62,623 nt of DNA from NCBI GenBank assembly GCA_024399215.1, contig JAKSHT010000002.1, positions 1 to 62,623 of the forward strand. The letters are read 5' to 3'. Made by a program: the position numbers and the translations under genes. The notes below the pieces were generated by a model. The model was given only the letters and a program-made list of their open reading frames with translations, searched no databases and was not told the DNA's origin. Within the stretch, counting starts at the first letter, position 1. Each line of letters begins with the position of its first letter. Source of the stretch: an archaeon. Lineage in GTDB: Archaea > Thermoplasmatota > Thermoplasmata > Methanomassiliicoccales > Methanomethylophilaceae. Shown here piece by piece: positions 1-62,623 of the stretch.

Positions 1-835
1 CAAACGCTATACGAAGCATTTGGGCATCTGCCCTTGAAAGAAGCATCTTGATGTTATCCTTGGTAGGCAATGCAATTGAAGTCGAGAGACCTACCGCCTC
101 TCTGAATGCCTTTGTGATAAGTGGTACAATTGTTTCATTCGTCGGGAAACATACTGCAACACCTAGCGCATGAGCGTTAGATGCAGCTGCTGCTAATGCA
201 TTAACGTAGTAATCATCCGGAATGTTTAGTACGTCTTTGGAATACACAATGCCATCTTCGTATACTGCTCTGAGATCGAGTCCTATAACCATCGGCAGAA
301 TTCCTAACTTAGGAAGCATTGCCGCGGTGTTTGCAGGAACAGGATGTCCGGCTTTCACTAGTGTCGTATCTTTTTTTATTACGATTTTTCCAGATTCTAT
401 CGAAGTGGGAAGTCCTAACTTTTGAAGTTCACCTATGACAGGTCCCGGCCCAAAGGGTGTAGGCCCTTGGGGAACGATAATGTCTATTGGTGCAATTTGA
501 CCAGCTTTCACAGGAGCAGCTGTCTTTGAAGATTCGAGCTGCCTGAAAAGTTTGAAAGGATTGAGATCTGTGACAATGATTGCGCATTGTCCATAAACTG
601 CAGGCTTTAATTTATCTAGTTCTGGCTTCTGTTTTTCAGCCTCGTTGAGTGCCAAGATCGCGAGGTTATTCCTGGTCATCCTTAATATCGCATGTTTTCT
701 AAGTCCGGCTCTCATAGACTGTATCTGTTGACCAGCAATTCCACCCATGCCAACGACTGCAACAATCGGCTTCGCGATTATGTCATCTACCAAACTTTTA
801 ACAAGATCTTTTTTCCAAGCTGCGATGTGCGTCAT
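1..835 (-). CDS. rpl10: Ribosomal protein L10 (P0), 3' end outside window
   Basis: Reading the minus strand from the ATG at 835 gives 278 codons without a stop, running off the window start. The product begins MTHIAAWKKDLVKSL and contains features typical of archaeal L10/P0: an MRAGLRKHAILRMTRNN segment that contacts 23S rRNA, and an IIVPQGPTPFGPGPVIGEL segment of the central insertion. It forms the base of the ribosomal stalk and binds L12 dimers through its C-terminus, which lies outside the window. It starts 11 bases after the rpl1 stop, with a G-rich stretch as ribosome binding site, so it is co-transcribed with rpl1. The open frame is not interrupted, so it is cut by the window, not broken. 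Confidence 0.96.
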   Translation of the reverse strand, partial: MTHIAAWKKDLVKSLVDDIIAKPIVAVVGMGGIAGQQIQSMRAGLRKHAILRMTRNNLAILALNEAEKQKPELDKLKPAVYGQCAIIVTDLNPFKLFRQLESSKTAAPVKAGQIAPIDIIVPQGPTPFGPGPVIGELQKLGLPTSIESGKIVIKKDTTLVKAGHPVPANTAAMLPKLGILPMVIGLDLRAVYEDGIVYSKDVLNIPDDYYVNALAAAASNAHALGVAVCFPTNETIVPLITKAFREAVGLSTSIALPTKDNIKMLLSRADAQMLRIAF

Positions 836-846
836 TTCAAGCCCCC

Positions 847-1485
847 TTAAATTAACCTCTCCGACGGCCCCATCGTGGTCTTGATGTACAACGAAGCAAT
901 ATTCATTTTTCCCTTTTCAAGCTTGGTCTCTATACGTTTGAGGACAGTATCGATGTTGTCTGCGATTTTCTCAGGTGACATAGAAATCGTGCCGACGGGC
1001 ACATGAAAGGTTTTTTTATCTCTTGTTCTAACTGAAACTGTTTTCCTGAGGTTTTCGATTATTCCTGTGGGATCTGCGCCTGATGGAATTGGCTTAGGCA
1101 TCTTTCCACGAGGCCCAAGAACGGTACCGAGCTTCTTACCAATGATGGCCATGAGTGGCGCTTCAGCAATAAAATAGTCCGTTTTATTTGCAAATCTTTT
1201 TGCTTGCTTTCTGTCATCAGCGATCGAGTTGAGTTCATCGACGGTTATTACTGTGTCGGCGATATCCTTAGCCTTGAGTATAAGTTCACCGCTTCCGATT
1301 ACGCAAATGTGTACCTGCCTTCCACGGCCACTTGGCAGAATGACATCGTCTGAAATACGATTCTTTGGAATTGATAAATCCACGTCCTTGAGGTTGACAG
1401 CCAATTCAACTGTCTCTACAAAATTGCGCTTCTTAGCGCCCTCGAGCGCTTTTCGTACGGCTGCCGCAGTCGACTTCTCTGCCAA
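847..1485 (-). CDS. rpl1: Ribosomal protein L1
   Basis: L1 of the large subunit stalk, 212 residues, starting AEKSTAAAVRKALEG after the initiator and containing the conserved GKKLGTVLGPRGKMPKP segment (ribosomal L1 signature). An ATG-initiated frame extends 20 codons further upstream, but I place the start at the TTG at 1485. A strong GAGGAGG Shine-Dalgarno sits just before it, the family normally begins at this point, and the upstream codons overlap a promoter-leader structure. It is followed by rpl10. In methanogenic archaea L1 is a known autogenous translational repressor. The hairpin at 1500-1530 could be the target here (inference). Confidence 0.95.
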   Translation of the reverse strand: MAEKSTAAAVRKALEGAKKRNFVETVELAVNLKDVDLSIPKNRISDDVILPSGRGRQVHICVIGSGELILKAKDIADTVITVDELNSIADDRKQAKRFANKTDYFIAEAPLMAIIGKKLGTVLGPRGKMPKPIPSGADPTGIIENLRKTVSVRTRDKKTFHVPVGTISMSPEKIADNIDTVLKRIETKLEKGKMNIASLYIKTTMGPSERLI

Positions 1486-1499
1486 CTTAATTCCTCCTC

Positions 1500-1530
1500 G
1501 TAGTGCCTGCGAATCTTTAGATTCTCCTAC
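1500..1530 (-). promoter_or_regulatory. Leader hairpin before rpl1, candidate L1 autoregulatory site
   Basis: On the transcript the arms GUAG and CUAC form an outer stem. The inner arms GAAUC and GAUUC close a UAAA loop. The two stems are separated by an asymmetric internal loop, GA on the 5' side and GCAGGCA on the 3' side. The 3' outer arm ends directly before the GAGGAGG ribosome binding site. Two short helices joined by a lopsided internal loop is the architecture of L1 binding sites on 23S rRNA and on archaeal L1 mRNAs (established). That this one binds L1 is inference. Confidence 0.5.
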
Positions 1531-1554
1531 AAGCTGGCCACACAAAGGAGGGAT

Positions 1555-1568
1555 ACTATATAAATTCG
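1555..1568 (-). promoter_or_regulatory. TATA box for rpl1-rpl10
   Basis: The minus strand reads CGAATTTATATAGT, a strong archaeal box A. A start site about 25 bases downstream would fall near 1536, leaving a leader of about 50 bases that consists mostly of the hairpin at 1500-1530 and the ribosome binding site. Confidence 0.55.
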
Positions 1569-1685
1569 ATTTATGCTGTGCACTGGTTTCGATTGTTTGT
1601 TTTGTAATGTATGCGAGCTAATAGGTCGCAACAATAGCACTATTGGGATACGTTTAGTGAGAAAATGTGACAATCTGTTAATCCT

Positions 1686-1742
1686 ATTACCGATGCTCGG
1701 TGTACTAAGCACTTGCCGTAGCGCACGGACAGCATCGATAAT
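1686..1742 (-). other. Structured RNA-like element after rpl11
   Basis: On the minus strand ATTATCGATGCT (1742-1731) pairs with AGCATCGGTAAT (1697-1686): 12 base pairs with one G-U wobble. The wobble would be an A-C mismatch on the other strand, so the minus strand is favoured. Inside lie a CCGT/ACGG hairpin and a weaker GTG/CAC hairpin, giving a possible three-way junction. It begins about 45 bases after the rpl11 stop. It could be an attenuator, a processing site or a 3' UTR element; no known family recognised. Confidence 0.4.
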
Positions 1743-1786
1743 GAGATTTTTATTTAGGACTTGCTGATTGTTTATTGAGTGTTTGT

Positions 1787-2257
1787 CTAAATCTGACTTT
1801 TGTAAACACCGCTTTTAACGTCCTTTGTGAAAGTTTTGGGGTCTTTTCCATCGATTGTAACTCCAATCGAAACACAGCTCCCTGCAACTTCGCAAAGACG
1901 TGCTTCAGTTGTTGCTCCGAGAAGTCCATCGCTTTTCATATCTGCGATTTTCTTTGTTTGTTCAAATGTAAGATTTCCGACCTTCGTTGTCTTTGCATTG
2001 CCTGAACCAGCCTCAATGCCAAGCTCTCCTTTTATGAGCGCGGACATAGGAGGCATTCCAACTTCGACATCAAATGATTTATCTTCTTTGATTAGAACCT
2101 TAACAGGAACCTTCATGCCTGAAAAGGCCTTTGTTTTCTCATTTATCATCGAGATGACTTGCCCGACACTGACTCCTTTCGGTCCAAGTGCGGGTCCAAG
2201 AGGCGGACCTGCGGAAGCTTTTCCTCCGTCCACTAGTGCTTCGATAATGTCTATCAT
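1787..2257 (-). CDS. rpl11: Ribosomal protein L11
   Basis: Large-subunit protein of the GTPase-associated centre, 156 residues, close to the usual archaeal length. The N-terminus reads MIDIIEALVDGGKASAGPPL followed by GPALGPKGV, the proline-rich linker region characteristic of L11, and a C-terminal rRNA-binding domain follows. The stop is TAG. It starts 3 bases after the spt5 stop, so it is probably co-translated with spt5 and secE. Confidence 0.97.
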   Translation of the reverse strand: MIDIIEALVDGGKASAGPPLGPALGPKGVSVGQVISMINEKTKAFSGMKVPVKVLIKEDKSFDVEVGMPPMSALIKGELGIEAGSGNAKTTKVGNLTFEQTKKIADMKSDGLLGATTEARLCEVAGSCVSIGVTIDGKDPKTFTKDVKSGVYKSQI

Positions 2258-2260
2258 TTC

Positions 2261-3127
2261 TTATTTCTCCTTTTCAATCAGTTTAACACTTTCACCAGTA
2301 ACAGTAACAGGGATCGGAACCATTGCTTCTATAAGTTCGACGGTAATTTCCTCTCTTTCCTTGTCAATCTTGAATACTCTAGCTTTCTCGCCCTTGAAAG
2401 GTCCATTGATTAGCTCAACAATGTCTCCCTCTGCGATACCGATAACCGGTGACAATGGTGTGAGGTAGTGCTCTATTTCGTTAACATCTGTTTCACCGTC
2501 TACGAAAGATCTTGCTTTTTTAATGCCTTTGGTTTTTTCACGCATTCGGTCTGTGTTCATCCCCTCGACAAAAACATATCCACTAAGACCTGCTGGGCAT
2601 AGAACGGAATATACATCGTGATGTTTGCATTCATCCTCTGTGAATGTAGTACTGTCTACGATGTAGGTATCTTCGCGACTTTCTTTTGATTCTTTCCTAA
2701 AAATGTTGTAGAGACTCTTTGCAACATCTTTTTCCTGACCAATTCTTGTTTTGAGGGCTACTATTGAAGGAGTGGCAACTGCAGAATAGGATATTTCTCG
2801 CATCCTTTCATTTGAAGAAATGATGAGATTTACTGTAACTTTATCATCATACCTAGCGCCTCTGGGACATGTGAGTTTAAGCGTAAATTTGGATTCATGT
2901 GTGATGAGTGGATGAAATTCTCCGGTTTGCTTTCCGGTATAATTATCCCAACCACTACCGTTGTCGGTTATTTTGACATCCCAACTCGGCGCATCCACGG
3001 GATCTGTTACGACGGAAACTTTAACATTTGAAATGGGCAGATCTTCACTGGCAGGGATGTCCCAGGAAAAGGATCCTCCTGCAGTGAGGAATATTGTAGC
3101 GGTATTTTCTGAGGTAGCAAGCGACAT
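2261..3127 (-). CDS. spt5: Transcription elongation factor Spt5 (NusG family) with extra N-terminal domain
   Basis: Residues about 121-215 form the NGN domain (SIVALKTRIGQEKDVAKSLY to GLSGYVFVEG) that binds the RNA polymerase clamp and Spt4. Residues about 227-285 form the KOW domain (GDIVELINGPFKGEKARV). Archaeal Spt5 is normally about 150 residues; this protein has 288 because of a 118-residue beta-rich N-terminal extension unrelated to NGN or KOW. The start is supported by AGGAG eight bases before the ATG, so the extension is translated. It lies between secE and rpl11, the classic archaeal and bacterial arrangement. Confidence 0.93.
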   Translation of the reverse strand: MSLATSENTATIFLTAGGSFSWDIPASEDLPISNVKVSVVTDPVDAPSWDVKITDNGSGWDNYTGKQTGEFHPLITHESKFTLKLTCPRGARYDDKVTVNLIISSNERMREISYSAVATPSIVALKTRIGQEKDVAKSLYNIFRKESKESREDTYIVDSTTFTEDECKHHDVYSVLCPAGLSGYVFVEGMNTDRMREKTKGIKKARSFVDGETDVNEIEHYLTPLSPVIGIAEGDIVELINGPFKGEKARVFKIDKEREEITVELIEAMVPIPVTVTGESVKLIEKEK

Positions 3128-3143
3128 TAGTGTATCTCCTATT

Positions 3144-3374
3144 CTAAGCGCTAGATATTAAGAGTCCTGCGAGTAACATAATAGTGAATCCCACCGCGCC
3201 TAATAATATGATGCCTGTGCCTGTAAGTATGACAATCTTGTGGTATTCTTCCGATGTAGGAGTGCGAATCATCCTGAGAATCTTCCCATATTTTCCGTTT
3301 TCTGCGCCACAGAATCTAGGCCAGATTTTTCCTTGGTATTCCTGTGTTTTAGATATTCCCTCGTTCATGACCAT
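3144..3374 (-). CDS. secE: Preprotein translocase subunit SecE (Sec61 gamma)
   Basis: 76 residues with a cytosolic amphipathic N-terminal half ending in RTPTSEEYHKIVILTGTG and a single C-terminal membrane segment (GIILLGAVGFTIMLLAGLLI). This is the archaeal SecE/Sec61-gamma pattern. It clamps the SecY channel in the membrane. The position directly upstream of spt5 and rpl11 is conserved across archaea. The stop is TAG. GTG and ATG codons two apart compete as start, so the first residues are uncertain. Confidence 0.92.
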   Translation of the reverse strand: MVMNEGISKTQEYQGKIWPRFCGAENGKYGKILRMIRTPTSEEYHKIVILTGTGIILLGAVGFTIMLLAGLLISSA

Positions 3375-3603
3375 TTATGATACTCCAGTCGTCCATCTGT
3401 GACTAACCTAACGGCGCCACTTGTATAGAGGCAATGAAGGCACCCCGTACTCTATGTAGATTTTTTAAATCTTTCTATCAAGAAAATCTTATGAAACGTC
3501 CAGAAGTTATTTTTTCTAGAGTGGAAGTTATCGTGATTTTTATTCTAAATAGCGTTAAATATGGGTCGTACATTTGAAAGCATTCACGTAATGGGGTGGT
3601 CAC

Positions 3604-3768
3604 ATGGAAGATTTGTTGTGTAATGTGGAAATAGCTAAGGAAAACAACGAGTATGTGGCGGTTGTACACAGTGATCTTAACGGTAAAAGAATATACAGAT
3701 CTCAGTCTTCTGAAGATGTCCTCGAACAACTTATGTTGGATCTCCAGGATGAGTTTGAGTCTATGTAA
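3604..3768 (+). CDS. Small acidic protein, 54 residues
   Basis: ATG at 3604 is preceded by a GGGGTGG ribosome binding site and by a TATA-like TTAAATATGG about 45 bases upstream. The product begins MEDLLCNVEIAKENNEY, ends acidic (DLQDEFESM) and stops with TAA. It sits 14 bases before the UPF0147 gene on the same strand, which suggests a two-gene operon. No membrane segment or metal motif is visible. Function not recognised. Coding status rests on the start signal, even composition and spacing. Confidence 0.7.
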   Translation: MEDLLCNVEIAKENNEYVAVVHSDLNGKRIYRSQSSEDVLEQLMLDLQDEFESM

Positions 3769-3782
3769 GGGGTGTCGATAAC

Positions 3783-4067
3783 GTGACATCAATCGATGCA
3801 AAGTTGGCGCGAATATCAAATGAGTTAAAGGTACACATAGCCGAAGATAGCGGGGTTCCAAAAAATATCAGAAGGGGAGCGGTGGACGCTATTAATCTTT
3901 TGATTAGTTGTGGTAAGCCTTTGGATCTTCGTATATCCAGCGCCATTAATATACTCGCAGACCTTTCGGACGATACCAACCTTCCTATGGAGTCCTGGAG
4001 TATTATAATGCACATTCTTTCAGATCTTGAGATTGCGCTCAAAGAGGTTACGAATTCTCAAGGATAG
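3783..4067 (+). CDS. UPF0147 family protein
   Basis: 94 residues from a GTG start. The sequence resembles the small all-helical archaeal UPF0147 family, including the VPKNIRRGAVDAINLL and LPMESWSIIMHILSDLE segments. The family's function is unknown to me. It follows the 54-residue gene by 14 bases and shares its orientation. It stops with TAG, only 18 bases from the convergent guaAB stop. Confidence 0.85.
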   Translation: MTSIDAKLARISNELKVHIAEDSGVPKNIRRGAVDAINLLISCGKPLDLRISSAINILADLSDDTNLPMESWSIIMHILSDLEIALKEVTNSQG

Positions 4068-4085
4068 ACTTCTTGGTGGTGGGAG

Positions 4086-5066
4086 TCATTCCCATTCAAT
4101 TGTGGCGCACGGTTTGGGGGAGAGGTCGTAGAGGACTCGATTTATGCCTGCCACCTCGTTTAAAATGCGCTTGGTTATGTGTTTGAGAATGTTCCACGGT
4201 ATTTCCTCGACTTCTGCGGACATGGCATCTTTCGTGTTAACTGCGCGGATGATGACTGGCCAGTCCCATGAACGCTGGTTGTTACGGATGCCTGTGGATC
4301 TGTAGTCCGGTATTATCGTAAAGTATTGCCAGACCTTGCTTTGAAGCCCACTTTTCGTAAATTCTTCTCTGAGGATTGCGTCGGATTCTCTGACAGCTTC
4401 GAGACGATCACGTGTAATTGCGCCTGTGCATCTTATACCAAGTCCTGGCCCGGGAAATGGCTGACGGTAGACTATGGCATCCGGAAGTCCGAGTTCCTTG
4501 CCTATTATACGTACTTCGTCCTTGAAAAGGAATTTTATGGGCTCAATAAGTTCAAGACCAAGGTCTTCTGACAATCCTCCAACGTTGTGATGTGTTTTAA
4601 TTCCGTGACTTTCGATGATATCTGGGTAAATGGTACCTTGTCCAAGAAATTTGACGTCTTTAATCTTACGTGCTTCTTCCTCAAAAATGTGAGAAAATTC
4701 TACGCCAATAATTTTTCTTTTTTTCTCAGGATCTTCTATGCCGCTGAGTTTGTCAAGGAAGCGATCTGCAGCATTTATATGAACAAGGTTAGTCCCCATT
4801 GTGTTATGAAAAGTTTTGATGACTTGTTCAGATTCACCTTTGCGTAGGAGCCCGTGGTCAACGTGGATACATGTAAGATTTTTGCCAATTGCCTTTGAGA
4901 GTAGTGTCGCAACGACAAATGAATCTACTCCTCCAGAAAGTGCAGTTACAACCTTTCCGTCACCTATTTTTGATCGAAGTAATGGTATCTGTTCATTAAT
5001 GAAAGATTTTGCGAGGCTTGGCATTGTTATGTGTTCCATTGATACAGGACGTGTGTCGTTATTCAT
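4086..5066 (-). CDS. guaAB: GMP synthase, ATP-pyrophosphatase subunit B
   Basis: Converts XMP to GMP using ammonia delivered by a separate glutaminase subunit (GuaAA), the split arrangement typical of archaea. The ATP-pyrophosphatase P-loop SGGVDS is at residues 44-49. RQPFPGPGLGIRC and the C-terminal KPCATIEWE dimerisation tail are canonical. The 326 residues are slightly longer than usual, but the ATG at 5066 has AAAGGAGT at good spacing, so the N-terminus is kept. The glutaminase partner is not in this window. purE follows upstream on the same strand, grouping two purine genes. Confidence 0.96.
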   Translation of the reverse strand: MNNDTRPVSMEHITMPSLAKSFINEQIPLLRSKIGDGKVVTALSGGVDSFVVATLLSKAIGKNLTCIHVDHGLLRKGESEQVIKTFHNTMGTNLVHINAADRFLDKLSGIEDPEKKRKIIGVEFSHIFEEEARKIKDVKFLGQGTIYPDIIESHGIKTHHNVGGLSEDLGLELIEPIKFLFKDEVRIIGKELGLPDAIVYRQPFPGPGLGIRCTGAITRDRLEAVRESDAILREEFTKSGLQSKVWQYFTIIPDYRSTGIRNNQRSWDWPVIIRAVNTKDAMSAEVEEIPWNILKHITKRILNEVAGINRVLYDLSPKPCATIEWE

Positions 5067-5112
5067 TTTTTACTCCTTTATTTTCTTTTTTGTATTTGAT
5101 AGTCTTATGGAT

Positions 5113-5598
5113 TTATGATATTTCAGAAATAATTTTTGAATCTTTGATTGCTTTTTCTATCATTTTGTCTCTGTACATTTGAAGTTGTTTTTGAAGATTT
5201 TTATTACTAATACCAAGAATTTCTATAGCAAGAAGTGCTGCGTTGTCGCCTCTATCGAGTCCAACGCATGCTGTAGGGATGCCAGAAGGCATTTGCACAA
5301 TCGATAAAATGGCATCTAGTGTCATCTTTCCCGAAACTGGAACACCAATCACAGGCTTTGTTGTTAATGAGGCAATGACACCAGGGAGGGCCGCAGACAT
5401 GCCAGCGATTCCTATGAAAACATCTGCGTCTGATTTGACTACTAGTTCCCGTAATACAGTGGGGGCTCTGTGTGCCGACGCTATTCGGACATCGTGTGTG
5501 ACGTCGAATTCTTTGAGAATGCTAATGGCCTTCTGAGCTATCGGAATATCTGTTCTGCTTCCTACTATAATTAAGACCTTTGACACGCTGACCAGCAT
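5113..5598 (-). CDS. purE: N5-carboxyaminoimidazole ribonucleotide mutase (PurE)
   Basis: 161-residue PurE of de novo purine synthesis, which moves the carboxyl group of N5-CAIR to C4. GSRTD near the N-terminus replaces the common GSxSD nucleotide-binding start. [15 protein letters not shown] holds the catalytic histidine loop, and [10 protein letters not shown] is also typical. Some archaeal PurE enzymes use CO2 and AIR directly; sequence alone does not decide. It lies upstream of guaAB in the same direction. Confidence 0.94.
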
Positions 5599-6008
5599 AC
5601 TGACTCTGTATAAAACTATGTCATTGAAATGTTACTGGGACGAAATTAGGTACAGACTGTTCGCTTTAATGCTGGCGTGATACTGGTTCTTTCTTGATCG
5701 TCATTAAGAGCATTTTGGAAGTATTTATGTTACGACGACAACGCTTTATTTGGAAATTTAGCACAATAAGATATTCTCGTGGTTAAACGGGACACACTTC
5801 GCTAGATTTTTGAGTGATAATGGGAAGTAATTTGAGGTTGTCCGAAGGATGTATCTACAGAGATCGAAGCAGTAAAAATTTGGTGGTGTATGAATTTCGT
5901 CAGTAATATATACTAACAAAAATATTAAATATAAATGTAACCAAATCTATATATAGCATGTTCTCTGCCTGGACAGAGGTTTGTTGTGTAAATGAAGTGG
6001 GGTCTGGA
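5599..6008. other. purE-gar1 divergent intergenic region (410 bases)
   Basis: No supported gene. The right end carries the gar1-tfb promoter (5943-5956). The rest is AT-rich, and the plus strand is clearly richer in G than C (hand count at 5821-5880: 17 G, 6 C). No tRNA or convincing box C/D RNA was found. Confidence 0.6.
5943..5956 (+). promoter_or_regulatory. TATA box for gar1-tfb
   Basis: AAATCTATATATAG is a strong box A. A start site about 25 bases downstream falls near 5978. That lies after the upstream in-frame ATG at 5958 and before the ATG at 6009, which is why the later start is chosen for gar1. Confidence 0.6.
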
Positions 6009-6269
6009 ATGAAGTATTTGGGTACTGTTGAAGCCATTTTGGGAGAGAAGAGGTTTGTTGTCAAATCTGATTCTCTGGTACCTGAAGTTAACGATTTTGT
6101 ATATGGAGTTAAGAACAACAAGATCGGTCTGGTTAGGAGAATCTTTGGCCCTGTCGGATGTCCTTATGTTGTTGTTGCTAGTGAATGGCCTGTATTGGCC
6201 GATATCGTTGGTAGAAAGGTTTACTGTGGGGGGAATTCTAAAAATGGTAATAGAAAGAGAAGAAGTTAA
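6009..6269 (+). CDS. gar1: H/ACA RNP component Gar1
   Basis: 86 residues starting [18 protein letters not shown], a compact beta-barrel with the [19 protein letters not shown] pattern of Gar1/Naf1. In archaea Gar1 binds Cbf5 in the H/ACA ribonucleoprotein that pseudouridylates rRNA. The in-frame ATG at 5958 is too close to the TATA box, so the ATG at 6009 with a GTGGGGTCTGG leader is preferred. Its end overlaps the tfb start by 26 bases; a gar1-tfb pair is common in euryarchaea. Confidence 0.85.
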
Positions 6270-7167
6270 TAGGTGCCCAGAATGTGGAAGCAAGCATCTT
6301 GTTCGCAATTATGAGAGAGGAGAACTTACGTGTGAGAAATGCGGGCTTGTTTTAGATGATCAGTTTATAGACCAGGGCCCTGAATGGAGAGCGTTTGATA
6401 TTGAGCAGGGAGAGAAGCGGGCACGTACTGGCGCACCGATGACGTGGACTATTCATGATAAAGGCCTTTCTACAGAGATTTCATGGAAGAATAAAGATAG
6501 TTACGGAAAAAGTATTCCTACAAGAAACAGGGCGCAGCTTTATAGGCTCAGAAAATGGCAGAGGAGGATTCGAGTTTCTAATGCAACTGAGAGGAATCTT
6601 GCGTTTGCTCTATCTGAACTTGATAGAATGGCATCTGCGATGGGTTTGCCTAGAAATGTTAGAGAGACGGCTGCTATGATTTATAGAAGGGCTGTTAATA
6701 AAAATCTGATAAGAGGAAGATCAATAGAAGGTGTAGTTGCTGCGTCACTTTATGCTGCGTGTAGACAGTGTGGAGTGCCAAGAACACTTGATGAGGTTGC
6801 TAGTTCGAGTCGTGTTGGAAGGAAGGAGATTGGGAGAACGTATCGCTTTATGACGCGTGAACTTAAGCTTAAACTGATGCCTACTAGGCCGCAAGATTAT
6901 GTACAGAGGTTTTGCTCGGAGCTTAAGCTTACAGGAGAGGTACAGAGCAAGGCAACGGACATACTTAAGGATGCATCTGAGAAGGAGCTTACATCTGGAA
7001 GGGGCCCAACAGGTGTTGCCGCTGCTGCGATTTATATTTCATCGATATTGTGTAACGAGAGGAGGACACAGAGGGAAGTGGCCGACGTAACGGGAGTGAC
7101 GGAGGTTACTATCAGGAATAGATATAAGGAACTCACTGAGAAGCTAGGTATAGAAATTCAGCTTTGA
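6244..7167 (+). CDS. tfb: Transcription initiation factor TFB
   Basis: 307 residues from the ATG at 6244, which has GTGGGGGG about ten bases upstream. The open frame extends further upstream, but that part overlaps gar1. The N-terminal zinc ribbon has CPEC and CEKC, followed by the B-reader region ([27 protein letters not shown]) and two cyclin folds, each about 90 residues. The C-terminus [17 protein letters not shown] is the recognition helix for the BRE element. It recruits RNA polymerase to TBP-bound promoters. A T-run (about 7232-7238) downstream could end the transcript. Confidence 0.97.
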
Positions 7168-7284
7168 GTTGTGTGGGTAGGCTCTAAAGATTATTGCAGC
7201 ACATTTCCAGTTTCCGTGCCGGATGCGCTGTGTTTTTTCACATAATGTTCACATTTCATGTAAAGGCGCTTCTATGGAGTTTGC

Positions 7285-8334
7285 TTAGGGTTTGATCCAC
7301 TTGAATTCTACGTACTTGACCGTGCTCCCAACTTCACAGAATAAAAATTTTTTCTTTACACCGCCAGAAAGTCTTACTGCTCGGGATATTTCTGGCCACA
7401 TTGTCTTGCTTGAGGCATTAACCGCATGGATGAGATACTTGGCATGACAATTGTCCGGTGATTCATCGTAGGCTCTGAAATGCGTTCCGTATTTAAATCC
7501 AGTTTTTATCACTAGGCCTCTTTCCTTCGCGTCAGAGTAGGCTTTCATTCTAAGGTCGAATTCGTCTTGGGTATGTCTTCCAAATGCCAGAAGTTTATCT
7601 AATTTTATTTCTTCGTTGCTGGCTGGATAGCGAACCATAAATTCTCCCTTTTCTAGTAAGTAACACGCTTCGATTAGAGATAATTGAAGAACGCTTCCAA
7701 TCATTTTTCCGTAAAATCCATTATTTCTTACGAATTCAGAGCTAGGTAGATCAAATATGAAGACACGGTCTTTAATTAGGTAGCCTGTGACTTTTGGTAT
7801 TTTTCCTGGCAAAATTGAACCTATGGGGTTGATGCTAGACATTACATAGTAAGTTATATCTCCTTCCTCATCTACCACTCCATAAAGTAATTCTTTTCCT
7901 TTATTTTCGGTTTCAGAAATCTCTTCGGTGTAAATAGAAATGTTGAATGCCATTCTTTCGGAGACAGCTCTGACCATGTAGATAGGACGAGAGTTACTGC
8001 GTGTCATTCCTCGTGGAAATACGGACATATCGAATGTTCCGCTTTCTATCCTAACTATGAATCCTCTAGATCTTATATCTCTGTATACCATGTATTTAAC
8101 GTCGAAATCGTCTATTGTTGATGCAGAGTAATTAAAAAGATTTTCAAAACTTATTTCTTCTCCCATATGTGTTACGGTGAGTCTTTGGCACTCGCATAGG
8201 TATACGGCTTCAGCAAGATCTAGCTCAAGAGCACCACCTTTCATAGGATAGCCGTAATTGCCCTTATTGTAGAGTTGACTGCTTTCTTTTTGATTTCTGA
8301 TATACACCGAATCTTTAACAAGTTCGCCTGACAT
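7285..8334 (-). CDS. endA: tRNA-splicing endonuclease EndA (duplicated type)
   Basis: 349 residues made of two EndA-like repeats, the alpha2-type enzyme in which the first half is catalytically degenerate and the second active. The active half contains KYGTHFRAY with Tyr289, His297 and a lysine cluster at 327-329, matching the Tyr-His-Lys triad of archaeal EndA. It cuts tRNA introns at bulge-helix-bulge motifs. None of the five tRNAs in this window has an intron. The AAATATAA-type box A about 24 bases upstream of the ATG suggests a leaderless or nearly leaderless transcript. Confidence 0.92.
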   Translation of the reverse strand: MSGELVKDSVYIRNQKESSQLYNKGNYGYPMKGGALELDLAEAVYLCECQRLTVTHMGEEISFENLFNYSASTIDDFDVKYMVYRDIRSRGFIVRIESGTFDMSVFPRGMTRSNSRPIYMVRAVSERMAFNISIYTEEISETENKGKELLYGVVDEEGDITYYVMSSINPIGSILPGKIPKVTGYLIKDRVFIFDLPSSEFVRNNGFYGKMIGSVLQLSLIEACYLLEKGEFMVRYPASNEEIKLDKLLAFGRHTQDEFDLRMKAYSDAKERGLVIKTGFKYGTHFRAYDESPDNCHAKYLIHAVNASSKTMWPEISRAVRLSGGVKKKFLFCEVGSTVKYVEFKWIKP

Positions 8335-8800
8335 TCAGGCGCCGATACTGAAGAATTATATTTATCGATTATGAGTACATGTTTCCTCTGGCTATATATA
8401 CAAACATTTGTCGTTTTAGGATGAGTGTAATTGTGAAATACGGGAGAGTGGAGTGTTAGTTTATAGAAACTATTAAATAGAAGCTTAAACTAATACGTAC
8501 CTGGTTAGTCATAACGACGTGACTAATTGCTAAAAAAAGATAATTTTCAAGTAAGTGAGTAGGGACTTGAAGATAAAGTCTAGCCTGAGTACATACGGTG
8601 AAATTTTGAAGAGAATGGAGATTTATGAGGGGAAAATTTGTGCGAGAATGAGAAATATTAGGGCGTGCTAAGCAGGGATTTGACATAATTGCTAAAGATC
8701 AGAGGTAGAGTGTAGATTTTCGGCTTGCTGATTGGCGTTAGTCTTATGGAGTTGCCCAATGGAAATTGTATAGAAGAAGTGAAACGAGAGGTGAAAGGAG
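8335..8800. other. Divergent endA-cdc48 intergenic region (466 bases)
   Basis: Contains box A for endA on the minus strand (8350-8366) and GCTATATATAC (8391-8401) in either orientation. TTAGTTTA (8456-8463) and TAAACTAA (8486-8493) form an 8-bp inverted repeat around 22 bases. If the cdc48 transcript starts after 8401, its leader would be close to 400 bases, unusually long for an archaeon. Otherwise a nearer promoter is missed. No coding frame convinces. Confidence 0.5.
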
Positions 8801-10954
8801 ATGAACAGTGATAAACCGCTGAAAGTTCTGGAACTCAGGCCTGGGGATGCAGGGAAAGGAGTGGCGAGAGTTGATCCAGAGTTGATGTCAATTCTTGGAT
8901 TGAGAATGGGGGACATTGTGCAGGTAGATGGTACAAAGAGAACTGTAGTAAGAGTACTTCAAGGTGGTCCTGAGGATGCGAACAGGGGGGTCATTAGAAT
9001 GGATGGGCCGACTAGGCGTAACGCAGGAGCAGGCATTGACGATCGTGTCGGCATTAGAAAGGTTACAGCAAAAAATGCTGACAAGATTACCTTTTCGCCA
9101 ACAGAACAACTTAGACTTCGTGGTGGAGAAGAGTATTTAAGACAGATTATGGAGGGTAGAGTTTTTTCCAAGGGGGATGTTATCACATTTTCTGTAATGG
9201 GAAACAAAATCGAACTAATCGTCACGTCGTATTCTCCATCAGCGGATGCTGTGATAATGTATGACAAGACGCAAGTTAAGATTAATGACAAACCTGCTAC
9301 AGATACATGTGATGTTCCAAAAGTTTCATATGATGATGTTGGGGGCCTTAGTGAGGAAGTTAAAAAAATTAGAGAAATGATAGAATTGCCATTAAGACAT
9401 CCGGAGTTGTTCAAAAGACTTGGTGTAGAGGCTCCTAAGGGGGTACTTCTTCACGGACCGCCAGGGACAGGAAAGACTATGCTTGCTAAGGCAGTAGCAG
9501 GGGAGACTAGCAGTAATTTTATATACATCGGCGGGCCGGAAATAATGAGTAAATTTTACGGAGAGTCCGAGGGGAAACTTAGAGAAATATTTAAGGAAGC
9601 AGAAGAAAACTCTCCGAGTATTATTTTCATTGATGAAATAGATTCTATTGCACCGAAAAGAGATGAGGTTTCTGGGGAAGAAGAGAGACGTGTGGTTGCT
9701 CAACTGTTGGCACTTATGGATGGATTAAAATCAAGGGGCAAAGTGGTTGTTATAGGTGCGACTAATAGACCAAATTCTATAGATGAAGCTCTTAGAAGAC
9801 CTGGAAGATTTGATAGAGAGATTGAGATTCGTATTCCCGATAGGAATGGAAGGTATGAAATTTTACAAATTCATACGAGAGGAATGCCTCTTTCAGATGA
9901 TGTAAACCTTGGAAGGCTCGCAGACAAAACGCATGGGTATGCAGGTGCAGATATTTCGGCTCTTACGAAAGAAGCTGCAATGGCAGCACTTCGTAGAGTA
10001 TTGCCTGAAATTGATCTTGAGGCTGAAGAGATTCCAGTTGATGTTCTTAGTAAAATACAGGTTAGCGAGGAAGATTTTCGTAATGCACTGAAGGATTTGC
10101 AACCCTCAACGATGAGAGAGGTACTTGTTGAAAAACCGAATGTTAGATGGAATGATATAGGGGCTCTTGAGGATGTAAAACAAGAATTGAGGGAGGCTGT
10201 GGAGTGGCCTCTAAAGTATTCAAAAATTTTTGAACATATGAAAGCCAAGCCGCCAAAAGGTATTCTTCTTTATGGACCGCCAGGGACAGGAAAGACTATG
10301 CTTGCTAAGGCAGTAGCTACTGAGTCGGAATCGAATTTTATATCTGTTAAAGGCCCAGAATTTTTAAATAAATGGGTGGGAGAATCTGAAAAAGCTGTAA
10401 GGGAAATATTCAGGAAGGCTAGACAGGCGTCTCCATGCGTGATATTTATGGATGAAATTGATTCGATTGCACCTGAAAGAGGAATGGGAGGGGACAGTAA
10501 TGTTACTGAAAGGATTATATCTCAGATGCTTACAGAAATGGATGGTTTAGAAGCTTTGAACAATGTCATTATCATCGCCGCAACGAATAGGCCAGATATT
10601 ATAGACCCTGCGCTTTTGAGACCTGGAAGATTTGACAAGAATATCTATATTGGACCACCGGATAAAGAGTCCAGGGAGAAGATTTTTAAGATTCATATGT
10701 CAGATAGACCTTTATCTGATGATGTGAACGTTTCAGAACTTGCAGAGAAAACAGAGGGGTGTACGGGTGCAGATATTGCTGCGATATGTAATGAGGCTGT
10801 GATGAATGCAGTTCGGGAACTTGTAAAATCTGGTACTTGTGATGAAGTTAATCAGTGCAGAATCAGGATGAAGGATTTCATTATATCTATTTCTAAGATG
10901 AATCCTGATACAAGAAAGAAAGTGAGATCGGTAATGGACCCCAACATTGCTTAG
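8801..10954 (+). CDS. CDC48/VAT-type AAA ATPase (p97 homologue)
   Basis: 717 residues. Residues 1 to about 180 form the double-psi barrel N-domain that binds substrates. D1 has Walker A GPPGTGKT from residue 219 and Walker [12 protein letters not shown]2 has GPPGTGKT from residue 492 and [19 protein letters not shown] and GRFDKNIYI hold arginine-finger segments. It unfolds proteins, probably for the proteasome. The ATG follows AAAGGAG at good spacing. The stop is TAG. The two Walker A regions share 44 identical bases, far more than protein conservation requires. Confidence 0.97.
9455..9498 (+). repeat. 44-base perfect direct repeat, copy 1 (D1 Walker A)
   Basis: Identical base for base to 10274-10317, in the same reading frame, encoding [15 protein letters not shown] in D1. 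Sequence on both sides diverges at once. Confidence 0.97.
10274..10317 (+). repeat. 44-base perfect direct repeat, copy 2 (D2 Walker A)
   Basis: Second copy, 819 bases (273 codons) downstream of the first, encoding the same residues in D2. Confidence 0.97.
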
Positions 10955-11028
10955 GTCTACTTTGACCTTTGTTAAGTGTGTATGGGGCCTGCATGGAAAA
11001 CATAGTTTTATAGAAACACAAACATCTC

Positions 11029-11982
11029 ATGACGATGAGCAGGGACAGTCTCATTAATACCACAAGATCTATTCTCTCAAAAGGGGGATTTGACATCTCT
11101 TCCCTGATGTTACTTCGGAGTGTATGTTTTGATATTGTTGGGAGAAGAGGAGACACTCTGCTTATAATCAAAATTTTGTACAATATAGATGCTTTCTCTA
11201 AAGAAAATGCGGAAGAGATGAAAACTCTCGCAGAAGTGTTAGACGCATGCCCTATTCTCATTGGAGAAAGATCTAGTTCTGGATTTCTTGAGCCAGGAAT
11301 TGTCTACTCTCGATTTAATATTCAAATTGTGTCGAACGAAACATTAGCTGATCTTATACTTGAGGATTCGCCACCGTTTATATTTGCCGCACCAGGTGGG
11401 CTATACGTTAAGTTAGACAATGTTTATCTCAAGAATGTTAGAGAGGAGGAAGGAATCAGTCTTGGGACTTTGGCAGACATTGCTGGGGTTTCTCGTCGTG
11501 CCATTCAAATGTATGAAGCAGGAATGAGTGCGATGATTGATGCTGCCCTAAGATTGGAGGAATTTCTGGACACGTCTATTATCAAAGCAATTAATCCTTT
11601 TGAATATAAGTATGAGAACAAACCAAAGGATTATGAATTGAGTGGAAACAAGAAGAGTAGCTCGGAGATTTTCAATCATCTTTTAAATATGGGTTTTTCT
11701 GTCACGCCTGTTTTAAGGAGTCCATTTGAAGCACTTACACGAAATGAAGAAGTTATAATACTTACAGGGCTTAGCAATGAGAATGAGAAGCTTATTCAAA
11801 AAGCAATGATCTCGTCGGATATTTCGAGGATTACGAGAAAGCATTCCGTAATTATTGTTGAAAAAAAACGTGGCTTGGATAATGTTGAATCTACTGCAAT
11901 TGTTACCAGAGACGAACTTAATAGGATGAGTGATAAGGACGAACTTACTGATATTGTAATTTCAAGATGTGGAAAACAGTAG
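11029..11982 (+). CDS. Putative HTH-type transcriptional regulator (COG1395-like)
   Basis: 317 residues. An N-terminal domain of about 130 residues (GRRGDTLLIIKILYNIDAF) resembles a nuclease-like fold seen in this archaeal family. It is followed by an XRE-type helix-turn-helix at about 145-200 (ISLGTLADIAGVSRRAIQMY). The C-terminal part from about 215 is an alpha/beta domain (FNHLLNMGFSVTPV). This layout matches the archaeal COG1395 regulators, whose targets are not known to me. Two ATG codons (11029, 11035) compete. It follows the cdc48 homologue by 74 bases. It ends with TAG. Confidence 0.82.
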   Translation: MTMSRDSLINTTRSILSKGGFDISSLMLLRSVCFDIVGRRGDTLLIIKILYNIDAFSKENAEEMKTLAEVLDACPILIGERSSSGFLEPGIVYSRFNIQIVSNETLADLILEDSPPFIFAAPGGLYVKLDNVYLKNVREEEGISLGTLADIAGVSRRAIQMYEAGMSAMIDAALRLEEFLDTSIIKAINPFEYKYENKPKDYELSGNKKSSSEIFNHLLNMGFSVTPVLRSPFEALTRNEEVIILTGLSNENEKLIQKAMISSDISRITRKHSVIIVEKKRGLDNVESTAIVTRDELNRMSDKDELTDIVISRCGKQ

Positions 11983-12161
11983 GTTATTTTCGTGTTATTG
12001 GTAAGATTACGGAAAATAATTCATTGTTATTTGTAAAGGATGGTAGAACCGATGTTGGGTAACCTAGTTAGGTTGCTGGATTTTGCTTCTTGACCTCATA
12101 TTTGATTGGGAGTTTTGAAGTGTTGGTTGTACTGGAAAGGGGTTTAAAATCGAAACTTGCT

Positions 12162-12929
12162 TTATAGGATTGCTTTCAAGTAGTCACGTGATTTAACTCC
12201 GCTGGGTATCGACTTGGATTCAATTATATAATTCCCGTTATAGAATTTCAATTTGGAGAGAATGTTTTTAAAATTGATATTGCCCTCTCCGAGGGGGAGG
12301 TGTTCATCTCTCTCTCCGTTGTTATCGTGGATGTGAATATTGGTTAATCTGTCCCTAAGTTCTGTTATTAGTGATTCTGTCTGATTTGTTGTGTTTGCGT
12401 GACCAATATCTAAACAGAATGCAAGGTTTGTTCCGTCGAGAAGATTGACTATTTCTTCAGGTGTTTGTCCCAAAAAAAATGGAAATGAGGCCATGTTCTC
12501 TACTGCAACAGTTGCACCGTACTGCTGCGAGATTCGATCGATGCTTCTGAGGGATTTTTTTGCTTGTGTAATTGATTTATCTCTCATACACGGCACTGAC
12601 ATAGATAGTATTCCTGGATGAATTGTAATTTTATCGATGTCGAGTTGTGTTGCTAATTCTATAGTAGAGATTATTTCAAGAACTGAATCTTCTCTAATTC
12701 TTTCATTAAGAGAGGCGATGTTGATGTCGGATATTGGTGCATGTAATGAATATTTTAGGTTAAATGACTTGGTCAATGATGGTAGTTTGGACTCTATTAC
12801 ATGTAGATGATGTTTAGCCTCGGCAAATATCTCCCAAAAATCAAAATATTTTGCGATTTCTGCAATAATATCACTGATTTCATATGCGCAAAATCCAGTG
12901 GATGAAATTCCGATCATTTTGATCTCCAA
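12162..12929 (-). CDS. Sugar isomerase/AP endonuclease-family TIM-barrel protein
   Basis: 255 residues in the xylose isomerase-like/AP endonuclease family 2 fold. Metal-binding-type residues appear in order: the LHAP histidine, TIHPG, VAVENM, FCLDIGHAN, NIHIHDN and YIIESKS. The substrate cannot be named; relatives include endonuclease IV and sugar-phosphate isomerases, and 255 residues is shorter than most endonuclease IV enzymes. It stands alone, convergent with the upstream regulator gene and divergent from the DP1 gene. Confidence 0.8.
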   Translation of the reverse strand: MEIKMIGISSTGFCAYEISDIIAEIAKYFDFWEIFAEAKHHLHVIESKLPSLTKSFNLKYSLHAPISDINIASLNERIREDSVLEIISTIELATQLDIDKITIHPGILSMSVPCMRDKSITQAKKSLRSIDRISQQYGATVAVENMASFPFFLGQTPEEIVNLLDGTNLAFCLDIGHANTTNQTESLITELRDRLTNIHIHDNNGERDEHLPLGEGNINFKNILSKLKFYNGNYIIESKSIPSGVKSRDYLKAIL

Positions 12930-13163
12930 ACGTCTTGAAGTTATTATATTGTTTTCATACCTGGTGGGATGCTGTAATTCTAGAGAAATAATTTTAGATT
13001 TTACATCGGGAGGTTATAGAATGTCCTGTTTAAACAATTTTGATTAGTCGTTTATTGAGCTTACACAAATGCGCCTAATAACATCAATGAGAGTTGTGGA
13101 GATGGAAGAAATAAATTAGTGAGATAGTAGACTTACCACCACATAATATTATATTTATCAGTC

Positions 13164-14651
13164 ATGTCTGGACTGGTTATGAGCAGGGCAGATGTTTTAG
13201 ACGTGGTTACAAGAAAGAATATGCTTCTTTCACCAGATGCTCTGAGGATTATTATGCGAAATTCGGACCCCGTTGCTTTCACGCATACTGTATTGTCTTC
13301 TTTATCAGGAAACCCTATGCTTGTAACAAAAGAGGATGTGATGAAATGCTTGGAGGGTGAAAAGATGGTTGCCCAGGCATCAAAGATAATCCGTCATGAC
13401 AAAGCTAATTGCGATATTAAAATGGTAAAGGGAACAGATATTACGAATAATTCTGCTTGTACAGGTAATATAGACGACTTTTTTAGGTATTTTCAAAGCA
13501 GATATGCGATTATTAAGAAGATTCTTGAGAATAGGTCTGATTTTGGAAAATCATGGAAAATAAAAGAAGCTATTTCCATGGATTCGGAGAGGGAAGTTAG
13601 AATTATCGGAATTGTGAACGATAAAAAAATCAATGCAAATGGAAATATTGTGCTTACTGTTGAGGACGATGGTGATGACAAAGATAACTGTTGTAGAGTG
13701 ATTATAAAGAAGCAAAGTGAGTGTTACAATGATATATACGTCTCCGACGAAGTGCTTGGCTTTGTGGGTTCGTTTCTTCCAAAGCAATCAGATCGTGATC
13801 GCTCTGGTGGCACATTTATAGCTAAAAGAGTTGTGAAGCCAGGTGTACCAGAGAATCATCAGTGGATTTCTTCAGATTCTGATTCACAAATCGCTTTTTT
13901 ATCAGATATTCATATTGGAAGCTACAAGTTTTGTGAAGATAGTTGGAATCGAATGATTACATGGCTCAAGGAAAACTCTGAGAAGGAGAACATAAACTAT
14001 ATTATTATGCCAGGCGACGTGGTAGATGGAATTGGGGTGTTTCCAGGCCAAGAAAATGAGTTGACCGTTATAGATATTCATGAACAATACAGGGAGCTAG
14101 CTGAACGTCTTAAGGAGATCCCCGATCATATTAAGATGGTGATACATCCCGGAAATCATGATGCATGTAGACCTGCTGAACCACAACCTGCATTAGATGA
14201 ACTTTTTACTAACGCATTTGATTCCAACGTTCACATGTTTGGAAATCCTGTCTACCTTGATATTGAGGGAAGGAGAATATTAACTTATCACGGTAGAAGT
14301 ATCGATGATTGGGTATCATCTGCTCAACAGCTTACGTATGATGATCCTCTTGCAATAATGAAGGCAATGGTTGATTGTCGTCATCTTGCTCCTATATATG
14401 GTCAAAAAACAGCATTAGCTCCTGAAAAAAAAGATTTTATGGCGATGGAATATGTGCCCGACATCTTTGTATCAGGACATGTTCATGGTTATGGGTATAT
14501 GATTGATAGGGGAATTAGAATGATTAATGCTTCCACATGGCAAGATCAGACGGAATATCAAAGAGCGCATAATTTTAATCCTAAACCTGGGGTTATGCCT
14601 CTAGTTCACCTTGGTACTGGAAAAATAAGTTCGATGAATTTTTACGCGTAG
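13164..14651 (+). CDS. polB: DNA polymerase D small subunit DP1 (3'-5' exonuclease)
   Basis: Small subunit of the euryarchaeal replicative polymerase D. Residues about 145-225 form an OB fold. From residue 243 on lies a Mre11-like phosphoesterase domain with intact motifs: LSDIHIG 246-252, PGDVVDG 283-289, HPGNHD 328-333 and GHVHGYG 438-444. All metal ligands look intact, so exonuclease activity is expected. Two in-frame ATGs compete. The TATA-like stretch at 13145-13158 lies only about 14 bases before the first, so the second (13179) may be a leaderless start. The large subunit DP2 is not in the window. Confidence 0.95.
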   Translation: MSGLVMSRADVLDVVTRKNMLLSPDALRIIMRNSDPVAFTHTVLSSLSGNPMLVTKEDVMKCLEGEKMVAQASKIIRHDKANCDIKMVKGTDITNNSACTGNIDDFFRYFQSRYAIIKKILENRSDFGKSWKIKEAISMDSEREVRIIGIVNDKKINANGNIVLTVEDDGDDKDNCCRVIIKKQSECYNDIYVSDEVLGFVGSFLPKQSDRDRSGGTFIAKRVVKPGVPENHQWISSDSDSQIAFLSDIHIGSYKFCEDSWNRMITWLKENSEKENINYIIMPGDVVDGIGVFPGQENELTVIDIHEQYRELAERLKEIPDHIKMVIHPGNHDACRPAEPQPALDELFTNAFDSNVHMFGNPVYLDIEGRRILTYHGRSIDDWVSSAQQLTYDDPLAIMKAMVDCRHLAPIYGQKTALAPEKKDFMAMEYVPDIFVSGHVHGYGYMIDRGIRMINASTWQDQTEYQRAHNFNPKPGVMPLVHLGTGKISSMNFYA

Positions 14652-14703
14652 TTGTGTGCTATGTCTATAATAGTTTGTTTTTATTTGGATGGAGCTCTGT
14701 AGA

Positions 14704-14730
14704 GTGTAGTAAATTTATCTCTACTAACAC
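14704..14730 (+). terminator. Stem-loop in the polB/ATP synthase convergent gap
   Basis: GTGTAGTA (14704-14711) pairs with TACT-A-ACAC (14722-14730), eight base pairs with one bulged A and a 10-base loop. It lies about 50 bases after the polB stop and just after a T-rich stretch. Archaeal termination depends mainly on T-runs, so the hairpin's role is uncertain. Confidence 0.35.
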
Positions 14731-14824
14731 TACGTGCGCTCCTTGAAGAGTGCTTTGGCGAGACAGAGGCGTGCCTCGTGACAGTAGGGTGAGAATGAGG
14801 TAAGGTGTTTTGGGAAGGTGGTTG

Positions 14825-14971
14825 CTACAAACTCATGCAAAACACTAGTATGATCATGAAGAAACCAAGGATGAGCATTGAATAGGCAGAGATCCAGGCA
14901 AATTTGAAGAATCTTGCTAGTTTAACTGGATCCCCTATAACTTCCAGATAGAGGTCCTCCAGCGACTTCAT
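14825..14971 (-). CDS. 48-residue single-span membrane protein at the end of the ATP synthase operon
   Basis: ATG at 14971 lies two bases after the atpD stop. The product starts MKSLEDLYLEVIGDPVKLAR, then has one hydrophobic helix (about residues 26-46: ISAYSMLILGFFMIILVF) and ends CMSL with a TAG stop. Tight spacing to atpD and a sensible cytosolic-amphipathic plus membrane layout support it as real. In Methanosarcina the ATP synthase operon also ends in a small hydrophobic gene (ahaG), so this may be a positional counterpart. Homology is not established. Confidence 0.72.
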   Translation of the reverse strand: MKSLEDLYLEVIGDPVKLARFFKFAWISAYSMLILGFFMIILVFCMSL

Positions 14972-14973
14972 TT

Positions 14974-15612
14974 CTACGTTGCCTCACTCTTTCCCTTCAA
15001 GAATTTAAGGCGAATTGTGTTTTCTCGCTCCATTTCTTCGAGTCGAAATTTAACAAATGCCTGTGCCATTTCGAGTTCAGGAATGAGTTTAAACTCCATG
15101 GCATTAACCCTTCTCTTAGTTTTTTCTATTTCATCGAGAAGTTTCCTCATTGTGGTCTCAATTTCAGCCGCACGAACAAGAATATCTAATAACTTATCAA
15201 AAGCTCTAGAAGCTTCTTCAATGTAGGCTGACGTCGAAATAATGCCGTACCCTTTTTCTTGGATATTGTTGTGCCTTATATCAGCCTCAACTTTGGGCAC
15301 TATCATTCCCATAACGGATTTATTGCTAACTTTGACGTGTGGCTCTGATTTGAGAGCATAAGCGGCACTCTTTACCGCAATTTCGCCATCAACGGCCATC
15401 GCAACTGCAATTTTTCGCATAGCGGTTTTGTAGCTTGAGACCACTGAAGAACGCATTTCTTTGGCTTTTTCCATGATGTCAAAGAATTCGATGATGAGTC
15501 CATCTCTCTTCATCTTCATGATTTTGTAGCCGCTCTTCGTAGTGGCAATTTTTCTCTTCAGCTCGATGAGAACTGAGCGGGTAGGAGTGACGTCTCTTGT
15601 TGCCATGTTCAC
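14974..15612 (-). CDS. atpD: A-type ATP synthase subunit D
   Basis: Central rotor stalk subunit, 212 residues. Long N- and C-terminal helices form an antiparallel coiled coil ([34 protein letters not shown]), the standard subunit D pattern. The GTG start overlaps the atpB stop (GTGA); the ATG two codons later is an alternative. It is directly followed by the small membrane protein gene. Confidence 0.95.
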
Positions 15613-16991
15613 ACTTTCTTAGGCAGGTATTTTTCAATATACTTCCGACTTATTCTGGTGATTTGGTCTGAATCGAGTGTTGAAATCAAGTTCCATCCGA
15701 TCGAAAGTGAATCTTCAATAGAACGATCATCGTCACGACTCTGACGCACAAACTTGTCTTCGAACATATCTGCGAAGTGTAAAAGTTTTTTATCTTTTTC
15801 TGACAGAGATTCTTCACCAACAATTGCAACAAGTCCCCGGAGATCTTTGCCCTCAGCATACGCTGCGTAGAGTTGATCGGATACCCCTTTATGATCCTCA
15901 CGTGTTTTTCCTTCTCCGGTTCCGCCTCCCATAAGTCTACTGAGCGATGAGGAAACATTAACTGGCGGATAGATACCTGCACGGTGAAGTTCTCTTGACA
16001 TAACAATTTGACCTTCAGTAATGTACCCCGAGAGGTCCGGAATTGGATGTGTGATGTCGTCTCCAGGCATCGAAAGAATTGGAATTTGTGTGACCGACCC
16101 CTTCTTACCTTTGATTCTTCCGGCACGTTCGTATAATTGAGCAAGGTTGGTATACATGTAACCCGGATATCCACGCCTTCCAGGTACTTCTTCTCTAGCT
16201 GCACCTATTTGACGAAGAGCCTCGCAATAATTTGTAATATCCGTCATTATAACAAGAACCTGCATTCCAAGGTCGAACGCCATGTATTCTGCAGTTGTGA
16301 GACCAAGACGAGGTGTAATGATACGTTCCGCTGCAGGATCATCTGCGAGATTGAGGAAAACAACTGCGTTCTTTAAAGCACCAGTTCTTTCGAATTCTTG
16401 CATGAAGGTTTGCTTTTCTTCGTTCGTAATTCCCATTGCGATAAACACAACAGCAAACTCTTCATTTTCTCCGAGAACTTTTGCTTGTCTCGCAATCTGA
16501 AGAGCGAGATCATTATGAGGCAATCCAGATCCGGAGAATATTGGAAGTTTCTGCCCTCTGACGAGCGTATTCATGCAGTCAATGGTTGAAATACCCGTTT
16601 GGATAAAATCTGATGGATTGTCTCTAGCCCATGGGTTAATAGCCGCACCGACGATGTCGAGTCTCTTCTCAGGTACAATAGCTGGTCCTCCGTCAAGAGG
16701 GTCTCCAGCACCTGTAAGAATTCTGCCAAGCATGTCTCTGGAGACTGGCATCTTCATAGTTTCTCCAATGAAACGAACTGACGCGTCTCTGTCTATGCCA
16801 GCTGTCCCTTCGTACACTTGAACAACAACGATGTCATCGGATGTATCAAGAACTTCTCCTCTTTTTACAGAACCATCAGAAAGTTTAACGCTTACAAGTT
16901 CACCATACGCAATTGGCTCTGTCTTTTCGACGAAAACGAGAGGTCCTGCAATTTGTGAGACTGTCTTGTATTCTTTGGAAATTTCAACCAT
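15609..16991 (-). CDS. atpB: A-type ATP synthase subunit B
   Basis: Regulatory, non-catalytic subunit of the A3B3 head, 460 residues. It has the modified nucleotide-site loop SGSGLPHN instead of a Walker A, as is normal for subunit B. The [16 protein letters not shown] and [20 protein letters not shown] segments are characteristic. It starts 2 bases after the atpA stop and overlaps atpD. Confidence 0.98.
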
Positions 16992-16993
16992 TT

Positions 16994-18721
16994 TTACGCC
17001 CCTATATTCTTGAATTGATCGTCAAAGTCAGCATCAATCGCTACCAACTCGTTATCGATGGTCTCTTCATACTTGGATCTGATAAATCTTTGTCTTGCCG
17101 GGATACCGACTATTTTTTCAACTGTAGCACCTTCTGAAAGTGCTTTCTGCGCGAGATCCGAAAATTTCTTGATAAGCTTGAGCATCATGAACTGTCTTGG
17201 TATCGGACAATACGTGTCAACGGGATCGTACGCATTCTGCTGCAAGAAAATTTCACGAATCATTTTTGATACTTCTAGCGTGATCTTCTGACTGTCTGGA
17301 AGTGCATCAGATCCGACCAACTGAACAATTTCTTGAAGCTCCGATTCTTTTTGAAGAGTCTGCATAGCCCATTCTCTGAGTATAGGGAACCCCTCGCCAA
17401 CATTTTCTATATACCAATTTCTGAGCTGCTTGTCGTAGAGAGTATACGATGTTAACCAGTTAATAGCTGGGAAGTGTCTTCTCTCCCTTAACTTGGTATC
17501 AAGAGCCCAGAAAACACGAACGATACGGAGAGTGTTTTGTGATACGGGTTCCGAAATATCTCCACCTGGTGGAGAAACTGCACCGATGACTGAAATTGAT
17601 CCTTCGCTATCACAAAGAGTCTTTGCACGACAGGCACGTTCATAAAATTCAGAAAGTCTTCCCGCGAGATATGCAGGATAACCCTCTTCGCCTGGCATTT
17701 CCTCAAGTCTTGAAGAAATCTCTCTCATTGCTTCTGCCCATCGAGAGGTAGAATCAGCCATAAGCGCAACGTTGTATCCCATATCCCTAAAGTACTCTGC
17801 AATTGTCATCCCAGTGTAAACAGAGGCTTCTCTTGCCGCAACGGGCATATTAGATGTGTTCGCAATAAGAACCGTTCTATTCATTAAAGGGTTACCAGTT
17901 TTGGGATCTTCTAACGCAGGGAATTCTGTAAGAACTTCTGTCATCTCGTTTCCACGTTCGCCACATCCGATATAGACGACTATCTCCGCGTCAGACCACT
18001 TTGCAAGCTGTTGCTGAGTGACTGTTTTTCCGGTACCAAACCCGCCGGGAATTGCCGAAGCCCCACCCTTTGCAAGTGGGAACATCGTATCAAGAATCCT
18101 CATACCTGTTATGAGAGGTACATCTGGTTGATGTTTTTCCTTAACGGGCCTCGGAACACGAACCGGCCACTTTTGCATCATGGTTATCTTTTTACCTTCG
18201 ATGACTGCGATAGTCTCTTCAACTGTGAAACTGCCAGCTCTTATTTCTTCCACTTTCCCGTGTATATCCACCGGAACAAGAATCTTATGAAGCATTGTTC
18301 CTTCCATAACGGTACCGAGAATCTGCCCTGGAGCTACGACATCTCCAGATTTTACAATTGGATTAAATTCCCACTTTTTCTTTCTGTCCAATCCAGGGGC
18401 TGTGACCCCACGTAGTATAAAGTCCCCCATTTTCTCTCTAAGTGCTACTAAGGGTCTTTGAATGCCATCGTAGACAGAGTGTAGAAGCCCAGGACCAAGC
18501 TCAACTACAAGTGGGCGACTGGTATTTGTAACTGGTTCTCCAGGCTTGACACCAGATGTGTCCTCATAAACTTGAATAATTGATTTGTCACCAACAATTT
18601 TGATGACTTCTCCCATAAGCCGCTCTTTTCCAACATATACGACATCATACATTCGTGGAGAGATGCCGACAGCGGTGACGACCGGCCCAGCTACTCTATA
18701 AATCCTTCCTTCATTGCTCAT
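16994..18721 (-). CDS. atpA: A-type ATP synthase catalytic subunit A
   Basis: 575 residues. The Walker A loop is GGFGTGKT, and [20 protein letters not shown] follows the Walker B strand. The roughly 90-residue non-homologous bulge region (about 110-200) present in V/A-type but not F-type subunits is seen ([20 protein letters not shown]). No intein. It abuts atpF with no spacer. Confidence 0.98.
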
Positions 18722-19027
18722 TTATTCATCCTCCTTGTATAAATCAACACCAATTGCTCTCTTAACCTTCTCACGAAGATCGGTTGCACCGCCTCCTCCA
18801 ATTGGAACAACAACTGGTTGAATTGAATTCATTACCTTTGTCCTAAAATTAACGGGGAGAGATTCGATGTCCTTCGAATCGACGGCAAGAATACCAATAT
18901 CAGGGGCCTCCATCGCCTTTTGGAGCTGTTTTTGATAATCTTCAGGTTTGGCTATGAAGACGTGTCTTAGCCCAGCAAGTCTGAATCCGAGAACGAATTC
19001 ATCATTTCCTATTACCGCTATATTCAT
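18722..19027 (-). CDS. atpF: A-type ATP synthase subunit F
   Basis: 101-residue central stalk protein with a Rossmann-like start MNIAVIGNDEFVLGFRLAGL and a C-terminal helix ending VKRAIGVDLYKEDE. It couples rotation to catalysis. The start codon overlaps the atpC stop by one base (19027). Confidence 0.95.
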   Translation of the reverse strand: MNIAVIGNDEFVLGFRLAGLRHVFIAKPEDYQKQLQKAMEAPDIGILAVDSKDIESLPVNFRTKVMNSIQPVVVPIGGGGATDLREKVKRAIGVDLYKEDE

Positions 19028-20079
19028 TAAATCACCAAAAGACCTTCGATAGTGTTTCTATCAAGGTCATTTTTAATACCTCTCGCTACTATTCTTATGT
19101 TATTGACCTCGTTTTCTTTTCGGATAAGGTAATCTATTACTGGGATAACAGATAAGGGATATAGATGTGAGAACGATCTTGCCATCCTCATTCTGTATCT
19201 TTTCATGCCAGCGGCTATGTCGCTGAGTGAGTTGATATCAGAGCCCAATACCTCTTTGATGTCATCGTAGAATTTCAGGTGTGTTAGGTCGTTCATCATT
19301 GCTGAAATAGTTTCTACATTGGCGAGTCGAGTGGCTAATCTTTCATCAATTTTCTTGCCACCGTGTATGATGTATTTTGTAACGTCCTCACCATATATAC
19401 CCTCTAGCTTTAACTTTAGGATCGTTTCAATATTGATTACATCGATCTCGCTTCTTACAAAATTTCGATATATACACACAGGCCTTGACTTAGGATTTGT
19501 GTGTTTGAGGAGATTTTTATAATAGCTTTTTTCTAAAAAATCCTCTATGGGTGCGGAGCTCTCTTGCTCTTTAAACGTAACAAGGAGATTCTCGGGTATT
19601 AACGTACCTGTCATTTTTCCATAGTTTCTTACGACATCTTCTTCTGAATCAAGTGCCATGAGTCTCTCAAGTTTGTCCGCACTTAAGCAGCCTGCTAAAA
19701 CGAGATCCTTTTTGATATCATCTGAAGAAATTCCATACAACTTGCTACGGAGTATGACTCTGAGATTCCAAATATCCCACTTCCCCAGAGTAGCTGCAAG
19801 CACGTTGTGTAATTCACCAGTCGTTGACTTTAGGATGTCTCGGAATAGTCTTGCCATGTTCGCGTATGTTGCGTGTTCGATGAGATTTACTCCATCAAAC
19901 TCATCGGCAAACTCTGCAATTTCAGGGTACCCTGCTTCATCTATAAAGTTAGAGATCTCGGGAAGATTCATTAAGAGCATCTTTTGATAAGAATCTTCTT
20001 TCAGAAGAAACGATCTCTTGGCTTTAACGCGAGCGGTTATGTACGCATAGTTGCCTCCCCCCCTCCTGCGCCCGAACAT
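19027..20079 (-). CDS. atpC: A-type ATP synthase subunit C
   Basis: 350 residues, the V-ATPase d-subunit homologue that docks the central stalk onto the membrane c-ring. It is helical, with three related repeats. FGRRRGGGNYAYITARVKAK is the usual start after the initiator. It lies six bases after atpE. Confidence 0.95.
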   Translation of the reverse strand: MFGRRRGGGNYAYITARVKAKRSFLLKEDSYQKMLLMNLPEISNFIDEAGYPEIAEFADEFDGVNLIEHATYANMARLFRDILKSTTGELHNVLAATLGKWDIWNLRVILRSKLYGISSDDIKKDLVLAGCLSADKLERLMALDSEEDVVRNYGKMTGTLIPENLLVTFKEQESSAPIEDFLEKSYYKNLLKHTNPKSRPVCIYRNFVRSEIDVINIETILKLKLEGIYGEDVTKYIIHGGKKIDERLATRLANVETISAMMNDLTHLKFYDDIKEVLGSDINSLSDIAAGMKRYRMRMARSFSHLYPLSVIPVIDYLIRKENEVNNIRIVARGIKNDLDRNTIEGLLVI

Positions 20080-20085
20080 ACTTCA

Positions 20086-20643
20086 TCACCCAAAAAGAAT
20101 GTCTGACAATTTTTTTACTTCACGATTCCAAATAGCCTGAAGAATCGTCGCATATTGCATATCGATTCGGATGGATCCGTCTTCATTTTCAAGAATAATC
20201 CCTCCAAGAATCTTGCTATCCTTAATGAGTGAAGAAACCCCAAGATCTCCTGCCGTAATTTTTTCTTCTGGTGAGACGCGTACCCTGGAGCCTTTGACCA
20301 TACTTTTCGACGCGTTAATCATTTTCCTATATTGCGCTAACTTTGTCTCTTTTGATGCAGATTCAAGGGACCTGAGGGTCTCAACAAATAATTTCGAGAG
20401 GATCTCTTTCTTTTTGGCTAAAACGATTCTTTTACTTTCGAGCTCAGCGCTCGAAAGTTCCTGGCGTCTGAGGTGCTCGATCATGTCTTTGAGCTTTTTT
20501 TTCCACCTTTCATCTATAGCAGAAACCTCGGCATCGGCTGATGATGTGATTTCTGAGACTTCTGCGTCTGCTTTCGACATGATAGCAGCCACAGTCTCAT
20601 CAGCCGATTTGTCAATCTCCAACTTTACAGCGTCTAATGCCAT
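20086..20643 (-). CDS. atpE: A-type ATP synthase subunit E
   Basis: Peripheral stalk subunit, 185 residues from the ATG at 20643 (MALDAVKLEIDKSADETV). An alanine/glutamate-rich coiled-coil N-terminal half is followed by a globular C-terminal half that binds the A3B3 head. The frame opens further upstream, but that part overlaps atpK, and AGAGG precedes the ATG at 20643, so the shorter form is chosen. It pairs with the atpH product. Confidence 0.92.
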   Translation of the reverse strand: MALDAVKLEIDKSADETVAAIMSKADAEVSEITSSADAEVSAIDERWKKKLKDMIEHLRRQELSSAELESKRIVLAKKKEILSKLFVETLRSLESASKETKLAQYRKMINASKSMVKGSRVRVSPEEKITAGDLGVSSLIKDSKILGGIILENEDGSIRIDMQYATILQAIWNREVKKLSDILFG

Positions 20644-20659
20644 GAAACGGCCTCTCCGC

Positions 20660-20884
20660 TTATTGCAAAGTGAACAGTGCAAGGATAGCAACGACAAGTC
20701 CGAAGATCACAATAGTTTCCGGAAGAACCATTAGGACCATTGATTTACCGAAAAGACTCATATCTTCGGTGATTGCACCAACCGCTGCTGCGCCGACGTC
20801 TTTCTCTCCAAGTCCTGCTCCAAGTCCAGTGACTCCTACTGCAATGCCTGCTCCTATAGCTGCTAATCCTGTTCCGATATCCAT
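20660..20884 (-). CDS. atpK: A-type ATP synthase proteolipid subunit K (c)
   Basis: 74 residues forming one helical hairpin: a glycine-rich first helix (TGLAAIGAGIAVGVTGLGAG), a short polar loop and a second helix with ion-binding Glu56 in LPETIVIFG. A single hairpin with one carboxylate favours ATP synthesis. Whether the ion is H+ or Na+ cannot be settled from this alone; I do not see a clear Gln-based sodium motif in helix 1. It lies between atpI and atpE. Confidence 0.96.
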   Translation of the reverse strand: MDIGTGLAAIGAGIAVGVTGLGAGLGEKDVGAAAVGAITEDMSLFGKSMVLMVLPETIVIFGLVVAILALFTLQ

Positions 20885-20888
20885 TTCA

Positions 20889-22919
20889 CTACACCTCTGT
20901 TTCTCTTTCCGTTTTTATATGTTTGTACTCGGCACCGAACGGCCTGTATTCCGTTCCGCCTCCAATAAAGAATTTGTTCATCATTTCTACATACTGCAAT
21001 CTTAATGAATGTAGACCAGCAGAAATGATTGCCAACAGCCATATCATTACATGACCAACAAGGAAGACGATGCATCCTGCGATGATTCCACCAACTCCTT
21101 TGGGTGCTAGTAAGAGTATAGCTATATAGTTGAAAGCGAGCGCCATACCTGCTTTCGACATTCCGATTGCAGTTAGACGTGCGTATGAGAGAATATTCCC
21201 AACGATTCCTGGGAGTTCGAGAACCGCTAATATTCCTTCTTTAGGCCAGCATGAAACAACTCCAATGACCAGAATTGTTGCACCTGCTCCAAGGAGAATC
21301 ATAGTACTTCTCTCGATGGGAAGGTCCCCTTTGGAGAATATTATCCGTGTGGCAGCATAGCAGAATATAACCATGCCGATGAACACAACCATCCAACCTC
21401 CCGCTTCAAGGTACGCTTCCTTGAAGCCAGACCGCATCTTGACATTACAAAACTTCAGGATGTACGCTAAGAACAAGTGGACTATACCCACGTAAACACT
21501 GAGTTTTAGGAGGAACGTTACCTCCTCTAGCTTGCTGATTCCGTGTCCACCAATGAGGATATCGGTGAACCAAGATGGGTAGGACTCTATACCTAAAAGA
21601 GATTGCCAGGTAACTTCTGTGCTAGTTGCTTGACCAACAAAGTGTATACCTATCATCTCACCAAAGAAGAAGAATCCAAATATTGCCGCCCAAATGCCGC
21701 CAAAGAAGAATACAGTCGATATGGCCTGGAAGTCATTAGACCTGGCATGTTTTAGGCCGTACGCCCCAAGGGCGATAAATGGAATTGCGTATCCGAGATC
21801 TCCAACCATGAATCCAAAGAAAAGTGGAAGGAAGAAACCTATAATCAGGGACGGATCCACCTCGTTGTATCTAGGCAATGATAAAAGCGATACTGGGTAC
21901 TCGAAGTGCTTTCCATAAGATCCGTTTTTCCATTTTGATGGAGGGGTTTTGAAGCGAGATTCTGTTTTTTCTTCCTCAGCGGATCTCCCTCTTGTCTCTT
22001 GAACTTCGAAATAGACGGTATTGCCAAATTTTTCTCTGAGACCAGCTCTTACCGACTCTACTTTTGAGGCAGGAATCCATCCATCTATTACGAAAGAGTA
22101 CTCACTTGTCGCAACTCTCATTGGTAGTTCCCCTTTTTTTGCGATATTACTGAGTCTCTCATCCCCGGCAACAACTATAGATCCATATTTTTTACACAAG
22201 CTAGATATTTTTTCCTCTGAGTTGGTAAGATTTGACTTGGCTTTCGATAGCTCATTTTGAATATGTGGCAATGCGCTTGTAGGATCGCCTTTGATTTTTG
22301 GAACTACAATTTCTGAATATCCGAACTCTGAAAGAATTATGGATGCTTTGTCTTTGATTTTGTTATCTATAAATAGTGCGACAACTCCCTCGTCTTTTTC
22401 ATTGAAAGAGATAAAGTACTCTGCTTTTTCAAGTGTATCTAAAGCTTTTGATGGATCTGCCTTGATATTTCCAACGAAGACAGCGAGGTTCTCATAACCG
22501 CTGTATAATTCCAGATTGATTGGAAGAAGTGCTAGTCTCTTTAGGCAAGAAATTTGTCCTTTCAGAGAAGCCACATGTTGCGCAATTTTATTTCTTTCAT
22601 CTACTGCTACGGCTACCTCGGCATGAATGTTTTCGATTCGTCCTGATGATATATCAGCGTCTATATTTTCAAGCAATACGGATTCTGTCTTGTTAGGATC
22701 AATTCCCAGATCCTTCTCCATAGCTTTCAACACGAGTAACTTCTGTGAGACATCCGTTAGATAGTGATGTGGCTTGCCTATTGTGAATCCGTCATCGGAA
22801 CCATTGGAATGATCAATCAAATGAACGGCGTTGAACTCATATAACGCGTCAGTAACCTCGCTGAAGCGGGATTTTGTCCCTGCAATTACGACCCTGCTCA
22901 TTGATTCAGGAAGAAACAT
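20889..22919 (-). CDS. atpI: A-type ATP synthase subunit I (a)
   Basis: 676 residues. The first ~370 are a soluble hairpin arm with coiled-coil stretches, the rest a membrane domain with about eight helices. The conserved stator region is VLELPGIVGNILSYARLTAIG; its arginine faces the c-ring Glu. It conducts ions at the stator-rotor interface. The start overlaps the atpH stop by 14 bases. Confidence 0.97.
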   Translation of the reverse strand: MFLPESMSRVVIAGTKSRFSEVTDALYEFNAVHLIDHSNGSDDGFTIGKPHHYLTDVSQKLLVLKAMEKDLGIDPNKTESVLLENIDADISSGRIENIHAEVAVAVDERNKIAQHVASLKGQISCLKRLALLPINLELYSGYENLAVFVGNIKADPSKALDTLEKAEYFISFNEKDEGVVALFIDNKIKDKASIILSEFGYSEIVVPKIKGDPTSALPHIQNELSKAKSNLTNSEEKISSLCKKYGSIVVAGDERLSNIAKKGELPMRVATSEYSFVIDGWIPASKVESVRAGLREKFGNTVYFEVQETRGRSAEEEKTESRFKTPPSKWKNGSYGKHFEYPVSLLSLPRYNEVDPSLIIGFFLPLFFGFMVGDLGYAIPFIALGAYGLKHARSNDFQAISTVFFFGGIWAAIFGFFFFGEMIGIHFVGQATSTEVTWQSLLGIESYPSWFTDILIGGHGISKLEEVTFLLKLSVYVGIVHLFLAYILKFCNVKMRSGFKEAYLEAGGWMVVFIGMVIFCYAATRIIFSKGDLPIERSTMILLGAGATILVIGVVSCWPKEGILAVLELPGIVGNILSYARLTAIGMSKAGMALAFNYIAILLLAPKGVGGIIAGCIVFLVGHVMIWLLAIISAGLHSLRLQYVEMMNKFFIGGGTEYRPFGAEYKHIKTERETEV

Positions 22920-23238
22920 CGATTACCCTCACAAACTCCTCAATCAGGAAGTTTTTGGCTTCTTGTAGCTTTTTCTCAGCACTTTCCTCAATGCGTGCTG
23001 CTTCCTTCTTTCCATTATCCAAGAGTGTATTGCGCTCGGCAACGAGGCTGTTTTTTTCCTTCGTGATCAAGGATTCATAATTTTTATGGGCCTGAGACTC
23101 GGCATTCTGAATTCTTTCTAAGGAAGTTCTACGCGCGTTGGCAACTGCTGACTTCCCGTCCACTTCAGCTTGTTCAATTCTGGATCTTGCACTTGCCTCT
23201 GCTTTTTTGATACTTTCAAGTATATCGGTCCGGCTCAT
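22906..23238 (-). CDS. atpH: A-type ATP synthase subunit H (peripheral stalk)
   Basis: 110 residues, almost entirely a right-handed coiled coil rich in Ala, Glu and Arg (SIKKAEASARSRIEQAEVDG). It pairs with subunit E to form the peripheral stalks. First gene of the operon, with the promoter 40-50 bases upstream. Confidence 0.93.
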   Translation of the reverse strand: MSRTDILESIKKAEASARSRIEQAEVDGKSAVANARRTSLERIQNAESQAHKNYESLITKEKNSLVAERNTLLDNGKKEAARIEESAEKKLQEAKNFLIEEFVRVIDVSS

Positions 23239-23280
23239 CTGTATACCACAACCGCAGTCGATGGGTGTACGTGTAAATGA

Positions 23281-23290
23281 TACTTAAAAC
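23281..23290 (-). promoter_or_regulatory. TATA box for the ATP synthase operon
   Basis: The minus strand reads GTTTTAAGTA, 43 bases before the atpH ATG, in the gap behind the dCMP deaminase gene. This gives a leader of about 20 bases. Confidence 0.45.
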
Positions 23291-23304
23291 AGTTGCCCCA
23301 TAAT

Positions 23305-23772
23305 TCAGTGCTTAGTGTCATACCCGAGATGATATCTCCTAACAATTATACCCACTTCGTTAAACAGTTCTGATGAAAAATCATCAATATAGTCTTCATC
23401 ATAAACTATTTCTCTGACGCCAGCGTTTATTAAGATTTTGGCACACATAGAACACGGGTACGTCGTTGTATAGATAGTAGCATTGTTGACACTGATTCCT
23501 CCAAAGTATGCGGCTTGTATAATGGCGTTTTGCTCGGCGTGGACACCTCGGCATAATTCGTGTCTTATGCCAGATGGTATTCTCATCTTTTGTCTAATGC
23601 AACCTATGTCTTCACAATGTTTTGTTCCTTTTGGAGATCCATTATATCCTGTGGCAAGGACACACTTGTTTTTAACTATTACAGCACCAACATGTCTCCT
23701 CATACAAGTGGATCTTTCCGAGATAAGAAATGCCATTTTCATAAAATACTCATCGTTATCGGGTCTGTTCAT
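23305..23772 (-). CDS. dCMP deaminase / ComEB-type cytidine deaminase
   Basis: 155 residues with the zinc signature HAE (78-80) and PCSMC (106-110). A Cys/His-rich insertion (CMRRH, KHCEDIGC) is typical of dCMP deaminases, which carry extra metal or nucleotide-binding elements. It deaminates dCMP to dUMP for dTMP synthesis. Guanine or tRNA deaminases are less likely because of the insertion. It lies immediately left of the probable replication origin. Confidence 0.9.
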   Translation of the reverse strand: MNRPDNDEYFMKMAFLISERSTCMRRHVGAVIVKNKCVLATGYNGSPKGTKHCEDIGCIRQKMRIPSGIRHELCRGVHAEQNAIIQAAYFGGISVNNATIYTTTYPCSMCAKILINAGVREIVYDEDYIDDFSSELFNEVGIIVRRYHLGYDTKH

Positions 23773-24187
23773 AAAAACACCTGTTTGTTATGTCGTTTAC
23801 ATAAGTAGTGTGTATTTAAATCTAAATGGCTATCACATTTTGGCGTGCTTGTGATGAATTTTTCATACACGAGTAGGTTATAGATTGTGTTTTTGCTCTA
23901 TGAGATTCTGCTAGGGTTACACAAGTGGATCAATAATGGGTTAAGATGTAAATTATAGTTAAAATTTGCAATAATCATTTGTTGGTTAATTTGAAGCTAG
24001 AAGTGTTTATGTGTAGATATTTACTAAAACTAAAATCCATATTTATTTGTGAACGATGTTTGATTTGGTAAATATCATGATCTCGTTTAGTACTGTAACG
24101 AGTTTAGGTTTTATTATTAGTTTGGATATTAATCGAGAGATTTTCGGATGAACCCTCTCCCCCCTTTATTTCTACTGCACATAAGAT
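23773..24187. other. AT-rich spacer downstream of orc1 (415 bases), probable origin region
   Basis: Gene-free and strongly AT-rich, especially 23930-24120. It ends at the left ORB-like site (24153-24176) and so could contain the duplex-unwinding element. The plus strand here is G/T-rich. One GTGATGA resembling a box C occurs near 23861 without a matching box D. No tRNA or ORF is supported. Confidence 0.5.
24153..24176 (-). other. ORB-like origin recognition box (left)
   Basis: The minus strand reads AGTAGAAATAAAGGGGGG followed by AGAGGG. Over the 17-base core AxTxGAAATAAAGGGGG it matches the right-hand site at 25632-25648 in 15 positions. It has the A-rich block plus G-string of archaeal ORB elements bound by Orc1/Cdc6. 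It lies 12 bases beyond the orc1 stop. Confidence 0.6.
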
Positions 24188-25507
24188 TCATATGAGCTTT
24201 GCTTGAATGGAAGTTTTGTAGTCATTTAGGGAATTGAAAAAAGGATCTTTTTTGAATTTATCGATGATATCTTTCGGGGTTTCTAATTTGATTTCTTTTG
24301 TTCTACCTGCTCTTCCGAATGATTTAATTGAAGCATTTATCAATCCCATCGCGTCTAATTCTGATATTAGGTCAGTGATTCTTCTCTGTGATAAAGGAGT
24401 TATTCCAAGAATGGTTGATATTTCTTCATAGGAAGAGTAAACGTCTCCAGTTATCATCACTTCCATTCCATCTTCATGATTTTTGATTATACTTCTGAGA
24501 ACTATTTTTGATTGAATAGTCAATGATTTTACAGCTTCGTTGATTATATCCATTTCCATACTATTTTTTGCAGATTTTACATGAGCTTCAGAAATTGAAG
24601 AATCGCCGTTTCTTTCTGCAATATCTGCAGAAATTCTAAGAAGATCTATTGCTACTCTTGCATCACCGTCATTTCTTGATGCGTATGCTGCACATAATGG
24701 AATGACACTGTTTTCAAGAACATTTTCTTCAAAAACTCCTTTTGCCCTCTCATTCAGAATGTCTTCTAGTTGTTTTCTACTATATGGATGAAAAACCATA
24801 CTTTCTCCACCTAAGCTACTTTTTGTTTTAGGTTTTAAAAGTTCTAATAATTTGAGATTGTTTGATACTCCGATTAAGGACACCCTGGAATTTTTAAGAT
24901 GTTCGTTGATTCTTGCAAGGTAATATATCAGTATATCACCTCTTCTTAAAACGATGTTATCTATCTCATCCAAAATAATGACAAAAGTACATTCTCTCCT
25001 CTCAATCTCAACTAGTAATTCACTATAAAGTTTCTCGAGACTCCAACCTGTAAACGGAATCTTCTCCTTTTTGCCGGGAGTGAACCGATCTACTATGCTG
25101 TATATAACACCATATGCAGTATCTGTAACTTCACAATTAACATAGATATAGTAGCACTTCTTGTTATCAGGATCTGCTTTTTTCAACTCTTTCCCGATGT
25201 AATTTAGAACTGCTGTCTTTCCAGTTCCAGTTTTTCCATAGATCATTATGTTTGATGGCTTCTCGCCGTTTAAGGCTACTGCAATGATACCAACAATTTT
25301 ATCAATCTGTTCCTTTCTGTGAGGTAACTCCTCAGGAATATACGTAGTTTGGAGGACATTTCTATTTCTGATTAGTTTCCTCCTTTTTTGTATAAACCTA
25401 ACAAAAATCGAATCGTTATCTACACTTTCATGGGACACATTTATCACATAACTAAAATCTACGTTCCACTCATTTTCTATATGATATTTAATACTCTGCA
25501 AAATCAT
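24188..25507 (-). CDS. orc1: Origin recognition protein Orc1/Cdc6
   Basis: AAA+ initiator of archaeal replication, 439 residues in the longest frame. It has LPHRKEQIDKI, Walker A GKTGTGKT and Walker B VIILDEIDNI. A C-terminal winged helix from about 340 (VYSSYEEISTILGITPLSQR) binds ORB DNA. The family usually begins shortly before VLQTTYIPEELPHR, so the first 20-30 residues may not be translated; a TATTAAATAT box near 25494 lies inside them, and a GTG at 25438 is an alternative start. ORB-like sites lie beyond both gene ends, pointing to an autologous origin. Confidence 0.95.
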   Translation of the reverse strand: MILQSIKYHIENEWNVDFSYVINVSHESVDNDSIFVRFIQKRRKLIRNRNVLQTTYIPEELPHRKEQIDKIVGIIAVALNGEKPSNIMIYGKTGTGKTAVLNYIGKELKKADPDNKKCYYIYVNCEVTDTAYGVIYSIVDRFTPGKKEKIPFTGWSLEKLYSELLVEIERRECTFVIILDEIDNIVLRRGDILIYYLARINEHLKNSRVSLIGVSNNLKLLELLKPKTKSSLGGESMVFHPYSRKQLEDILNERAKGVFEENVLENSVIPLCAAYASRNDGDARVAIDLLRISADIAERNGDSSISEAHVKSAKNSMEMDIINEAVKSLTIQSKIVLRSIIKNHEDGMEVMITGDVYSSYEEISTILGITPLSQRRITDLISELDAMGLINASIKSFGRAGRTKEIKLETPKDIIDKFKKDPFFNSLNDYKTSIQAKLI

Positions 25508-25627
25508 TTCTCAGCTAATATCAACCATTTCAAAATGTAGAAAAATCAATCTTATCGACTCTAATCAATTTCTTGCATGTATAAGGCCAGCAGATAACAC
25601 CGACATCGATTACATCCAGTCTTATTA

Positions 25628-25652
25628 TTCCAATGGAAATAAAGGGGGAGGG
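25628..25652 (+). other. ORB-like origin recognition box (right)
   Basis: TTCCAATGGAAATAAAGGGG followed by GAGGG. This is very close to the archaeal ORB pattern (TTCCA-TGGAAA-AAAG-G-string), including the short inner dyad. It lies upstream of orc1 and points in the direction opposite to the left copy. Confidence 0.72.
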
Positions 25653-25670
25653 CCTAAGACTGAATCTTAC

Positions 25671-26849
25671 TCAGTAACGGGTAAGAATCATTGCAACGGC
25701 ATTTCCTCCACCAAAACATAGTGTTCCTAGCCCTGTGTTTTTATTTCTTTTTACCATGGCATGTATAAGTGTAGTAAGAATCCTTGCCCCTGAACACCCG
25801 ATTGGATGCCCTAATGCTATAGCGCCACCATTGACATTAAATACTTCTTTTGAAACACTAAGACTTTTTCTTACTGCACATGATGCTGTTGCAAAAGCTT
25901 CATTATGCTCAAATAAATCAATATCGTCAATACTCATACCTGCCCTCTTAAGAACATATTTTGTTGCCGGAATTGGGGCTTCCATTATCAATTCGGGAGA
26001 TACACCACATTCTCCATAAGCCTCGATAACTGCAAGTGGCTTCAATCCATGTTCCTTCGCAAACGAAGAAGATGCAATAACTAGTGCAGATGCTCCATCA
26101 CTTAATTGTGATGAATTTCCAGCAGTAATTTTTCCATTTGTTTTAAATACAGATTTAAGTCTCGAGAGAGACTCTAAGCTGGTATTCTCTCTAATACCCT
26201 CATCTCTATCAAAAACAACACTCTTCCCTTCACACTCTATTGATATAGGAGAAATCTCACCCTTGAACGCTCCTGACTTAGTAGCTTTTAAAGCCTTAAT
26301 ATGACTTTCATATGAAAACAGGTCCGCCTCTTCTCTGGATATGTTAAATTTATCGGCAACGACCTCACCTGCATATCCCATATGTCTATTGTTAAAAATA
26401 TCCCATAATCCATCAAAAATCATAGAATCTTTAATAACTTGATCATTCATCTTGAAACCAAATCTTGCGCCAAACATAAGATAGGGTGCTGCAGACATGT
26501 TCTCCATACCACCCGCAACGACACATTTGTAATCTCCAATTCTAACAGAATCCGCTGCAAGCATAACCGCTTTCATTCCAGATCCACAAACTGCATTCAC
26601 TGTAAAAGAACCAACTTTAACAGGTAAACCACCATTAATCGCAGCTTGTCTTGCAGGATTCTGCCCTTGACCTGCAGAGATAACGTTACCCATGATACAC
26701 TCATCAACGTCAGCGGCATCGATTCTCGCCTTTTCTATCGCATTTCTAACAACTATAGCTCCTAAGTCAGTTGCCTTAATACCAGCAATAGACTTCCCGT
26801 ATTTTCCAATAGGTGTTCTTTTCGCACTGAGTATAACAGCTTTCTCCAT
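25671..26849 (-). CDS. Acetyl-CoA C-acetyltransferase (bacterial-type thiolase)
   Basis: 392 residues from the ATG at 26849; a TTG three codons upstream is less likely. The acyl-enzyme cysteine lies in NAVCGSGMKAV, the catalytic histidine in HNEAFA, and the second Cys-His region in GGAIALGHPIGCSG with CFGGGNAVAMI near the end. All thiolase catalytic residues are present. It condenses two acetyl-CoA, feeding mevalonate and archaeal lipid synthesis. The sequence has the full bacterial AtoB/PhaA pattern rather than the shorter archaeal thiolase that accompanies a DUF35 protein and HMG-CoA synthase, so transfer is plausible. Confidence 0.93.
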   Translation of the reverse strand: MEKAVILSAKRTPIGKYGKSIAGIKATDLGAIVVRNAIEKARIDAADVDECIMGNVISAGQGQNPARQAAINGGLPVKVGSFTVNAVCGSGMKAVMLAADSVRIGDYKCVVAGGMENMSAAPYLMFGARFGFKMNDQVIKDSMIFDGLWDIFNNRHMGYAGEVVADKFNISREEADLFSYESHIKALKATKSGAFKGEISPISIECEGKSVVFDRDEGIRENTSLESLSRLKSVFKTNGKITAGNSSQLSDGASALVIASSSFAKEHGLKPLAVIEAYGECGVSPELIMEAPIPATKYVLKRAGMSIDDIDLFEHNEAFATASCAVRKSLSVSKEVFNVNGGAIALGHPIGCSGARILTTLIHAMVKRNKNTGLGTLCFGGGNAVAMILTRY

Positions 26850-26901
26850 TAGATCCAACTCTCTTTTAGATTAGAAATTTGAATAATTTAGCTAATTGGA
26901 T

Positions 26902-28218
26902 TTACACCTTGATAAACTCAACTGGTTGTTCTAAACCCATTCTCTTTAATGGTTTGGAAAGATGCCTTCGAGAGCATACTGGTGGTTCATACCATCCAGG
27001 AACAATCCATCTATTTCTGTATCGAATAACCGCGTTCCTCTCTCTAGTATGACAAATCTTGCAGCGATACCCTTGTCCCTTACCTACTGAATTCATTCTC
27101 TTTCCACATGAGTGGCATATAGGATTGGAAACTTTTTCAACATATCTTACTGTTGCTATAACATGAAGTTTCTCAACATTTAACGTTCTTGGAGAATCCC
27201 TAAGTTCTCCCATAACTTCTATCTCATCACCCGAAACAAGTTGATCAAATGCAAACCTAAATTCCTTAGACGGTTCATACGCACCACATGTAATCATTCC
27301 GTATTTTGTGTCAATATTGATAAATACATGACCTCCCTCGATATGCCCCGCCTTGGAAATAACTTTCCCCCTAATCAGATATGATTGATTTGGTACCAAT
27401 TCTCTGGCACCCATAATAATATGGTCATCAGTTCCCTGATTAGTAAGAAATACAACCCAACGATATTTTTTCTCAGTTTCTATAACATTCGCCGCATCAA
27501 TAACATCTTTGAGAACATCACCTCTTAGACCGTAAAGTACTGGACAAGGAGTAGATGGCACTATCGCAGCTTTTCTCCTTCTATCTTCCCAGTTATTAAA
27601 TGTGGTAGGGAACTCAAAGTCCATTCTCTTTATAGAATCGAGGTCATATTGCCTCTTAGTGCCCCATTTATTCCTCTCTCTATAAGCCAATAACTCAAAT
27701 GTTACATCTCCTGGAACCCATGCAAGACCACATGTAGCTCCTATAAGCCCCCTCCCATTACCTGTGGTAAATGTCAATGCACCGATTCGACTTATTTCAT
27801 CATTTATTTCCTCCCTGCTCAATATGGTAGTAACACCTCTTTTATAAAACGACAAATCCGACCTTTGGGAGGAAATCAACAATCCAGCATTTGCGTCATA
27901 TTCACAATATTTCTCAGTTAGGGGTGCAAGTCTCTTCATTATATTTTCATAATCTGGCTCGTAACTATCTAAGTCATCATAACAGTAAAGCTCTCTACCA
28001 TCAATCATTCCAATAAACTTTCTTTTTCCAACTCCATGGCCAAATTTCATAACTAAAGACCCATTACCTCTAGTTTTCCACGGAACTGCAGGATTAAGCC
28101 TCACAAGTCTCGGACAACCTATAAGATCCAAATCAGATAATTCCTTGATAATCTCCGTAGCGAGAAACGTTGTGCAATTTCCCCTAACGGAGTCAGTATC
28201 ATCAACGGCTACAAACAT
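26902..28218 (-). CDS. tiaS: tRNA(Ile2) 2-agmatinylcytidine synthetase TiaS
   Basis: 438 residues. Attaches agmatine to C34 of tRNA-Ile(CAU), so that it reads AUA codons. The N-terminal kinase-like domain begins FVAVDDTDSVRGNCTTFLA and contains PAVPWKTRGNGSL. An OB fold follows (YLIRGKVISKAGHIEGGHVF), then a C-terminal zinc ribbon CHSCGKRM...CKICH. The tRNA substrate is not certainly in the window; the CAT tRNA at 51303-51376 looks more like elongator Met. Confidence 0.95.
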   Translation of the reverse strand: MFVAVDDTDSVRGNCTTFLATEIIKELSDLDLIGCPRLVRLNPAVPWKTRGNGSLVMKFGHGVGKRKFIGMIDGRELYCYDDLDSYEPDYENIMKRLAPLTEKYCEYDANAGLLISSQRSDLSFYKRGVTTILSREEINDEISRIGALTFTTGNGRGLIGATCGLAWVPGDVTFELLAYRERNKWGTKRQYDLDSIKRMDFEFPTTFNNWEDRRRKAAIVPSTPCPVLYGLRGDVLKDVIDAANVIETEKKYRWVVFLTNQGTDDHIIMGARELVPNQSYLIRGKVISKAGHIEGGHVFINIDTKYGMITCGAYEPSKEFRFAFDQLVSGDEIEVMGELRDSPRTLNVEKLHVIATVRYVEKVSNPICHSCGKRMNSVGKGQGYRCKICHTRERNAVIRYRNRWIVPGWYEPPVCSRRHLSKPLKRMGLEQPVEFIKV

Positions 28219-28226
28219 CCTTTCAA

Positions 28227-29297
28227 CTATTCGCCTGAAAATAGATGACTCATCATCCAGTCACTATCAAATTTTATAATATCTTCATATCCCTGGCCAT
28301 TACAAACGAATGCAATTGGAATATTAACCGCACTTGCGATTGATAGAACCGATCCTCCCTTCGAATCAGCATCTATTTTCGTAAGAATAGCAGCATCCAC
28401 ACCAATTGCATCGTTAAATACACACGCTTGTTCTACGATATCGTTACCTGCGAGCGAGTCTCCTACAAAAATTTTTAATTTTGGTCTCGCAACCCTTACG
28501 ATTTTCTTCATCTCATCAATAAGATTTTTGTCCGTTTGCATTCGTCCTGCAGTATCAATAAGAACAACATCCCTCTTTTTTGTCTCTGCATGTTTTATAG
28601 CATCGAAGGCAACCGCAGCGGGATCCGCATTTTGTGAATGTTTTATCACTTTACATCTTAAATTCTCAGCGTGAATAGATATCTGCTCAATAGCCCCCGC
28701 TCTAAAAGTGTCTCCAGCGGCCATCACAACTGTATAGCCCCTACTCATAACATAATTTGAAACTTTTGCTATAGTGGTTGTCTTTCCCGTCCCATTAATT
28801 CCAACGAACATTATGGGCACAGGTTTATCCTGCTGTCCAAGCCAAACATCGAAATCAAATTCTCTAGATCTAAGAATACTCCTAATGGCGTCTTTAACTG
28901 AAAGTTCAACTATGCTCTCTAACGAGTCCCCAAAGTTCAACCTCTTTCCCACAAGGTTCTTTTTGACACTCTCCTTGATTTCTTCAATAACTGAAAATGC
29001 CACATCAGATTCGAGCAGTACAATCTCGAGATTCCAAAGAAATTCATCTAGTAAGTCCTCTCTAACCTTTCTTCCAAGTCCAACTCCCTTGACAACATCA
29101 CTGAGGCTTGTATCATCTCTTTCTCCCCACTCTTTATGCCCTCTCGATTCCACACCCTTTTCTATACAGCATTTCTCAGGTGCCTGTCTCTTCGTCCGTG
29201 ATGAAGCAACACCATCTAGCGCAGGCCCTGAAGAAAACAATCCAACACTAACCTTTCTAAAAACATCCTTTAATTTCTGTTTCAGGGAGTCAAACAT
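28227..29297 (-). CDS. ftsY: Signal recognition particle receptor FtsY
   Basis: 356 residues from the ATG at 29297 (MFDSLKQKLKDVF). A short charged region precedes the NG domain; G1 is GINGTGKTTT, G3 is DTAGRMQTD, G4 is TKIDADSKGG. It docks SRP-ribosome complexes at the membrane. It ends the conserved rpl18a-pfdA-ftsY cluster. Confidence 0.95.
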   Translation of the reverse strand: MFDSLKQKLKDVFRKVSVGLFSSGPALDGVASSRTKRQAPEKCCIEKGVESRGHKEWGERDDTSLSDVVKGVGLGRKVREDLLDEFLWNLEIVLLESDVAFSVIEEIKESVKKNLVGKRLNFGDSLESIVELSVKDAIRSILRSREFDFDVWLGQQDKPVPIMFVGINGTGKTTTIAKVSNYVMSRGYTVVMAAGDTFRAGAIEQISIHAENLRCKVIKHSQNADPAAVAFDAIKHAETKKRDVVLIDTAGRMQTDKNLIDEMKKIVRVARPKLKIFVGDSLAGNDIVEQACVFNDAIGVDAAILTKIDADSKGGSVLSIASAVNIPIAFVCNGQGYEDIIKFDSDWMMSHLFSGE

Positions 29298-29306
29298 AGG
29301 ACACAA

Positions 29307-29732
29307 TCACTGTTGTCTTTTCTGATACTCTTGTTGAATAACAGCCGCAAGTGTTCTCGCCTTACCATCCATTTCTTCAATTGCACACGATAATTTCTTA
29401 ATTACCTCGGATGTTTTTTCAATATTAGATGACATATACTCAGCTGCATCTTCGGCACCCATATCAACCGAAACCTTATTCCCTATACCAACAACCACAA
29501 GCTTACTGTCCGTAACTTTAGCACGAATAAACGACGACATCCCTACTGGAGCAAGAATCTCATCTCCTTCTTTCGAACCAGCGAGCGTCGTAAATGTCGC
29601 ACGAGTCCTAAACATCTCTTCAAGAGAAATTTGAAGGAACTGTGACTGCTTCACTGCAGAATCAATCTGCGCTCTAAGCACATCAAGCGCCGCTATAGAT
29701 TGTTGAAACTCATCATCGTTCACATTATGCAC
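29307..29732 (-). CDS. pfdA: Prefoldin alpha subunit
   Basis: 141 residues: two coiled-coil helices flanking a beta-hairpin core (EILAPVGMSSFIRAKV). Assembles with prefoldin beta into the jellyfish-shaped chaperone that passes nascent proteins to the thermosome. It overlaps the rpl18a stop by eight bases. A fixed neighbour of ftsY in many archaea. Confidence 0.93.
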   Translation of the reverse strand: MHNVNDDEFQQSIAALDVLRAQIDSAVKQSQFLQISLEEMFRTRATFTTLAGSKEGDEILAPVGMSSFIRAKVTDSKLVVVGIGNKVSVDMGAEDAAEYMSSNIEKTSEVIKKLSCAIEEMDGKARTLAAVIQQEYQKRQQ

Positions 29733-29952
29733 CGATCTTATACTTTACTACGTGATCAGTAATTTCATCCACAGCCAACGCCTTAACATCCGAAAGTGTG
29801 ATCTGCCATCTTTTGATTTTATGTCTACTGCCAATGACACAGAAAACATACTCTTTGGCCTTTATCTCATCTTCTGCTGCGACCTCAATACAGAACAATT
29901 GCTTCCCCATTCGTACACTCAAAAAGTTACCAGTTACACGAAAGCCTCTCAT
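29725..29952 (-). CDS. rpl18a: Ribosomal protein L18Ae (LX)
   Basis: 75 residues starting MRGFRVTGNFLSVRMGK, with the IGSRHKIKRWQI segment of archaeal LX/L20a. The frame has a GTG four codons upstream, but GGAAGGTGGG overlaps that GTG and is well placed for the ATG at 29952, so the ATG is the start. Confidence 0.92.
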   Translation of the reverse strand: MRGFRVTGNFLSVRMGKQLFCIEVAAEDEIKAKEYVFCVIGSRHKIKRWQITLSDVKALAVDEITDHVVKYKIGA

Positions 29953-30428
29953 CCTAAATCCCACCTTCCAATCTGCAACTATGTAATAAGCCTTTCCTTA
30001 ACCTCTTCTATGCAACATTACTTAATAACTTCTCACCTTAGGAAACGCCATGTCATACTTATTGAATACGTCCATACAGTTGTAATGAAAACGAGACATG
30101 TATAGTCATAACTACAAAATCACATCAGTAACAAAAGTGGACAAGCACATCTCAATTCTGTATTTCTCCACATTCCAGAAAATATGTTAAACCAATCAAT
30201 TTGACAATCTCATAACATCGAATAAACCAGTCTCGAGGTTAATCCTAAAATCTACAAGACTTAGTAGAATGATCCGACAAAGCACATCCTCATACAGAAG
30301 TTTACAAAATGCGTATATGAAGACTGCATGTCGAAATTCATTTCCTAATCGTACGTACAATCACATGATAATTAGAGACAATTAATACCTTATCACCAGG
30401 TCAATCAGCTCAACCTAAATGATATTAC
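29953..30428. other. rpl18a-priS intergenic region (476 bases)
   Basis: No coding frame, tRNA or convincing RNA motif. The plus strand is C-rich relative to G (hand counts: 30001-30060, 5 G and 17 C; 30121-30180, 7 G and 16 C), the opposite of spacers left of orc1. It must hold the promoter of the rpl18a-pfdA-ftsY cluster near its left end; I could not pick a clear box A. Confidence 0.5.
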
Positions 30429-31601
30429 TCACAACTCAAAACCCTTATCCAAAGGAATTTTTATATCCGCCACTCCTCTGCCCACCAGAAGCACCGCGAC
30501 ATACTCCGGCACTGATGCAATCCCACTCAATCTAAAATGCTGGTCCTTTATTGTTATATCTATGTCTTGCTTAGTAGCTATAGTAACGTCATCATCAGAA
30601 TATTGATCTGGTACAGCAGAAGCTAATGGATCAAAATCTGTAAGGCTGTCTCTCGATAATGGCACCACCCGCAATCCACTTTTTCCATGAATGGACCCCG
30701 GAAGACGAATTAACCTTTTAGTATCGGTAGTCACAGGTTCATCTATCTTCCCTGACAATTCAGACATTACATCCTGCGTTGCCAATCTTAGAAACTCCCG
30801 TATATCTTTTCTTAACGATACCATCCCCTCTTTCCTAAAAATCTTTGTTCCTGATTCTTGAAGGTAAATTTTGCATTTTTTGATCGAGTTATTATCAACA
30901 TTTTTCACTGATGGATATAACTTCTTAACTTCATCTGGTCCAAAATTACAAACATCGTCAATGATACCTCTCATCGCATTTATTATACGAAGTTCCCACC
31001 CACCAAAGTCATCAATAGAACCATTCCTGCCTTTATCTACAGATGCAACCGTCCAATTAGTGTCTAATCCATTGGACGTGATGTAGTCAACAATCTCTCT
31101 TCTCCCATAAGAGTCCAACCCAATAACATCTTTTTCCTCAATATGTACGTGATATCCTCGACCCCCAGAAAACACAACATGTACTTGGCTCTCGTCAAAA
31201 CCCAGATCATCTAAAAGAAACGAGTCGACCAGCTTAATCACTTCTTTCTTAATCTGTTCCAGCATTTCAGGGTACGACATATTCTCAGCACCAGCTAGAT
31301 GATCCGCATCTAAATCAAAGACAAGGTCAGCACCTAACCAGTCCTTATCTCCTATAGTAGGAGCATCCGGTTTTCTATAATATGCTGTAGAATAATAGCA
31401 ATGAGCTGGAACCTGAGTATATATGAAGTTCTCAATATCGGTTAGAGAGACAAACCGCATATGTCTTCTAACAAAATCTTTGCCAAAAAACATAAACCCA
31501 AATTCTCGCTTACCAAAGCGAGATGGCATAGTGATTGGACAACTCTTATAACATTTCCTAAATGATTTTAAAAGAAAACGAGAGTTTGCATCCATTGTCA
31601 T
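30429..31601 (-). CDS. priS: DNA primase small (catalytic) subunit PriS
   Basis: Makes RNA/DNA primers together with PriL. Catalytic residues are visible in VFDLDADHL and in VVFSGGRGYHVHI, the signature of the AEP fold; FGFMFFGKDFVRRHM is also typical. The frame is open for 14 more codons, but that stretch contains the TATA box ATTATTATATG near 31626. A start at about 31600 coincides with an ATG (31601), suggesting a leaderless mRNA; 31595 is an alternative. 390 residues. Confidence 0.93.
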   Translation of the reverse strand: MTMDANSRFLLKSFRKCYKSCPITMPSRFGKREFGFMFFGKDFVRRHMRFVSLTDIENFIYTQVPAHCYYSTAYYRKPDAPTIGDKDWLGADLVFDLDADHLAGAENMSYPEMLEQIKKEVIKLVDSFLLDDLGFDESQVHVVFSGGRGYHVHIEEKDVIGLDSYGRREIVDYITSNGLDTNWTVASVDKGRNGSIDDFGGWELRIINAMRGIIDDVCNFGPDEVKKLYPSVKNVDNNSIKKCKIYLQESGTKIFRKEGMVSLRKDIREFLRLATQDVMSELSGKIDEPVTTDTKRLIRLPGSIHGKSGLRVVPLSRDSLTDFDPLASAVPDQYSDDDVTIATKQDIDITIKDQHFRLSGIASVPEYVAVLLVGRGVADIKIPLDKGFEL

Positions 31602-31617
31602 TCGAATCATTGGACAA

Positions 31618-31633
31618 CATATAATAATTAAGC
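31618..31633. promoter_or_regulatory. Shared divergent TATA box, priS and TatD-like gene
   Basis: ACATATAATAATTAAG is nearly symmetrical and sits about 25-30 bases from a start codon on each side (31601 minus, 31659 plus). It could direct transcription both ways, giving leaderless or almost leaderless messages. Confidence 0.45.
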
Positions 31634-31658
31634 CAAAAGTCACTGCCCAACCTCAATT

Positions 31659-32492
31659 ATGAAATTTCCAGCCTATGATAATCACTTTCATATGTCCCCC
31701 TCGGGAAGAAATATACTTGCTGCAAAGGAGTATGAATCCGCCGGAGGTACGGGGTTTACACTCGTAACACTACCGTACGAAGAGGTGCAAATTTCTGAAT
31801 CATCAGATTTTCTAAAATCTTTTAAAATTACGTTATCACTAGCAGACAAAGTCAAGGAACAAACAAATTTAAAAATTAATATTGCTGTAGGTCCCTACCC
31901 TATCCTCCTCTTACCTTTAACTGAAAGATATGGCCTCAAAAAAGCCGAGCGTATGCTAATTACAGGTATGGAGGATGCAGCTAAACTTATCGCTGATGGA
32001 AAAGCATCTGCACTAGGAGAAATAGGGCGCCCTCATTTCCCTGTTGATGAAGATATAATCGCCGCCTCTAACAGAATAATGCTCAGAGGAATGGAGCTAG
32101 CACACGAAAATGATTGTCCGGTAATAATCCACTGCGAATCGGAACCCTACACAAACAAGAATCTTGTAGATATCGCGAAGGAAGCTGGGCTCAGTGCCGA
32201 AAAAGTTATAAAACATTCATCACCACCTTTTGTAACACCCAAAGAAACATTTGGGCTTACGCCCTCAATACCTTCGTCAAGATCTTCAATTAAAACTGCA
32301 CTATCAAAAGGGAATAAATTTATGATAGAAACAGACTTCGTCGACGATCCTAAGAGACCAAATTTTGTTATGGCAGCAACTACTGTCCCCAAAAGGATTA
32401 ATGGTTTTTATCAATCGGGGCTATTCACGGAAGAGCAAATTTACAGAATGTGTGAAGATATACCGAATAATCTCTACTCCAGACATAAATAA
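31659..32492 (+). CDS. TatD-like metal-dependent hydrolase
   Basis: 277 residues. The metal-binding pattern of the TatD/amidohydrolase TIM barrel is present: HFH at residues 9-11, GEIGRPHF with the bridging glutamate, VIIHCES, the KHSSP histidine and MIETDF for the final aspartate. The archaeal TatD-like group is uncharacterised; nuclease and phosphoesterase are both possible. It is followed two bases later by the MBL-fold gene, so the two are probably co-transcribed. Confidence 0.8.
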   Translation: MKFPAYDNHFHMSPSGRNILAAKEYESAGGTGFTLVTLPYEEVQISESSDFLKSFKITLSLADKVKEQTNLKINIAVGPYPILLLPLTERYGLKKAERMLITGMEDAAKLIADGKASALGEIGRPHFPVDEDIIAASNRIMLRGMELAHENDCPVIIHCESEPYTNKNLVDIAKEAGLSAEKVIKHSSPPFVTPKETFGLTPSIPSSRSSIKTALSKGNKFMIETDFVDDPKRPNFVMAATTVPKRINGFYQSGLFTEEQIYRMCEDIPNNLYSRHK

Positions 32493-32494
32493 TT

Positions 32495-33241
32495 GTGTCG
32501 AATTGTAAACATACTATGAATGCCAAAGTTTCATGTGCATACAATGAAGGATCTGTCGAAGATTCACCGTTCATTGGCGCCGCAGGATTCTCTGTATTGA
32601 TAGAAGTCGACAATCAAAAAACACTTTTTGACACAGGTATGCGAGGTAAATATCTCATCCACAATCTCTATTATTTTGGCATCGAGCCAGATGATATCAA
32701 CAGGATAGTTATATCTCATAACCACAATGGCAATGTAGGGGGATTACCCAGAATCTTGAAAGATAGAAACAAATCAATCGACATCTACATCAACTCATTG
32801 TTTACCAAAACAGAAATTAAACCCCCAACACTCGAAAAAAAAGTGCTTTTTCATAAAATGACAGGAATTACACATCTAAGCGAACATCTTTTCACAGTAG
32901 GTCCATTTGGACCATTAGAAGAATATGTCATAGTATTGAACACAATCAGAGGGCCCGTCATTATAGCTTCATGTTATCACCATGGAACAGAATGTGTTCT
33001 TTCAGCAGTAAAAGAAATAACTAAACAAAATCCAGTATGCCTCATCGGAGGAATTCACGTACCCAAAGCAAACAAATCAAACATGGATTCAACCGCGAAA
33101 ATTTTCAATTCTTTTGGTTGCCCCAGCATGTATTTTAACCATTGTGCATCTCCAAACGGCATAACATTTCTCAGGGTTCACTTTGGTTTAGAAAATGTTA
33201 AGGATTTCTATGCAGGATCCAGCCTAGAATTTGAGGTCTAG
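32495..33241 (+). CDS. MBL-fold protein with degenerate metal site
   Basis: 248 residues related to the COG1237 group of metallo-beta-lactamase-fold proteins (annotated as dihydropterin-ribofuranosylaminobenzene phosphate synthase-like). TLFDTGMRGKYLIHN and VISHNHNGNVGGL align with the canonical start and metal loop. The HxHxDH motif reads H75-N-H77-N-G79-N80, so both the aspartate and third histidine are lost; NHCASP replaces the usual HCTG. Metal binding is likely altered or absent. The GTG at 32495 or an ATG at 32516 may start it. Ends with TAG. Confidence 0.75.
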   Translation: MSNCKHTMNAKVSCAYNEGSVEDSPFIGAAGFSVLIEVDNQKTLFDTGMRGKYLIHNLYYFGIEPDDINRIVISHNHNGNVGGLPRILKDRNKSIDIYINSLFTKTEIKPPTLEKKVLFHKMTGITHLSEHLFTVGPFGPLEEYVIVLNTIRGPVIIASCYHHGTECVLSAVKEITKQNPVCLIGGIHVPKANKSNMDSTAKIFNSFGCPSMYFNHCASPNGITFLRVHFGLENVKDFYAGSSLEFEV

Positions 33242-33280
33242 TTTATTATACAATCAGAGACTATTAGATCATCACAAATC

Positions 33281-34240
33281 ATGACAGGATGGAGATTCAG
33301 AACAGCAATTATGTTTGTTTTTTTGACTGCACTTCTCATGTTTATGGGTGCACTCGCGAGCTTATGGCTATCCTCCGGATGGTATATAGGCGCGGGAGTA
33401 ATGCTCATGTTTTCATCAATAATGTGTCTCATCTCCTATTATAAATCAAAAGAAATAGCGTTGAGAATGAATCATGCAAAAATTATCGATGAACGAGAAA
33501 ATCCGAGACTCTACAGGCTAGTACGAGAAGTCGCACAAAGGGCTGAAGTTCCAATGCCAGAAGTAGGTTTGTGCATTAGTCCTCAGCCAAATGCATTTGC
33601 TACTGGAAGGAATCCAAGTCACGCTGCCGTTGTTGTGACATCATCACTGTTAGATCTCCTTCCCGATGACGAATTGAGAGGCGTAATTGCACATGAAATG
33701 TCGCACATTAAAAATCGTGACATTCTCATAATGAGCATAGCATCTACGTTAGCTATGGCCATCTCATACGTCGCGCACTACCTTTATTGGATAGCATTTG
33801 TAAATAGCTTTGACAAACAGAGAGACGATGATAATTCAGCAATTATTCTAATGGCAGTTGCCATTGCTACTCAAATACTCGTCCCAATAGCGGCAGTTAT
33901 CGTTCAGCTCGGGATTTCGAGAAATCGTGAATACCTTGCTGATGAAACAGGTGCAAAAATCACCGGAAGTCCTCTCGCGCTAGCAAGAGCATTAAGACAT
34001 CTTGATGAAACTATTGGGAAAATTAATTCACCAATCAATTATCATACAAGGACACATAACAGTGGAACGACAACAGCATTTAACCCTGCTGATGAATATC
34101 AAAGCGCTCATATGTGGATTGCAAATCCTCTCACTGGAAAAAGGTCAATATTCTCCAGCCTGTTTAGCACACACCCTCCGATGGAAGAAAGAATCGCCAG
34201 ATTGAATGCTTTGGCATATAAACTGGGTCTATATTCATAA
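33281..34240 (+). CDS. htpX: HtpX-like membrane zinc metalloprotease (M48)
   Basis: 319 residues. Two N-terminal membrane segments (about 10-50) are followed by the zinc motif HEMSHIKNRD, two further hydrophobic segments (about 150-215) and SRNREYLADETGAKI with the third metal-binding glutamate. THPPMEERIARL closes the domain. Membrane protein quality control with the active site facing the cytosol, by analogy with bacterial HtpX. Confidence 0.93.
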   Translation: MTGWRFRTAIMFVFLTALLMFMGALASLWLSSGWYIGAGVMLMFSSIMCLISYYKSKEIALRMNHAKIIDERENPRLYRLVREVAQRAEVPMPEVGLCISPQPNAFATGRNPSHAAVVVTSSLLDLLPDDELRGVIAHEMSHIKNRDILIMSIASTLAMAISYVAHYLYWIAFVNSFDKQRDDDNSAIILMAVAIATQILVPIAAVIVQLGISRNREYLADETGAKITGSPLALARALRHLDETIGKINSPINYHTRTHNSGTTTAFNPADEYQSAHMWIANPLTGKRSIFSSLFSTHPPMEERIARLNALAYKLGLYS

Positions 34241-34396
34241 TGCAGCCAGATAAAGAGGCCAACAAGATCTTGCATCTACATCAAGGCCACACTCCATATT
34301 TGCATGGTTTCGTGTCCTGGAAGCCATCAGAGACCACCTCTTTATACACTACCGTGGATTTAAGATCTTTATACAACTGTCATTAACCTGATTAAA
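34241..34396 (+). other. htpX-34397 spacer with a possible H/ACA-like stem
   Basis: TAAAGAGG (34253-34260) pairs with CCTCTTTA (34337-34344) around 76 bases that contain an ACAC/GTGT plus CCAT/ATGG hairpin. ACA follows one base after the outer stem (34346-34348), as in archaeal H/ACA RNAs. However CTTTATACA also occurs twice (about 34340 and 34370) and the second copy looks like the TATA box of the next gene. Confidence 0.25.
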
Positions 34397-34885
34397 ATGT
34401 TTAGAAGAAGATTAGTAACCAAAAACAGAATCAAGCTTGTACTCATCGATGAATTGAACGATCTACAATCTCAAGTTGCAGAATACTTCATCAATAATAG
34501 GTACGAAGACATGTATTGCGCCTATAGTGCAGGTCCTGAGACCAGATACATTGATTGTGAACTCATTTCAGTAATGTACCAACTAGGTTATGACATAAGA
34601 TCCAAAAAGTCAAAAAACTTTTCTTGCAGGGAAATTCCTAATAAGTTAGACTATGTGCTATTCCTTGAAAAAACAACATATGATAAATTCAAAAATATCG
34701 TTCCATGGGACGCGCCACAAATTGTTGTCGACTTCGGAAGGAAAAATAACTTTGAAAAGGCCACAGACGATACTGAGTTATTCGAGTACTATCAGCAATT
34801 TATCGAAAGAATTAGGATTTGGACTGAAGAAACGTTCAGCAATACAGAAAAATTAAAACTAATGGCAAAAGCCAAAATTTCGTAA
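34397..34885 (+). CDS. LMW phosphatase/arsenate reductase-fold protein lacking the catalytic loop
   Basis: 162 residues, not annotatable as an enzyme. LVLIDELNDLQSQVAEYF aligns with the P-loop and first helix of low-molecular-weight tyrosine phosphatases and arsenate reductases, and CAYSAGPETRYIDCELISV with their second strand-helix (YSAG..., then GYDIRSKKSKNF). In the CX5R loop Cys is Asp18 and Arg is Gln24, so phosphatase or reductase chemistry is excluded. A binding or scaffold role is possible. TATA-like CTTTATACA lies about 30 bases upstream. Confidence 0.7.
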   Translation: MFRRRLVTKNRIKLVLIDELNDLQSQVAEYFINNRYEDMYCAYSAGPETRYIDCELISVMYQLGYDIRSKKSKNFSCREIPNKLDYVLFLEKTTYDKFKNIVPWDAPQIVVDFGRKNNFEKATDDTELFEYYQQFIERIRIWTEETFSNTEKLKLMAKAKIS

Positions 34886-35122
34886 AAGTCAAAATCTTGC
34901 ACGTATCTATAATTCATGAAATAATACCAGCTGTTACACTACGAGTTTAGCGCCAATATTTACTAAAACGTACCTAGAAAAGCACATCCAAAGTAAGCGA
35001 GAAAGTAGTCATAGTTATGCTATAACAGCCATCATAAACATCTTCACATTTCTACCACGCAACAAGCACAAATTCAAAACAAGAGTAAAATACGATGTTA
35101 TACCTGCGAATTTACCAGCTAC

Positions 35123-36742
35123 ATGACGATCGAAATATTAAGAAAAATTGCAGATGCTGTGGCCAGAGCAATACATCGCATTCCAAAAGAAATTGACATT
35201 GGAAAAGAAATTTGCATAGGTGCGGATGGAACACCGACATCTGAAATCGACAAAATCGCCGAAGACGCGGTTCTTGAATTCATAAAGCTACACGGCGTGC
35301 ACCTTAATGTCCTCAGTGAAGAAATCGGTTTCGTCGATAACAAAGCAGAGGAAACACTTATTCTCGATCCAATAGACGGATCATCTAATTCAAAATCACA
35401 CATCCCGCTGTTTACAGTTTCAATGGCTATAGGAAAGAAATCACTCAACGATATTCACACAGCTTATATTCGTAACCTCACCACCAATGACGAATATTTT
35501 GCAGAAAAAAATAAAGGTGCATTTTTTAACGGAGCTAGAATTCATTCAAAAACACATTTTGAACCAGAAAAATCCTGTATGATGATTTATCTTGGGAGAG
35601 GCGCTAGTCATCGTGCCCACTCTTTAACAAAGAGAATAAAATCAGTAAGAGAACTGGGGTGCTCATCGCTAGAAATGGTATTAGTTGCCACTGGCGCGTC
35701 TGACGGATATTTTGTAGACTCTGAAATACGCGATAGAGCGATTAGAATTGTAGACATAGCTGCAAGCACACTTATACTCAGAGAGTCAGGTGGAGAAGTA
35801 TATAATTCAAATGGCGAAATACTCGATATGTCATTCGACATCTCCCAACGATCCAACTTTTTGGCTGTCGCAAACTCCGAAGTATATGCCTATGTTGTCG
35901 GAAATGCTCTCACCAATCCGAATAAGAGAATCAAATATGGAATATATGCCAATCTAACAATTCCAATAGCACTTAATATCGCAAGTAGAGTTATAAAATC
36001 TCTTGACCTCGCAGGGGAGGGTTATACAATTGAAGAAAATCTTGCTACGGCCATGAAGTTGAAGGGCACTCCTATCAGTATGATGCATGTTGACATAATG
36101 GTAGTCATAGGCGGAGATGGAACAATCCTCCGCGCGCTCCAAAATACAAATGCGACAATAATCGGTATTAATGCAGGAAGAATCGGGTTTTTAACCGAAA
36201 TAGAAATCAATAACATAGAAGAAGAAATAGCAAAACTCGTCAGAGGTGACTACTCAATACAAAAAAAGTTCAAGATATCAGTATCCTGCAACGGTAAAAT
36301 TGTTGGAGAAGCATTGAATGATGTTGTCATTCATAGCGATTCCATCACAAAAACTAGATGTTTTAAGATTTACATAGACAACACTTTTATAACAGATATT
36401 CAAGCTGACGGAGTGTTATTTTCCACTCCAACCGGATCTACATCATACGCACTAAGTCTAGGTGGTCCAATAGTAGATCCAGAAGTAAATGCGATATTGA
36501 TGGTTCCAATGGCAGCATTCAAATTCTCATCAAAGCAAACAGTTATTCCTGCATCTAAAAAGATAACTATAGATGCAGTATCAAACGAAGAATATCTGCT
36601 AGTAATCGATGGACAGAAAGAACTCAAATTATCTAGTGGTTCTAGCATAGAATTAACAAAATCTCTCAAATCCTCCTCCTTCATAGTTTTTAATAAGGAT
36701 TTTTATTCTCGCGTTAGAGACAAATTAAAATGTTTTCTTTGA
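35123..36742 (+). CDS. Bifunctional NADP phosphatase (IMPase family) / NAD kinase
   Basis: 539 residues. Residues 1 to about 255 are an inositol monophosphatase-type domain: LSEEIG (Glu66-Glu67), LDPIDGSSNS (82-87 core) and IVDIAAS (Asp211) bind the metals. Residues about 270-539 form an NAD kinase with GGDGT at 330-334, GINAGRIGFL and TPTGSTSYALSLGGP. Methanogens such as Methanocaldococcus have the same fusion with NADP phosphatase and NAD kinase activities, so this protein may set the NADP/NAD ratio from both sides. Confidence 0.9.
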   Translation: MTIEILRKIADAVARAIHRIPKEIDIGKEICIGADGTPTSEIDKIAEDAVLEFIKLHGVHLNVLSEEIGFVDNKAEETLILDPIDGSSNSKSHIPLFTVSMAIGKKSLNDIHTAYIRNLTTNDEYFAEKNKGAFFNGARIHSKTHFEPEKSCMMIYLGRGASHRAHSLTKRIKSVRELGCSSLEMVLVATGASDGYFVDSEIRDRAIRIVDIAASTLILRESGGEVYNSNGEILDMSFDISQRSNFLAVANSEVYAYVVGNALTNPNKRIKYGIYANLTIPIALNIASRVIKSLDLAGEGYTIEENLATAMKLKGTPISMMHVDIMVVIGGDGTILRALQNTNATIIGINAGRIGFLTEIEINNIEEEIAKLVRGDYSIQKKFKISVSCNGKIVGEALNDVVIHSDSITKTRCFKIYIDNTFITDIQADGVLFSTPTGSTSYALSLGGPIVDPEVNAILMVPMAAFKFSSKQTVIPASKKITIDAVSNEEYLLVIDGQKELKLSSGSSIELTKSLKSSSFIVFNKDFYSRVRDKLKCFL

Positions 36743-36938
36743 GCCATTACCGACTCAAACAACTCATAAATGTTTTTTCGTACCAGTTTAACTCTCATTT
36801 CACAAAACATAGGACACCAGCTCTCTCATACAAGCTAGCAAGACTTCCAAAACTAGCAAATGCCTCGGACATATTCTGCTTGCCTCACACGCTTGCTGTA
36901 CAATATCTTTAAATCCATACATTTTATGCAAGACCCGA

Positions 36939-37010
36939 GCCGCTGTGGCTCAGTGGTAGAGCGTCTGATTCGTAATCAGATGGCCGGGAGTTCAAATCTC
37001 CCCAGCGGCT
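36939..37010 (+). tRNA. tRNA-Thr (anticodon CGT)
   Basis: Cloverleaf: acceptor GCCGCTG/CAGCGGC, D arm GCTC/GAGC, anticodon stem TCTGA/TCAGA around TTCGTAA, T arm GGGAG/CTCCC with TTCAAAT. Discriminator T, CCA not encoded, no intron. A TTTAAAT box A lies about 30 bases upstream. Reads ACG codons. Confidence 0.97.
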
Positions 37011-37147
37011 CTGCCGTGTGCATAGAACGCGGGCTCCGACTATCTTACTAAAAGGTTGTCTTCTCTCAAATTAGGTCATACTCAACTCTAAATTTTGAGC
37101 AGATGTTTCAAAAATTTTTTTATTATTCCTTGAATGCTTATTACAAC

Positions 37148-38152
37148 ATGGACATTGACAAAATCATTGAGAATGCACACTCTGGAAGAGAAGTTACCAA
37201 AAAAGATTGCGTCGACATGCTATATTTGGAAGACACCTCCGAAGAAACTCTCAAGATCAGAGCCGCTGCTACAAATATAGTCAGGAAAAGGAACGGAAAC
37301 GCCGGATATATATTTGCGCAAATAGGCGTCTCTTGTATGCCATGCGAGGGAAACTGTAAATTTTGTTCCTTTGGAAAAGATCACAGCGTAGTAGGAAAAA
37401 TAAAATTGAGTGATGAAGACATAATCCGAAAAATTAGAGAATTAGACTACGGCGGGAAATTGTACGGTCTTTACTTAATGACAATGCACAACTATGATAT
37501 TGAACACTTTCTGCATTGCGTTAGACTTATTAAGTCAAACTTAACCGGCCCCACGCAAATTTATTCTAATGTTGGTGACACATCCTACGACGACTTCGTT
37601 AGAATGAAGGAATCAGGCGTTGATGGTGTTTATCATTGCTGGAGACTCGGCGAAGGCAAAGACACAAGACTTGACCCAGAACAGAGAAAACAAACGATTT
37701 TCAATGCTCTAAAGGCAGGTCTAAAAGTTTTAGATGCATTAGAACCGATAGGACCAGAACATACACCAGAAGAAATGACCGAACACATATTTTTTAGCAA
37801 GAAAATCAACAGTTTTCAGTGTGGTGCAATGGGAAGAGTCAATGTCCCCGGTACTATATTCGAAGGCAAACCCAAAGTAACGGAACTTACTCTTTCCAAA
37901 TATGAAGCTGCAATGACTCTAACGTTTTCATCAATGAAGAGAATGCCCATCATGGGTATTCACGAACCTAATTTGCTTGGCTATTTATCCGGAGCAAACA
38001 TGATCACCGCTGAATCAGGAGTAAATCCAAGAGATATAATCCCTGACACAGAAAATAACAGAGGATTGAGCATTACAAAGTGTAGAGAAATGCTCAAAAT
38101 GGCCGGATTTACAAAGTTGGTTCTCGGTAATGACACTGTAATTAACATTTAA
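37148..38152 (+). CDS. BioB-like radical SAM protein
   Basis: 334 residues from the ATG at 37148. The frame opens 15 codons earlier, but a TTTTTTATTATT box near 37118 fits a leaderless start at 37148. The radical SAM triad is Cys66, Cys70, Cys73 in CMPCEGNCKFC; Cys63 is an extra cysteine. The barrel has biotin synthase-like segments (QIYSNVGDTSYDDF, GVDGVYHCWRLGEGKDTRLD). No biotin operon genes flank it, so biotin synthase is not assured; a methanogen cofactor maturase (HmdB/BioB-like) is equally possible. Confidence 0.75.
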   Translation: MDIDKIIENAHSGREVTKKDCVDMLYLEDTSEETLKIRAAATNIVRKRNGNAGYIFAQIGVSCMPCEGNCKFCSFGKDHSVVGKIKLSDEDIIRKIRELDYGGKLYGLYLMTMHNYDIEHFLHCVRLIKSNLTGPTQIYSNVGDTSYDDFVRMKESGVDGVYHCWRLGEGKDTRLDPEQRKQTIFNALKAGLKVLDALEPIGPEHTPEEMTEHIFFSKKINSFQCGAMGRVNVPGTIFEGKPKVTELTLSKYEAAMTLTFSSMKRMPIMGIHEPNLLGYLSGANMITAESGVNPRDIIPDTENNRGLSITKCREMLKMAGFTKLVLGNDTVINI

Positions 38153-38490
38153 TCTAAACATGAAATTAACTTTTACAAGGCGAGATTGGAATGCTGAATA
38201 TTCACTTCAATATAATCAGAAGGCGTTCTAATTAAGTCTCACTTTGGGTTTTATCAAATATAACTATAAATCTACCGAAAATACATCCTCACGGCACAAA
38301 ACGCATATAAACGACACATAGGGCCTCCCCCACAAAACTATGCTAATGATAAACAACAAACTGACACCAATCGCACTTCACTTAAAAATTCACGAAACAT
38401 CAGATCAACCACTCCAACCCCGGATCAATATTAGCGCGTGTAATATTATATAAAGAGCGTTATGAAGCCGGAAGCAAGGAGTAGATTAGC
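38153..38490 (+). other. Radical SAM-gyrB spacer (338 bases)
   Basis: Gene-free and C-rich on the plus strand. It ends in the gyrB promoter with an inverted repeat (38427-38447). No RNA gene recognised. Confidence 0.55.
38427..38455 (+). promoter_or_regulatory. gyrBA promoter with operator-like dyad
   Basis: AATATTA (38427-38433) and TAATATT (38441-38447) are perfect 7-base inverted arms separated by GCGCGTG. The right arm runs into the TATA box TATTATATAAAG (38444-38455). A start site near 38476 leaves a very short leader with AAGGAG before the GTG. A protein bound to the dyad would compete with TBP. Confidence 0.5.
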
Positions 38491-40413
38491 GTGAACAGAA
38501 ACACTGCGAAAGATAGCTACGGTGCAGCTGATATTGTGGTTCTTGAAGGTCTTGAAGCAGTTAGAAAAAGACCAAGTATGTATGTCGGGAGTACGGACAC
38601 GAGAGGCCTTCACCATCTTGTCTACGAAGTTGTAGACAACAGTATTGACGAAGTAATGGCCGGCTATGCCAATCAAATTTATATAAAAATCAATACAGAT
38701 GGTTCGTGTGTCGTTGAAGACAACGGAAGAGGCATCCCTACCGGGATGCATGAAAAAGGCAAGTCTGCCCTAGAATTAGTTCTTACAGAACTTCATGCTG
38801 GAGGCAAGTTTAATAAAAACAGCTATAAAGTTTCGGGAGGGCTGCACGGAGTTGGCATATCTGTCGTAAACGGTCTCTCTACTGTATTAGAAGCAATTGT
38901 TGAAAGGGATGGACGCGTCTACAAACAAACGTATCATAAGGGTATTCCTGATGGGCCAGTCGAAATTATCGGAGTCACTGACAAAACAGGAACAAAAATT
39001 ACCTTCAGTCCAGACCCCGAAATTTTTGAAGTTACCAATTTTGACTATGATACGCTACGAAATCGATTCCGCAATCAAGCATTTTTAAATAAACAGGTAA
39101 CAATCACGTTCGAAGATTCAAGATCCGGAAATATCGAAACATTTCACTACGAAGGAGGAGTTTCTGAATTCGTACAATACCTCAACAGGATGAAAACTCC
39201 CATCCACTCTGTCCCAATCTACCTTAGCGGTCAATACAAGTACAAAGACGCAGACGAAATCAACAACATTGATATAAAAATCGCAATGCAATGGACCGAA
39301 GAGTACTCCGAAAATATCGTTTCCTTTGTTAACACAATTAGCACGCCTGATGGGGGAACTCATCTTACTGGGTTCAAAACGGCCCTTACGAAATGCTTCA
39401 ACGAATTTGCGAAAGACAAAACTTACACTAAAGGGATAACACTCGAGGGGTCTGATATTCGAGAAGGCTTAACAGCAGTAATCAACATCAAAATTCCAGA
39501 ACCCCAGTTCGAAGGTCAAACGAAATCAAAGCTTGGCAATAGCATTGCTCAGGTAGCAGTATTAAGCTTTGTAATGACAAAACTTTCTGAATTTCTTTTG
39601 GAAAATCCTAAAATAGGTAACATAATTCTAAAAAAAGCTGTTAGCGCCTTTACTGCAAGAGAAGCAGCCTGCAAAGCGAGAGAAGCTGCTAAAAGAAAAA
39701 GTGTTTTTGATTCTAACTCTCTTCCAGGAAAACTTGCAGATTGTTCTGAAAAGGATCCATCCAAATGTGAACTGTATATTGTAGAGGGAGACTCAGCAGG
39801 GGGCTCTGCAAAGCAGGGACGTGACAGAGTTTTCCAGGCAATACTACCAATTCGTGGTAAAATTCTTAATGTCGAAAAAGTCAGAGTGGACAAAATCTTA
39901 GAATCGGAAGAAATTCGAAATCTTGCAATTGCCATAGGTGGAGGGTTAGGACCCGAATTCGATGTCTCAAAAATACGGTATAATAACATCATCATCATGA
40001 CCGATGCCGACGTTGACGGAGCGCACATTGGAACATTACTATTAACACTATTTTATAGACAAATGAGGCCACTTATCGAGGAGGGGCACGTTTTTCTTGC
40101 AATGCCACCTCTTTATAGAATTGCAAAAGGCAAGAGAGAAATATATGCTTATAACGACTCCGAGCTAAGTACAGCAATAAACCAGTTAGGGCCAGGTTGC
40201 AACATTAGCAGATATAAAGGTTTAGGAGAAATGAATCCCCATCAATTGTGGGAAACTACTATGAACCCCTCCCGAAGACTTATGAAGAAAATTAAAATCA
40301 CAGACGCTCAGTTAGCGGACTCGTTATTTTCTATACTTATGGGAGATGCTGTTGAGCCAAGAAGAGAGTACATAGTAGAGCACGCTCACGAGGTAGTCAA
40401 TCTGGATGTGTAA
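38491..40413 (+). CDS. gyrB: DNA gyrase subunit B
   Basis: 640 residues of bacterial-type GyrB: GHKL ATPase with [20 protein letters not shown] and [15 protein letters not shown]; a transducer domain; TOPRIM domain with [27 protein letters not shown] and the C-terminal tail. The GTG start has AAGGAG upstream. It negatively supercoils DNA; Thermoplasmatota and some other archaea acquired gyrase from bacteria. The gyrA start is 2 bases beyond the stop. Confidence 0.98.
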
Positions 40414-40415
40414 TC

Positions 40416-42869
40416 ATGACCAATAATGAATCTAACACCGATAATCCAATCAAAAACACACTTACAATTCGGCCAATAGAGACAGAAATGTCTCGCTCCT
40501 ACATTGATTACTCAATGAGTGTTATCATTGGACGTGCCCTTCCCGATGCAAGAGACGGATTAAAACCTGTTCACAGAAGAATCCTATATGCAATGAATGA
40601 ATTGGGCGTCCCATATAATAGGCCTTACAAAAAATCAGCAAGAATCGTTGGAGAGGTTCTTGGTAAATACCATCCACACGGAGACGTAGCAGCATATGAC
40701 GCAATGGTCAGATTAGCACAACCTTTTTCACTCAGATACCCGCTCGTCGACGGTCAAGGTAATTTTGGATCAGTTGACGGAGATCCCGCAGCGGCAATGC
40801 GATATACAGAAGCTCGTCTTACAAAATTGTCCGCAGATCTTCTAGAGGATATTGATAAGGATACCGTAAACTTCACAGACAATTTTGATGGATCACTGAA
40901 AGAACCTGTCGTGCTACCATCTAAATTTCCAAATTTACTCGTAAATGGATCTTCTGGCATTGCAGTTGGAATGGCAACAAACATGCCTCCACATAATATT
41001 TCAGAAGTTATCGACGCGATTGCGCATGTGATAGACAATCCCACCGCAGAAACAATTAATCTAATGCAATTCATCAAAGGACCAGATTTTCCTACGGGAG
41101 GAGTTGTCCATGGCATTGGCGGAATTCTCGATGCCTATAATACCGGACGTGGAAAAATCAAGATAAGATCGAAAACACACTTCGAAAGAAAATCAGAAAG
41201 AACAACAATAGTTGTGGATGAAATACCATACCAAGTCAACAAAGAAAAGCTAATCATGCAGATTGCCGACTGTGTCAAAAATAAGGAAATTCTGGGTGTG
41301 ACTAATATCAATGATGAGTCAGACAAAGACGGCATGCGTATCGTTATAGAAATTCATAAAGACGCAATAGAAAGCGTAATTCTTGAAAATTTGTTTAAAC
41401 ATACACAAATGGAAGTAACTTTTGGTATTATCAATTTAGCACTAGTTAATAATAAACCCGTCCTTCTCACACTAAAAGAGCTTATAAAGCAATACATCGC
41501 ACACAGAAAAGAAGTCGTCACACGTAGGACAAAGTACGATCTCACTATCGCTAAAAAAAGATATCATACACTTGAAGGCTTTATCGCAGCTATCAACAAT
41601 ATGGATTCAACTATTGACTTCATCCGAGCTTCAGAAAACACAGATGAAGCTTCAGAGAAATTACAATCGTTTCTTACAATAGACGCCGATCAGGCAAAAT
41701 CAATTCTTGATCTTAAACTTCAAAAACTCACTGGTTTTGAGATCGGGAACATCATTGAGGAATACAACAATCTAAAAAAATCAATGATTGACTTACAAGA
41801 TATTCTTGATAACGAGGAAAGAATATACGCAATTATCAAGGAAGAATTAAAAGTGATGAAAGACAACTACGGGGATAATCGCCGTACCATAATAGATTCC
41901 AGCGAAATTACTTCTAATGAAGAAGACCTCATTCCTCGAAAAGATATTGTCATAACGTTAACTAATGATAACTACATCAAAAGCATACCCTTAGAAACCT
42001 ACAAGCAACAAAGACGCGGGGGCGTAGGTCTTATAGGTATGCGAACTAAGGAAGATGACAACGTAGCCAATATGCTTGTATCATTCACCCACGACTACGT
42101 TATGTTCATTACTAACACAGGACGCATGTACAGAATCAAGGGATACCAAATTCCAGAAAGTAGTAGACAATCTAAAGGAAAACCAATTGTTAACATAATT
42201 CCTAAACTTGGGGATGGTGAGAAGGTAGTCAGCATCATATCCACCAAAGAATTTTTGTGTGACAGAAGTCTTATATTCTGTACTAAAAAAGGAATTGTTA
42301 AAAAAACTATCCTCAGTGCATATGGTAACGTCAGAAGTCAGGGAATCCGGGCAATAAAACTCGATCCTGAGGACAGTCTTATCGGAATTGGGATTGCCAG
42401 AAAGAACAGCGAAATTCTTGTCGCATCTAAAAATGGTTTGGCTGCACGATTCGACGAATCGGAAATAAGATCTTCTGGAAGGAGCACAATAGGTGTAAAA
42501 GGAATGACTCTAAACGACGGCGACACTGTTGTCGGAATGGAAGTGGTAACGCCTAAAGATATAATTCTAACAATCTCAGAAAATGGGTTCGGAAAAATTA
42601 CTACAGTTCACAACTACCGAAAGACCCATCGTGGAAGCAAAGGAGTCATCACAATAAAAACCACCGGTAGGAATGGATCTGTTGCCGCCATAAAAAAGGT
42701 TCAAACGACAGACGAATTGATAATAACGAGCAAACAGGGAAAGATCATTCGGATAGAAGTCTCCGATATGCATGTAATTGGACGTAATACGGCAGGTGTG
42801 CGATTAATGAGAATGCACAATGATGATAAAATCACGGCTGTGCAATCCATACAGGCACAAATAAAATAG
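40416..42869 (+). CDS. gyrA: DNA gyrase subunit A
   Basis: 817 residues. Catalytic Tyr130 lies in [10 protein letters not shown]; the preceding [16 protein letters not shown] and [15 protein letters not shown] segments are canonical. The C-terminal beta-pinwheel starts with a GyrA box variant QRRGGVG, which indicates gyrase rather than topoisomerase IV. Translationally coupled to gyrB. Confidence 0.98.
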
Positions 42870-42954
42870 GCATACTTCCTCCTCGGAACAAGTAAAGCTT
42901 CATGGATCCAATACCATTAACTTTATAACAAGCCCCCTCTATCCGGAGGGCCAT

Positions 42955-43027
42955 GCCGTGGTAACTCAGTTGGGAGAGTGCAAGACTGAAGATCTTGAAG
43001 TCGCTGGTTCGAGCCCGGCTCACGGCA
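42955..43027 (+). tRNA. tRNA-Phe (anticodon GAA)
   Basis: Acceptor GCCGTGG/TCACGGC with one G-U pair, D arm ACTC/GAGT, anticodon stem CAAGA/TCTTG around CTGAAGA, T arm GCTGG/CCGGC with TTCGAGC. Discriminator A, and CCA is encoded at 43028-43030. A CTTTATAAC box A lies about 35 bases upstream. No intron. Confidence 0.97.
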
Positions 43028-43061
43028 CCACCAGTTGTAAACGAAGCAGTCATCCAAATTC

Positions 43062-44081
43062 TCAGTAATGATCATAAAGGACACTGCCCGAATTACAAGA
43101 CACACCTTCTCCGTCTTCTACCACTCCAGTAATTTTTGCGTTTTTCCACTCCTTCACAATTGACTCTGCATCCTCTTCAGGAGCAATAATATCAAATCCC
43201 ATGCCCATATTAAATGTCTGATAGGCTTCTTTCATCGAAATATTTCCTATTTCCTGAATTTTTTTGAAAATCGGATTAGGTTTAATAGGATCATTGATAT
43301 TATATCTGCACCTTGGATTCATCCTAAGGATATTTCTTAAACCTCCTCCCGTAATATCCACCAATCCATGAACTGTATACTTCTTAAGTATGTCCAAAAT
43401 CTGCTTTACATAAATTTCGGTAGGTATCAACAGTTCCTCTCCTATAGACTTAGAAAGCCCCGATATTTTTTCGGTAAGCTTGTACCCTGCGCTTTCAAAG
43501 ACTTTTCTTGCAAGAGTCAGGCCATTGGAATGTATTCCTGATGATTTCAGCGATACTATGAGATCCCCCTTAGAACATTTGGAACCTGTAATAACTTTGT
43601 CTTTCGAAACATATCCAAGACATGTGCCTGAGATGTCGAGACCGTTAACCATTTCCGGAAGAATCGCAACCTCGCCACCAGCAACTTCTATGTTAGAGAG
43701 TATTGCCCCCTCGGAAAGACCACATCCAATAGATTCAAAAATTTTTTCATCTGGCTTATCAACAGCTATGTAATCGACAAATGAAACAGGCTCCGCTCCT
43801 ACACAAATCGTATCATTTACATTCATTGCTATGCAATCAATACCTATGGTATCCCAAATACCGAGTTCCTTAGCAACGAGTATTTTGGTGCCCACGCCAT
43901 CAGTAGCCATCGTAAGATACTTGTCTCCAAAATCAATCAAACCGGCGAAGAGATTTTTAGCATGCATTACACGTCCAACACCGTCTCTCGAACACTTTAA
44001 CCCTCCAACAAGGGCTGCAATTACGCATGACTTTTTATCAATATCTACGCCCGATTTACTGTAAGTCCAATCTTTTTCCAT
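43062..44081 (-). CDS. purM: Phosphoribosylformylglycinamidine cyclo-ligase (AIR synthetase, PurM)
   Basis: 339 residues from the ATG at 44081 (MEKDWTYSKSGVDIDKKS); the longer frame to 44102 adds seven residues not usual for the family. Conserved DGVGTKILVAKELG, AMNVNDTICVGAEPVSFVDY, GGEVAILPEM and DITGGGLRNILR segments are present. Converts FGAM to AIR with ATP. It is oriented against most neighbours. It stands away from purE and guaAB, 38 kb to the left. Confidence 0.95.
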   Translation of the reverse strand: MEKDWTYSKSGVDIDKKSCVIAALVGGLKCSRDGVGRVMHAKNLFAGLIDFGDKYLTMATDGVGTKILVAKELGIWDTIGIDCIAMNVNDTICVGAEPVSFVDYIAVDKPDEKIFESIGCGLSEGAILSNIEVAGGEVAILPEMVNGLDISGTCLGYVSKDKVITGSKCSKGDLIVSLKSSGIHSNGLTLARKVFESAGYKLTEKISGLSKSIGEELLIPTEIYVKQILDILKKYTVHGLVDITGGGLRNILRMNPRCRYNINDPIKPNPIFKKIQEIGNISMKEAYQTFNMGMGFDIIAPEEDAESIVKEWKNAKITGVVEDGEGVSCNSGSVLYDHY

Positions 44082-44423
44082 CACAAGCCCACGGCCGAAC
44101 ATCGGTCAGATAATTTTATACTTTGTTCTTATAACAAAAATTCTAGCAAGAGAAAACTACCATCATTCAATTTAACATAAATTCTGAGAAGTGAGGGATA
44201 ACTAAACTATATCCTTCGAGTCGTCATCTTACCCCCAAAGTATTTAATAAAAAATTTATGTGGGAAAGTCCTCCGACGTTGTAGGAGATATACAGATACC
44301 AATACCAGCAATCTCTCAATTAAACCGTTATCCCGCAACACGCGATTATCACTTTGTATACTATCTTGAAACTCCCATTAGGTGTAGGAATAACACATAT
44401 ATCGCCCTGCACTTGCAATATCT
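44082..44423 (+). other. purM-rlmE divergent spacer (342 bases)
   Basis: TATTTAATAAAAAATTTATG (44240-44259) is a strong AT-rich promoter region for rlmE and would leave a leader of about 160 bases. A GTG frame (44260-44523) covers the leader but overlaps rlmE in another frame and resembles no family, so it is not called. Confidence 0.45.
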
Positions 44424-45107
44424 ATGTCTATGCATGCAAGATGGCTCGACGAGAGACGTCGAGAACACTATCACAAGCTTGCAAAAGAAGAAGGATATCG
44501 TTCAAGGGCTTCATTCAAAATAATGCAAATAGATGATCATTTCAATATTTTCAAAAGAGGGAACTCTATTGTCGATCTTGGAGCATCACCAGGGGGATGG
44601 CTTCAAGTTGCCAGAGAGCGCGTAGGCGCAAGTGGTAAAGTTATTGGTGTTGACTTAAAACCCATCAAGCCAATCAATGGAGTGACTACAATCATTGGAG
44701 ACATCACCAACAATGACACAGTATTTGATCTCCTTGATAAACTTAAAGGCAAAGCAGACATAGTTCTTTCGGATATGGCACCTAACATTACAGGGTGCTA
44801 CTCAATAGATCATGCAAGATCAATTCATTTATGTATGAGTGCAATCGATATTTGTAATAGAATCTTAAAAATAAACGGACAATTTGTAACAAAGGTCTTT
44901 ATGGGAAATATGCTCAACATACTAATGAACAGATTGAAAACACATTTTCAAAGTGTAAAGATTTACTCGCCTGATGCCTCAAGACCAACATCTTCTGAAA
45001 TCTATGTAATATCTAAGGGATTCCTGCCTAGCACAACTTCCAACATCCAATGCATTAAGAAATCCAAGGATAATAACGAATTCTATAAGCGAGGAGACCT
45101 ACCGTAA
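44424..45107 (+). CDS. rlmE: 23S rRNA (uridine-2'-O)-methyltransferase RlmE/FtsJ
   Basis: 227 residues. HARWLDERRREHYHKLAKEE and GYRSRASFKIMQI begin the archaeal RlmE pattern with the catalytic lysine in the SFKI segment. SAM motif I is VDLGASPGGWLQVA, then VLSDMAPNITG with the catalytic aspartate, and TKVFMGN contains the second lysine. It methylates U2552-equivalent rRNA (or other uridines). Two ATG codons two residues apart compete. Confidence 0.93.
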   Translation: MSMHARWLDERRREHYHKLAKEEGYRSRASFKIMQIDDHFNIFKRGNSIVDLGASPGGWLQVARERVGASGKVIGVDLKPIKPINGVTTIIGDITNNDTVFDLLDKLKGKADIVLSDMAPNITGCYSIDHARSIHLCMSAIDICNRILKINGQFVTKVFMGNMLNILMNRLKTHFQSVKIYSPDASRPTSSEIYVISKGFLPSTTSNIQCIKKSKDNNEFYKRGDLP

Positions 45108-45274
45108 AACTATCATAATGTCACACCAAGCAACTCATAAAGTAATTCATCTCCTCTAAGAGCAAACTTTCATCCGAATCAACACAACATAAAAACTTCA
45201 AGAGATGAACAGATCACACAACCCAACAACTCATTTTATCGGAAAACATCAGACCCAAGATGCACACACTAAAA

Positions 45275-48016
45275 TTAGTCCCAAAATCTCTTATTCTTCG
45301 CAAATGTGACCTCAGCGCTAAGAACATCCATAAGAAACTCATCGTCGTCAGCATGTAAAGTTCTAAGAATCTTCGCAGCAGAATGTGGCCCAACACCTCT
45401 CGCAGCCAATACCATACACGCAAGTTTTCCATTTTCATTAACCAAACTGGCAATTTTTCTCATGTATGTAATCTGCCTCTTATCCGCTCCTGTGAGCTCT
45501 CTCCTTGTAAAGAGCTTAGCAAGATCTCTCTCATATTCCTTCAACATAGCAATCATCGTGCCCTCGCACCTTTTACAAACAAAGCGTTCAGGAACATCAC
45601 AAACTCTCATCCTCCACTGTAGGTGACAATTTAAACACAATGCATAAAGAATTTCATTTTCTAGTCTCTTTTTTAGTGATACAAGAATCGAATGTCTAGC
45701 ACGTGTTGGTTGCATAAGTTCTCTAGATTTTACAATTCCTTCCATTCCTATTGGAGACATCGATGTAACACAGACTCTAATAGAATGACTCGCGATGGCC
45801 GATACAACTCTCTCTGTGTTTATAATATCAAGATCTTCCCACAAGACTTTGTTAACCGCCTCATTATAAGCAGGGGTGTTTTTATGTATATCAAGCAACC
45901 TCTTAAAATTCATAAAACCGTAATCCGCATCTTTATCCACAATACCGAATTTTTTTGCTACATAGACGAATCTCCACTTCAAGAAAGTTGAATTACCGAT
46001 TGTAATTCTAACGATATCCTCTACTGTTCCAGGTTTTACTGATGTTATCACTTCAACAATTACTACCTCTGAAATATCTCTCGGCAGTTCTAGCATTATT
46101 CTGTATGGATCTATAGAAACTCCAACACTTTCTCCCATGCGTGCTGTCAGTAAAGCCGCGTATATTTTCCCCAATGTCTCATTAACACGAGTCCCAAAAC
46201 ACGCATTGATAACAACAATCTTTTCCCCAATTTCAATAGTAACCGTTTCATCTGTCGGAACAACAAGCTCTCCCTGTTTTATGATAAAATCTCGAACACA
46301 CCTTTTTGCATTTTCATCACCGGGATAGTCACTTAAATTAAGCAATCTTCTCAATTTCCCAACTTCCATAGCAATTTCAAACGGAACTGGAATATCTGAC
46401 CCTGTCCACGAAGGAACCGATCCAATCTCCTTCGCCTCCTCAACGAGTAATTCGCAATCATGAACTTCAATCACACGCCAGGTCCGCCCTTTCATAATAA
46501 ACATCGAACTACACTCGTTGATAAAAGCAGCAACAAAACTTTCGTCAAGCGTACCTATAATTCTTCTAGTAACTATATTCCTAATGACATACGTCCTTTC
46601 ATCCGGGATCATTGATATGTTGTTATAGAAATATTTCATCCCCTTTTTGGAGCGTCTAAACCCATCCTTATCCTCAAATATCATCTTAATAGACTTCAGT
46701 TGCTCCACAACATTATCCATTTCCTTCTTGTCAAGATTTCGAAATATGTGGGTTTCTTTGAATATCGAATAAGCCCGATCTCTAGTAATACCTCCTCTCA
46801 TAGTCATTGCCACAAGCTGATTTGCCACCACCGTCAATGGATTTTTTCTCCCAACCTTCTCCTCTAACTTTTTAATACCAGCCCTTCTAGCGATAACAAG
46901 TGCTTCTGTCACTTCATCTGGTGATGTTGCAATAATTTTCGCTTTAATGTCTTTACTAACACAATGTCCTGCACGACCTGCACGCTGTATCATTCTAGAA
47001 ACTTGTCTGGGAGAATTATATTGAATAACTAAATCCACAGTGCCAACATCGATTCCTAGCTCCAATGACGACGTACATATTATAGCCCTCAATTCTCCAC
47101 TTTTAAATTTATCCTCTACCTCTATCCTGTCCTCTCTCGAAAGAGACCCGTGATGAATATCAATAGAGAAACTTTCATCCAGCAAATGATATCTCGCAAT
47201 CATCCATTCTGCCGCTTCTCTAGTATTCACAAAAAGCAGTGTCGAATTTCCTTTTTCAACAAGTTCCCTGATTCTGCATACTGCCCCAAGAATATATGGC
47301 TCACATTGAAGTTTATCAAGAAGTTCACTATCACTACATGCATCCACACATTCCACTTCAATACTAAAATCTCTATAAGTGTCATATTTGCAAACTGTAA
47401 CTTGTCTCCGTGCACCCACAAGAAACCGTGCAACTTCATCCACATCGCTAACGGTGGCAGAAAGACCTATTCTTTGATATTCCCCCGCAAGATGAGAAAG
47501 ACGCTCCATAGCAACAGACATTTGTGCTCCTCGTTCAGAAAATGCCAACTCATGAATTTCATCAACAATAAACCACTCAACATGTCTCAAATGTTCCGAC
47601 AATCTCTTTCCTATAAGGAGGATTTGAAGTGTCTCAGGTGTAGTTATGAGTATCTCTGGGGGATGAAGCGACTGTCTATTCCGTTCAGATGGGGCGGTAT
47701 CTCCATGTCTTACATCAACTGAGACTTTAAGTGCTTCACCATAACTACGTATCCTTAGCAACACATCTCTGTTCAAAGATCTTAAAGGAGAAACATAAAT
47801 ACACCTTATTCCGGGTTTCCCCCTCGAACTAAGAATAGCATCAAAAATTGGAAGTACAGCAGCTTCCGTTTTCCCAGTGCCGGTAGGCGCCACAACAAGG
47901 ACATTAGCCCCCCCGACAATTTTCGGAATAGCGCCTGCTTGCGGCTCCGTAGGATCCGTTATTCCTCTACCCTCAAGTACAGAAGTAATCTCACGGGAAA
48001 GACCTTCAAACGGCAT
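45275..48016 (-). CDS. Lhr-like superfamily 2 helicase
   Basis: 913 residues. RecA-like domain 1 has Walker A APTGTGKTEAAVLP (from residue 43), VSPLRSLNRDV and VDEIHEL. Domain 2 has SLELGIDVGTVDLVIQ and MIQRAGRAGH. A winged helix and an Lhr-specific domain follow. Near the C-terminus CLNC...CKRC is a zinc finger present in part of the archaeal Lhr family. A 3'-5' DNA helicase implicated in repair and recombination restart. It runs against the surrounding plus-strand genes. Confidence 0.9.
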   Translation of the reverse strand: MPFEGLSREITSVLEGRGITDPTEPQAGAIPKIVGGANVLVVAPTGTGKTEAAVLPIFDAILSSRGKPGIRCIYVSPLRSLNRDVLLRIRSYGEALKVSVDVRHGDTAPSERNRQSLHPPEILITTPETLQILLIGKRLSEHLRHVEWFIVDEIHELAFSERGAQMSVAMERLSHLAGEYQRIGLSATVSDVDEVARFLVGARRQVTVCKYDTYRDFSIEVECVDACSDSELLDKLQCEPYILGAVCRIRELVEKGNSTLLFVNTREAAEWMIARYHLLDESFSIDIHHGSLSREDRIEVEDKFKSGELRAIICTSSLELGIDVGTVDLVIQYNSPRQVSRMIQRAGRAGHCVSKDIKAKIIATSPDEVTEALVIARRAGIKKLEEKVGRKNPLTVVANQLVAMTMRGGITRDRAYSIFKETHIFRNLDKKEMDNVVEQLKSIKMIFEDKDGFRRSKKGMKYFYNNISMIPDERTYVIRNIVTRRIIGTLDESFVAAFINECSSMFIMKGRTWRVIEVHDCELLVEEAKEIGSVPSWTGSDIPVPFEIAMEVGKLRRLLNLSDYPGDENAKRCVRDFIIKQGELVVPTDETVTIEIGEKIVVINACFGTRVNETLGKIYAALLTARMGESVGVSIDPYRIMLELPRDISEVVIVEVITSVKPGTVEDIVRITIGNSTFLKWRFVYVAKKFGIVDKDADYGFMNFKRLLDIHKNTPAYNEAVNKVLWEDLDIINTERVVSAIASHSIRVCVTSMSPIGMEGIVKSRELMQPTRARHSILVSLKKRLENEILYALCLNCHLQWRMRVCDVPERFVCKRCEGTMIAMLKEYERDLAKLFTRRELTGADKRQITYMRKIASLVNENGKLACMVLAARGVGPHSAAKILRTLHADDDEFLMDVLSAEVTFAKNKRFWD

Positions 48017-48050
48017 GAAAGCAAGTCAGGCACAGTCCGTTAAATAAACT

Positions 48051-49658
48051 TCATTCCTCTTCGTCAACAATTTTATCGTCGCAGAGATTTTTCTTATACA
48101 TAGCCTTAATTTCAGCTATTTGGTCCTTGCCATCAGTTATATCTTTATTCTTGTACCTCAGAACTGTCCAACCACTACCCACAAGATCTTTATCATGCTC
48201 TTCCTCAGCGCCAGTTTCCGTAATAAAAACTGCAATTTTTGGCCTAACAAACGCAAATTGGACATGCGCATGACCATAGTCTTTCCTGTATCTCAACCCC
48301 TCTTTCCACATAGCTCTTCTGATAACTGCCTCTGGTGTCATCTCTAGATCTTCAACATTCTCCTCTACATCATCAGACATCGTTTTTTTTATTGTCACTT
48401 CACAATTAGGCTTCACAGCAGGTACCAACTGATCCGCATCATGCTTCTCAGCCACAGGCTCCTCAACCTTAGGCGCCGTGACATGGAGAAGGATCTCTGT
48501 TATATCCATAACCTTAACCTTTGATCCAATCTTTTTAGCACCTTGCCTCAGGTTGAGGACACAAAATGGACACGCTGTTGCAATAACTCCTGCACCCACT
48601 GCCTCAGCATCCTTGATCCTCTCCGCTGCAATATCCACCGCAAAATTATTAAACGCAGATTTGTAGCCACCACCCGCACCGCAACATCTCGAATTTTCTT
48701 TATTCCTCTCCATCTCAACAAAATCGATTCCTTTTATCTTCTTCAGAATACGACGGGGCTCCTCATAGACCTTTGAGTGCCTTCCAAGATGACATGGATC
48801 GTGATATGTTACCCTAGCTTTAAACTCATTATTAAGAGGGAGTCGTCTTTCACTGATAAGCTTGTCTACGTACTGTACAATGTGATAAACATTTTGTCCA
48901 GGTTTTCCATAATAATCTATATAATTGCTAGAAACAGTCTTGTAGCAGCCAGAGCAAGACATAACCATGTCTTTCGCTCCTAGCGCATCGGCTTTTGAGA
49001 CAACTTCTTTACTAGCTTCAAGAGAATAAGAAACGATACCCGTCCTCAGCAAAGGTGATGTACAACAAACCTCGCTCTCTCCCAAACAGTTTACCGTAAC
49101 TCCCGCCCGATCAAGAACCACAACCGATGCGCGAGGAATATCCTGCATCCTATACGATCCCGTGCATCCAGCGAAGAAGATCGCCTCCGGCGGCGTTGTT
49201 CTCTTAACATCTGCTGGCCACCACGCATCTCTCTTTTTCCGAGGCTCACTGTAAGGGTTCCCATTCAAGGCAATACTCCTTTCAAGCTTCCTATGAACTG
49301 GAAGGGGTGCCATCCCCTCATTTGTCATCCACTTTCTAATCTTTTCCCAGAGTTCGACAAGTTTAATCCCCGCATGACAAACTGCCTCACAATTTCCACA
49401 TCCCGTGCACTTATACACTGCATCAACAAACTCTGGACTGAGCCTCGCCCCTCTTCCTAGGACTTTGTCTATCAATCCAGTCCCGACTTTGTCCAATTGA
49501 TTAAGGTAGTAGATCTTTCCCCTCGCTGTTACCGACTCCCACGGGGTTTGTCTATGTGCCTCGCAAACCTCAATACAGTATCCGCACATCTGACATTGCG
49601 TCATCTCTTTCTGGATACGCGGAAGTTTTACAAACCTCGTTCCTTCCAGTTTTGTCAT
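48051..49658 (-). CDS. hdrD: CoB-CoM heterodisulfide reductase subunit D (HdrD-like) with a C-terminal Vsr-like domain
   Basis: 535 residues; HdrD is usually about 400. Two [4Fe-4S] motifs are Cys22/25/28/32 and Cys84/87/90/94. Two CCG domains: Cys165, Cys198-199, Cys235/238 and Cys289, Cys325-326, Cys363/366, with the spacing that binds noncubane clusters. HdrD reduces CoM-S-S-CoB in the last step of methanogenesis. After an acidic linker (393-440), residues 441-525 (TPEAVIRRAMWKEGLRYRKD, GWTVLRYKNKDI) resemble Vsr/DUF559 nucleases, but the catalytic Asp position is Gln467. No hdrE is adjacent, as in the HdrD/Fpo-like arrangement of Methanomassiliicoccales (inference). Confidence 0.85.
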   Translation of the reverse strand: MTKLEGTRFVKLPRIQKEMTQCQMCGYCIEVCEAHRQTPWESVTARGKIYYLNQLDKVGTGLIDKVLGRGARLSPEFVDAVYKCTGCGNCEAVCHAGIKLVELWEKIRKWMTNEGMAPLPVHRKLERSIALNGNPYSEPRKKRDAWWPADVKRTTPPEAIFFAGCTGSYRMQDIPRASVVVLDRAGVTVNCLGESEVCCTSPLLRTGIVSYSLEASKEVVSKADALGAKDMVMSCSGCYKTVSSNYIDYYGKPGQNVYHIVQYVDKLISERRLPLNNEFKARVTYHDPCHLGRHSKVYEEPRRILKKIKGIDFVEMERNKENSRCCGAGGGYKSAFNNFAVDIAAERIKDAEAVGAGVIATACPFCVLNLRQGAKKIGSKVKVMDITEILLHVTAPKVEEPVAEKHDADQLVPAVKPNCEVTIKKTMSDDVEENVEDLEMTPEAVIRRAMWKEGLRYRKDYGHAHVQFAFVRPKIAVFITETGAEEEHDKDLVGSGWTVLRYKNKDITDGKDQIAEIKAMYKKNLCDDKIVDEEE

Positions 49659-50030
49659 CTTGACATCCTCTCTATTCTGGGAGAAAATCGACAGCTTCCT
49701 CCTCCAGTGGGCTTTATGATAAATTGAGCATATAAGTATCTTTGTTCGATATTAACAAAGCCAGATATTCTGTACACAGGAGTATGTAAGTTTAAAACAC
49801 ACTCAATCATTTTTAACAATGATTAGGCATTAAAATAATCAACATCTAACTTCTAAAATATCCCGCCAATTTTGATCTTCAAATTCATTTATACTAGCAA
49901 GATTCATCCCCACCAGTATTAGTTACAACCCACAATTCTGTCCATTTCTAGTGATATCCTGATACAGCTAGAAGGAAAGCATCACCTAATCTCTGAACAT
50001 TTATCTGTAAATATTCCTTCATCCCGCTAC
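49659..50030. other. hdrD-nifS divergent spacer (372 bases)
   Basis: ACTTATATGC on the minus strand (about 49726-49735) is a likely box A for hdrD, leaving a leader of some 40-50 bases. On the plus side AAATATTCC near 50010 is a weak box A for the desulfurase gene. No RNA gene or ORF is supported. Confidence 0.45.
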
Positions 50031-51176
50031 ATGGTGCCCGGAGACGTATATTTTGACAATGGTGCAACTACAGCCATAGCACCAGAAGTGCTAGAAGTAA
50101 TGATGCCCTATCTTACTACCGAATACGGAAATCCTAGTAGTATCCACTTCATGGGAAATATTGCAGCAAGAGGTCTACGCATAGCAAGAGAACAAGTCGC
50201 AAATTCGTTGGGGTCATTACCATCAGAGATAATCTTTACGTCTGGAGGTACAGAATCAGACAACTTAGCACTAATCGGTGCAGCTACTGCGTGTAGAAAA
50301 AAAGACCCAAAAAGAAATAGAATCGTTACCACATGTATAGAACATGAAGCCGTATTAGAAACATGCGAAGAACTAAAAAAACGTGGATTTTATATAACCG
50401 TGTTAAACGTTGACAAAGAAGGATACTTAGATCCATCAATTCTTGATGATGCAATGAGTAACGATGTCTGCCTAGTCTCCGTAATGGCAGCAAATAATGT
50501 TATTGGAACAATCCAAGACATTGCAGAGTTATCCAAGATATCTCATGAATATGGATCATACTTTCATACAGATGCCGTGCAAGGATATACTAAAATGAAC
50601 ATAAACGTAGAGAAAGATAATATCGATATGCTCTCCCTTTCAGGACATAAAATACATGCGCCCAAAGGGGTCGGCGCTCTGTACATAAGATCAAACGTCC
50701 CAATATCCCCAATCATTTTTGGAGGTGGACAAGAGATGGGATTAAGATCATCAACTGAGAACATTCCAGGAATAATCGGTTTAGGCAAAGCTGCTGAAAT
50801 ATCAATGGAGAGCATGGATCGGGATATAAGACTAATGACCAAACTCAGAGATGAGATTATCGACAATATGTTAAAAATAAACGGTGCACATCTCAATGGT
50901 CCAATCGGTAAGAGAAGACTTTGCAACAACGCACATTTTAGATTTGATGGATTCAAAGGAACAGACATAGTATTGGCTCTTAGCAAAGAAAATATCGCAG
51001 TTTCCTCCACATCTGCATGCTCCGCCGGACTGTCCGAACCATCCTATGTACTAACTTCATTGGGGCTCTCCCCCAAACAGTGTACATCCGCCCTTAGAGT
51101 ATCCTTATCAAGATACAACACCGAAAATGATGTCGTACGTTTAATAAACGCTATGGAATCAATACTAAGGTCGTAG
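50031..51176 (+). CDS. Cysteine desulfurase (NifS/IscS family)
   Basis: 381 residues. The PLP lysine is in SLSGHKIHAPKG. ATTAIAPEVLEVMMPYL, TSGGTESDNLALIG and HTDAVQGYTKM are canonical. The catalytic cysteine loop is SSTSACSAGLSEPSYVL, class I (NifS/IscS) type. It mobilises sulfur for Fe-S clusters (HdrD and Elp3 nearby need them) or for tRNA thiolation. No IscU-type scaffold gene follows. It ends with TAG. Confidence 0.93.
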   Translation: MVPGDVYFDNGATTAIAPEVLEVMMPYLTTEYGNPSSIHFMGNIAARGLRIAREQVANSLGSLPSEIIFTSGGTESDNLALIGAATACRKKDPKRNRIVTTCIEHEAVLETCEELKKRGFYITVLNVDKEGYLDPSILDDAMSNDVCLVSVMAANNVIGTIQDIAELSKISHEYGSYFHTDAVQGYTKMNINVEKDNIDMLSLSGHKIHAPKGVGALYIRSNVPISPIIFGGGQEMGLRSSTENIPGIIGLGKAAEISMESMDRDIRLMTKLRDEIIDNMLKINGAHLNGPIGKRRLCNNAHFRFDGFKGTDIVLALSKENIAVSSTSACSAGLSEPSYVLTSLGLSPKQCTSALRVSLSRYNTENDVVRLINAMESILRS

Positions 51177-51302
51177 CAATACTTCTTACCTACACTTACA
51201 AAGAAGACCAAATCCATAACACTCACGATAGAGTCCACACTCAAGCTGCAATCCCTGCCAAACAAAGACCCAAAAAGATCCACGAGCAACCAGTAACCAC
51301 AG

Positions 51303-51376
51303 TGGGCCTTGCCGGATTCGAACCGACGACCGTCAGGTTATGAGCCAGACGCTCCGCCAAACTAAGCTAAAGGCCC
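51303..51376 (-). tRNA. tRNA with CAT anticodon, probably elongator Met
   Basis: Acceptor GGGCCTT/AAGGCCC, D arm GCTT/GAGC, anticodon loop CTCATAA, T arm GTCGG/CCGGC with TTCGAAT. The anticodon stem TCTGG/CCTGA has a T-T mismatch at its central pair. Discriminator A, CCA not encoded. GGCTCATAACC resembles elongator tRNA-Met; tRNA-Ile2 (the TiaS substrate) is the alternative. 26 bases from tRNA-Asn and probably co-transcribed. Confidence 0.85.
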
Positions 51377-51405
51377 ATCTCCACGCGACGCTGCCGAAAG
51401 CATGG

Positions 51406-51478
51406 CGCCGTCGCACGGGATCGAACCGTGGACCTTGTGATTAACAGTCACACGCTCTACCTACTGAGCTACAACGGC
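51406..51478 (-). tRNA. tRNA-Asn (anticodon GTT)
   Basis: Acceptor GCCGTTG/CGACGGC, D arm GCTC/GAGC, anticodon stem TGTGA/TCACA around CTGTTAA, T arm CACGG/CCGTG with TTCGATC. Discriminator G, CCA encoded at 51405-51403. A CTTTAATACGG box A lies upstream near 51505 on the minus strand. No intron. Confidence 0.97.
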
Positions 51479-51607
51479 ACGGGGCGCCCTACGGTAGTTC
51501 CGTATTAAAGTGTTGTGGTGTTGCACAACTCCGACATACACCCGTCAAACGTCCACACACTGTCCAACCGTAGAAATCATGCTATATAAAATAAATTAAA
51601 ACAACCC

Positions 51608-51766
51608 CTATCTACCATACCAGTGCCCTTTTCCCCACTTACCGTAGTTAACCATCCATCCCTGGATAGCCGATCCACAGCACTTGAGAGCAGCTTGCTC
51701 TGTCTTGTGCGTCTTATAACAACCAAGACACTGGTACCTAATTTGAGGCTCCTCACGCCCTGCCAT
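51608..51766 (-). CDS. Small protein with cysteine metal-site pattern, 52 residues
   Basis: ATG at 51766, stop TAG. YQCLGCYKTHKTEQAALKCC gives CX2C and a Cys-Cys pair 14 residues on, a plausible zinc site. The C-terminal half is aromatic and basic (QGWMVNYGKWGKGHWYGR), suggestive of nucleic acid binding. CTTTATTTA about 35 bases upstream is a good box A. The gene stands alone between the tRNA pair and the 51876 regulator. Not recognised as a named family. Confidence 0.72.
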   Translation of the reverse strand: MAGREEPQIRYQCLGCYKTHKTEQAALKCCGSAIQGWMVNYGKWGKGHWYGR

Positions 51767-51875
51767 GCGCCCAGATCAGTTGAACAGTAAATAAAGATTA
51801 TTCAAATTCTCCGCTCACTGAGCTTTTTCAAACTAATGATGTTTTAAATAACATAAGAACAGTCGCACGTCGGTT

Positions 51876-52376
51876 ATGATTAGAATCAAGGTCGTCAATG
51901 AACCGTCTGAGCTTGTCCCAATGTTAAGATCGGTTGACACAGCTGTAAAGAGAGACGTATTAAAAGAAGTGACCTTGGAGTGGAGGACAGCAGACGAGAT
52001 TGAAGAGAAATATGGTCCTGAGGGAAGGGATGCAATCTTGTTCTTCGAAAAAATAAAATTAGTGGAGAGTCGCTGGACATCGTCCAACGGAAATTACCCC
52101 GAAAAATCTTTCCATACATACTATACCTCCTTCCAAATCAATGCCCAATGGCCAGTGTATGAAATAAGTGACGTTCTTGCAGCAGCAATGATGAACGAGG
52201 AAGAGTATGTTCGCATCGAAAAACAAATCCTAGAAAAGGTAGGAAGTACCGGAAGATTTTCAGGAGATGTTGCTGAAGAACTCGGGCTGACATCAACGAT
52301 GCTAAAAAGTCTTGTCCGTAGATCTGTTAAAATGGACTTTCGCGGGCATAGAATTGAAGTTCGATGTGATGAGTAA
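51876..52376 (+). CDS. Winged-helix (ArsR-like) transcriptional regulator
   Basis: 166 residues. A winged-helix domain covers about 15-95 (DVLKEVTLEWRTADEIEEKY, GRDAILFFEKIKLVESRW), with a second helical segment up to the end that could be another helix-turn-helix (GRFSGDVAEELGLTSTMLKS). No metal-binding cysteines, so not an ArsR metal sensor in the strict sense. The ATG is close to a TTTTAAATAACAT box A, allowing a short leader. Targets unknown. Confidence 0.72.
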   Translation: MIRIKVVNEPSELVPMLRSVDTAVKRDVLKEVTLEWRTADEIEEKYGPEGRDAILFFEKIKLVESRWTSSNGNYPEKSFHTYYTSFQINAQWPVYEISDVLAAAMMNEEEYVRIEKQILEKVGSTGRFSGDVAEELGLTSTMLKSLVRRSVKMDFRGHRIEVRCDE

Positions 52377-52497
52377 ACACCGTATAGAAAGCCACAACCC
52401 CTCTGAAATGTCATTAAGTCGAGGAATCAGGAACTGCAACTACCTCGAAGTAGCTAAGCCTCAGCATCGCGAGAAATAGCATATCCGAAAACATCTG

Positions 52498-53103
52498 GTG
52501 AGTCAACTGTCGATATATCCGAATGAATCCGATTGCATTAGCATTCTACGAAATGCAGGATGCGAGAAGAGAATTATCATCCATTGCTGCACCGTCAAAA
52601 CTGTAGCAGAACAGTTTATGAAAAACATAGCTTGCAACAGAGATGTTGTCGTTGCAGGAGCAATGCTTCACGATCTTGGACGTGCAAAAGATCATTCCAT
52701 ATTTCACGCAGCAGTAGGTGCAGATATGGCAATAAACCTAGGACTTCCCAGCGATATTGTCAACATTATCCGAAAACACACAGGAGCAGGATTAGATCTA
52801 CAGGACGTTATAGACGTAGGACTTCCTCCTGGAGACTACATGCCATCGACTATAGAGGAAAAGATCGTCGCACACTCAGACAACATGGTCAGTGACAATT
52901 TAATTGTGCCTCATACCCATTCCGTAAACAAATTAATGAAAAAAGGTATCGTTCGCGGAGCGTTAAGAATTCAAAATCTTCATTCAGAACTTTCCAAAAT
53001 ATACGGGGCAGATCTGGATATGGTTGTTAATATTCTAGGAGAACATCCAACCATCACAGGCCCATGTGGACACGTTATTAGTCGATCCCCGGAACACCCC
53101 TAA
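52498..53103 (+). CDS. HD-domain protein (TIGR00295-like)
   Basis: 201 residues from a GTG start. HCCTVKTVAEQF, MLHDLGRAKDHSIFHAAVGA and AHSDNMV supply the H...HD...D residues of the HD phosphohydrolase fold. Archaeal members of this size are uncharacterised; a nucleotide or tRNA-related substrate is possible. It lies 58 bases upstream of the thioredoxin gene, so the two may share a transcript. Confidence 0.8.
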   Translation: MSQLSIYPNESDCISILRNAGCEKRIIIHCCTVKTVAEQFMKNIACNRDVVVAGAMLHDLGRAKDHSIFHAAVGADMAINLGLPSDIVNIIRKHTGAGLDLQDVIDVGLPPGDYMPSTIEEKIVAHSDNMVSDNLIVPHTHSVNKLMKKGIVRGALRIQNLHSELSKIYGADLDMVVNILGEHPTITGPCGHVISRSPEHP

Positions 53104-53161
53104 TCTTTATACTATAGCAAGATCCTTACAGCAGTAGATAGTCCCGGCATGGAGGCAGATT

Positions 53162-53482
53162 ATGGTAACAGATCTCACTGAAGATACATTTGACTCGTTC
53201 GTTAGCAGCAATAACTGTGTAATTGTTGATTGTTGGGCCCCCTGGTGCGGTCCATGCAGAAGAATGGGGCCAATAATTGAGGAAATATCAAAAGATCTCC
53301 ATGAAAGAGTCGCGGTTGGGAAACTGGATACGGACGAAGCCCCTGGAATTGCCGCAAGATTTCAAATCAACGCAATTCCTACGCTTTTAATATTTAAAGA
53401 CAACCTACTGATAGGGTCTCTCGTAGGACTACGGTCAAAGCAAGACATCTTAGAGTATCTGACTTTAAATAGCATAATCTAG
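53162..53482 (+). CDS. Thioredoxin
   Basis: 106 residues of complete thioredoxin fold. WCGPC at 28-32 is the canonical active site, and NAIPTLLIF contains the cis-proline. A GGAGG ribosome binding site precedes the ATG. The reductase homologue lies 318 bases downstream on the same strand. Ends with TAG. Confidence 0.95.
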   Translation: MVTDLTEDTFDSFVSSNNCVIVDCWAPWCGPCRRMGPIIEEISKDLHERVAVGKLDTDEAPGIAARFQINAIPTLLIFKDNLLIGSLVGLRSKQDILEYLTLNSII

Positions 53483-53800
53483 AGGATGCAGGTGAAAGTC
53501 TAGCAGTAGGCATTATTGACAATCGCCAATTTTTCAATCTGGGGCTATAGTCCGTCGCTTGGCCCTAGTGTGAAATATGCTCGCAACTCAACATGGCTCC
53601 AAATAACGTAGTAAAAATTTTCTGAGAGGAGAATATCCCTCAGAAGGCTTAATGTAGATGTTAACAAGAAAAAACTTGGAACTAGGAACCGACTCATTCC
53701 CACAATCTCGATCTGCAAAAGCAAAGAACAGGCGAAGTTCTTCGCCATTTCAACCTATTGGACACCAGAAGTTTCAAGAATCTTGCTATGAAGTGTTAAG
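53483..53800 (+). other. Thioredoxin-reductase spacer with three stem-loops
   Basis: 318 bases without a supported gene. On the plus strand: CTGGGGC (53539-53545) pairs with GCCCTAG (53562-53568), 7 bp with one G-U; TCTGAG-A-GGA pairs with TCCCTCAGA around GAATA (53621-53644), 9 bp with a bulged A; GGCGAA and TTCGCC close a GTTC loop (53731-53746). The clustering suggests an uncharacterised noncoding RNA or a regulated leader. No RNase P, SRP or box C/D signature. Confidence 0.35.
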
Positions 53801-54700
53801 ATGTTACAAACTGACATTGCAATAATTGGTGCGGGCCCGTCCGGCATACAAGCCTCCATACATATCGCGAGAAGAATGATCGATACAACAGTAATAGGGA
53901 AACCGTCAGCCAGTGCAATACAAAACGCAAATATAGAAAATTATTTTGGATTTTTCGGAGAGGTTAAAGGAGGCGATATACTTAACGCAAGCATCCGGCA
54001 AGCCACATCATTTGGCGCGAAATTCGTTAATAGCAACGTCATATCATGTAAACACAACCAGGGTATCTTCAAACTCGCTACAGAAGACGACATCATCATA
54101 GAATCTAAAGCAATAATCATTGCAGCGGGCATTTCTAGAAAAAAACTAGATGTCCCCGGTGAAAAAAGACTCTTCGGAAAAGGCGTTAGCTATTGTGCAT
54201 CATGCGACTGTAACTTCTACAAAGGAAAAACCGTAGCTATAGTTGGAGACGACACTGAATCTTCTATATCCGCCGAACTTATGACGCACTACGCACGGAA
54301 GGTGTACTGGATTGCTAATGATGTTAAAGCATCACAAACAACAGTTGACAAAGCCGTGAGTTCTGGTGTTGTTATAATAAACGGAAAAGTAGAATCAATA
54401 GAAGGTGACAAAAAAGTCAGTTTCATAAACATCTCAAACGGAAGCGCAATACCAGTTGACGGAGTATTTATCGAACTCGGTGCCAAATCTGCAGCTAATA
54501 TTGCAATGGATGTTGGTGTTATGCCAAAAATTGATGATACCATTGCAGTTGATCAGAATTGTTTCACAGGCGTTAAAGGGGTCTTCGCCTGTGGCGATGT
54601 GACAGGAAGACCGTGGCAAGTTGCTAAAGCGGTAGGACAAGGAGCGATAGCCGGAATTGCCGCATCTGACTTTATTAAAAGCATACACAGCAGCAATTAA
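53801..54700 (+). CDS. Thioredoxin reductase-like flavoprotein, possibly not NADPH-dependent
   Basis: 299 residues. FAD site IAIIGAGPSGIQASI, redox-active CASC at 132-135 and FACGDVTGRPWQVAKAVGQG are canonical. The second nucleotide-binding loop, normally GGGxSA, reads GDDTESSISA (149-158) and lacks the glycine pattern and the NADPH-phosphate contacts. Methanogens have a homologous reductase (DFTR) that uses F420H2 instead of NADPH; this protein may belong to that group. Partner of the thioredoxin upstream. Confidence 0.88.
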   Translation: MLQTDIAIIGAGPSGIQASIHIARRMIDTTVIGKPSASAIQNANIENYFGFFGEVKGGDILNASIRQATSFGAKFVNSNVISCKHNQGIFKLATEDDIIIESKAIIIAAGISRKKLDVPGEKRLFGKGVSYCASCDCNFYKGKTVAIVGDDTESSISAELMTHYARKVYWIANDVKASQTTVDKAVSSGVVIINGKVESIEGDKKVSFINISNGSAIPVDGVFIELGAKSAANIAMDVGVMPKIDDTIAVDQNCFTGVKGVFACGDVTGRPWQVAKAVGQGAIAGIAASDFIKSIHSSN

Positions 54701-54968
54701 TCATCACCCAATGATAAATAGTTCCACATCAGGCTACTAGTGAACTCAAGATTACCAGCAATTTTGTTTGAATAAGTCACAGGAATTAAGCACTAGTGTC
54801 ATATTTACCATCTCCAATTACCACACACAAGTGTCTCAAATGTACAGCCCTGTACATTAAACACTCAATTCACAAACACGCGGACCAATAGTAACATCCA
54901 GAAACTCCTTCCAAGGGATTAAAATATAACTTTTATTCTCTCGCCCATACCGCAAGGCGGAGGATTGT

Positions 54969-55439
54969 GTGTTTAAACTTCAAGTTGTTAATAATGTGCC
55001 CCTCACTTCCATCAGCGACATCAACACCGTGGCAGAGACGTTCCTCATACAGATTGGATATATCTCCGACAGATACAACCCAAGAACACTGACCATGAAT
55101 ATAAGAGACAGTATCCCGTACCGCCTTTTCATGGATTACCTTGTAAGCAATCCATCCAAAGCATGGTCAATAGAAGAACTTTCAACGCTACTTAAAACAT
55201 CGAAACCAACCGTTTACAGATACATCGATAGATTAAAAATGCTTGATTTCCTCGAAGTCGTAGACGTTAAATATAAAGAACAACCCCGAAAGGGATACCG
55301 AATAAGATTTGGAGATTTAACCAAAGCGTGGAAATTCACAGTTGAAAATGTAAACATGGCTATCGAAAATTATGGAAAAACTGTAGAACACTTTCAGCTA
55401 CTAGCAAACAAACGTAGGGAAGGGTTAGATGATTACTGA
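54969..55439 (+). CDS. Winged-helix protein upstream of elp3
   Basis: 156 residues from a GTG with GGCGGAGGATT as ribosome binding site. A clear helix-turn-helix lies at about 50-100 (SIEELSTLLKTSKPTVYRYI). The C-terminal helical tail is basic. It overlaps the next small gene by 11 bases, which in turn overlaps elp3, so the three are translationally coupled. Presumably a DNA- or RNA-binding partner or regulator of the cluster (inference). Confidence 0.75.
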   Translation: MFKLQVVNNVPLTSISDINTVAETFLIQIGYISDRYNPRTLTMNIRDSIPYRLFMDYLVSNPSKAWSIEELSTLLKTSKPTVYRYIDRLKMLDFLEVVDVKYKEQPRKGYRIRFGDLTKAWKFTVENVNMAIENYGKTVEHFQLLANKRREGLDDY

Positions 55440-55677
55440 AGAATTTATGCTAAACATCAACGGGAAATATCTCGTAAGAGTGGCTGAAGAAGACGACACA
55501 ATCGGAATATTTAGGGGGTATTCAGCACTTGGTAGTGATACAGCTATAGCCATAGAAATGGACGGTGGCAGGATCAGGCTTATTCCAGTTGCCCAAATTA
55601 TCTACATAGATGTTCTCAGCTCAGGAGAATTTGAGACTAAGGATTCTGATAAAAACAGAGGACTATACTACGGATGA
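55429..55677 (+). CDS. Small beta-rich protein between the HTH gene and elp3
   Basis: 82 residues. GKYLVRVAEEDDTIGIFRGY, TAIAIEMDGG and IRLIPVAQIIYIDVLSS have the strand pattern of an Sm-like or small beta-barrel domain. Acidic C-terminal tail. It overlaps the genes on both sides (11 and 4 bases). No named function; RNA binding near Elp3 is plausible. Confidence 0.7.
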   Translation: MITEEFMLNINGKYLVRVAEEDDTIGIFRGYSALGSDTAIAIEMDGGRIRLIPVAQIIYIDVLSSGEFETKDSDKNRGLYYG

Positions 55678-57230
55678 CTCCTAAATTCGAAAATTTCAGT
55701 AGACGTCTTATTGGGATGATAATAAACGGAGAAATCAGAAACAGACGTCAATTTCAGAGCAATAAGATTAAACTATGCAAAGAATTCAGCCTCGACACAG
55801 TTCCCCCAAATTCCGAAATTTTAAGATACACAGAATCCGACGAGAAAAAGAGAGTCGTTCCATATCTCCTAAAAAAGCCAATTCGGACTATGAGCGGCGT
55901 AGCGGTTATCGCAGTAATGACTTCTCCCTATCCCTGCCCACATGGCAAATGTACTTACTGTCCTGGAGGGGTAGATAATAGTTCGCCACAATCTTATACC
56001 GGAAAGGAACCCGCCGCAAGACGAGCCAGTAGAAACAGCTTTGATCCATACAAACAGGTGTCCGAAAGAATACTACAACTGGAAGCTATTGGCCACATCA
56101 CCGACAAGATAGACCTAATTGTTATGGGAGGAACATTCACCTCTCGTGAGGAAAAATACCAGACCTGGTTCATTAAAAGATGCTTTGATGCGTTAAATGG
56201 ATGCGATTCGCCGGACATTGATACTGCACATAAATGGAACGAAACTGCAAAGCATAGGTGCGTCGGCATCACCATAGAAACAAGACCAGATATATTTGAC
56301 GATACTCAAATCGAAATAGCATTAAGATTAGGAGTAACAAGAGTTGAATTTGGTGTCCAAATACTCGATGACGAGATATTAAGGCTTGTAGGGCGCGGAC
56401 ACGGAATTAGCGAAGTCATAGAAGCAACAAAAAGATGCAAAGATCACGGACTGGGAGTATGCTACCATCTTATGCCTGGACTTCCAAAATCGTCTCCTAA
56501 ACATGATCTAGAATGTTTTAAGGAAGTATTTAATAACGATAATTTTAGACCAGATATGCTAAAATTTTACACGACTTTAGTAATAGCAGGAACCGAACTA
56601 TACAAAATTTGGAATGCTGGAAAATACATACCGTACAATGTGGAGGATGCCGTCACCCTACTCGCAGATATGAAGGCCCTAGTACCAGATTACGTTCGTA
56701 TACAAAGAGTACAACGTGATATTCCTGCACCGCAGATTGCGGCAGGTATTCTCAAAAGCAACATACGCCAACTTATTCATGAAAAACTAAAAGAGACTGG
56801 AAGAAAATGCCGCTGCATCAGATGCAGGGAAGTAGGTCATAACAATGACCCACCAGACGATTTAAGTTCAATCAAAATGCACGATCTGATATACAGAGCA
56901 TCTAATAAAGAGGAGCATTTCATCAATCTTTCATGTTGTGATCAATTAATTGGATACTTACGCCTAAGATTAGATTCCCAAATATGGTCAACAATTAGAG
57001 AATTGAAGGTTTTTGGAAAGTCAGCAGAAATTGGAAGCTATGGAGAAAACTGGCAGCACCAAGGTTTTGGAAAAAAATTAGTCGCTAAAGCAGAAAGAAT
57101 AACCATAGAAAGCGGAAGATCAAGAATTAGGGTAATAAGTGGAATTGGTGCCAGAGAGAACTACAAGGCGCTCGGATACTCTCTCGATGGAGTATATATG
57201 ATCAAAAATTTACAACAGTCACGGCAGTAA
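55674..57230 (+). CDS. elp3: Elp3, tRNA uridine-34 acetyltransferase
   Basis: 518 residues. Radical SAM domain with CX4CX2C in CPHGKCTYCPGG, then GITIETRPD and RVEFGVQILDDEILRL. The C-terminal GNAT acetyltransferase includes GYLRLRL and GFGKKLVAKAE. CRCIRCREVG is the zinc site. Archaeal Elp3 alone forms cm5U-type modifications at the wobble position. Coupled to the two small genes upstream (ATGA overlap). Confidence 0.96.
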   Translation: MTPKFENFSRRLIGMIINGEIRNRRQFQSNKIKLCKEFSLDTVPPNSEILRYTESDEKKRVVPYLLKKPIRTMSGVAVIAVMTSPYPCPHGKCTYCPGGVDNSSPQSYTGKEPAARRASRNSFDPYKQVSERILQLEAIGHITDKIDLIVMGGTFTSREEKYQTWFIKRCFDALNGCDSPDIDTAHKWNETAKHRCVGITIETRPDIFDDTQIEIALRLGVTRVEFGVQILDDEILRLVGRGHGISEVIEATKRCKDHGLGVCYHLMPGLPKSSPKHDLECFKEVFNNDNFRPDMLKFYTTLVIAGTELYKIWNAGKYIPYNVEDAVTLLADMKALVPDYVRIQRVQRDIPAPQIAAGILKSNIRQLIHEKLKETGRKCRCIRCREVGHNNDPPDDLSSIKMHDLIYRASNKEEHFINLSCCDQLIGYLRLRLDSQIWSTIRELKVFGKSAEIGSYGENWQHQGFGKKLVAKAERITIESGRSRIRVISGIGARENYKALGYSLDGVYMIKNLQQSRQ

Positions 57231-57434
57231 CGTACACATTAATCTTACCCCTCCAGTCCAAATACTCTCTACCAGTGAAGCAAGAACACAAACCACGCGT
57301 ATTTCCCTGTCACCGAAGCATATGGCACTTAAATATCCTAATATAAAATCCAGGCCGTAAGGACAACAGCCACACGTGACAAGTATTAAATATAAATGGC
57401 TTCTCCGGGGCTTTAAAAGCTTTAAGCTATCCGA

Positions 57435-57508
57435 GGGCCTGTAGCTCAGCTAGGTAGAGCATCTGACTTTTAATCAGGTGGTCAAGGGTTCGAATCCCTT
57501 CAGGCCCG
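57435..57508 (+). tRNA. tRNA-Lys (anticodon TTT)
   Basis: Acceptor GGGCCTG/CAGGCCC, D arm GCTC/GAGC, anticodon stem TCTGA/TCAGG (last pair T-G) around CTTTTAA, T arm AGGG/CCCT with TTCGAAT. Discriminator G, CCA not encoded. CTTTAAAAGC about 25-30 bases upstream is the likely box A. A wobble-U34 tRNA, the type of substrate Elp3 modifies. No intron. Confidence 0.97.
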
Positions 57509-57615
57509 CTGGTGGTCTTCATGAGCGATCAGGATAAAGGATCAAGTATGAGGAGACGAAACGTCTGACACTTTTTCAATCGGTTGCCCACTGACCGGTA
57601 GTGGGAAGAGCAGGG

Positions 57616-57894
57616 GTGAACAACTTGGTAACAGAAGAAATTTCGTACAATATTCTTGAACATGAGCTTGTACCTGCGCATGTCTTATTGTCCGAAGAAG
57701 ACGCAGAGAAAATACTCATAGAGAAAAAAATACTCGCAGAAAACCTTCCAAAAATTAAGAGAAGTGATGCGGCTATCAAAATTCTAGAAAACGTTATCGG
57801 TGAGCCAATAAAAACCGGAAGGATTATTAAAATTACGAGAAAAAGTGCCACAGCAGAGGAATTCGTTGCCTACCGGCTTGTTACAGAGAAGTGA
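57616..57894 (+). CDS. rpoH: RNA polymerase subunit H
   Basis: 92 residues from the GTG at 57616 (then NNLVTEEISYNILEHELVPA), a form close to typical archaeal RpoH (Rpb5 C-terminal domain). LPKIKRSDAAIKILENVIGEP is conserved. A GTG five codons upstream is an alternative. First gene of the rpoH-rpoB-rpoA' operon; its stop overlaps the GTG alternative of rpoB. Confidence 0.93.
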   Translation: MNNLVTEEISYNILEHELVPAHVLLSEEDAEKILIEKKILAENLPKIKRSDAAIKILENVIGEPIKTGRIIKITRKSATAEEFVAYRLVTEK

Positions 57895-57899
57895 TTTTC

Positions 57900-60800
57900 A
57901 TGAGGGACCTGGTCAAATTATACTTCGAAGACCGCAGCATCGTCAATCATCACATAGCATCATTCAACAATTTTCTTGCCACGAATGACAACATCAACAG
58001 CAGAATGCAAAAAGTAATTGACGAAATGCGTGTGCCAGCTGATGACGCGGAACCTGGGATTATTAAGCTTGAAGTTGACAGAGAACGTTATTCAAATAAA
58101 GAAGTCACTGTTCGTTTTGGAAGAAAAAGGGATCCTGATGGTAACATCATAGACAAAAATCCAACTATCCACATCGGAAAGCCCGCGGTTATCGAAGTCA
58201 ATGGGTGCCGTCACAGTATAACACCAATGGAAGCTCGACTTAGAAACCTCAATTATTGTGCGCCCGTTTATGTTGATTTTTTTATATCAAAAGGCTCAGA
58301 AGGGATTCAGAAACAGACAGCTCTTGTAGGATGGTTCCCAATTATGGTTCGATCCGCACTCTGCGCACTTAATAAAAGTGTCATGGAGGAAGAAACCGAC
58401 CATAACCTCACAGATGCAGAATATAGACAAAAACTCATTGATTCCAAGGAAGATCCAAGAGATCCTGGCGGATACTTTATCATAGGGGGAACGGAGAGAG
58501 TTCTCATCACACTCGAAGATCTCGCACCTAACAGAGTCCTCGTTGAACGCTCTGAAAGATACGGCGCGCAGGTCGAGGTTGCAAAAGTCTTCTCACAAAA
58601 AGATGGTTTTAGAGCTCTTACATTTGTCGAAAAGAAAGACGGGTTGATAATGGTTACAGTTCCTGCGGCCCCTACCTCTATTCCAATTGTTGCATTGATG
58701 AAAGCTCTAGGTATGGAACAGGACAAAGATGTTTTCGAAGCTATTGCTGGAAACGACGACAGTATGGCAAGCATTGTTTATGCCAACATAGAGAACAGCA
58801 TGGATGGAACAGCATATCCTCCAAATGGCTTCCATACCACTGATGATGCCATCAATTTTTTAGAAAGGAATTTCGCATCTGGGCAAGCCAAAGAGTACAG
58901 AGTAAAAAAAGTAGAAAGCATACTAGATCACTCACTTCTACCACATCTAGGCAATACAATAAGCGATCGTATGAAAAAAGCAATCTTTCTGGGTCGTATT
59001 GCACATTCAGTTCTCGAATTATCGCTGGGCATTAGAAAAGAGGACGATAAAGATCACTACGCCAACAAAAGGCTCAGGCTTTCTGGGGACCTCATGGAAG
59101 ACCTATTCAGAACAAGCTTCAGTAGTCTCATGAAGGATCTCAAATACCAACTCGAAAAGAGTGCGAATAGAAAAAAGGACATTATTATTGAACACGCAAT
59201 TCGCAGAGATTTATTCACAAACAAAATAGTCCACGCTCTTGCAACTGGTAATTGGGTTGGGGGTCGTAGTGGAGTATCACAACTTCTTGACAGAACATCG
59301 TACATGTCTACAACTTCTCACCTTAGAAGAGTTGCATCATCCTTAACAAGAAGTCAGCCACACTTCGAAGCTCGTGATCTTCATCCTACACAATGGGGAA
59401 GACTTTGTCCCTCAGAAACACCTGAAGGTCAGAACTGTGGCCTTGTAAAAAATACAGCATTGATTATTGACGTCACGGAGGGGATTTCGGAGGAAGAACT
59501 CAATTGGCACCTCAAGAACAAAATGTGTATAAAAGATATCTCTAAGAAAACACACTCCCCCAAGGCGACGCGTATTCTTGTTAATGGAGACCTTGTCGGA
59601 TACACCGAGGATGCAGAATCCTTTGTCAACAACATCCGAGAGGACAGAAGAAGTAGGCTCATTTCCGATCAGATAAATATTCGTCACGACAAGGAAATGA
59701 AAGAGATAATCATCAATTGTGATGACGGTCGCCTCAGAAGACCTTTGATAGTTGTCAAAGATGGCAAGGTCACACTGACCAGAAAGGATCTCGAAGACAT
59801 AAGAGATTCAAAAATTAAGTGGGATGATTTATTCAGCAAAGGCATAGTCGAGTGGATTGATGCAGAGGAGGAAGAGGACGCCTATATTGTCGTGGAACCT
59901 TTTGCAACTCCTGAAAGATGTCCAATCTGCAGAGTACCATTATCAACTACGGATATAGAATGGATGAATCCTGGGAAAGAAGGAGACGCGATTCTCAGAT
60001 GCAAGGCATGCTGTGAAACTTTTACAGCTGAATCCCTCGTGACAAAAGAGCACACACACGTAGAAATCGACCCAATGATTATTCTCGGAGTAGCGGCAGG
60101 ACTCGTTCCATATCCAGAACATAACTCATCGCCTCGTGTAACATTGGGTGCTGCAATGGCTAAACAAGCGTTAGGTGTCCCAGCAGCAAATTATCGCATA
60201 AGACCAGATACACGCGGTCATCTGCTTCACTATCCTCAGATACCAATGGTTCAGACTGAAACCATGAAATTCACTGGATATAACGACAGACCAGCGGGAC
60301 AAAACTTCTGCATCGCAGTTCTTTCCTATCATGGATACAACATAGAAGATGCACTGGTCATGAATAAGAGTTCAGTACAGAGAGGACTTGGACGCTCCAC
60401 CTTCATGAGAACATACCGTGCAGAAGAACGTCATTATCCCAATGGAGTTAGTGATAGATTCTGCATTCCATCATGCGATGTATTCGGTGCGCGTGCTGAT
60501 GATAGCTATAACAATCTTGATGAGGATGGATTCATACAACCAGAGTTCAAAGTTAATAGCGGTGATGTGCTAGTCGGAAAAATTTCACCACCTAGGTCTC
60601 CTGGAGAAGGTCTAGGATTCATGGATGAGAAAAAATGGGACGAAACTTCAGAAACAGTCAAACATGGAGAAAGTGGATTTGTTGACTCTGTGATGATCAC
60701 AGAAGATATCGAAGGATCACGGCTTGTAAAAGTCAAAGTAAGAGAACAAAGAGTACCTGAACTTGGCGATAAGTTCTGCTCGAGGCATGGACAGAAAGGA

Positions 60801-61505
60801 GTTATTGGTCGTCTTGTTGACCAATGTGATATGCCATTCACGTCTGATGGAATTACGCCCGACCTCATTGTCAATCCACATGGTATTCCGTCACGTATGA
60901 CAGTTGCGCATGTCCTTGAAATGATAGGCGGCAAAGTTGGGTCTATGGAGGCCCGACTAATTGACGGTACTGTCTTTTCTGGAGAAACAGAAGAATCTAT
61001 ACGTGATGAGCTTGTGAAAAATGGTTTCAAGCGCACTGGAAAAGAAGTAATGTATGATGGAAGATCGGGAAAGCAAATTCCAACAGAAGTTTACACAGGG
61101 GTTATTTTCTACAAAAAACTCCATCATATGGTTAGCGGAAAGCTACATGTAAGATCAAGAGGACCCGTCCAAATTCTTACACGTCAGCCTACAGAAGGAC
61201 GGTCGAGACAGGGAGGCCTCAGATTTGGAGAAATGGAGCGTGATTGCCTTATTGGTCACGGAGCCTCAATGGTTATCAAGGATCGTCTTCTTGACGAATC
61301 TGACGGAACCATACAATATGTATGCGGCAATCCCAAATGTGGTCATATAGCGATTAAAGACAGAAACGGATCAATCTACTGTCCAGTGTGTAAAAAGAAT
61401 ACCGATATTCACCCTGTGCAGACATCCTACGCATTTAAACTGCTTATGGACGAGCTACTATCTCTTGGTGTTGCAATGAGACTCCAGTTGGAGGATTTGA
61501 GATGA
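57900..61505 (+). CDS. rpoB: RNA polymerase subunit B (unsplit)
   Basis: 1201 residues from the ATG at 57900; a GTG at 57891 also opens the frame. One continuous gene where most methanogens have separate B'' and B' genes, a trait shared with Thermoplasmatota. GDKFCSRHGQKGVIG, PDLIVNPHGIPSRMTVAHV and the zinc site CGNPKCGH...CPVC are canonical, as is a CPIC/CKAC insert near 675-710. It forms half of the polymerase active centre. Confidence 0.98.
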   Translation: MRDLVKLYFEDRSIVNHHIASFNNFLATNDNINSRMQKVIDEMRVPADDAEPGIIKLEVDRERYSNKEVTVRFGRKRDPDGNIIDKNPTIHIGKPAVIEVNGCRHSITPMEARLRNLNYCAPVYVDFFISKGSEGIQKQTALVGWFPIMVRSALCALNKSVMEEETDHNLTDAEYRQKLIDSKEDPRDPGGYFIIGGTERVLITLEDLAPNRVLVERSERYGAQVEVAKVFSQKDGFRALTFVEKKDGLIMVTVPAAPTSIPIVALMKALGMEQDKDVFEAIAGNDDSMASIVYANIENSMDGTAYPPNGFHTTDDAINFLERNFASGQAKEYRVKKVESILDHSLLPHLGNTISDRMKKAIFLGRIAHSVLELSLGIRKEDDKDHYANKRLRLSGDLMEDLFRTSFSSLMKDLKYQLEKSANRKKDIIIEHAIRRDLFTNKIVHALATGNWVGGRSGVSQLLDRTSYMSTTSHLRRVASSLTRSQPHFEARDLHPTQWGRLCPSETPEGQNCGLVKNTALIIDVTEGISEEELNWHLKNKMCIKDISKKTHSPKATRILVNGDLVGYTEDAESFVNNIREDRRSRLISDQINIRHDKEMKEIIINCDDGRLRRPLIVVKDGKVTLTRKDLEDIRDSKIKWDDLFSKGIVEWIDAEEEEDAYIVVEPFATPERCPICRVPLSTTDIEWMNPGKEGDAILRCKACCETFTAESLVTKEHTHVEIDPMIILGVAAGLVPYPEHNSSPRVTLGAAMAKQALGVPAANYRIRPDTRGHLLHYPQIPMVQTETMKFTGYNDRPAGQNFCIAVLSYHGYNIEDALVMNKSSVQRGLGRSTFMRTYRAEERHYPNGVSDRFCIPSCDVFGARADDSYNNLDEDGFIQPEFKVNSGDVLVGKISPPRSPGEGLGFMDEKKWDETSETVKHGESGFVDSVMITEDIEGSRLVKVKVREQRVPELGDKFCSRHGQKGVIGRLVDQCDMPFTSDGITPDLIVNPHGIPSRMTVAHVLEMIGGKVGSMEARLIDGTVFSGETEESIRDELVKNGFKRTGKEVMYDGRSGKQIPTEVYTGVIFYKKLHHMVSGKLHVRSRGPVQILTRQPTEGRSRQGGLRFGEMERDCLIGHGASMVIKDRLLDESDGTIQYVCGNPKCGHIAIKDRNGSIYCPVCKKNTDIHPVQTSYAFKLLMDELLSLGVAMRLQLEDLR

Positions 61506-62623
61506 GCGGAATGGACGGAATCACAAAAAGAATAGGGGCAATCAAATTTTCATGTCTCTCTCCTGAAGAAATCAGGAATATGTCTGCTACCAAAGTTCTT
61601 ACAGCTGATACGTACGACGACGAGGGGCATCCAATTGACCTTGGACTCATGGATATGAACATGGGGGTTGTTGACACACATAACCGTTGCAAAAAATGTG
61701 GATGTAGACGTGATGAGTGTCCTGGGCACTTTGGGCATATAGAACTTGCAAGACCCGTAATCCATGTTGGATTCATCAAGGACATTAAGATGCTCCTAGA
61801 AAGCACATGCAGCAAATGTGGGCGACTCCTTCTTAATGCGGAGGAAGTTAAACAACGTAAAGGAAGAATGGACCGAATGATTGAGCTCGGAGGAGATTCA
61901 GTCGATATCAAAATGTTCTCCAAAGAAACAGCAAAAGTAACGTCTAAAATTTGTCCATATTGCCATACACAGCAGAAAAAAATCAAACTGGATAAGCCTA
62001 CAACATTTCGCGAGGAGGGGGGAACAGATAAACTTACCCCTGCAGATGTCCGCGAAAGACTCGAACGTATTCTCTACGTTGATGAAAAAGGTAAAACAAA
62101 AGCCGAAGTTGAAGCAGAGATCGAAGAGAGAAAAGAAGGTCTTAGAACTCTAGGTATCAATCCTGACACCTGCAGACCCGAGTGGATGGTTTTAACTGTC
62201 TTACCCGTGCCTCCGGTAACAGTCAGACCGTCAATCACACTTGACAACAGCGATATGTCGGAAGACGATCTAACACACAAACTCGTTGATGTTATCCGAA
62301 TTAATCAAAGACTCAGAGAGAGTCGTGATCAAGGGGCCCCCCAGTTAATAGTTGATGACTTATGGGAACTTTTACAATATCACATAACGACATATTTTGA
62401 CAACCAGACAACTGGCATTCCACCAGCTAGGCACAGATCTGGTCGCCCATTGAAAACACTAACACAAAGGCTCAAAGGGAAAGAAGGACGCTTTAGATCG
62501 AACCTTTCCGGTAAGCGTGTTAATTTCTCATCTCGTACGGTAATCTCCCCAGACCCATTTCTCTCCATCAATGAGGTCGGTGTACCAATCAAAACGGCGA
62601 GAGAGCTTACAGTTCCAGTTCGC
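61502..62623 (+). CDS. rpoA1: RNA polymerase subunit A', 5' part only
   Basis: The ATG at 61502 overlaps the rpoB stop (ATGA). The frame is open to the window end, giving 374 codons. The N-terminal zinc-binding regions CKKCGC...CPGHFGHI and CSKCGR...CPYCH of the clamp are visible, as is FRSNLSGKRVNFSSRTVISP shortly before the end. The catalytic NADFDGD motif lies beyond the window. Not truncated biologically as far as can be seen. Confidence 0.97.
   Translation, partial: MSGMDGITKRIGAIKFSCLSPEEIRNMSATKVLTADTYDDEGHPIDLGLMDMNMGVVDTHNRCKKCGCRRDECPGHFGHIELARPVIHVGFIKDIKMLLESTCSKCGRLLLNAEEVKQRKGRMDRMIELGGDSVDIKMFSKETAKVTSKICPYCHTQQKKIKLDKPTTFREEGGTDKLTPADVRERLERILYVDEKGKTKAEVEAEIEERKEGLRTLGINPDTCRPEWMVLTVLPVPPVTVRPSITLDNSDMSEDDLTHKLVDVIRINQRLRESRDQGAPQLIVDDLWELLQYHITTYFDNQTTGIPPARHRSGRPLKTLTQRLKGKEGRFRSNLSGKRVNFSSRTVISPDPFLSINEVGVPIKTARELTVPVR

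Follow-up and report, generated by a model that had tools for sequence, protein, structure and literature searches.

Autoregulation by ribosomal protein uL1 (L1) occurs in both bacteria and archaea, the L1 sites on mRNA resemble the L1 site on 23S rRNA, and archaeal L1 mRNAs can be regulated by bacterial L1, as described in PMC10931766. In E. coli K-12, the leader of rplK (the L11-L1 transcript) is the translational operator of L1; its hairpin, GGG-GA-GCCUC-UCA-GAGGC-GUUAUUA-CCC, starts 45 nt before the rplK start codon and, on our own reading, has a 3-bp base stem (GGG/CCC), with the Shine-Dalgarno (SD) sequence outside the base helix. Among archaea, the operator of Methanococcus vannielii L1 (MvaL1) is said to mimic 23S rRNA and to lie inside the gene, approximately 30 nt after the ATG, whereas in Archaeoglobus and halophiles the L1-L10 transcript reportedly has the site in its untranslated leader.

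We compared these systems with the rpl1 locus in a 62,623-nt stretch of an archaeal genome of the phylum Thermoplasmatota (hereafter, the window, by whose positions all coordinates are given). The rpl1 gene (847-1485 on the minus strand, including the stop codon) was identified by its match to NF003244 (E = 5.1e-84, 281.1 bits against a cut-off of 203) and starts with TTG (1483-1485). Upstream on the same strand are L11 (1787-2257), separated from rpl1 by approximately 300 nt, Spt5, and SecE. The Spt5 frame (2261-3127, minus strand) encodes 288 aa, and its TIGR00405 match spans residues 169-288 only, with a long N-terminal part outside it. The reading frame downstream of rpl1 (1-835, minus strand) is cut by the window end and starts with MTHIAAWKKDL; from its position and start, we take it to be L10, presumably on the same transcript as rpl1. 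Among the best 80 of 183 L1 relatives, the closest named one belongs to an archaeal MAG from horse faeces (90% L1 identity), and the next-closest records are named Methanomassiliicoccales, Methanomethylophilaceae, or just Thermoplasmata or Euryarchaeota; the window thus probably belongs to the order Methanomassiliicoccales.

A hairpin upstream of rpl1 was confirmed at 1497-1533 on the minus strand, counted from the base helix to the loop, by folding, by alignment, and by a match at 1491-1536 (52.7 bits) of a covariance model built from leader copies (R1). Read 5' to 3', it consists of the base helix 5' strand CUUGUAG (1527-1533), identified by the minimum free energy (MFE) fold and the covariation analysis and containing the core GUAG (1530-1527); GA (1525-1526), the 5' side of an internal loop; the upper stem 5' strand GAAUC (1520-1524); the terminal loop UAAA (1516-1519), which varies among relatives; the upper stem 3' strand GAUUC (1511-1515); GCAGGCA (1504-1510), the 3' side of the internal loop with the form G-N5-A; and the base helix 3' strand CUACGAG (1497-1503), containing the core CUAC (1503-1500). 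The SD sequence GAGGAGG occupies 1493-1499. Each of the elements in the original prediction (GUAG, GA, GAAUC, UAAA, GAUUC, GCAGGCA, CUAC, GAGGAGG, and TTG) was found exactly, on the minus strand. The hairpin had been described as ending directly before the SD sequence on a GUAG/CUAC lower stem; the lower stem is in fact longer, CUUGUAG/CUACGAG, and thus shares three bases with the 5' end of GAGGAGG.

The window hairpin (GUAG-GA-GAAUC-UAAA-GAUUC-GCAGGCA-CUAC) is an irregular stem-loop whose asymmetric internal loop is of the kind seen in L1 sites. It has the same topology within a 5' leader as the E. coli rplK operator, G-GA-G(5-bp stem)C-G-N5-A-C, and in both, GA stands opposite seven bases, the first being G and the last A, between G-C pairs. 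The two differ in that the E. coli hairpin stands before L11 and the window hairpin before L1, and in the length of the base stem and its relation to the SD sequence. A descriptor of this topology recovered the E. coli leader with a 3-bp lower stem, and the window was scanned at 4 bp; as it was written with the known sites in view, the descriptor shows how rare the pattern is and does not amount to an independent prediction. At 4 bp, it matched 40 Markov sequences at a mean of 0.225 per 62.6 kb on both strands, and the window contained two matches, the leader and 17531-17566. The latter was taken for chance.

The 23S rRNA of the source itself was not found in its incomplete assembly, and the rRNA of relatives was therefore used (39 of 61 genomes, 30 loci read). 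The L1 stalk of these rRNAs (helices 76-77), for example GGCGG-GA-GAC..GUC-ACCGAUGAAACA-CCGCC, likewise has G-GA-G..C on the 5' side, and the last base of its 3' loop is an A that precedes C. However, its 3' loop has 12 nt (5-7 in the leaders), its upper stem is long, and its lower stem is GC-rich. R1 gave no stalk match up to E = 10 in the 30 rRNA loci. A looser hand-made descriptor gave 47 matches in these loci, with the stalk recovered automatically in 21 and with 23 other matches; the stalk was recognized by eye in three more (L123, L137, and L138) and was not found in six. The leader may mimic the rRNA stalk, for which these comparisons are partial evidence. We also compared base changes in the leader and the stalk in the 29 of 56 genomes in which both were located by pattern (the other 27 were excluded). 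In five genomes, all from one family, A stands in both the leader and the stalk. G355, which does not repeat this co-change, has the rRNA change alone, and the comparison was not used as evidence.

The original prediction had likened the locus to Methanococcus-type archaea. The topology equal to that of the E. coli L1 site and the likeness to the stalk, whose 3' loop is longer, support this parallel, but the Methanococcus site, although in the same operon, reportedly lies within the gene and the window site lies in the leader. Archaeoglobus and the halophiles are the better comparison, because their L1 site is said to be in the leader, as here; they are other lineages and are likened by description only.

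The same comparison bears on the identity of the ligand. The operon appears to encode a second protein, L10, which together with L12 is known to repress its own mRNA in bacteria, and the frame after L1 reads as L10. L10(L12)4 regulates rplJL in Bacillus subtilis, according to PMC4538822. However, the rplK leader matches this hairpin and the L1 stalk is similar to it, and L10 sites are described as kink-turn sites in PMC10931766, which makes L10 a very unlikely ligand.

Conservation was examined around the nearest L1 loci (the best 80 of 183 relatives), of which 79 had readable upstream sequence. The hairpin stood before the L1 start in all 79; the extraction pattern required [GA]TAGG and CTAC, which cost no readable locus. 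After the removal of 10 duplicates, 87 distinct copies were aligned (A1), comprising the window, 75 named loci, and 11 unnamed loci; 12 more unnamed loci were kept out as repeats of named ones. The original prediction had singled out the internal loop as the part on whose conservation in relatives it depended, and the loop is conserved. GA is present on the 5' side in 87 of 87 copies. In the 85 copies split by the loop parser (all except L024 and L046), the 3' side has 7 nt in 71, 5 nt in 10, and 6 nt in 4 copies; its first base is G in 78 and A in 7, and its last base is A in 84.

The surroundings of the SD sequence and the start codon are also conserved. In 72 of 87 copies, the base helix reaches into the SD core, by one base in 66 and by two in 6. 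The TTG start of rpl1, part of the original prediction, is present and is kept in 51 of the 52 nearest loci (L001-L053 less L050), while the gene after L1, which reads as L10, has an ATG start in 50 of the 52 (not found in two). Both the SD overlap and the kept TTG would suit a conserved stem that controls initiation without L1, that is, a hairpin at the 5' end that tunes access to the SD sequence or shields the mRNA end. Such a stem needs no fixed unpaired bases, yet GA and, in the 3' loop, the first G/A and the last A hardly vary, and the E. coli L1 site has them too; moreover, R1 matches occur solely before L1 (see below). We consider this explanation unlikely. With L1 as the ligand, the pattern of the start codons fits a deliberately weak start, by which TTG might sharpen the control, as originally suggested.

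RNAalifold, applied to the 87 copies with no structure supplied, recovered both helices de novo. In A1, 89.1% of the cells pair in the named structure (shuffled mean of 82.9%), and the covariation score was 0.256, a value reached by none of 500 shuffles (mean of 0.141), which take no account of the relatedness among copies; slid controls scored at most 0.136. Two of five covariation measures lay within the shuffles, namely double-change pairs (115/500) and further pair types (37/500). An alignment fitted by the covariance model, which favours the structure by construction, gave 89.9% paired cells and a covariation score of 0.295 (0.147 shuffled) from 76 matches in 75 of 77 sources, including a weak second match in L106. 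The upper stem and the foot of the base helix carry compensated changes; at the latter, the pair linking the helix to the SD region covaries (UA in 48, CG in 21, AU in 7, GC in 3, UG in 3, and other in 5; n = 87). Thus, the covariation among related genomes that the original prediction proposed to look for was found in the upper stem and in the SD-joining pair, and the structure is kept with compensatory changes. GUAG/CUAC is identical in 86 of 87 copies; the core of the lower stem is therefore without covariation support, and its near-invariance points to a constraint beyond pairing. The E. coli leader and 23S rRNA carry other bases at the GUAG/CUAC position.

The folding energy contributed less. 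The MFE structure of the bare leader (1536-1486) was the described fold at -10.8 kcal/mol (z = -2.19), which was equalled by 6 of 200 shuffles. When 16 or 46 nt of coding sequence were appended, z was -1.16 and -0.89, respectively, and the range across three stretches longer than the bare leader was -0.89 to -1.35; in the MFE structure of the longest (1536-1440), the lower stem was not formed. Thermodynamics alone is thus weak, because the z values in longer contexts are unexceptional and the longest MFE structure is without the lower stem, and it is conservation, not energy, that supplies the excess over chance. A plus-strand fold at 1486-1575 (z = -3.03) was set aside, as rpl1 runs the opposite way.

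A TATA-box-like element, TTTATATA, is located at 1557-1564 on the minus strand and recurs in relatives. Of the 50 nearest loci (L001-L051 less L050), 47 have a TATA-like hexamer 31-38 nt ahead of the base that precedes GUAG, compared with a mean of 0.86 and a maximum of 4 of 50 in shuffled upstream sequences. The transcription start can be placed by the usual archaeal spacing between the TATA box and the start site. With the TATA-like element at 31-38 nt, the mRNA should begin at the hairpin, and a start at approximately 1533-1538, the foot of the hairpin, is predicted. Judged from this box, the hairpin should lie in the mRNA leader of the operon encoding L1. The near-fixed spacing would also suit a DNA operator, with the inverted repeat after the TATA box bound by a transcription repressor. 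An operator read as DNA is nevertheless extremely unlikely, since the letters of the stem change with compensation while the bases of the asymmetric loop stay fixed, and since, in DHVE2-type loci, the hairpin stands shortly after a stretch that was read by eye as the end of L11.

R1 was specific to this site. In the whole incomplete source genome, the second-best match, after that of the window copy, reached 15.1 bits (E = 0.38). Across 389 sampled genomes of the phylum, searched with strict filters and with only 16 first-look candidates scored per listed genome, R1 matched at E ≤ 0.01 in 85 genomes, exactly once in each. Eighty-four of the 85 matches end 1-22 nt before an L1 match on the same strand, and the remaining one (G010) stands before an L1 frame of which the contig end leaves 24 codons. 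To these we added L1 loci from 40 chosen genomes, 38 of them non-hits (G063 and G100 were hits); L1 was matched in 37, and 30 loci were inspected by eye. A recognizable hairpin was present in 14 (including the known hits L188 and L195) and absent from 16, L194 being doubtful. The leader is therefore widespread but not universal in the phylum. A relaxed descriptor run on the 16 loci lacking the hairpin revealed no convincing substitute site; its matches upstream of L1 in L181 look like chance.

In ten of these loci (L179-L181, L192, L196-L198, and L201-L203), L1 follows directly behind a frame read by eye as L11, with no leader hairpin, and in such lineages, the control appears to have been lost or moved. 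Two loci of one family (L174 and L175) have a TATA-like box approximately 30 nt before the ATG, no visible SD sequence, and no L1 site that we could see, a layout as for leaderless mRNA.

Our main reading, to which we assign a probability of about 0.88, is that the hairpin acts as the L1 feedback operator of the rpl1-rpl10 transcript and represses its translation. Transcription would begin at or just before the hairpin, and the leader of approximately 50 nt would fold into a short base helix, an asymmetric loop (GA opposite G-N5-A), and a second helix, copying the docking site of L1 on 23S rRNA. Should the supply of L1 exceed that of free rRNA, L1 would bind the internal loop and clamp the base helix. 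As the 3' strand of this helix runs into the SD sequence, bound L1 would block loading of the 30S subunit; translation of L1 would drop, and probably that of the genes downstream as well. New 23S rRNA would then draw L1 away, and translation would resume. In this scheme, we infer the role of L1 as the ligand, the occlusion of the SD sequence, the effect on downstream genes, and the role of TTG. As far as sequence can test it, the reading of the locus as L1 autoregulation in the original prediction is supported.

The principle, autoregulation by L1, is already known, and what may be new is the spread in the phylum, the SD-joined GUAG/CUAC helix, the held UUG, and the fact that the window copy matches no family of Rfam 15. 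Rfam at the gathering threshold reported five tRNAs in the window and nothing else, and a scan of 1400-1650 on both strands, which contains the window copy, gave no Rfam 15 match up to E = 10. The element thus seems to be uncatalogued. New archaeal leaders for S15, eL15, and L4 are described in PMC7247131. A term search of its main text returned no L1 leader and neither Methanococcus nor Thermoplasma. Our literature search yielded no paper on an L1 leader in Thermoplasmatota among the matches listed; subscription papers were mostly outside its scope, and absence is not proven. With slightly less than even confidence, we propose that the locus represents an L1 leader class that extends through much of the phylum (85 of 389 genomes), has no Rfam 15 match, and combines two devices, a near-invariant GUAG/CUAC helix running into the SD sequence, by which L1 and the ribosome would compete for the same bases, and a UUG start held across an order for weak initiation. 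On this proposal, the lower helix, with its A-U pairs, could make the mRNA a weaker site than the GC-rich rRNA and thereby set the threshold of the feedback.

How ribosomal proteins feed back on translation has been well mapped in bacteria; in archaea, coverage is thin. The leaders described here form a clean, alignable family of archaeal L1 leaders and are a candidate for an Rfam entry. They also provide a natural series (a leader with its own promoter, a leader behind L11, and no leader) in which the gain and loss of control can be followed. The RNA is short and suited to binding work, and the group that carries it includes host-associated methanogens.

Follow-up and report, generated by a model that had tools for sequence, protein, structure and literature searches.

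The window analysed here is a stretch of 62,623 nucleotides from an archaeon of the Methanomethylophilaceae, a family of methanogens from the gut (assembly GCA_024399215.1, contig JAKSHT010000002.1, positions 1 to 62,623 of the forward strand). The genome is a metagenome-assembled genome (79% complete, 5.8% contamination), and a separate assembly, L032, has the same architecture of hdrD and its tail. The following features lie at the locus.

45275 to 48016, minus strand: lhr-type helicase gene, downstream of hdrD at a distance of 34 bp
48051 to 49658, minus strand: hdrD-type gene, an open reading frame (ORF) of 535 aa with ATG start and a degenerate Vsr domain at its C-terminus
48483 to 49658, minus strand: HdrD core, residues 1-392, with two 4Fe-4S motifs and two CCG (non-cubane cluster) domains, cysteines complete
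48345 to 48482, minus strand: acidic disordered linker, residues 393-438, net charge -8, pLDDT < 50 at residues 395-433
48078 to 48344, minus strand: catalytically dead Vsr/DUF559-like domain, residues 439-527, about 90 residues
48258 to 48260, minus strand: Gln467 codon, which hhalign aligns with the catalytic Asp (PD motif) of true Vsr
48054 to 48077, minus strand: acidic C-terminal end (...KIVDEEE), which is poly-Lys in nearly all relatives

By its motifs, the window protein is an HdrD-type CCG heterodisulfide reductase subunit with putative CoM-S-S-CoB reductase activity. Two N-terminal 4Fe-4S motifs (C22/25/28/32 and C84/87/90/94) and both CCG domains (C165/198/199/235/238 and C289/325/326/363/366) have all their cysteines, which are invariant in the HdrD core. 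Pfam detects CCG in two stretches (1.1e-33) and Fer4_8 (1.5e-8), and in the PDB the core is related to HdrB subunits and to an iron-sulfur-binding reductase. The NCBIfam matches of the protein include no dedicated HdrD model; the best equivalog match, TfrB, is below cut-off. HdrD of HdrDE from Methanosarcinales and HdrD of other Methanomassiliicoccales share this core with its two CCG domains. HdrD ORFs from Methanomassiliicoccales outside the Methanomethylophilaceae are mostly about 370-450 aa long, and the HdrDs examined outside the family stop shortly after the second CCG domain, whereas the window HdrD continues into a tail. A previous reading of the sequence alone had placed the end of the core near residue 392 and an additional domain behind an acidic linker. 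Both placements held: all cysteines lie before this point, the HdrDs from outside the family stop shortly behind it, and residues 439-527 fold separately behind a disordered linker in an AlphaFold2 model of the full-length protein. This model has a shallow alignment and a poor core (mean pLDDT 50.4) and was used for the linker and the separate domain only.

Searched alone, the tail gives matches below the curated cut-offs to Pfam Vsr (PF03852; E=9.1e-5, 22.7 bits, cut-off 27), to DUF559 (PF04480; E=5.5e-3, 17.0 bits, gathering score 20.6) and to NCBIfam vsr (TIGR00632; E=4.6e-4, 20.5 bits, cut-off 97.85). A profile of 24 rows (A1), built from tails collected in relatives, recovers true Vsr ORFs in genomes of the same family with matches up to 9e-9, and their Vsr identity is confirmed by Pfam. 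Aligned by hhalign to a profile of five true Vsr proteins of the same family, the tail profile reaches 98.9% probability (E=1.1e-17) over 85 columns, by which chance similarity of motifs is rejected. On these profile comparisons the tail domain shares ancestry with Vsr, unequivocally so against the Vsr of its own family, as the sequence-only reading had proposed for Vsr and DUF559 from the order of elements. Vsr (PDB 1cw0) and the tail have the order LR..LW..G.RYRK, ..F...KVAVF, GW.V.RF in common.

The tail shares this ancestry but is not a Vsr endonuclease: it stays below the curated cut-off and lacks the PD-motif Asp and the Trp-His-Gly (WHG) loop with the catalytic His. Gln467 aligns with the catalytic Asp and no E-x-K is present, both as claimed from the sequence alone, and the WHG loop of about 30 residues is deleted as well. 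In contrast to Vsr, the domain is fused C-terminally to other proteins and has no mismatch-repair context. DUF559 proteins and the NGO0050-type protein (PDB 3hrl) resemble the tail in their compact fold without the Vsr insert and differ from it in the D...E-x-K site, which the tail lacks. Across 133 domains the position of the catalytic Asp is occupied by Pro, Thr, Gln, Asp, Asn or His. No tail-type domain aligned retains the WHG loop. The Glu of Vsr helix 1 has a Glu counterpart in most copies. Residues R447, R448, A449, W451, R456, R458, Y461, G462, A469, L492, W497 and D509 are conserved among the 133 domains, most of them nearly invariant, and R448, Y461, G462 and T508-D509-G510 are lineage-specific invariant residues of the tail domain.

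As modelled, the tail domain has a PD-(D/E)XK-type fold with a Vsr-like alpha-beta core, so that the similarity anticipated for this fold was found by AlphaFold2 and Foldseek as well as by hhalign. The AlphaFold2 model of the domain (pLDDT 77.7, on an alignment of 3 rows) has the order a-b-b-a-b-a. In the PDB, Foldseek gives a probability of 1.00 to 9i05_Xl of the T. gondii mitoribosome and to 3hrl, and 0.96 to I-Bth0305I; Vsr 1cw0 is placed further down, and the E-values are 4e-3 or weaker, none below 1e-3. The best full-length structural match is 3hrl (TM 0.68/0.72). The viral library of Foldseek yields DUF559/Vsr phage proteins and homing nucleases. A viral origin of the domain was rejected, since no relatives were found in IMG/VR and the phage endonuclease matches were weak. 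RAP domains of FASTK and of apicomplexan mitoribosome proteins likewise have a Vsr-like PD-(D/E)XK fold and a C-terminal position on larger proteins, and several of them bind RNA without shown catalysis. The likeness of the tail to them is structural resemblance only: the Pfam RAP model matched none of 24 members at E<1, and RAP domains are eukaryotic, mitochondrial and found on different carriers.

The tail domain is under purifying selection. Between the window and its close relative (L032/G003), dN/dS is 0.034 for the core, 0.163 for the linker and 0.094 for the domain. Profile search finds the domain in 84 of 102 Methanomethylophilaceae genomes; 88 genomes are reported at E<=1e-3, four of which carry weak Vsr-type matches only and are left out of the 84. 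Outside the family there was no strong match in the order, in 300 genomes of the class or in 390 of the phylum. A frameshift or other artefact, named beforehand as what would undo the claim, is rejected by the identical architecture in L032, by the purifying selection and by the recurrence across the family. According to a quick HdrD tree with SH-aLRT support only, the tail was gained once, after the basal genera g7, g9 and g14 had split off, and was lost in g3, g12 and G002. The clade of the window has lost the poly-Lys end in which most domain copies terminate, and its domain is divergent and on a long branch (1.43). A literature search for HdrD fusions or C-terminal extensions in Methanomassiliicoccales found none.

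The domain recurs across the family, and HdrD is not its sole carrier. In about 60 genomes the domain forms the C-terminal part of membrane proteins, always behind a long flexible linker and usually with a poly-Lys end. Most of these carriers are a protein with six transmembrane segments (6-TM; L078-L097, L111-L159, with a coiled-coil version in L084), plus at least three other anchors: a signal plus one TM in L083, two TM in L154 and one TM in L159. Membrane anchors were fused independently, more than once. The 6-TM part has no Pfam or NCBIfam match above cut-off. It diverges greatly and fast between genera while the attached domain stays conserved, and the domain therefore looks like the working end of the protein. 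The linker of the 6-TM carriers is long and acidic (median 197 residues, net charge -17) and their end is Lys-rich. Judging by the positive residues that follow the last TM, the domain on membrane carriers is probably cytosolic. In genus g8, HdrD reaches 770-1090 aa with 4-7 dead Vsr domains in tandem (L091, L092, L161-L164).

Counted by hand, about 22 genomes have the HdrD form only, about 39 the membrane form only and about 23 both. The count includes several incomplete genomes as well as some fragments at contig edges that were assigned by tree position. The domains of HdrD and of membrane proteins form two old separate lineages (4 label changes versus about 44 in shuffles), and gene conversion between the carriers is not seen. 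An HdrD-specific function is weakened by the other carriers, and since genomes with HdrD only or membrane form only are common, a partnership of HdrD and the 6-TM protein is rejected as a requirement. Separately, the motif [KR][LMV].{0,2}SS[KR][ED]A is present in 31 of 61 membrane-type carriers (e.g. L078, L088), within their disordered linker, and in 0 of 38 HdrD carriers; among shuffles its frequency is 0.12%, the carrier sequences being related and not independent. In G013 the 6-TM protein (L171:2463-3065) ends after its TM part and lacks both the linker and the dead Vsr domain; HdrD keeps its tail there.

Across the order, each of 16 examined loci has an lhr-type helicase gene close to hdrD, usually adjoining it, also where hdrD has no tail. 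The 6-TM gene is flanked by a beta-CASP RNase gene and by a cluster of genes for a membrane protein, TFS and PCNA. Outside the 6-TM subclade this cluster is present without the 6-TM gene. A nucleic-acid function argued from neighbours (lhr and ftsJ; beta-CASP RNase, TFS and PCNA) was dropped, because the same neighbours are found where the domain is absent.

The loss of catalytic residues together with the conservation of the remainder points to binding, which supports the binding role that had been suggested as possible from the sequence alone. Membrane anchors have acquired the domain more than once and apparently display it in the cytosol, which argues for a role on the membrane side. Taken together, the domain is probably a binding module working near the membrane. 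Our tentative reading, to which we give somewhat less than an even chance, is that the Vsr domain without active site is a flexibly tethered binding module at the inner membrane face, with nucleic acid as its most likely ligand. The dead domain would bind instead of cutting, in the cytosol beside the inner membrane face; its ligand would be nucleoid DNA or RNA, and HdrD and the 6-TM protein would hold nucleic acid, or be held by it, at the membrane. The position is suggested by the membrane anchors among the other carriers, by the positive charges behind their last TM and by the proposal that HdrD, in Methanomassiliicoccales without HdrE, sits on the Fpo-like complex (PMC4153887, PMC10804542, PMC6147122). 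Nucleic acid is suggested by the DNA enzyme in the ancestry, by the RAP-like mitoribosomal protein as nearest structural match, by multiplied copies (avidity for a polymer) and by the poly-Lys ends. Dead or Vsr-like RAP domains bind RNA (PMC11879112, PMC12687428). Against nucleic acid stand the loss of poly-Lys in the window clade, the long branch of its domain and the absence from the tail domain of the helical insertions with which Vsr clamps DNA, which FASTK lacks as well (PMC12687428), and with a net charge of about zero the domain does not obviously bind nucleic acid. Against the membrane stands that the location of HdrD there is itself a proposal.

Nucleic acid as ligand is slightly favoured over protein docking, which we consider somewhat unlikely: here the domain would bind a specific protein, e.g. 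the Fpo-like complex or some other partner at the membrane, and bring HdrD to the membrane in place of the missing HdrE. The absence of HdrE from the order (PMC4153887, PMC10804542), the proposed coupling of HdrD to Fpo (PMC6147122), the near-zero charge and the lineage-specific invariant residues all fit docking. However, proteins already anchored in the membrane carry the domain too, HdrD works without it in the basal genera, in g3, g12 and G002 and in other families, and 4-7 tandem copies are unusual for a single partner. Self-association is improbable. Domains binding each other would cluster their carriers at the membrane, with acidic linkers and poly-Lys ends aiding condensation, which agrees with the tandem arrays, with the block-like charges of linker and end and with the frequent presence of both carriers in one genome (about 23 of 102), but not with the many genomes that have one form only. 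The domain might also be a drifting passenger that stems from a chance fusion of a vsr-like gene and is decaying without function; the HdrD tail was lost at least three times and the 6-TM protein lost it once (G013), and the domain evolves faster than the core, with its long branch in the window clade. This is quite improbable in view of its dN/dS, of residues invariant across deep divergences, of repeated independent fusions to membrane anchors and of the amplification in g8. An active nuclease with an unusual site, for which only the helix-1 Glu kept in most copies speaks, is hardly credible given the variable Asp position and the WHG loop deleted throughout.

A broader form of the membrane-side binding reading, which we regard as unlikely, is that a dead repair nuclease serves one archaeal family as a general tether on the membrane side, holding nucleoid, RNA or a hub protein, with HdrD as one carrier. 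For HdrD without HdrE in Methanomassiliicoccales, the route of the electrons and of the enzyme to the membrane has so far only been proposed. Were the broader form true, HdrD would be brought to the membrane in the absence of HdrE, and energy metabolism would be coupled to the chromosome or to translation. A module common to HdrD and integral membrane proteins is a concrete handle on the location and the partners of HdrD. The same module offers a clear prokaryotic example of a repair nuclease taken into use as a repeated, mobile, non-catalytic unit, comparable to the mitochondrial RAP domains.

Two further observations concern related loci. In other families of the order (L182, L183, L184, L187), the site of the 6-TM gene is taken by a gene for a conserved protein (..IWLNSSFRV..GYRSRVHPGWS..) about 120 aa long. 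At L168:1863-3410 an apparently intact Vsr and a C5 DNA methyltransferase form one in-frame fusion, and a similar partial form occurs in L169.
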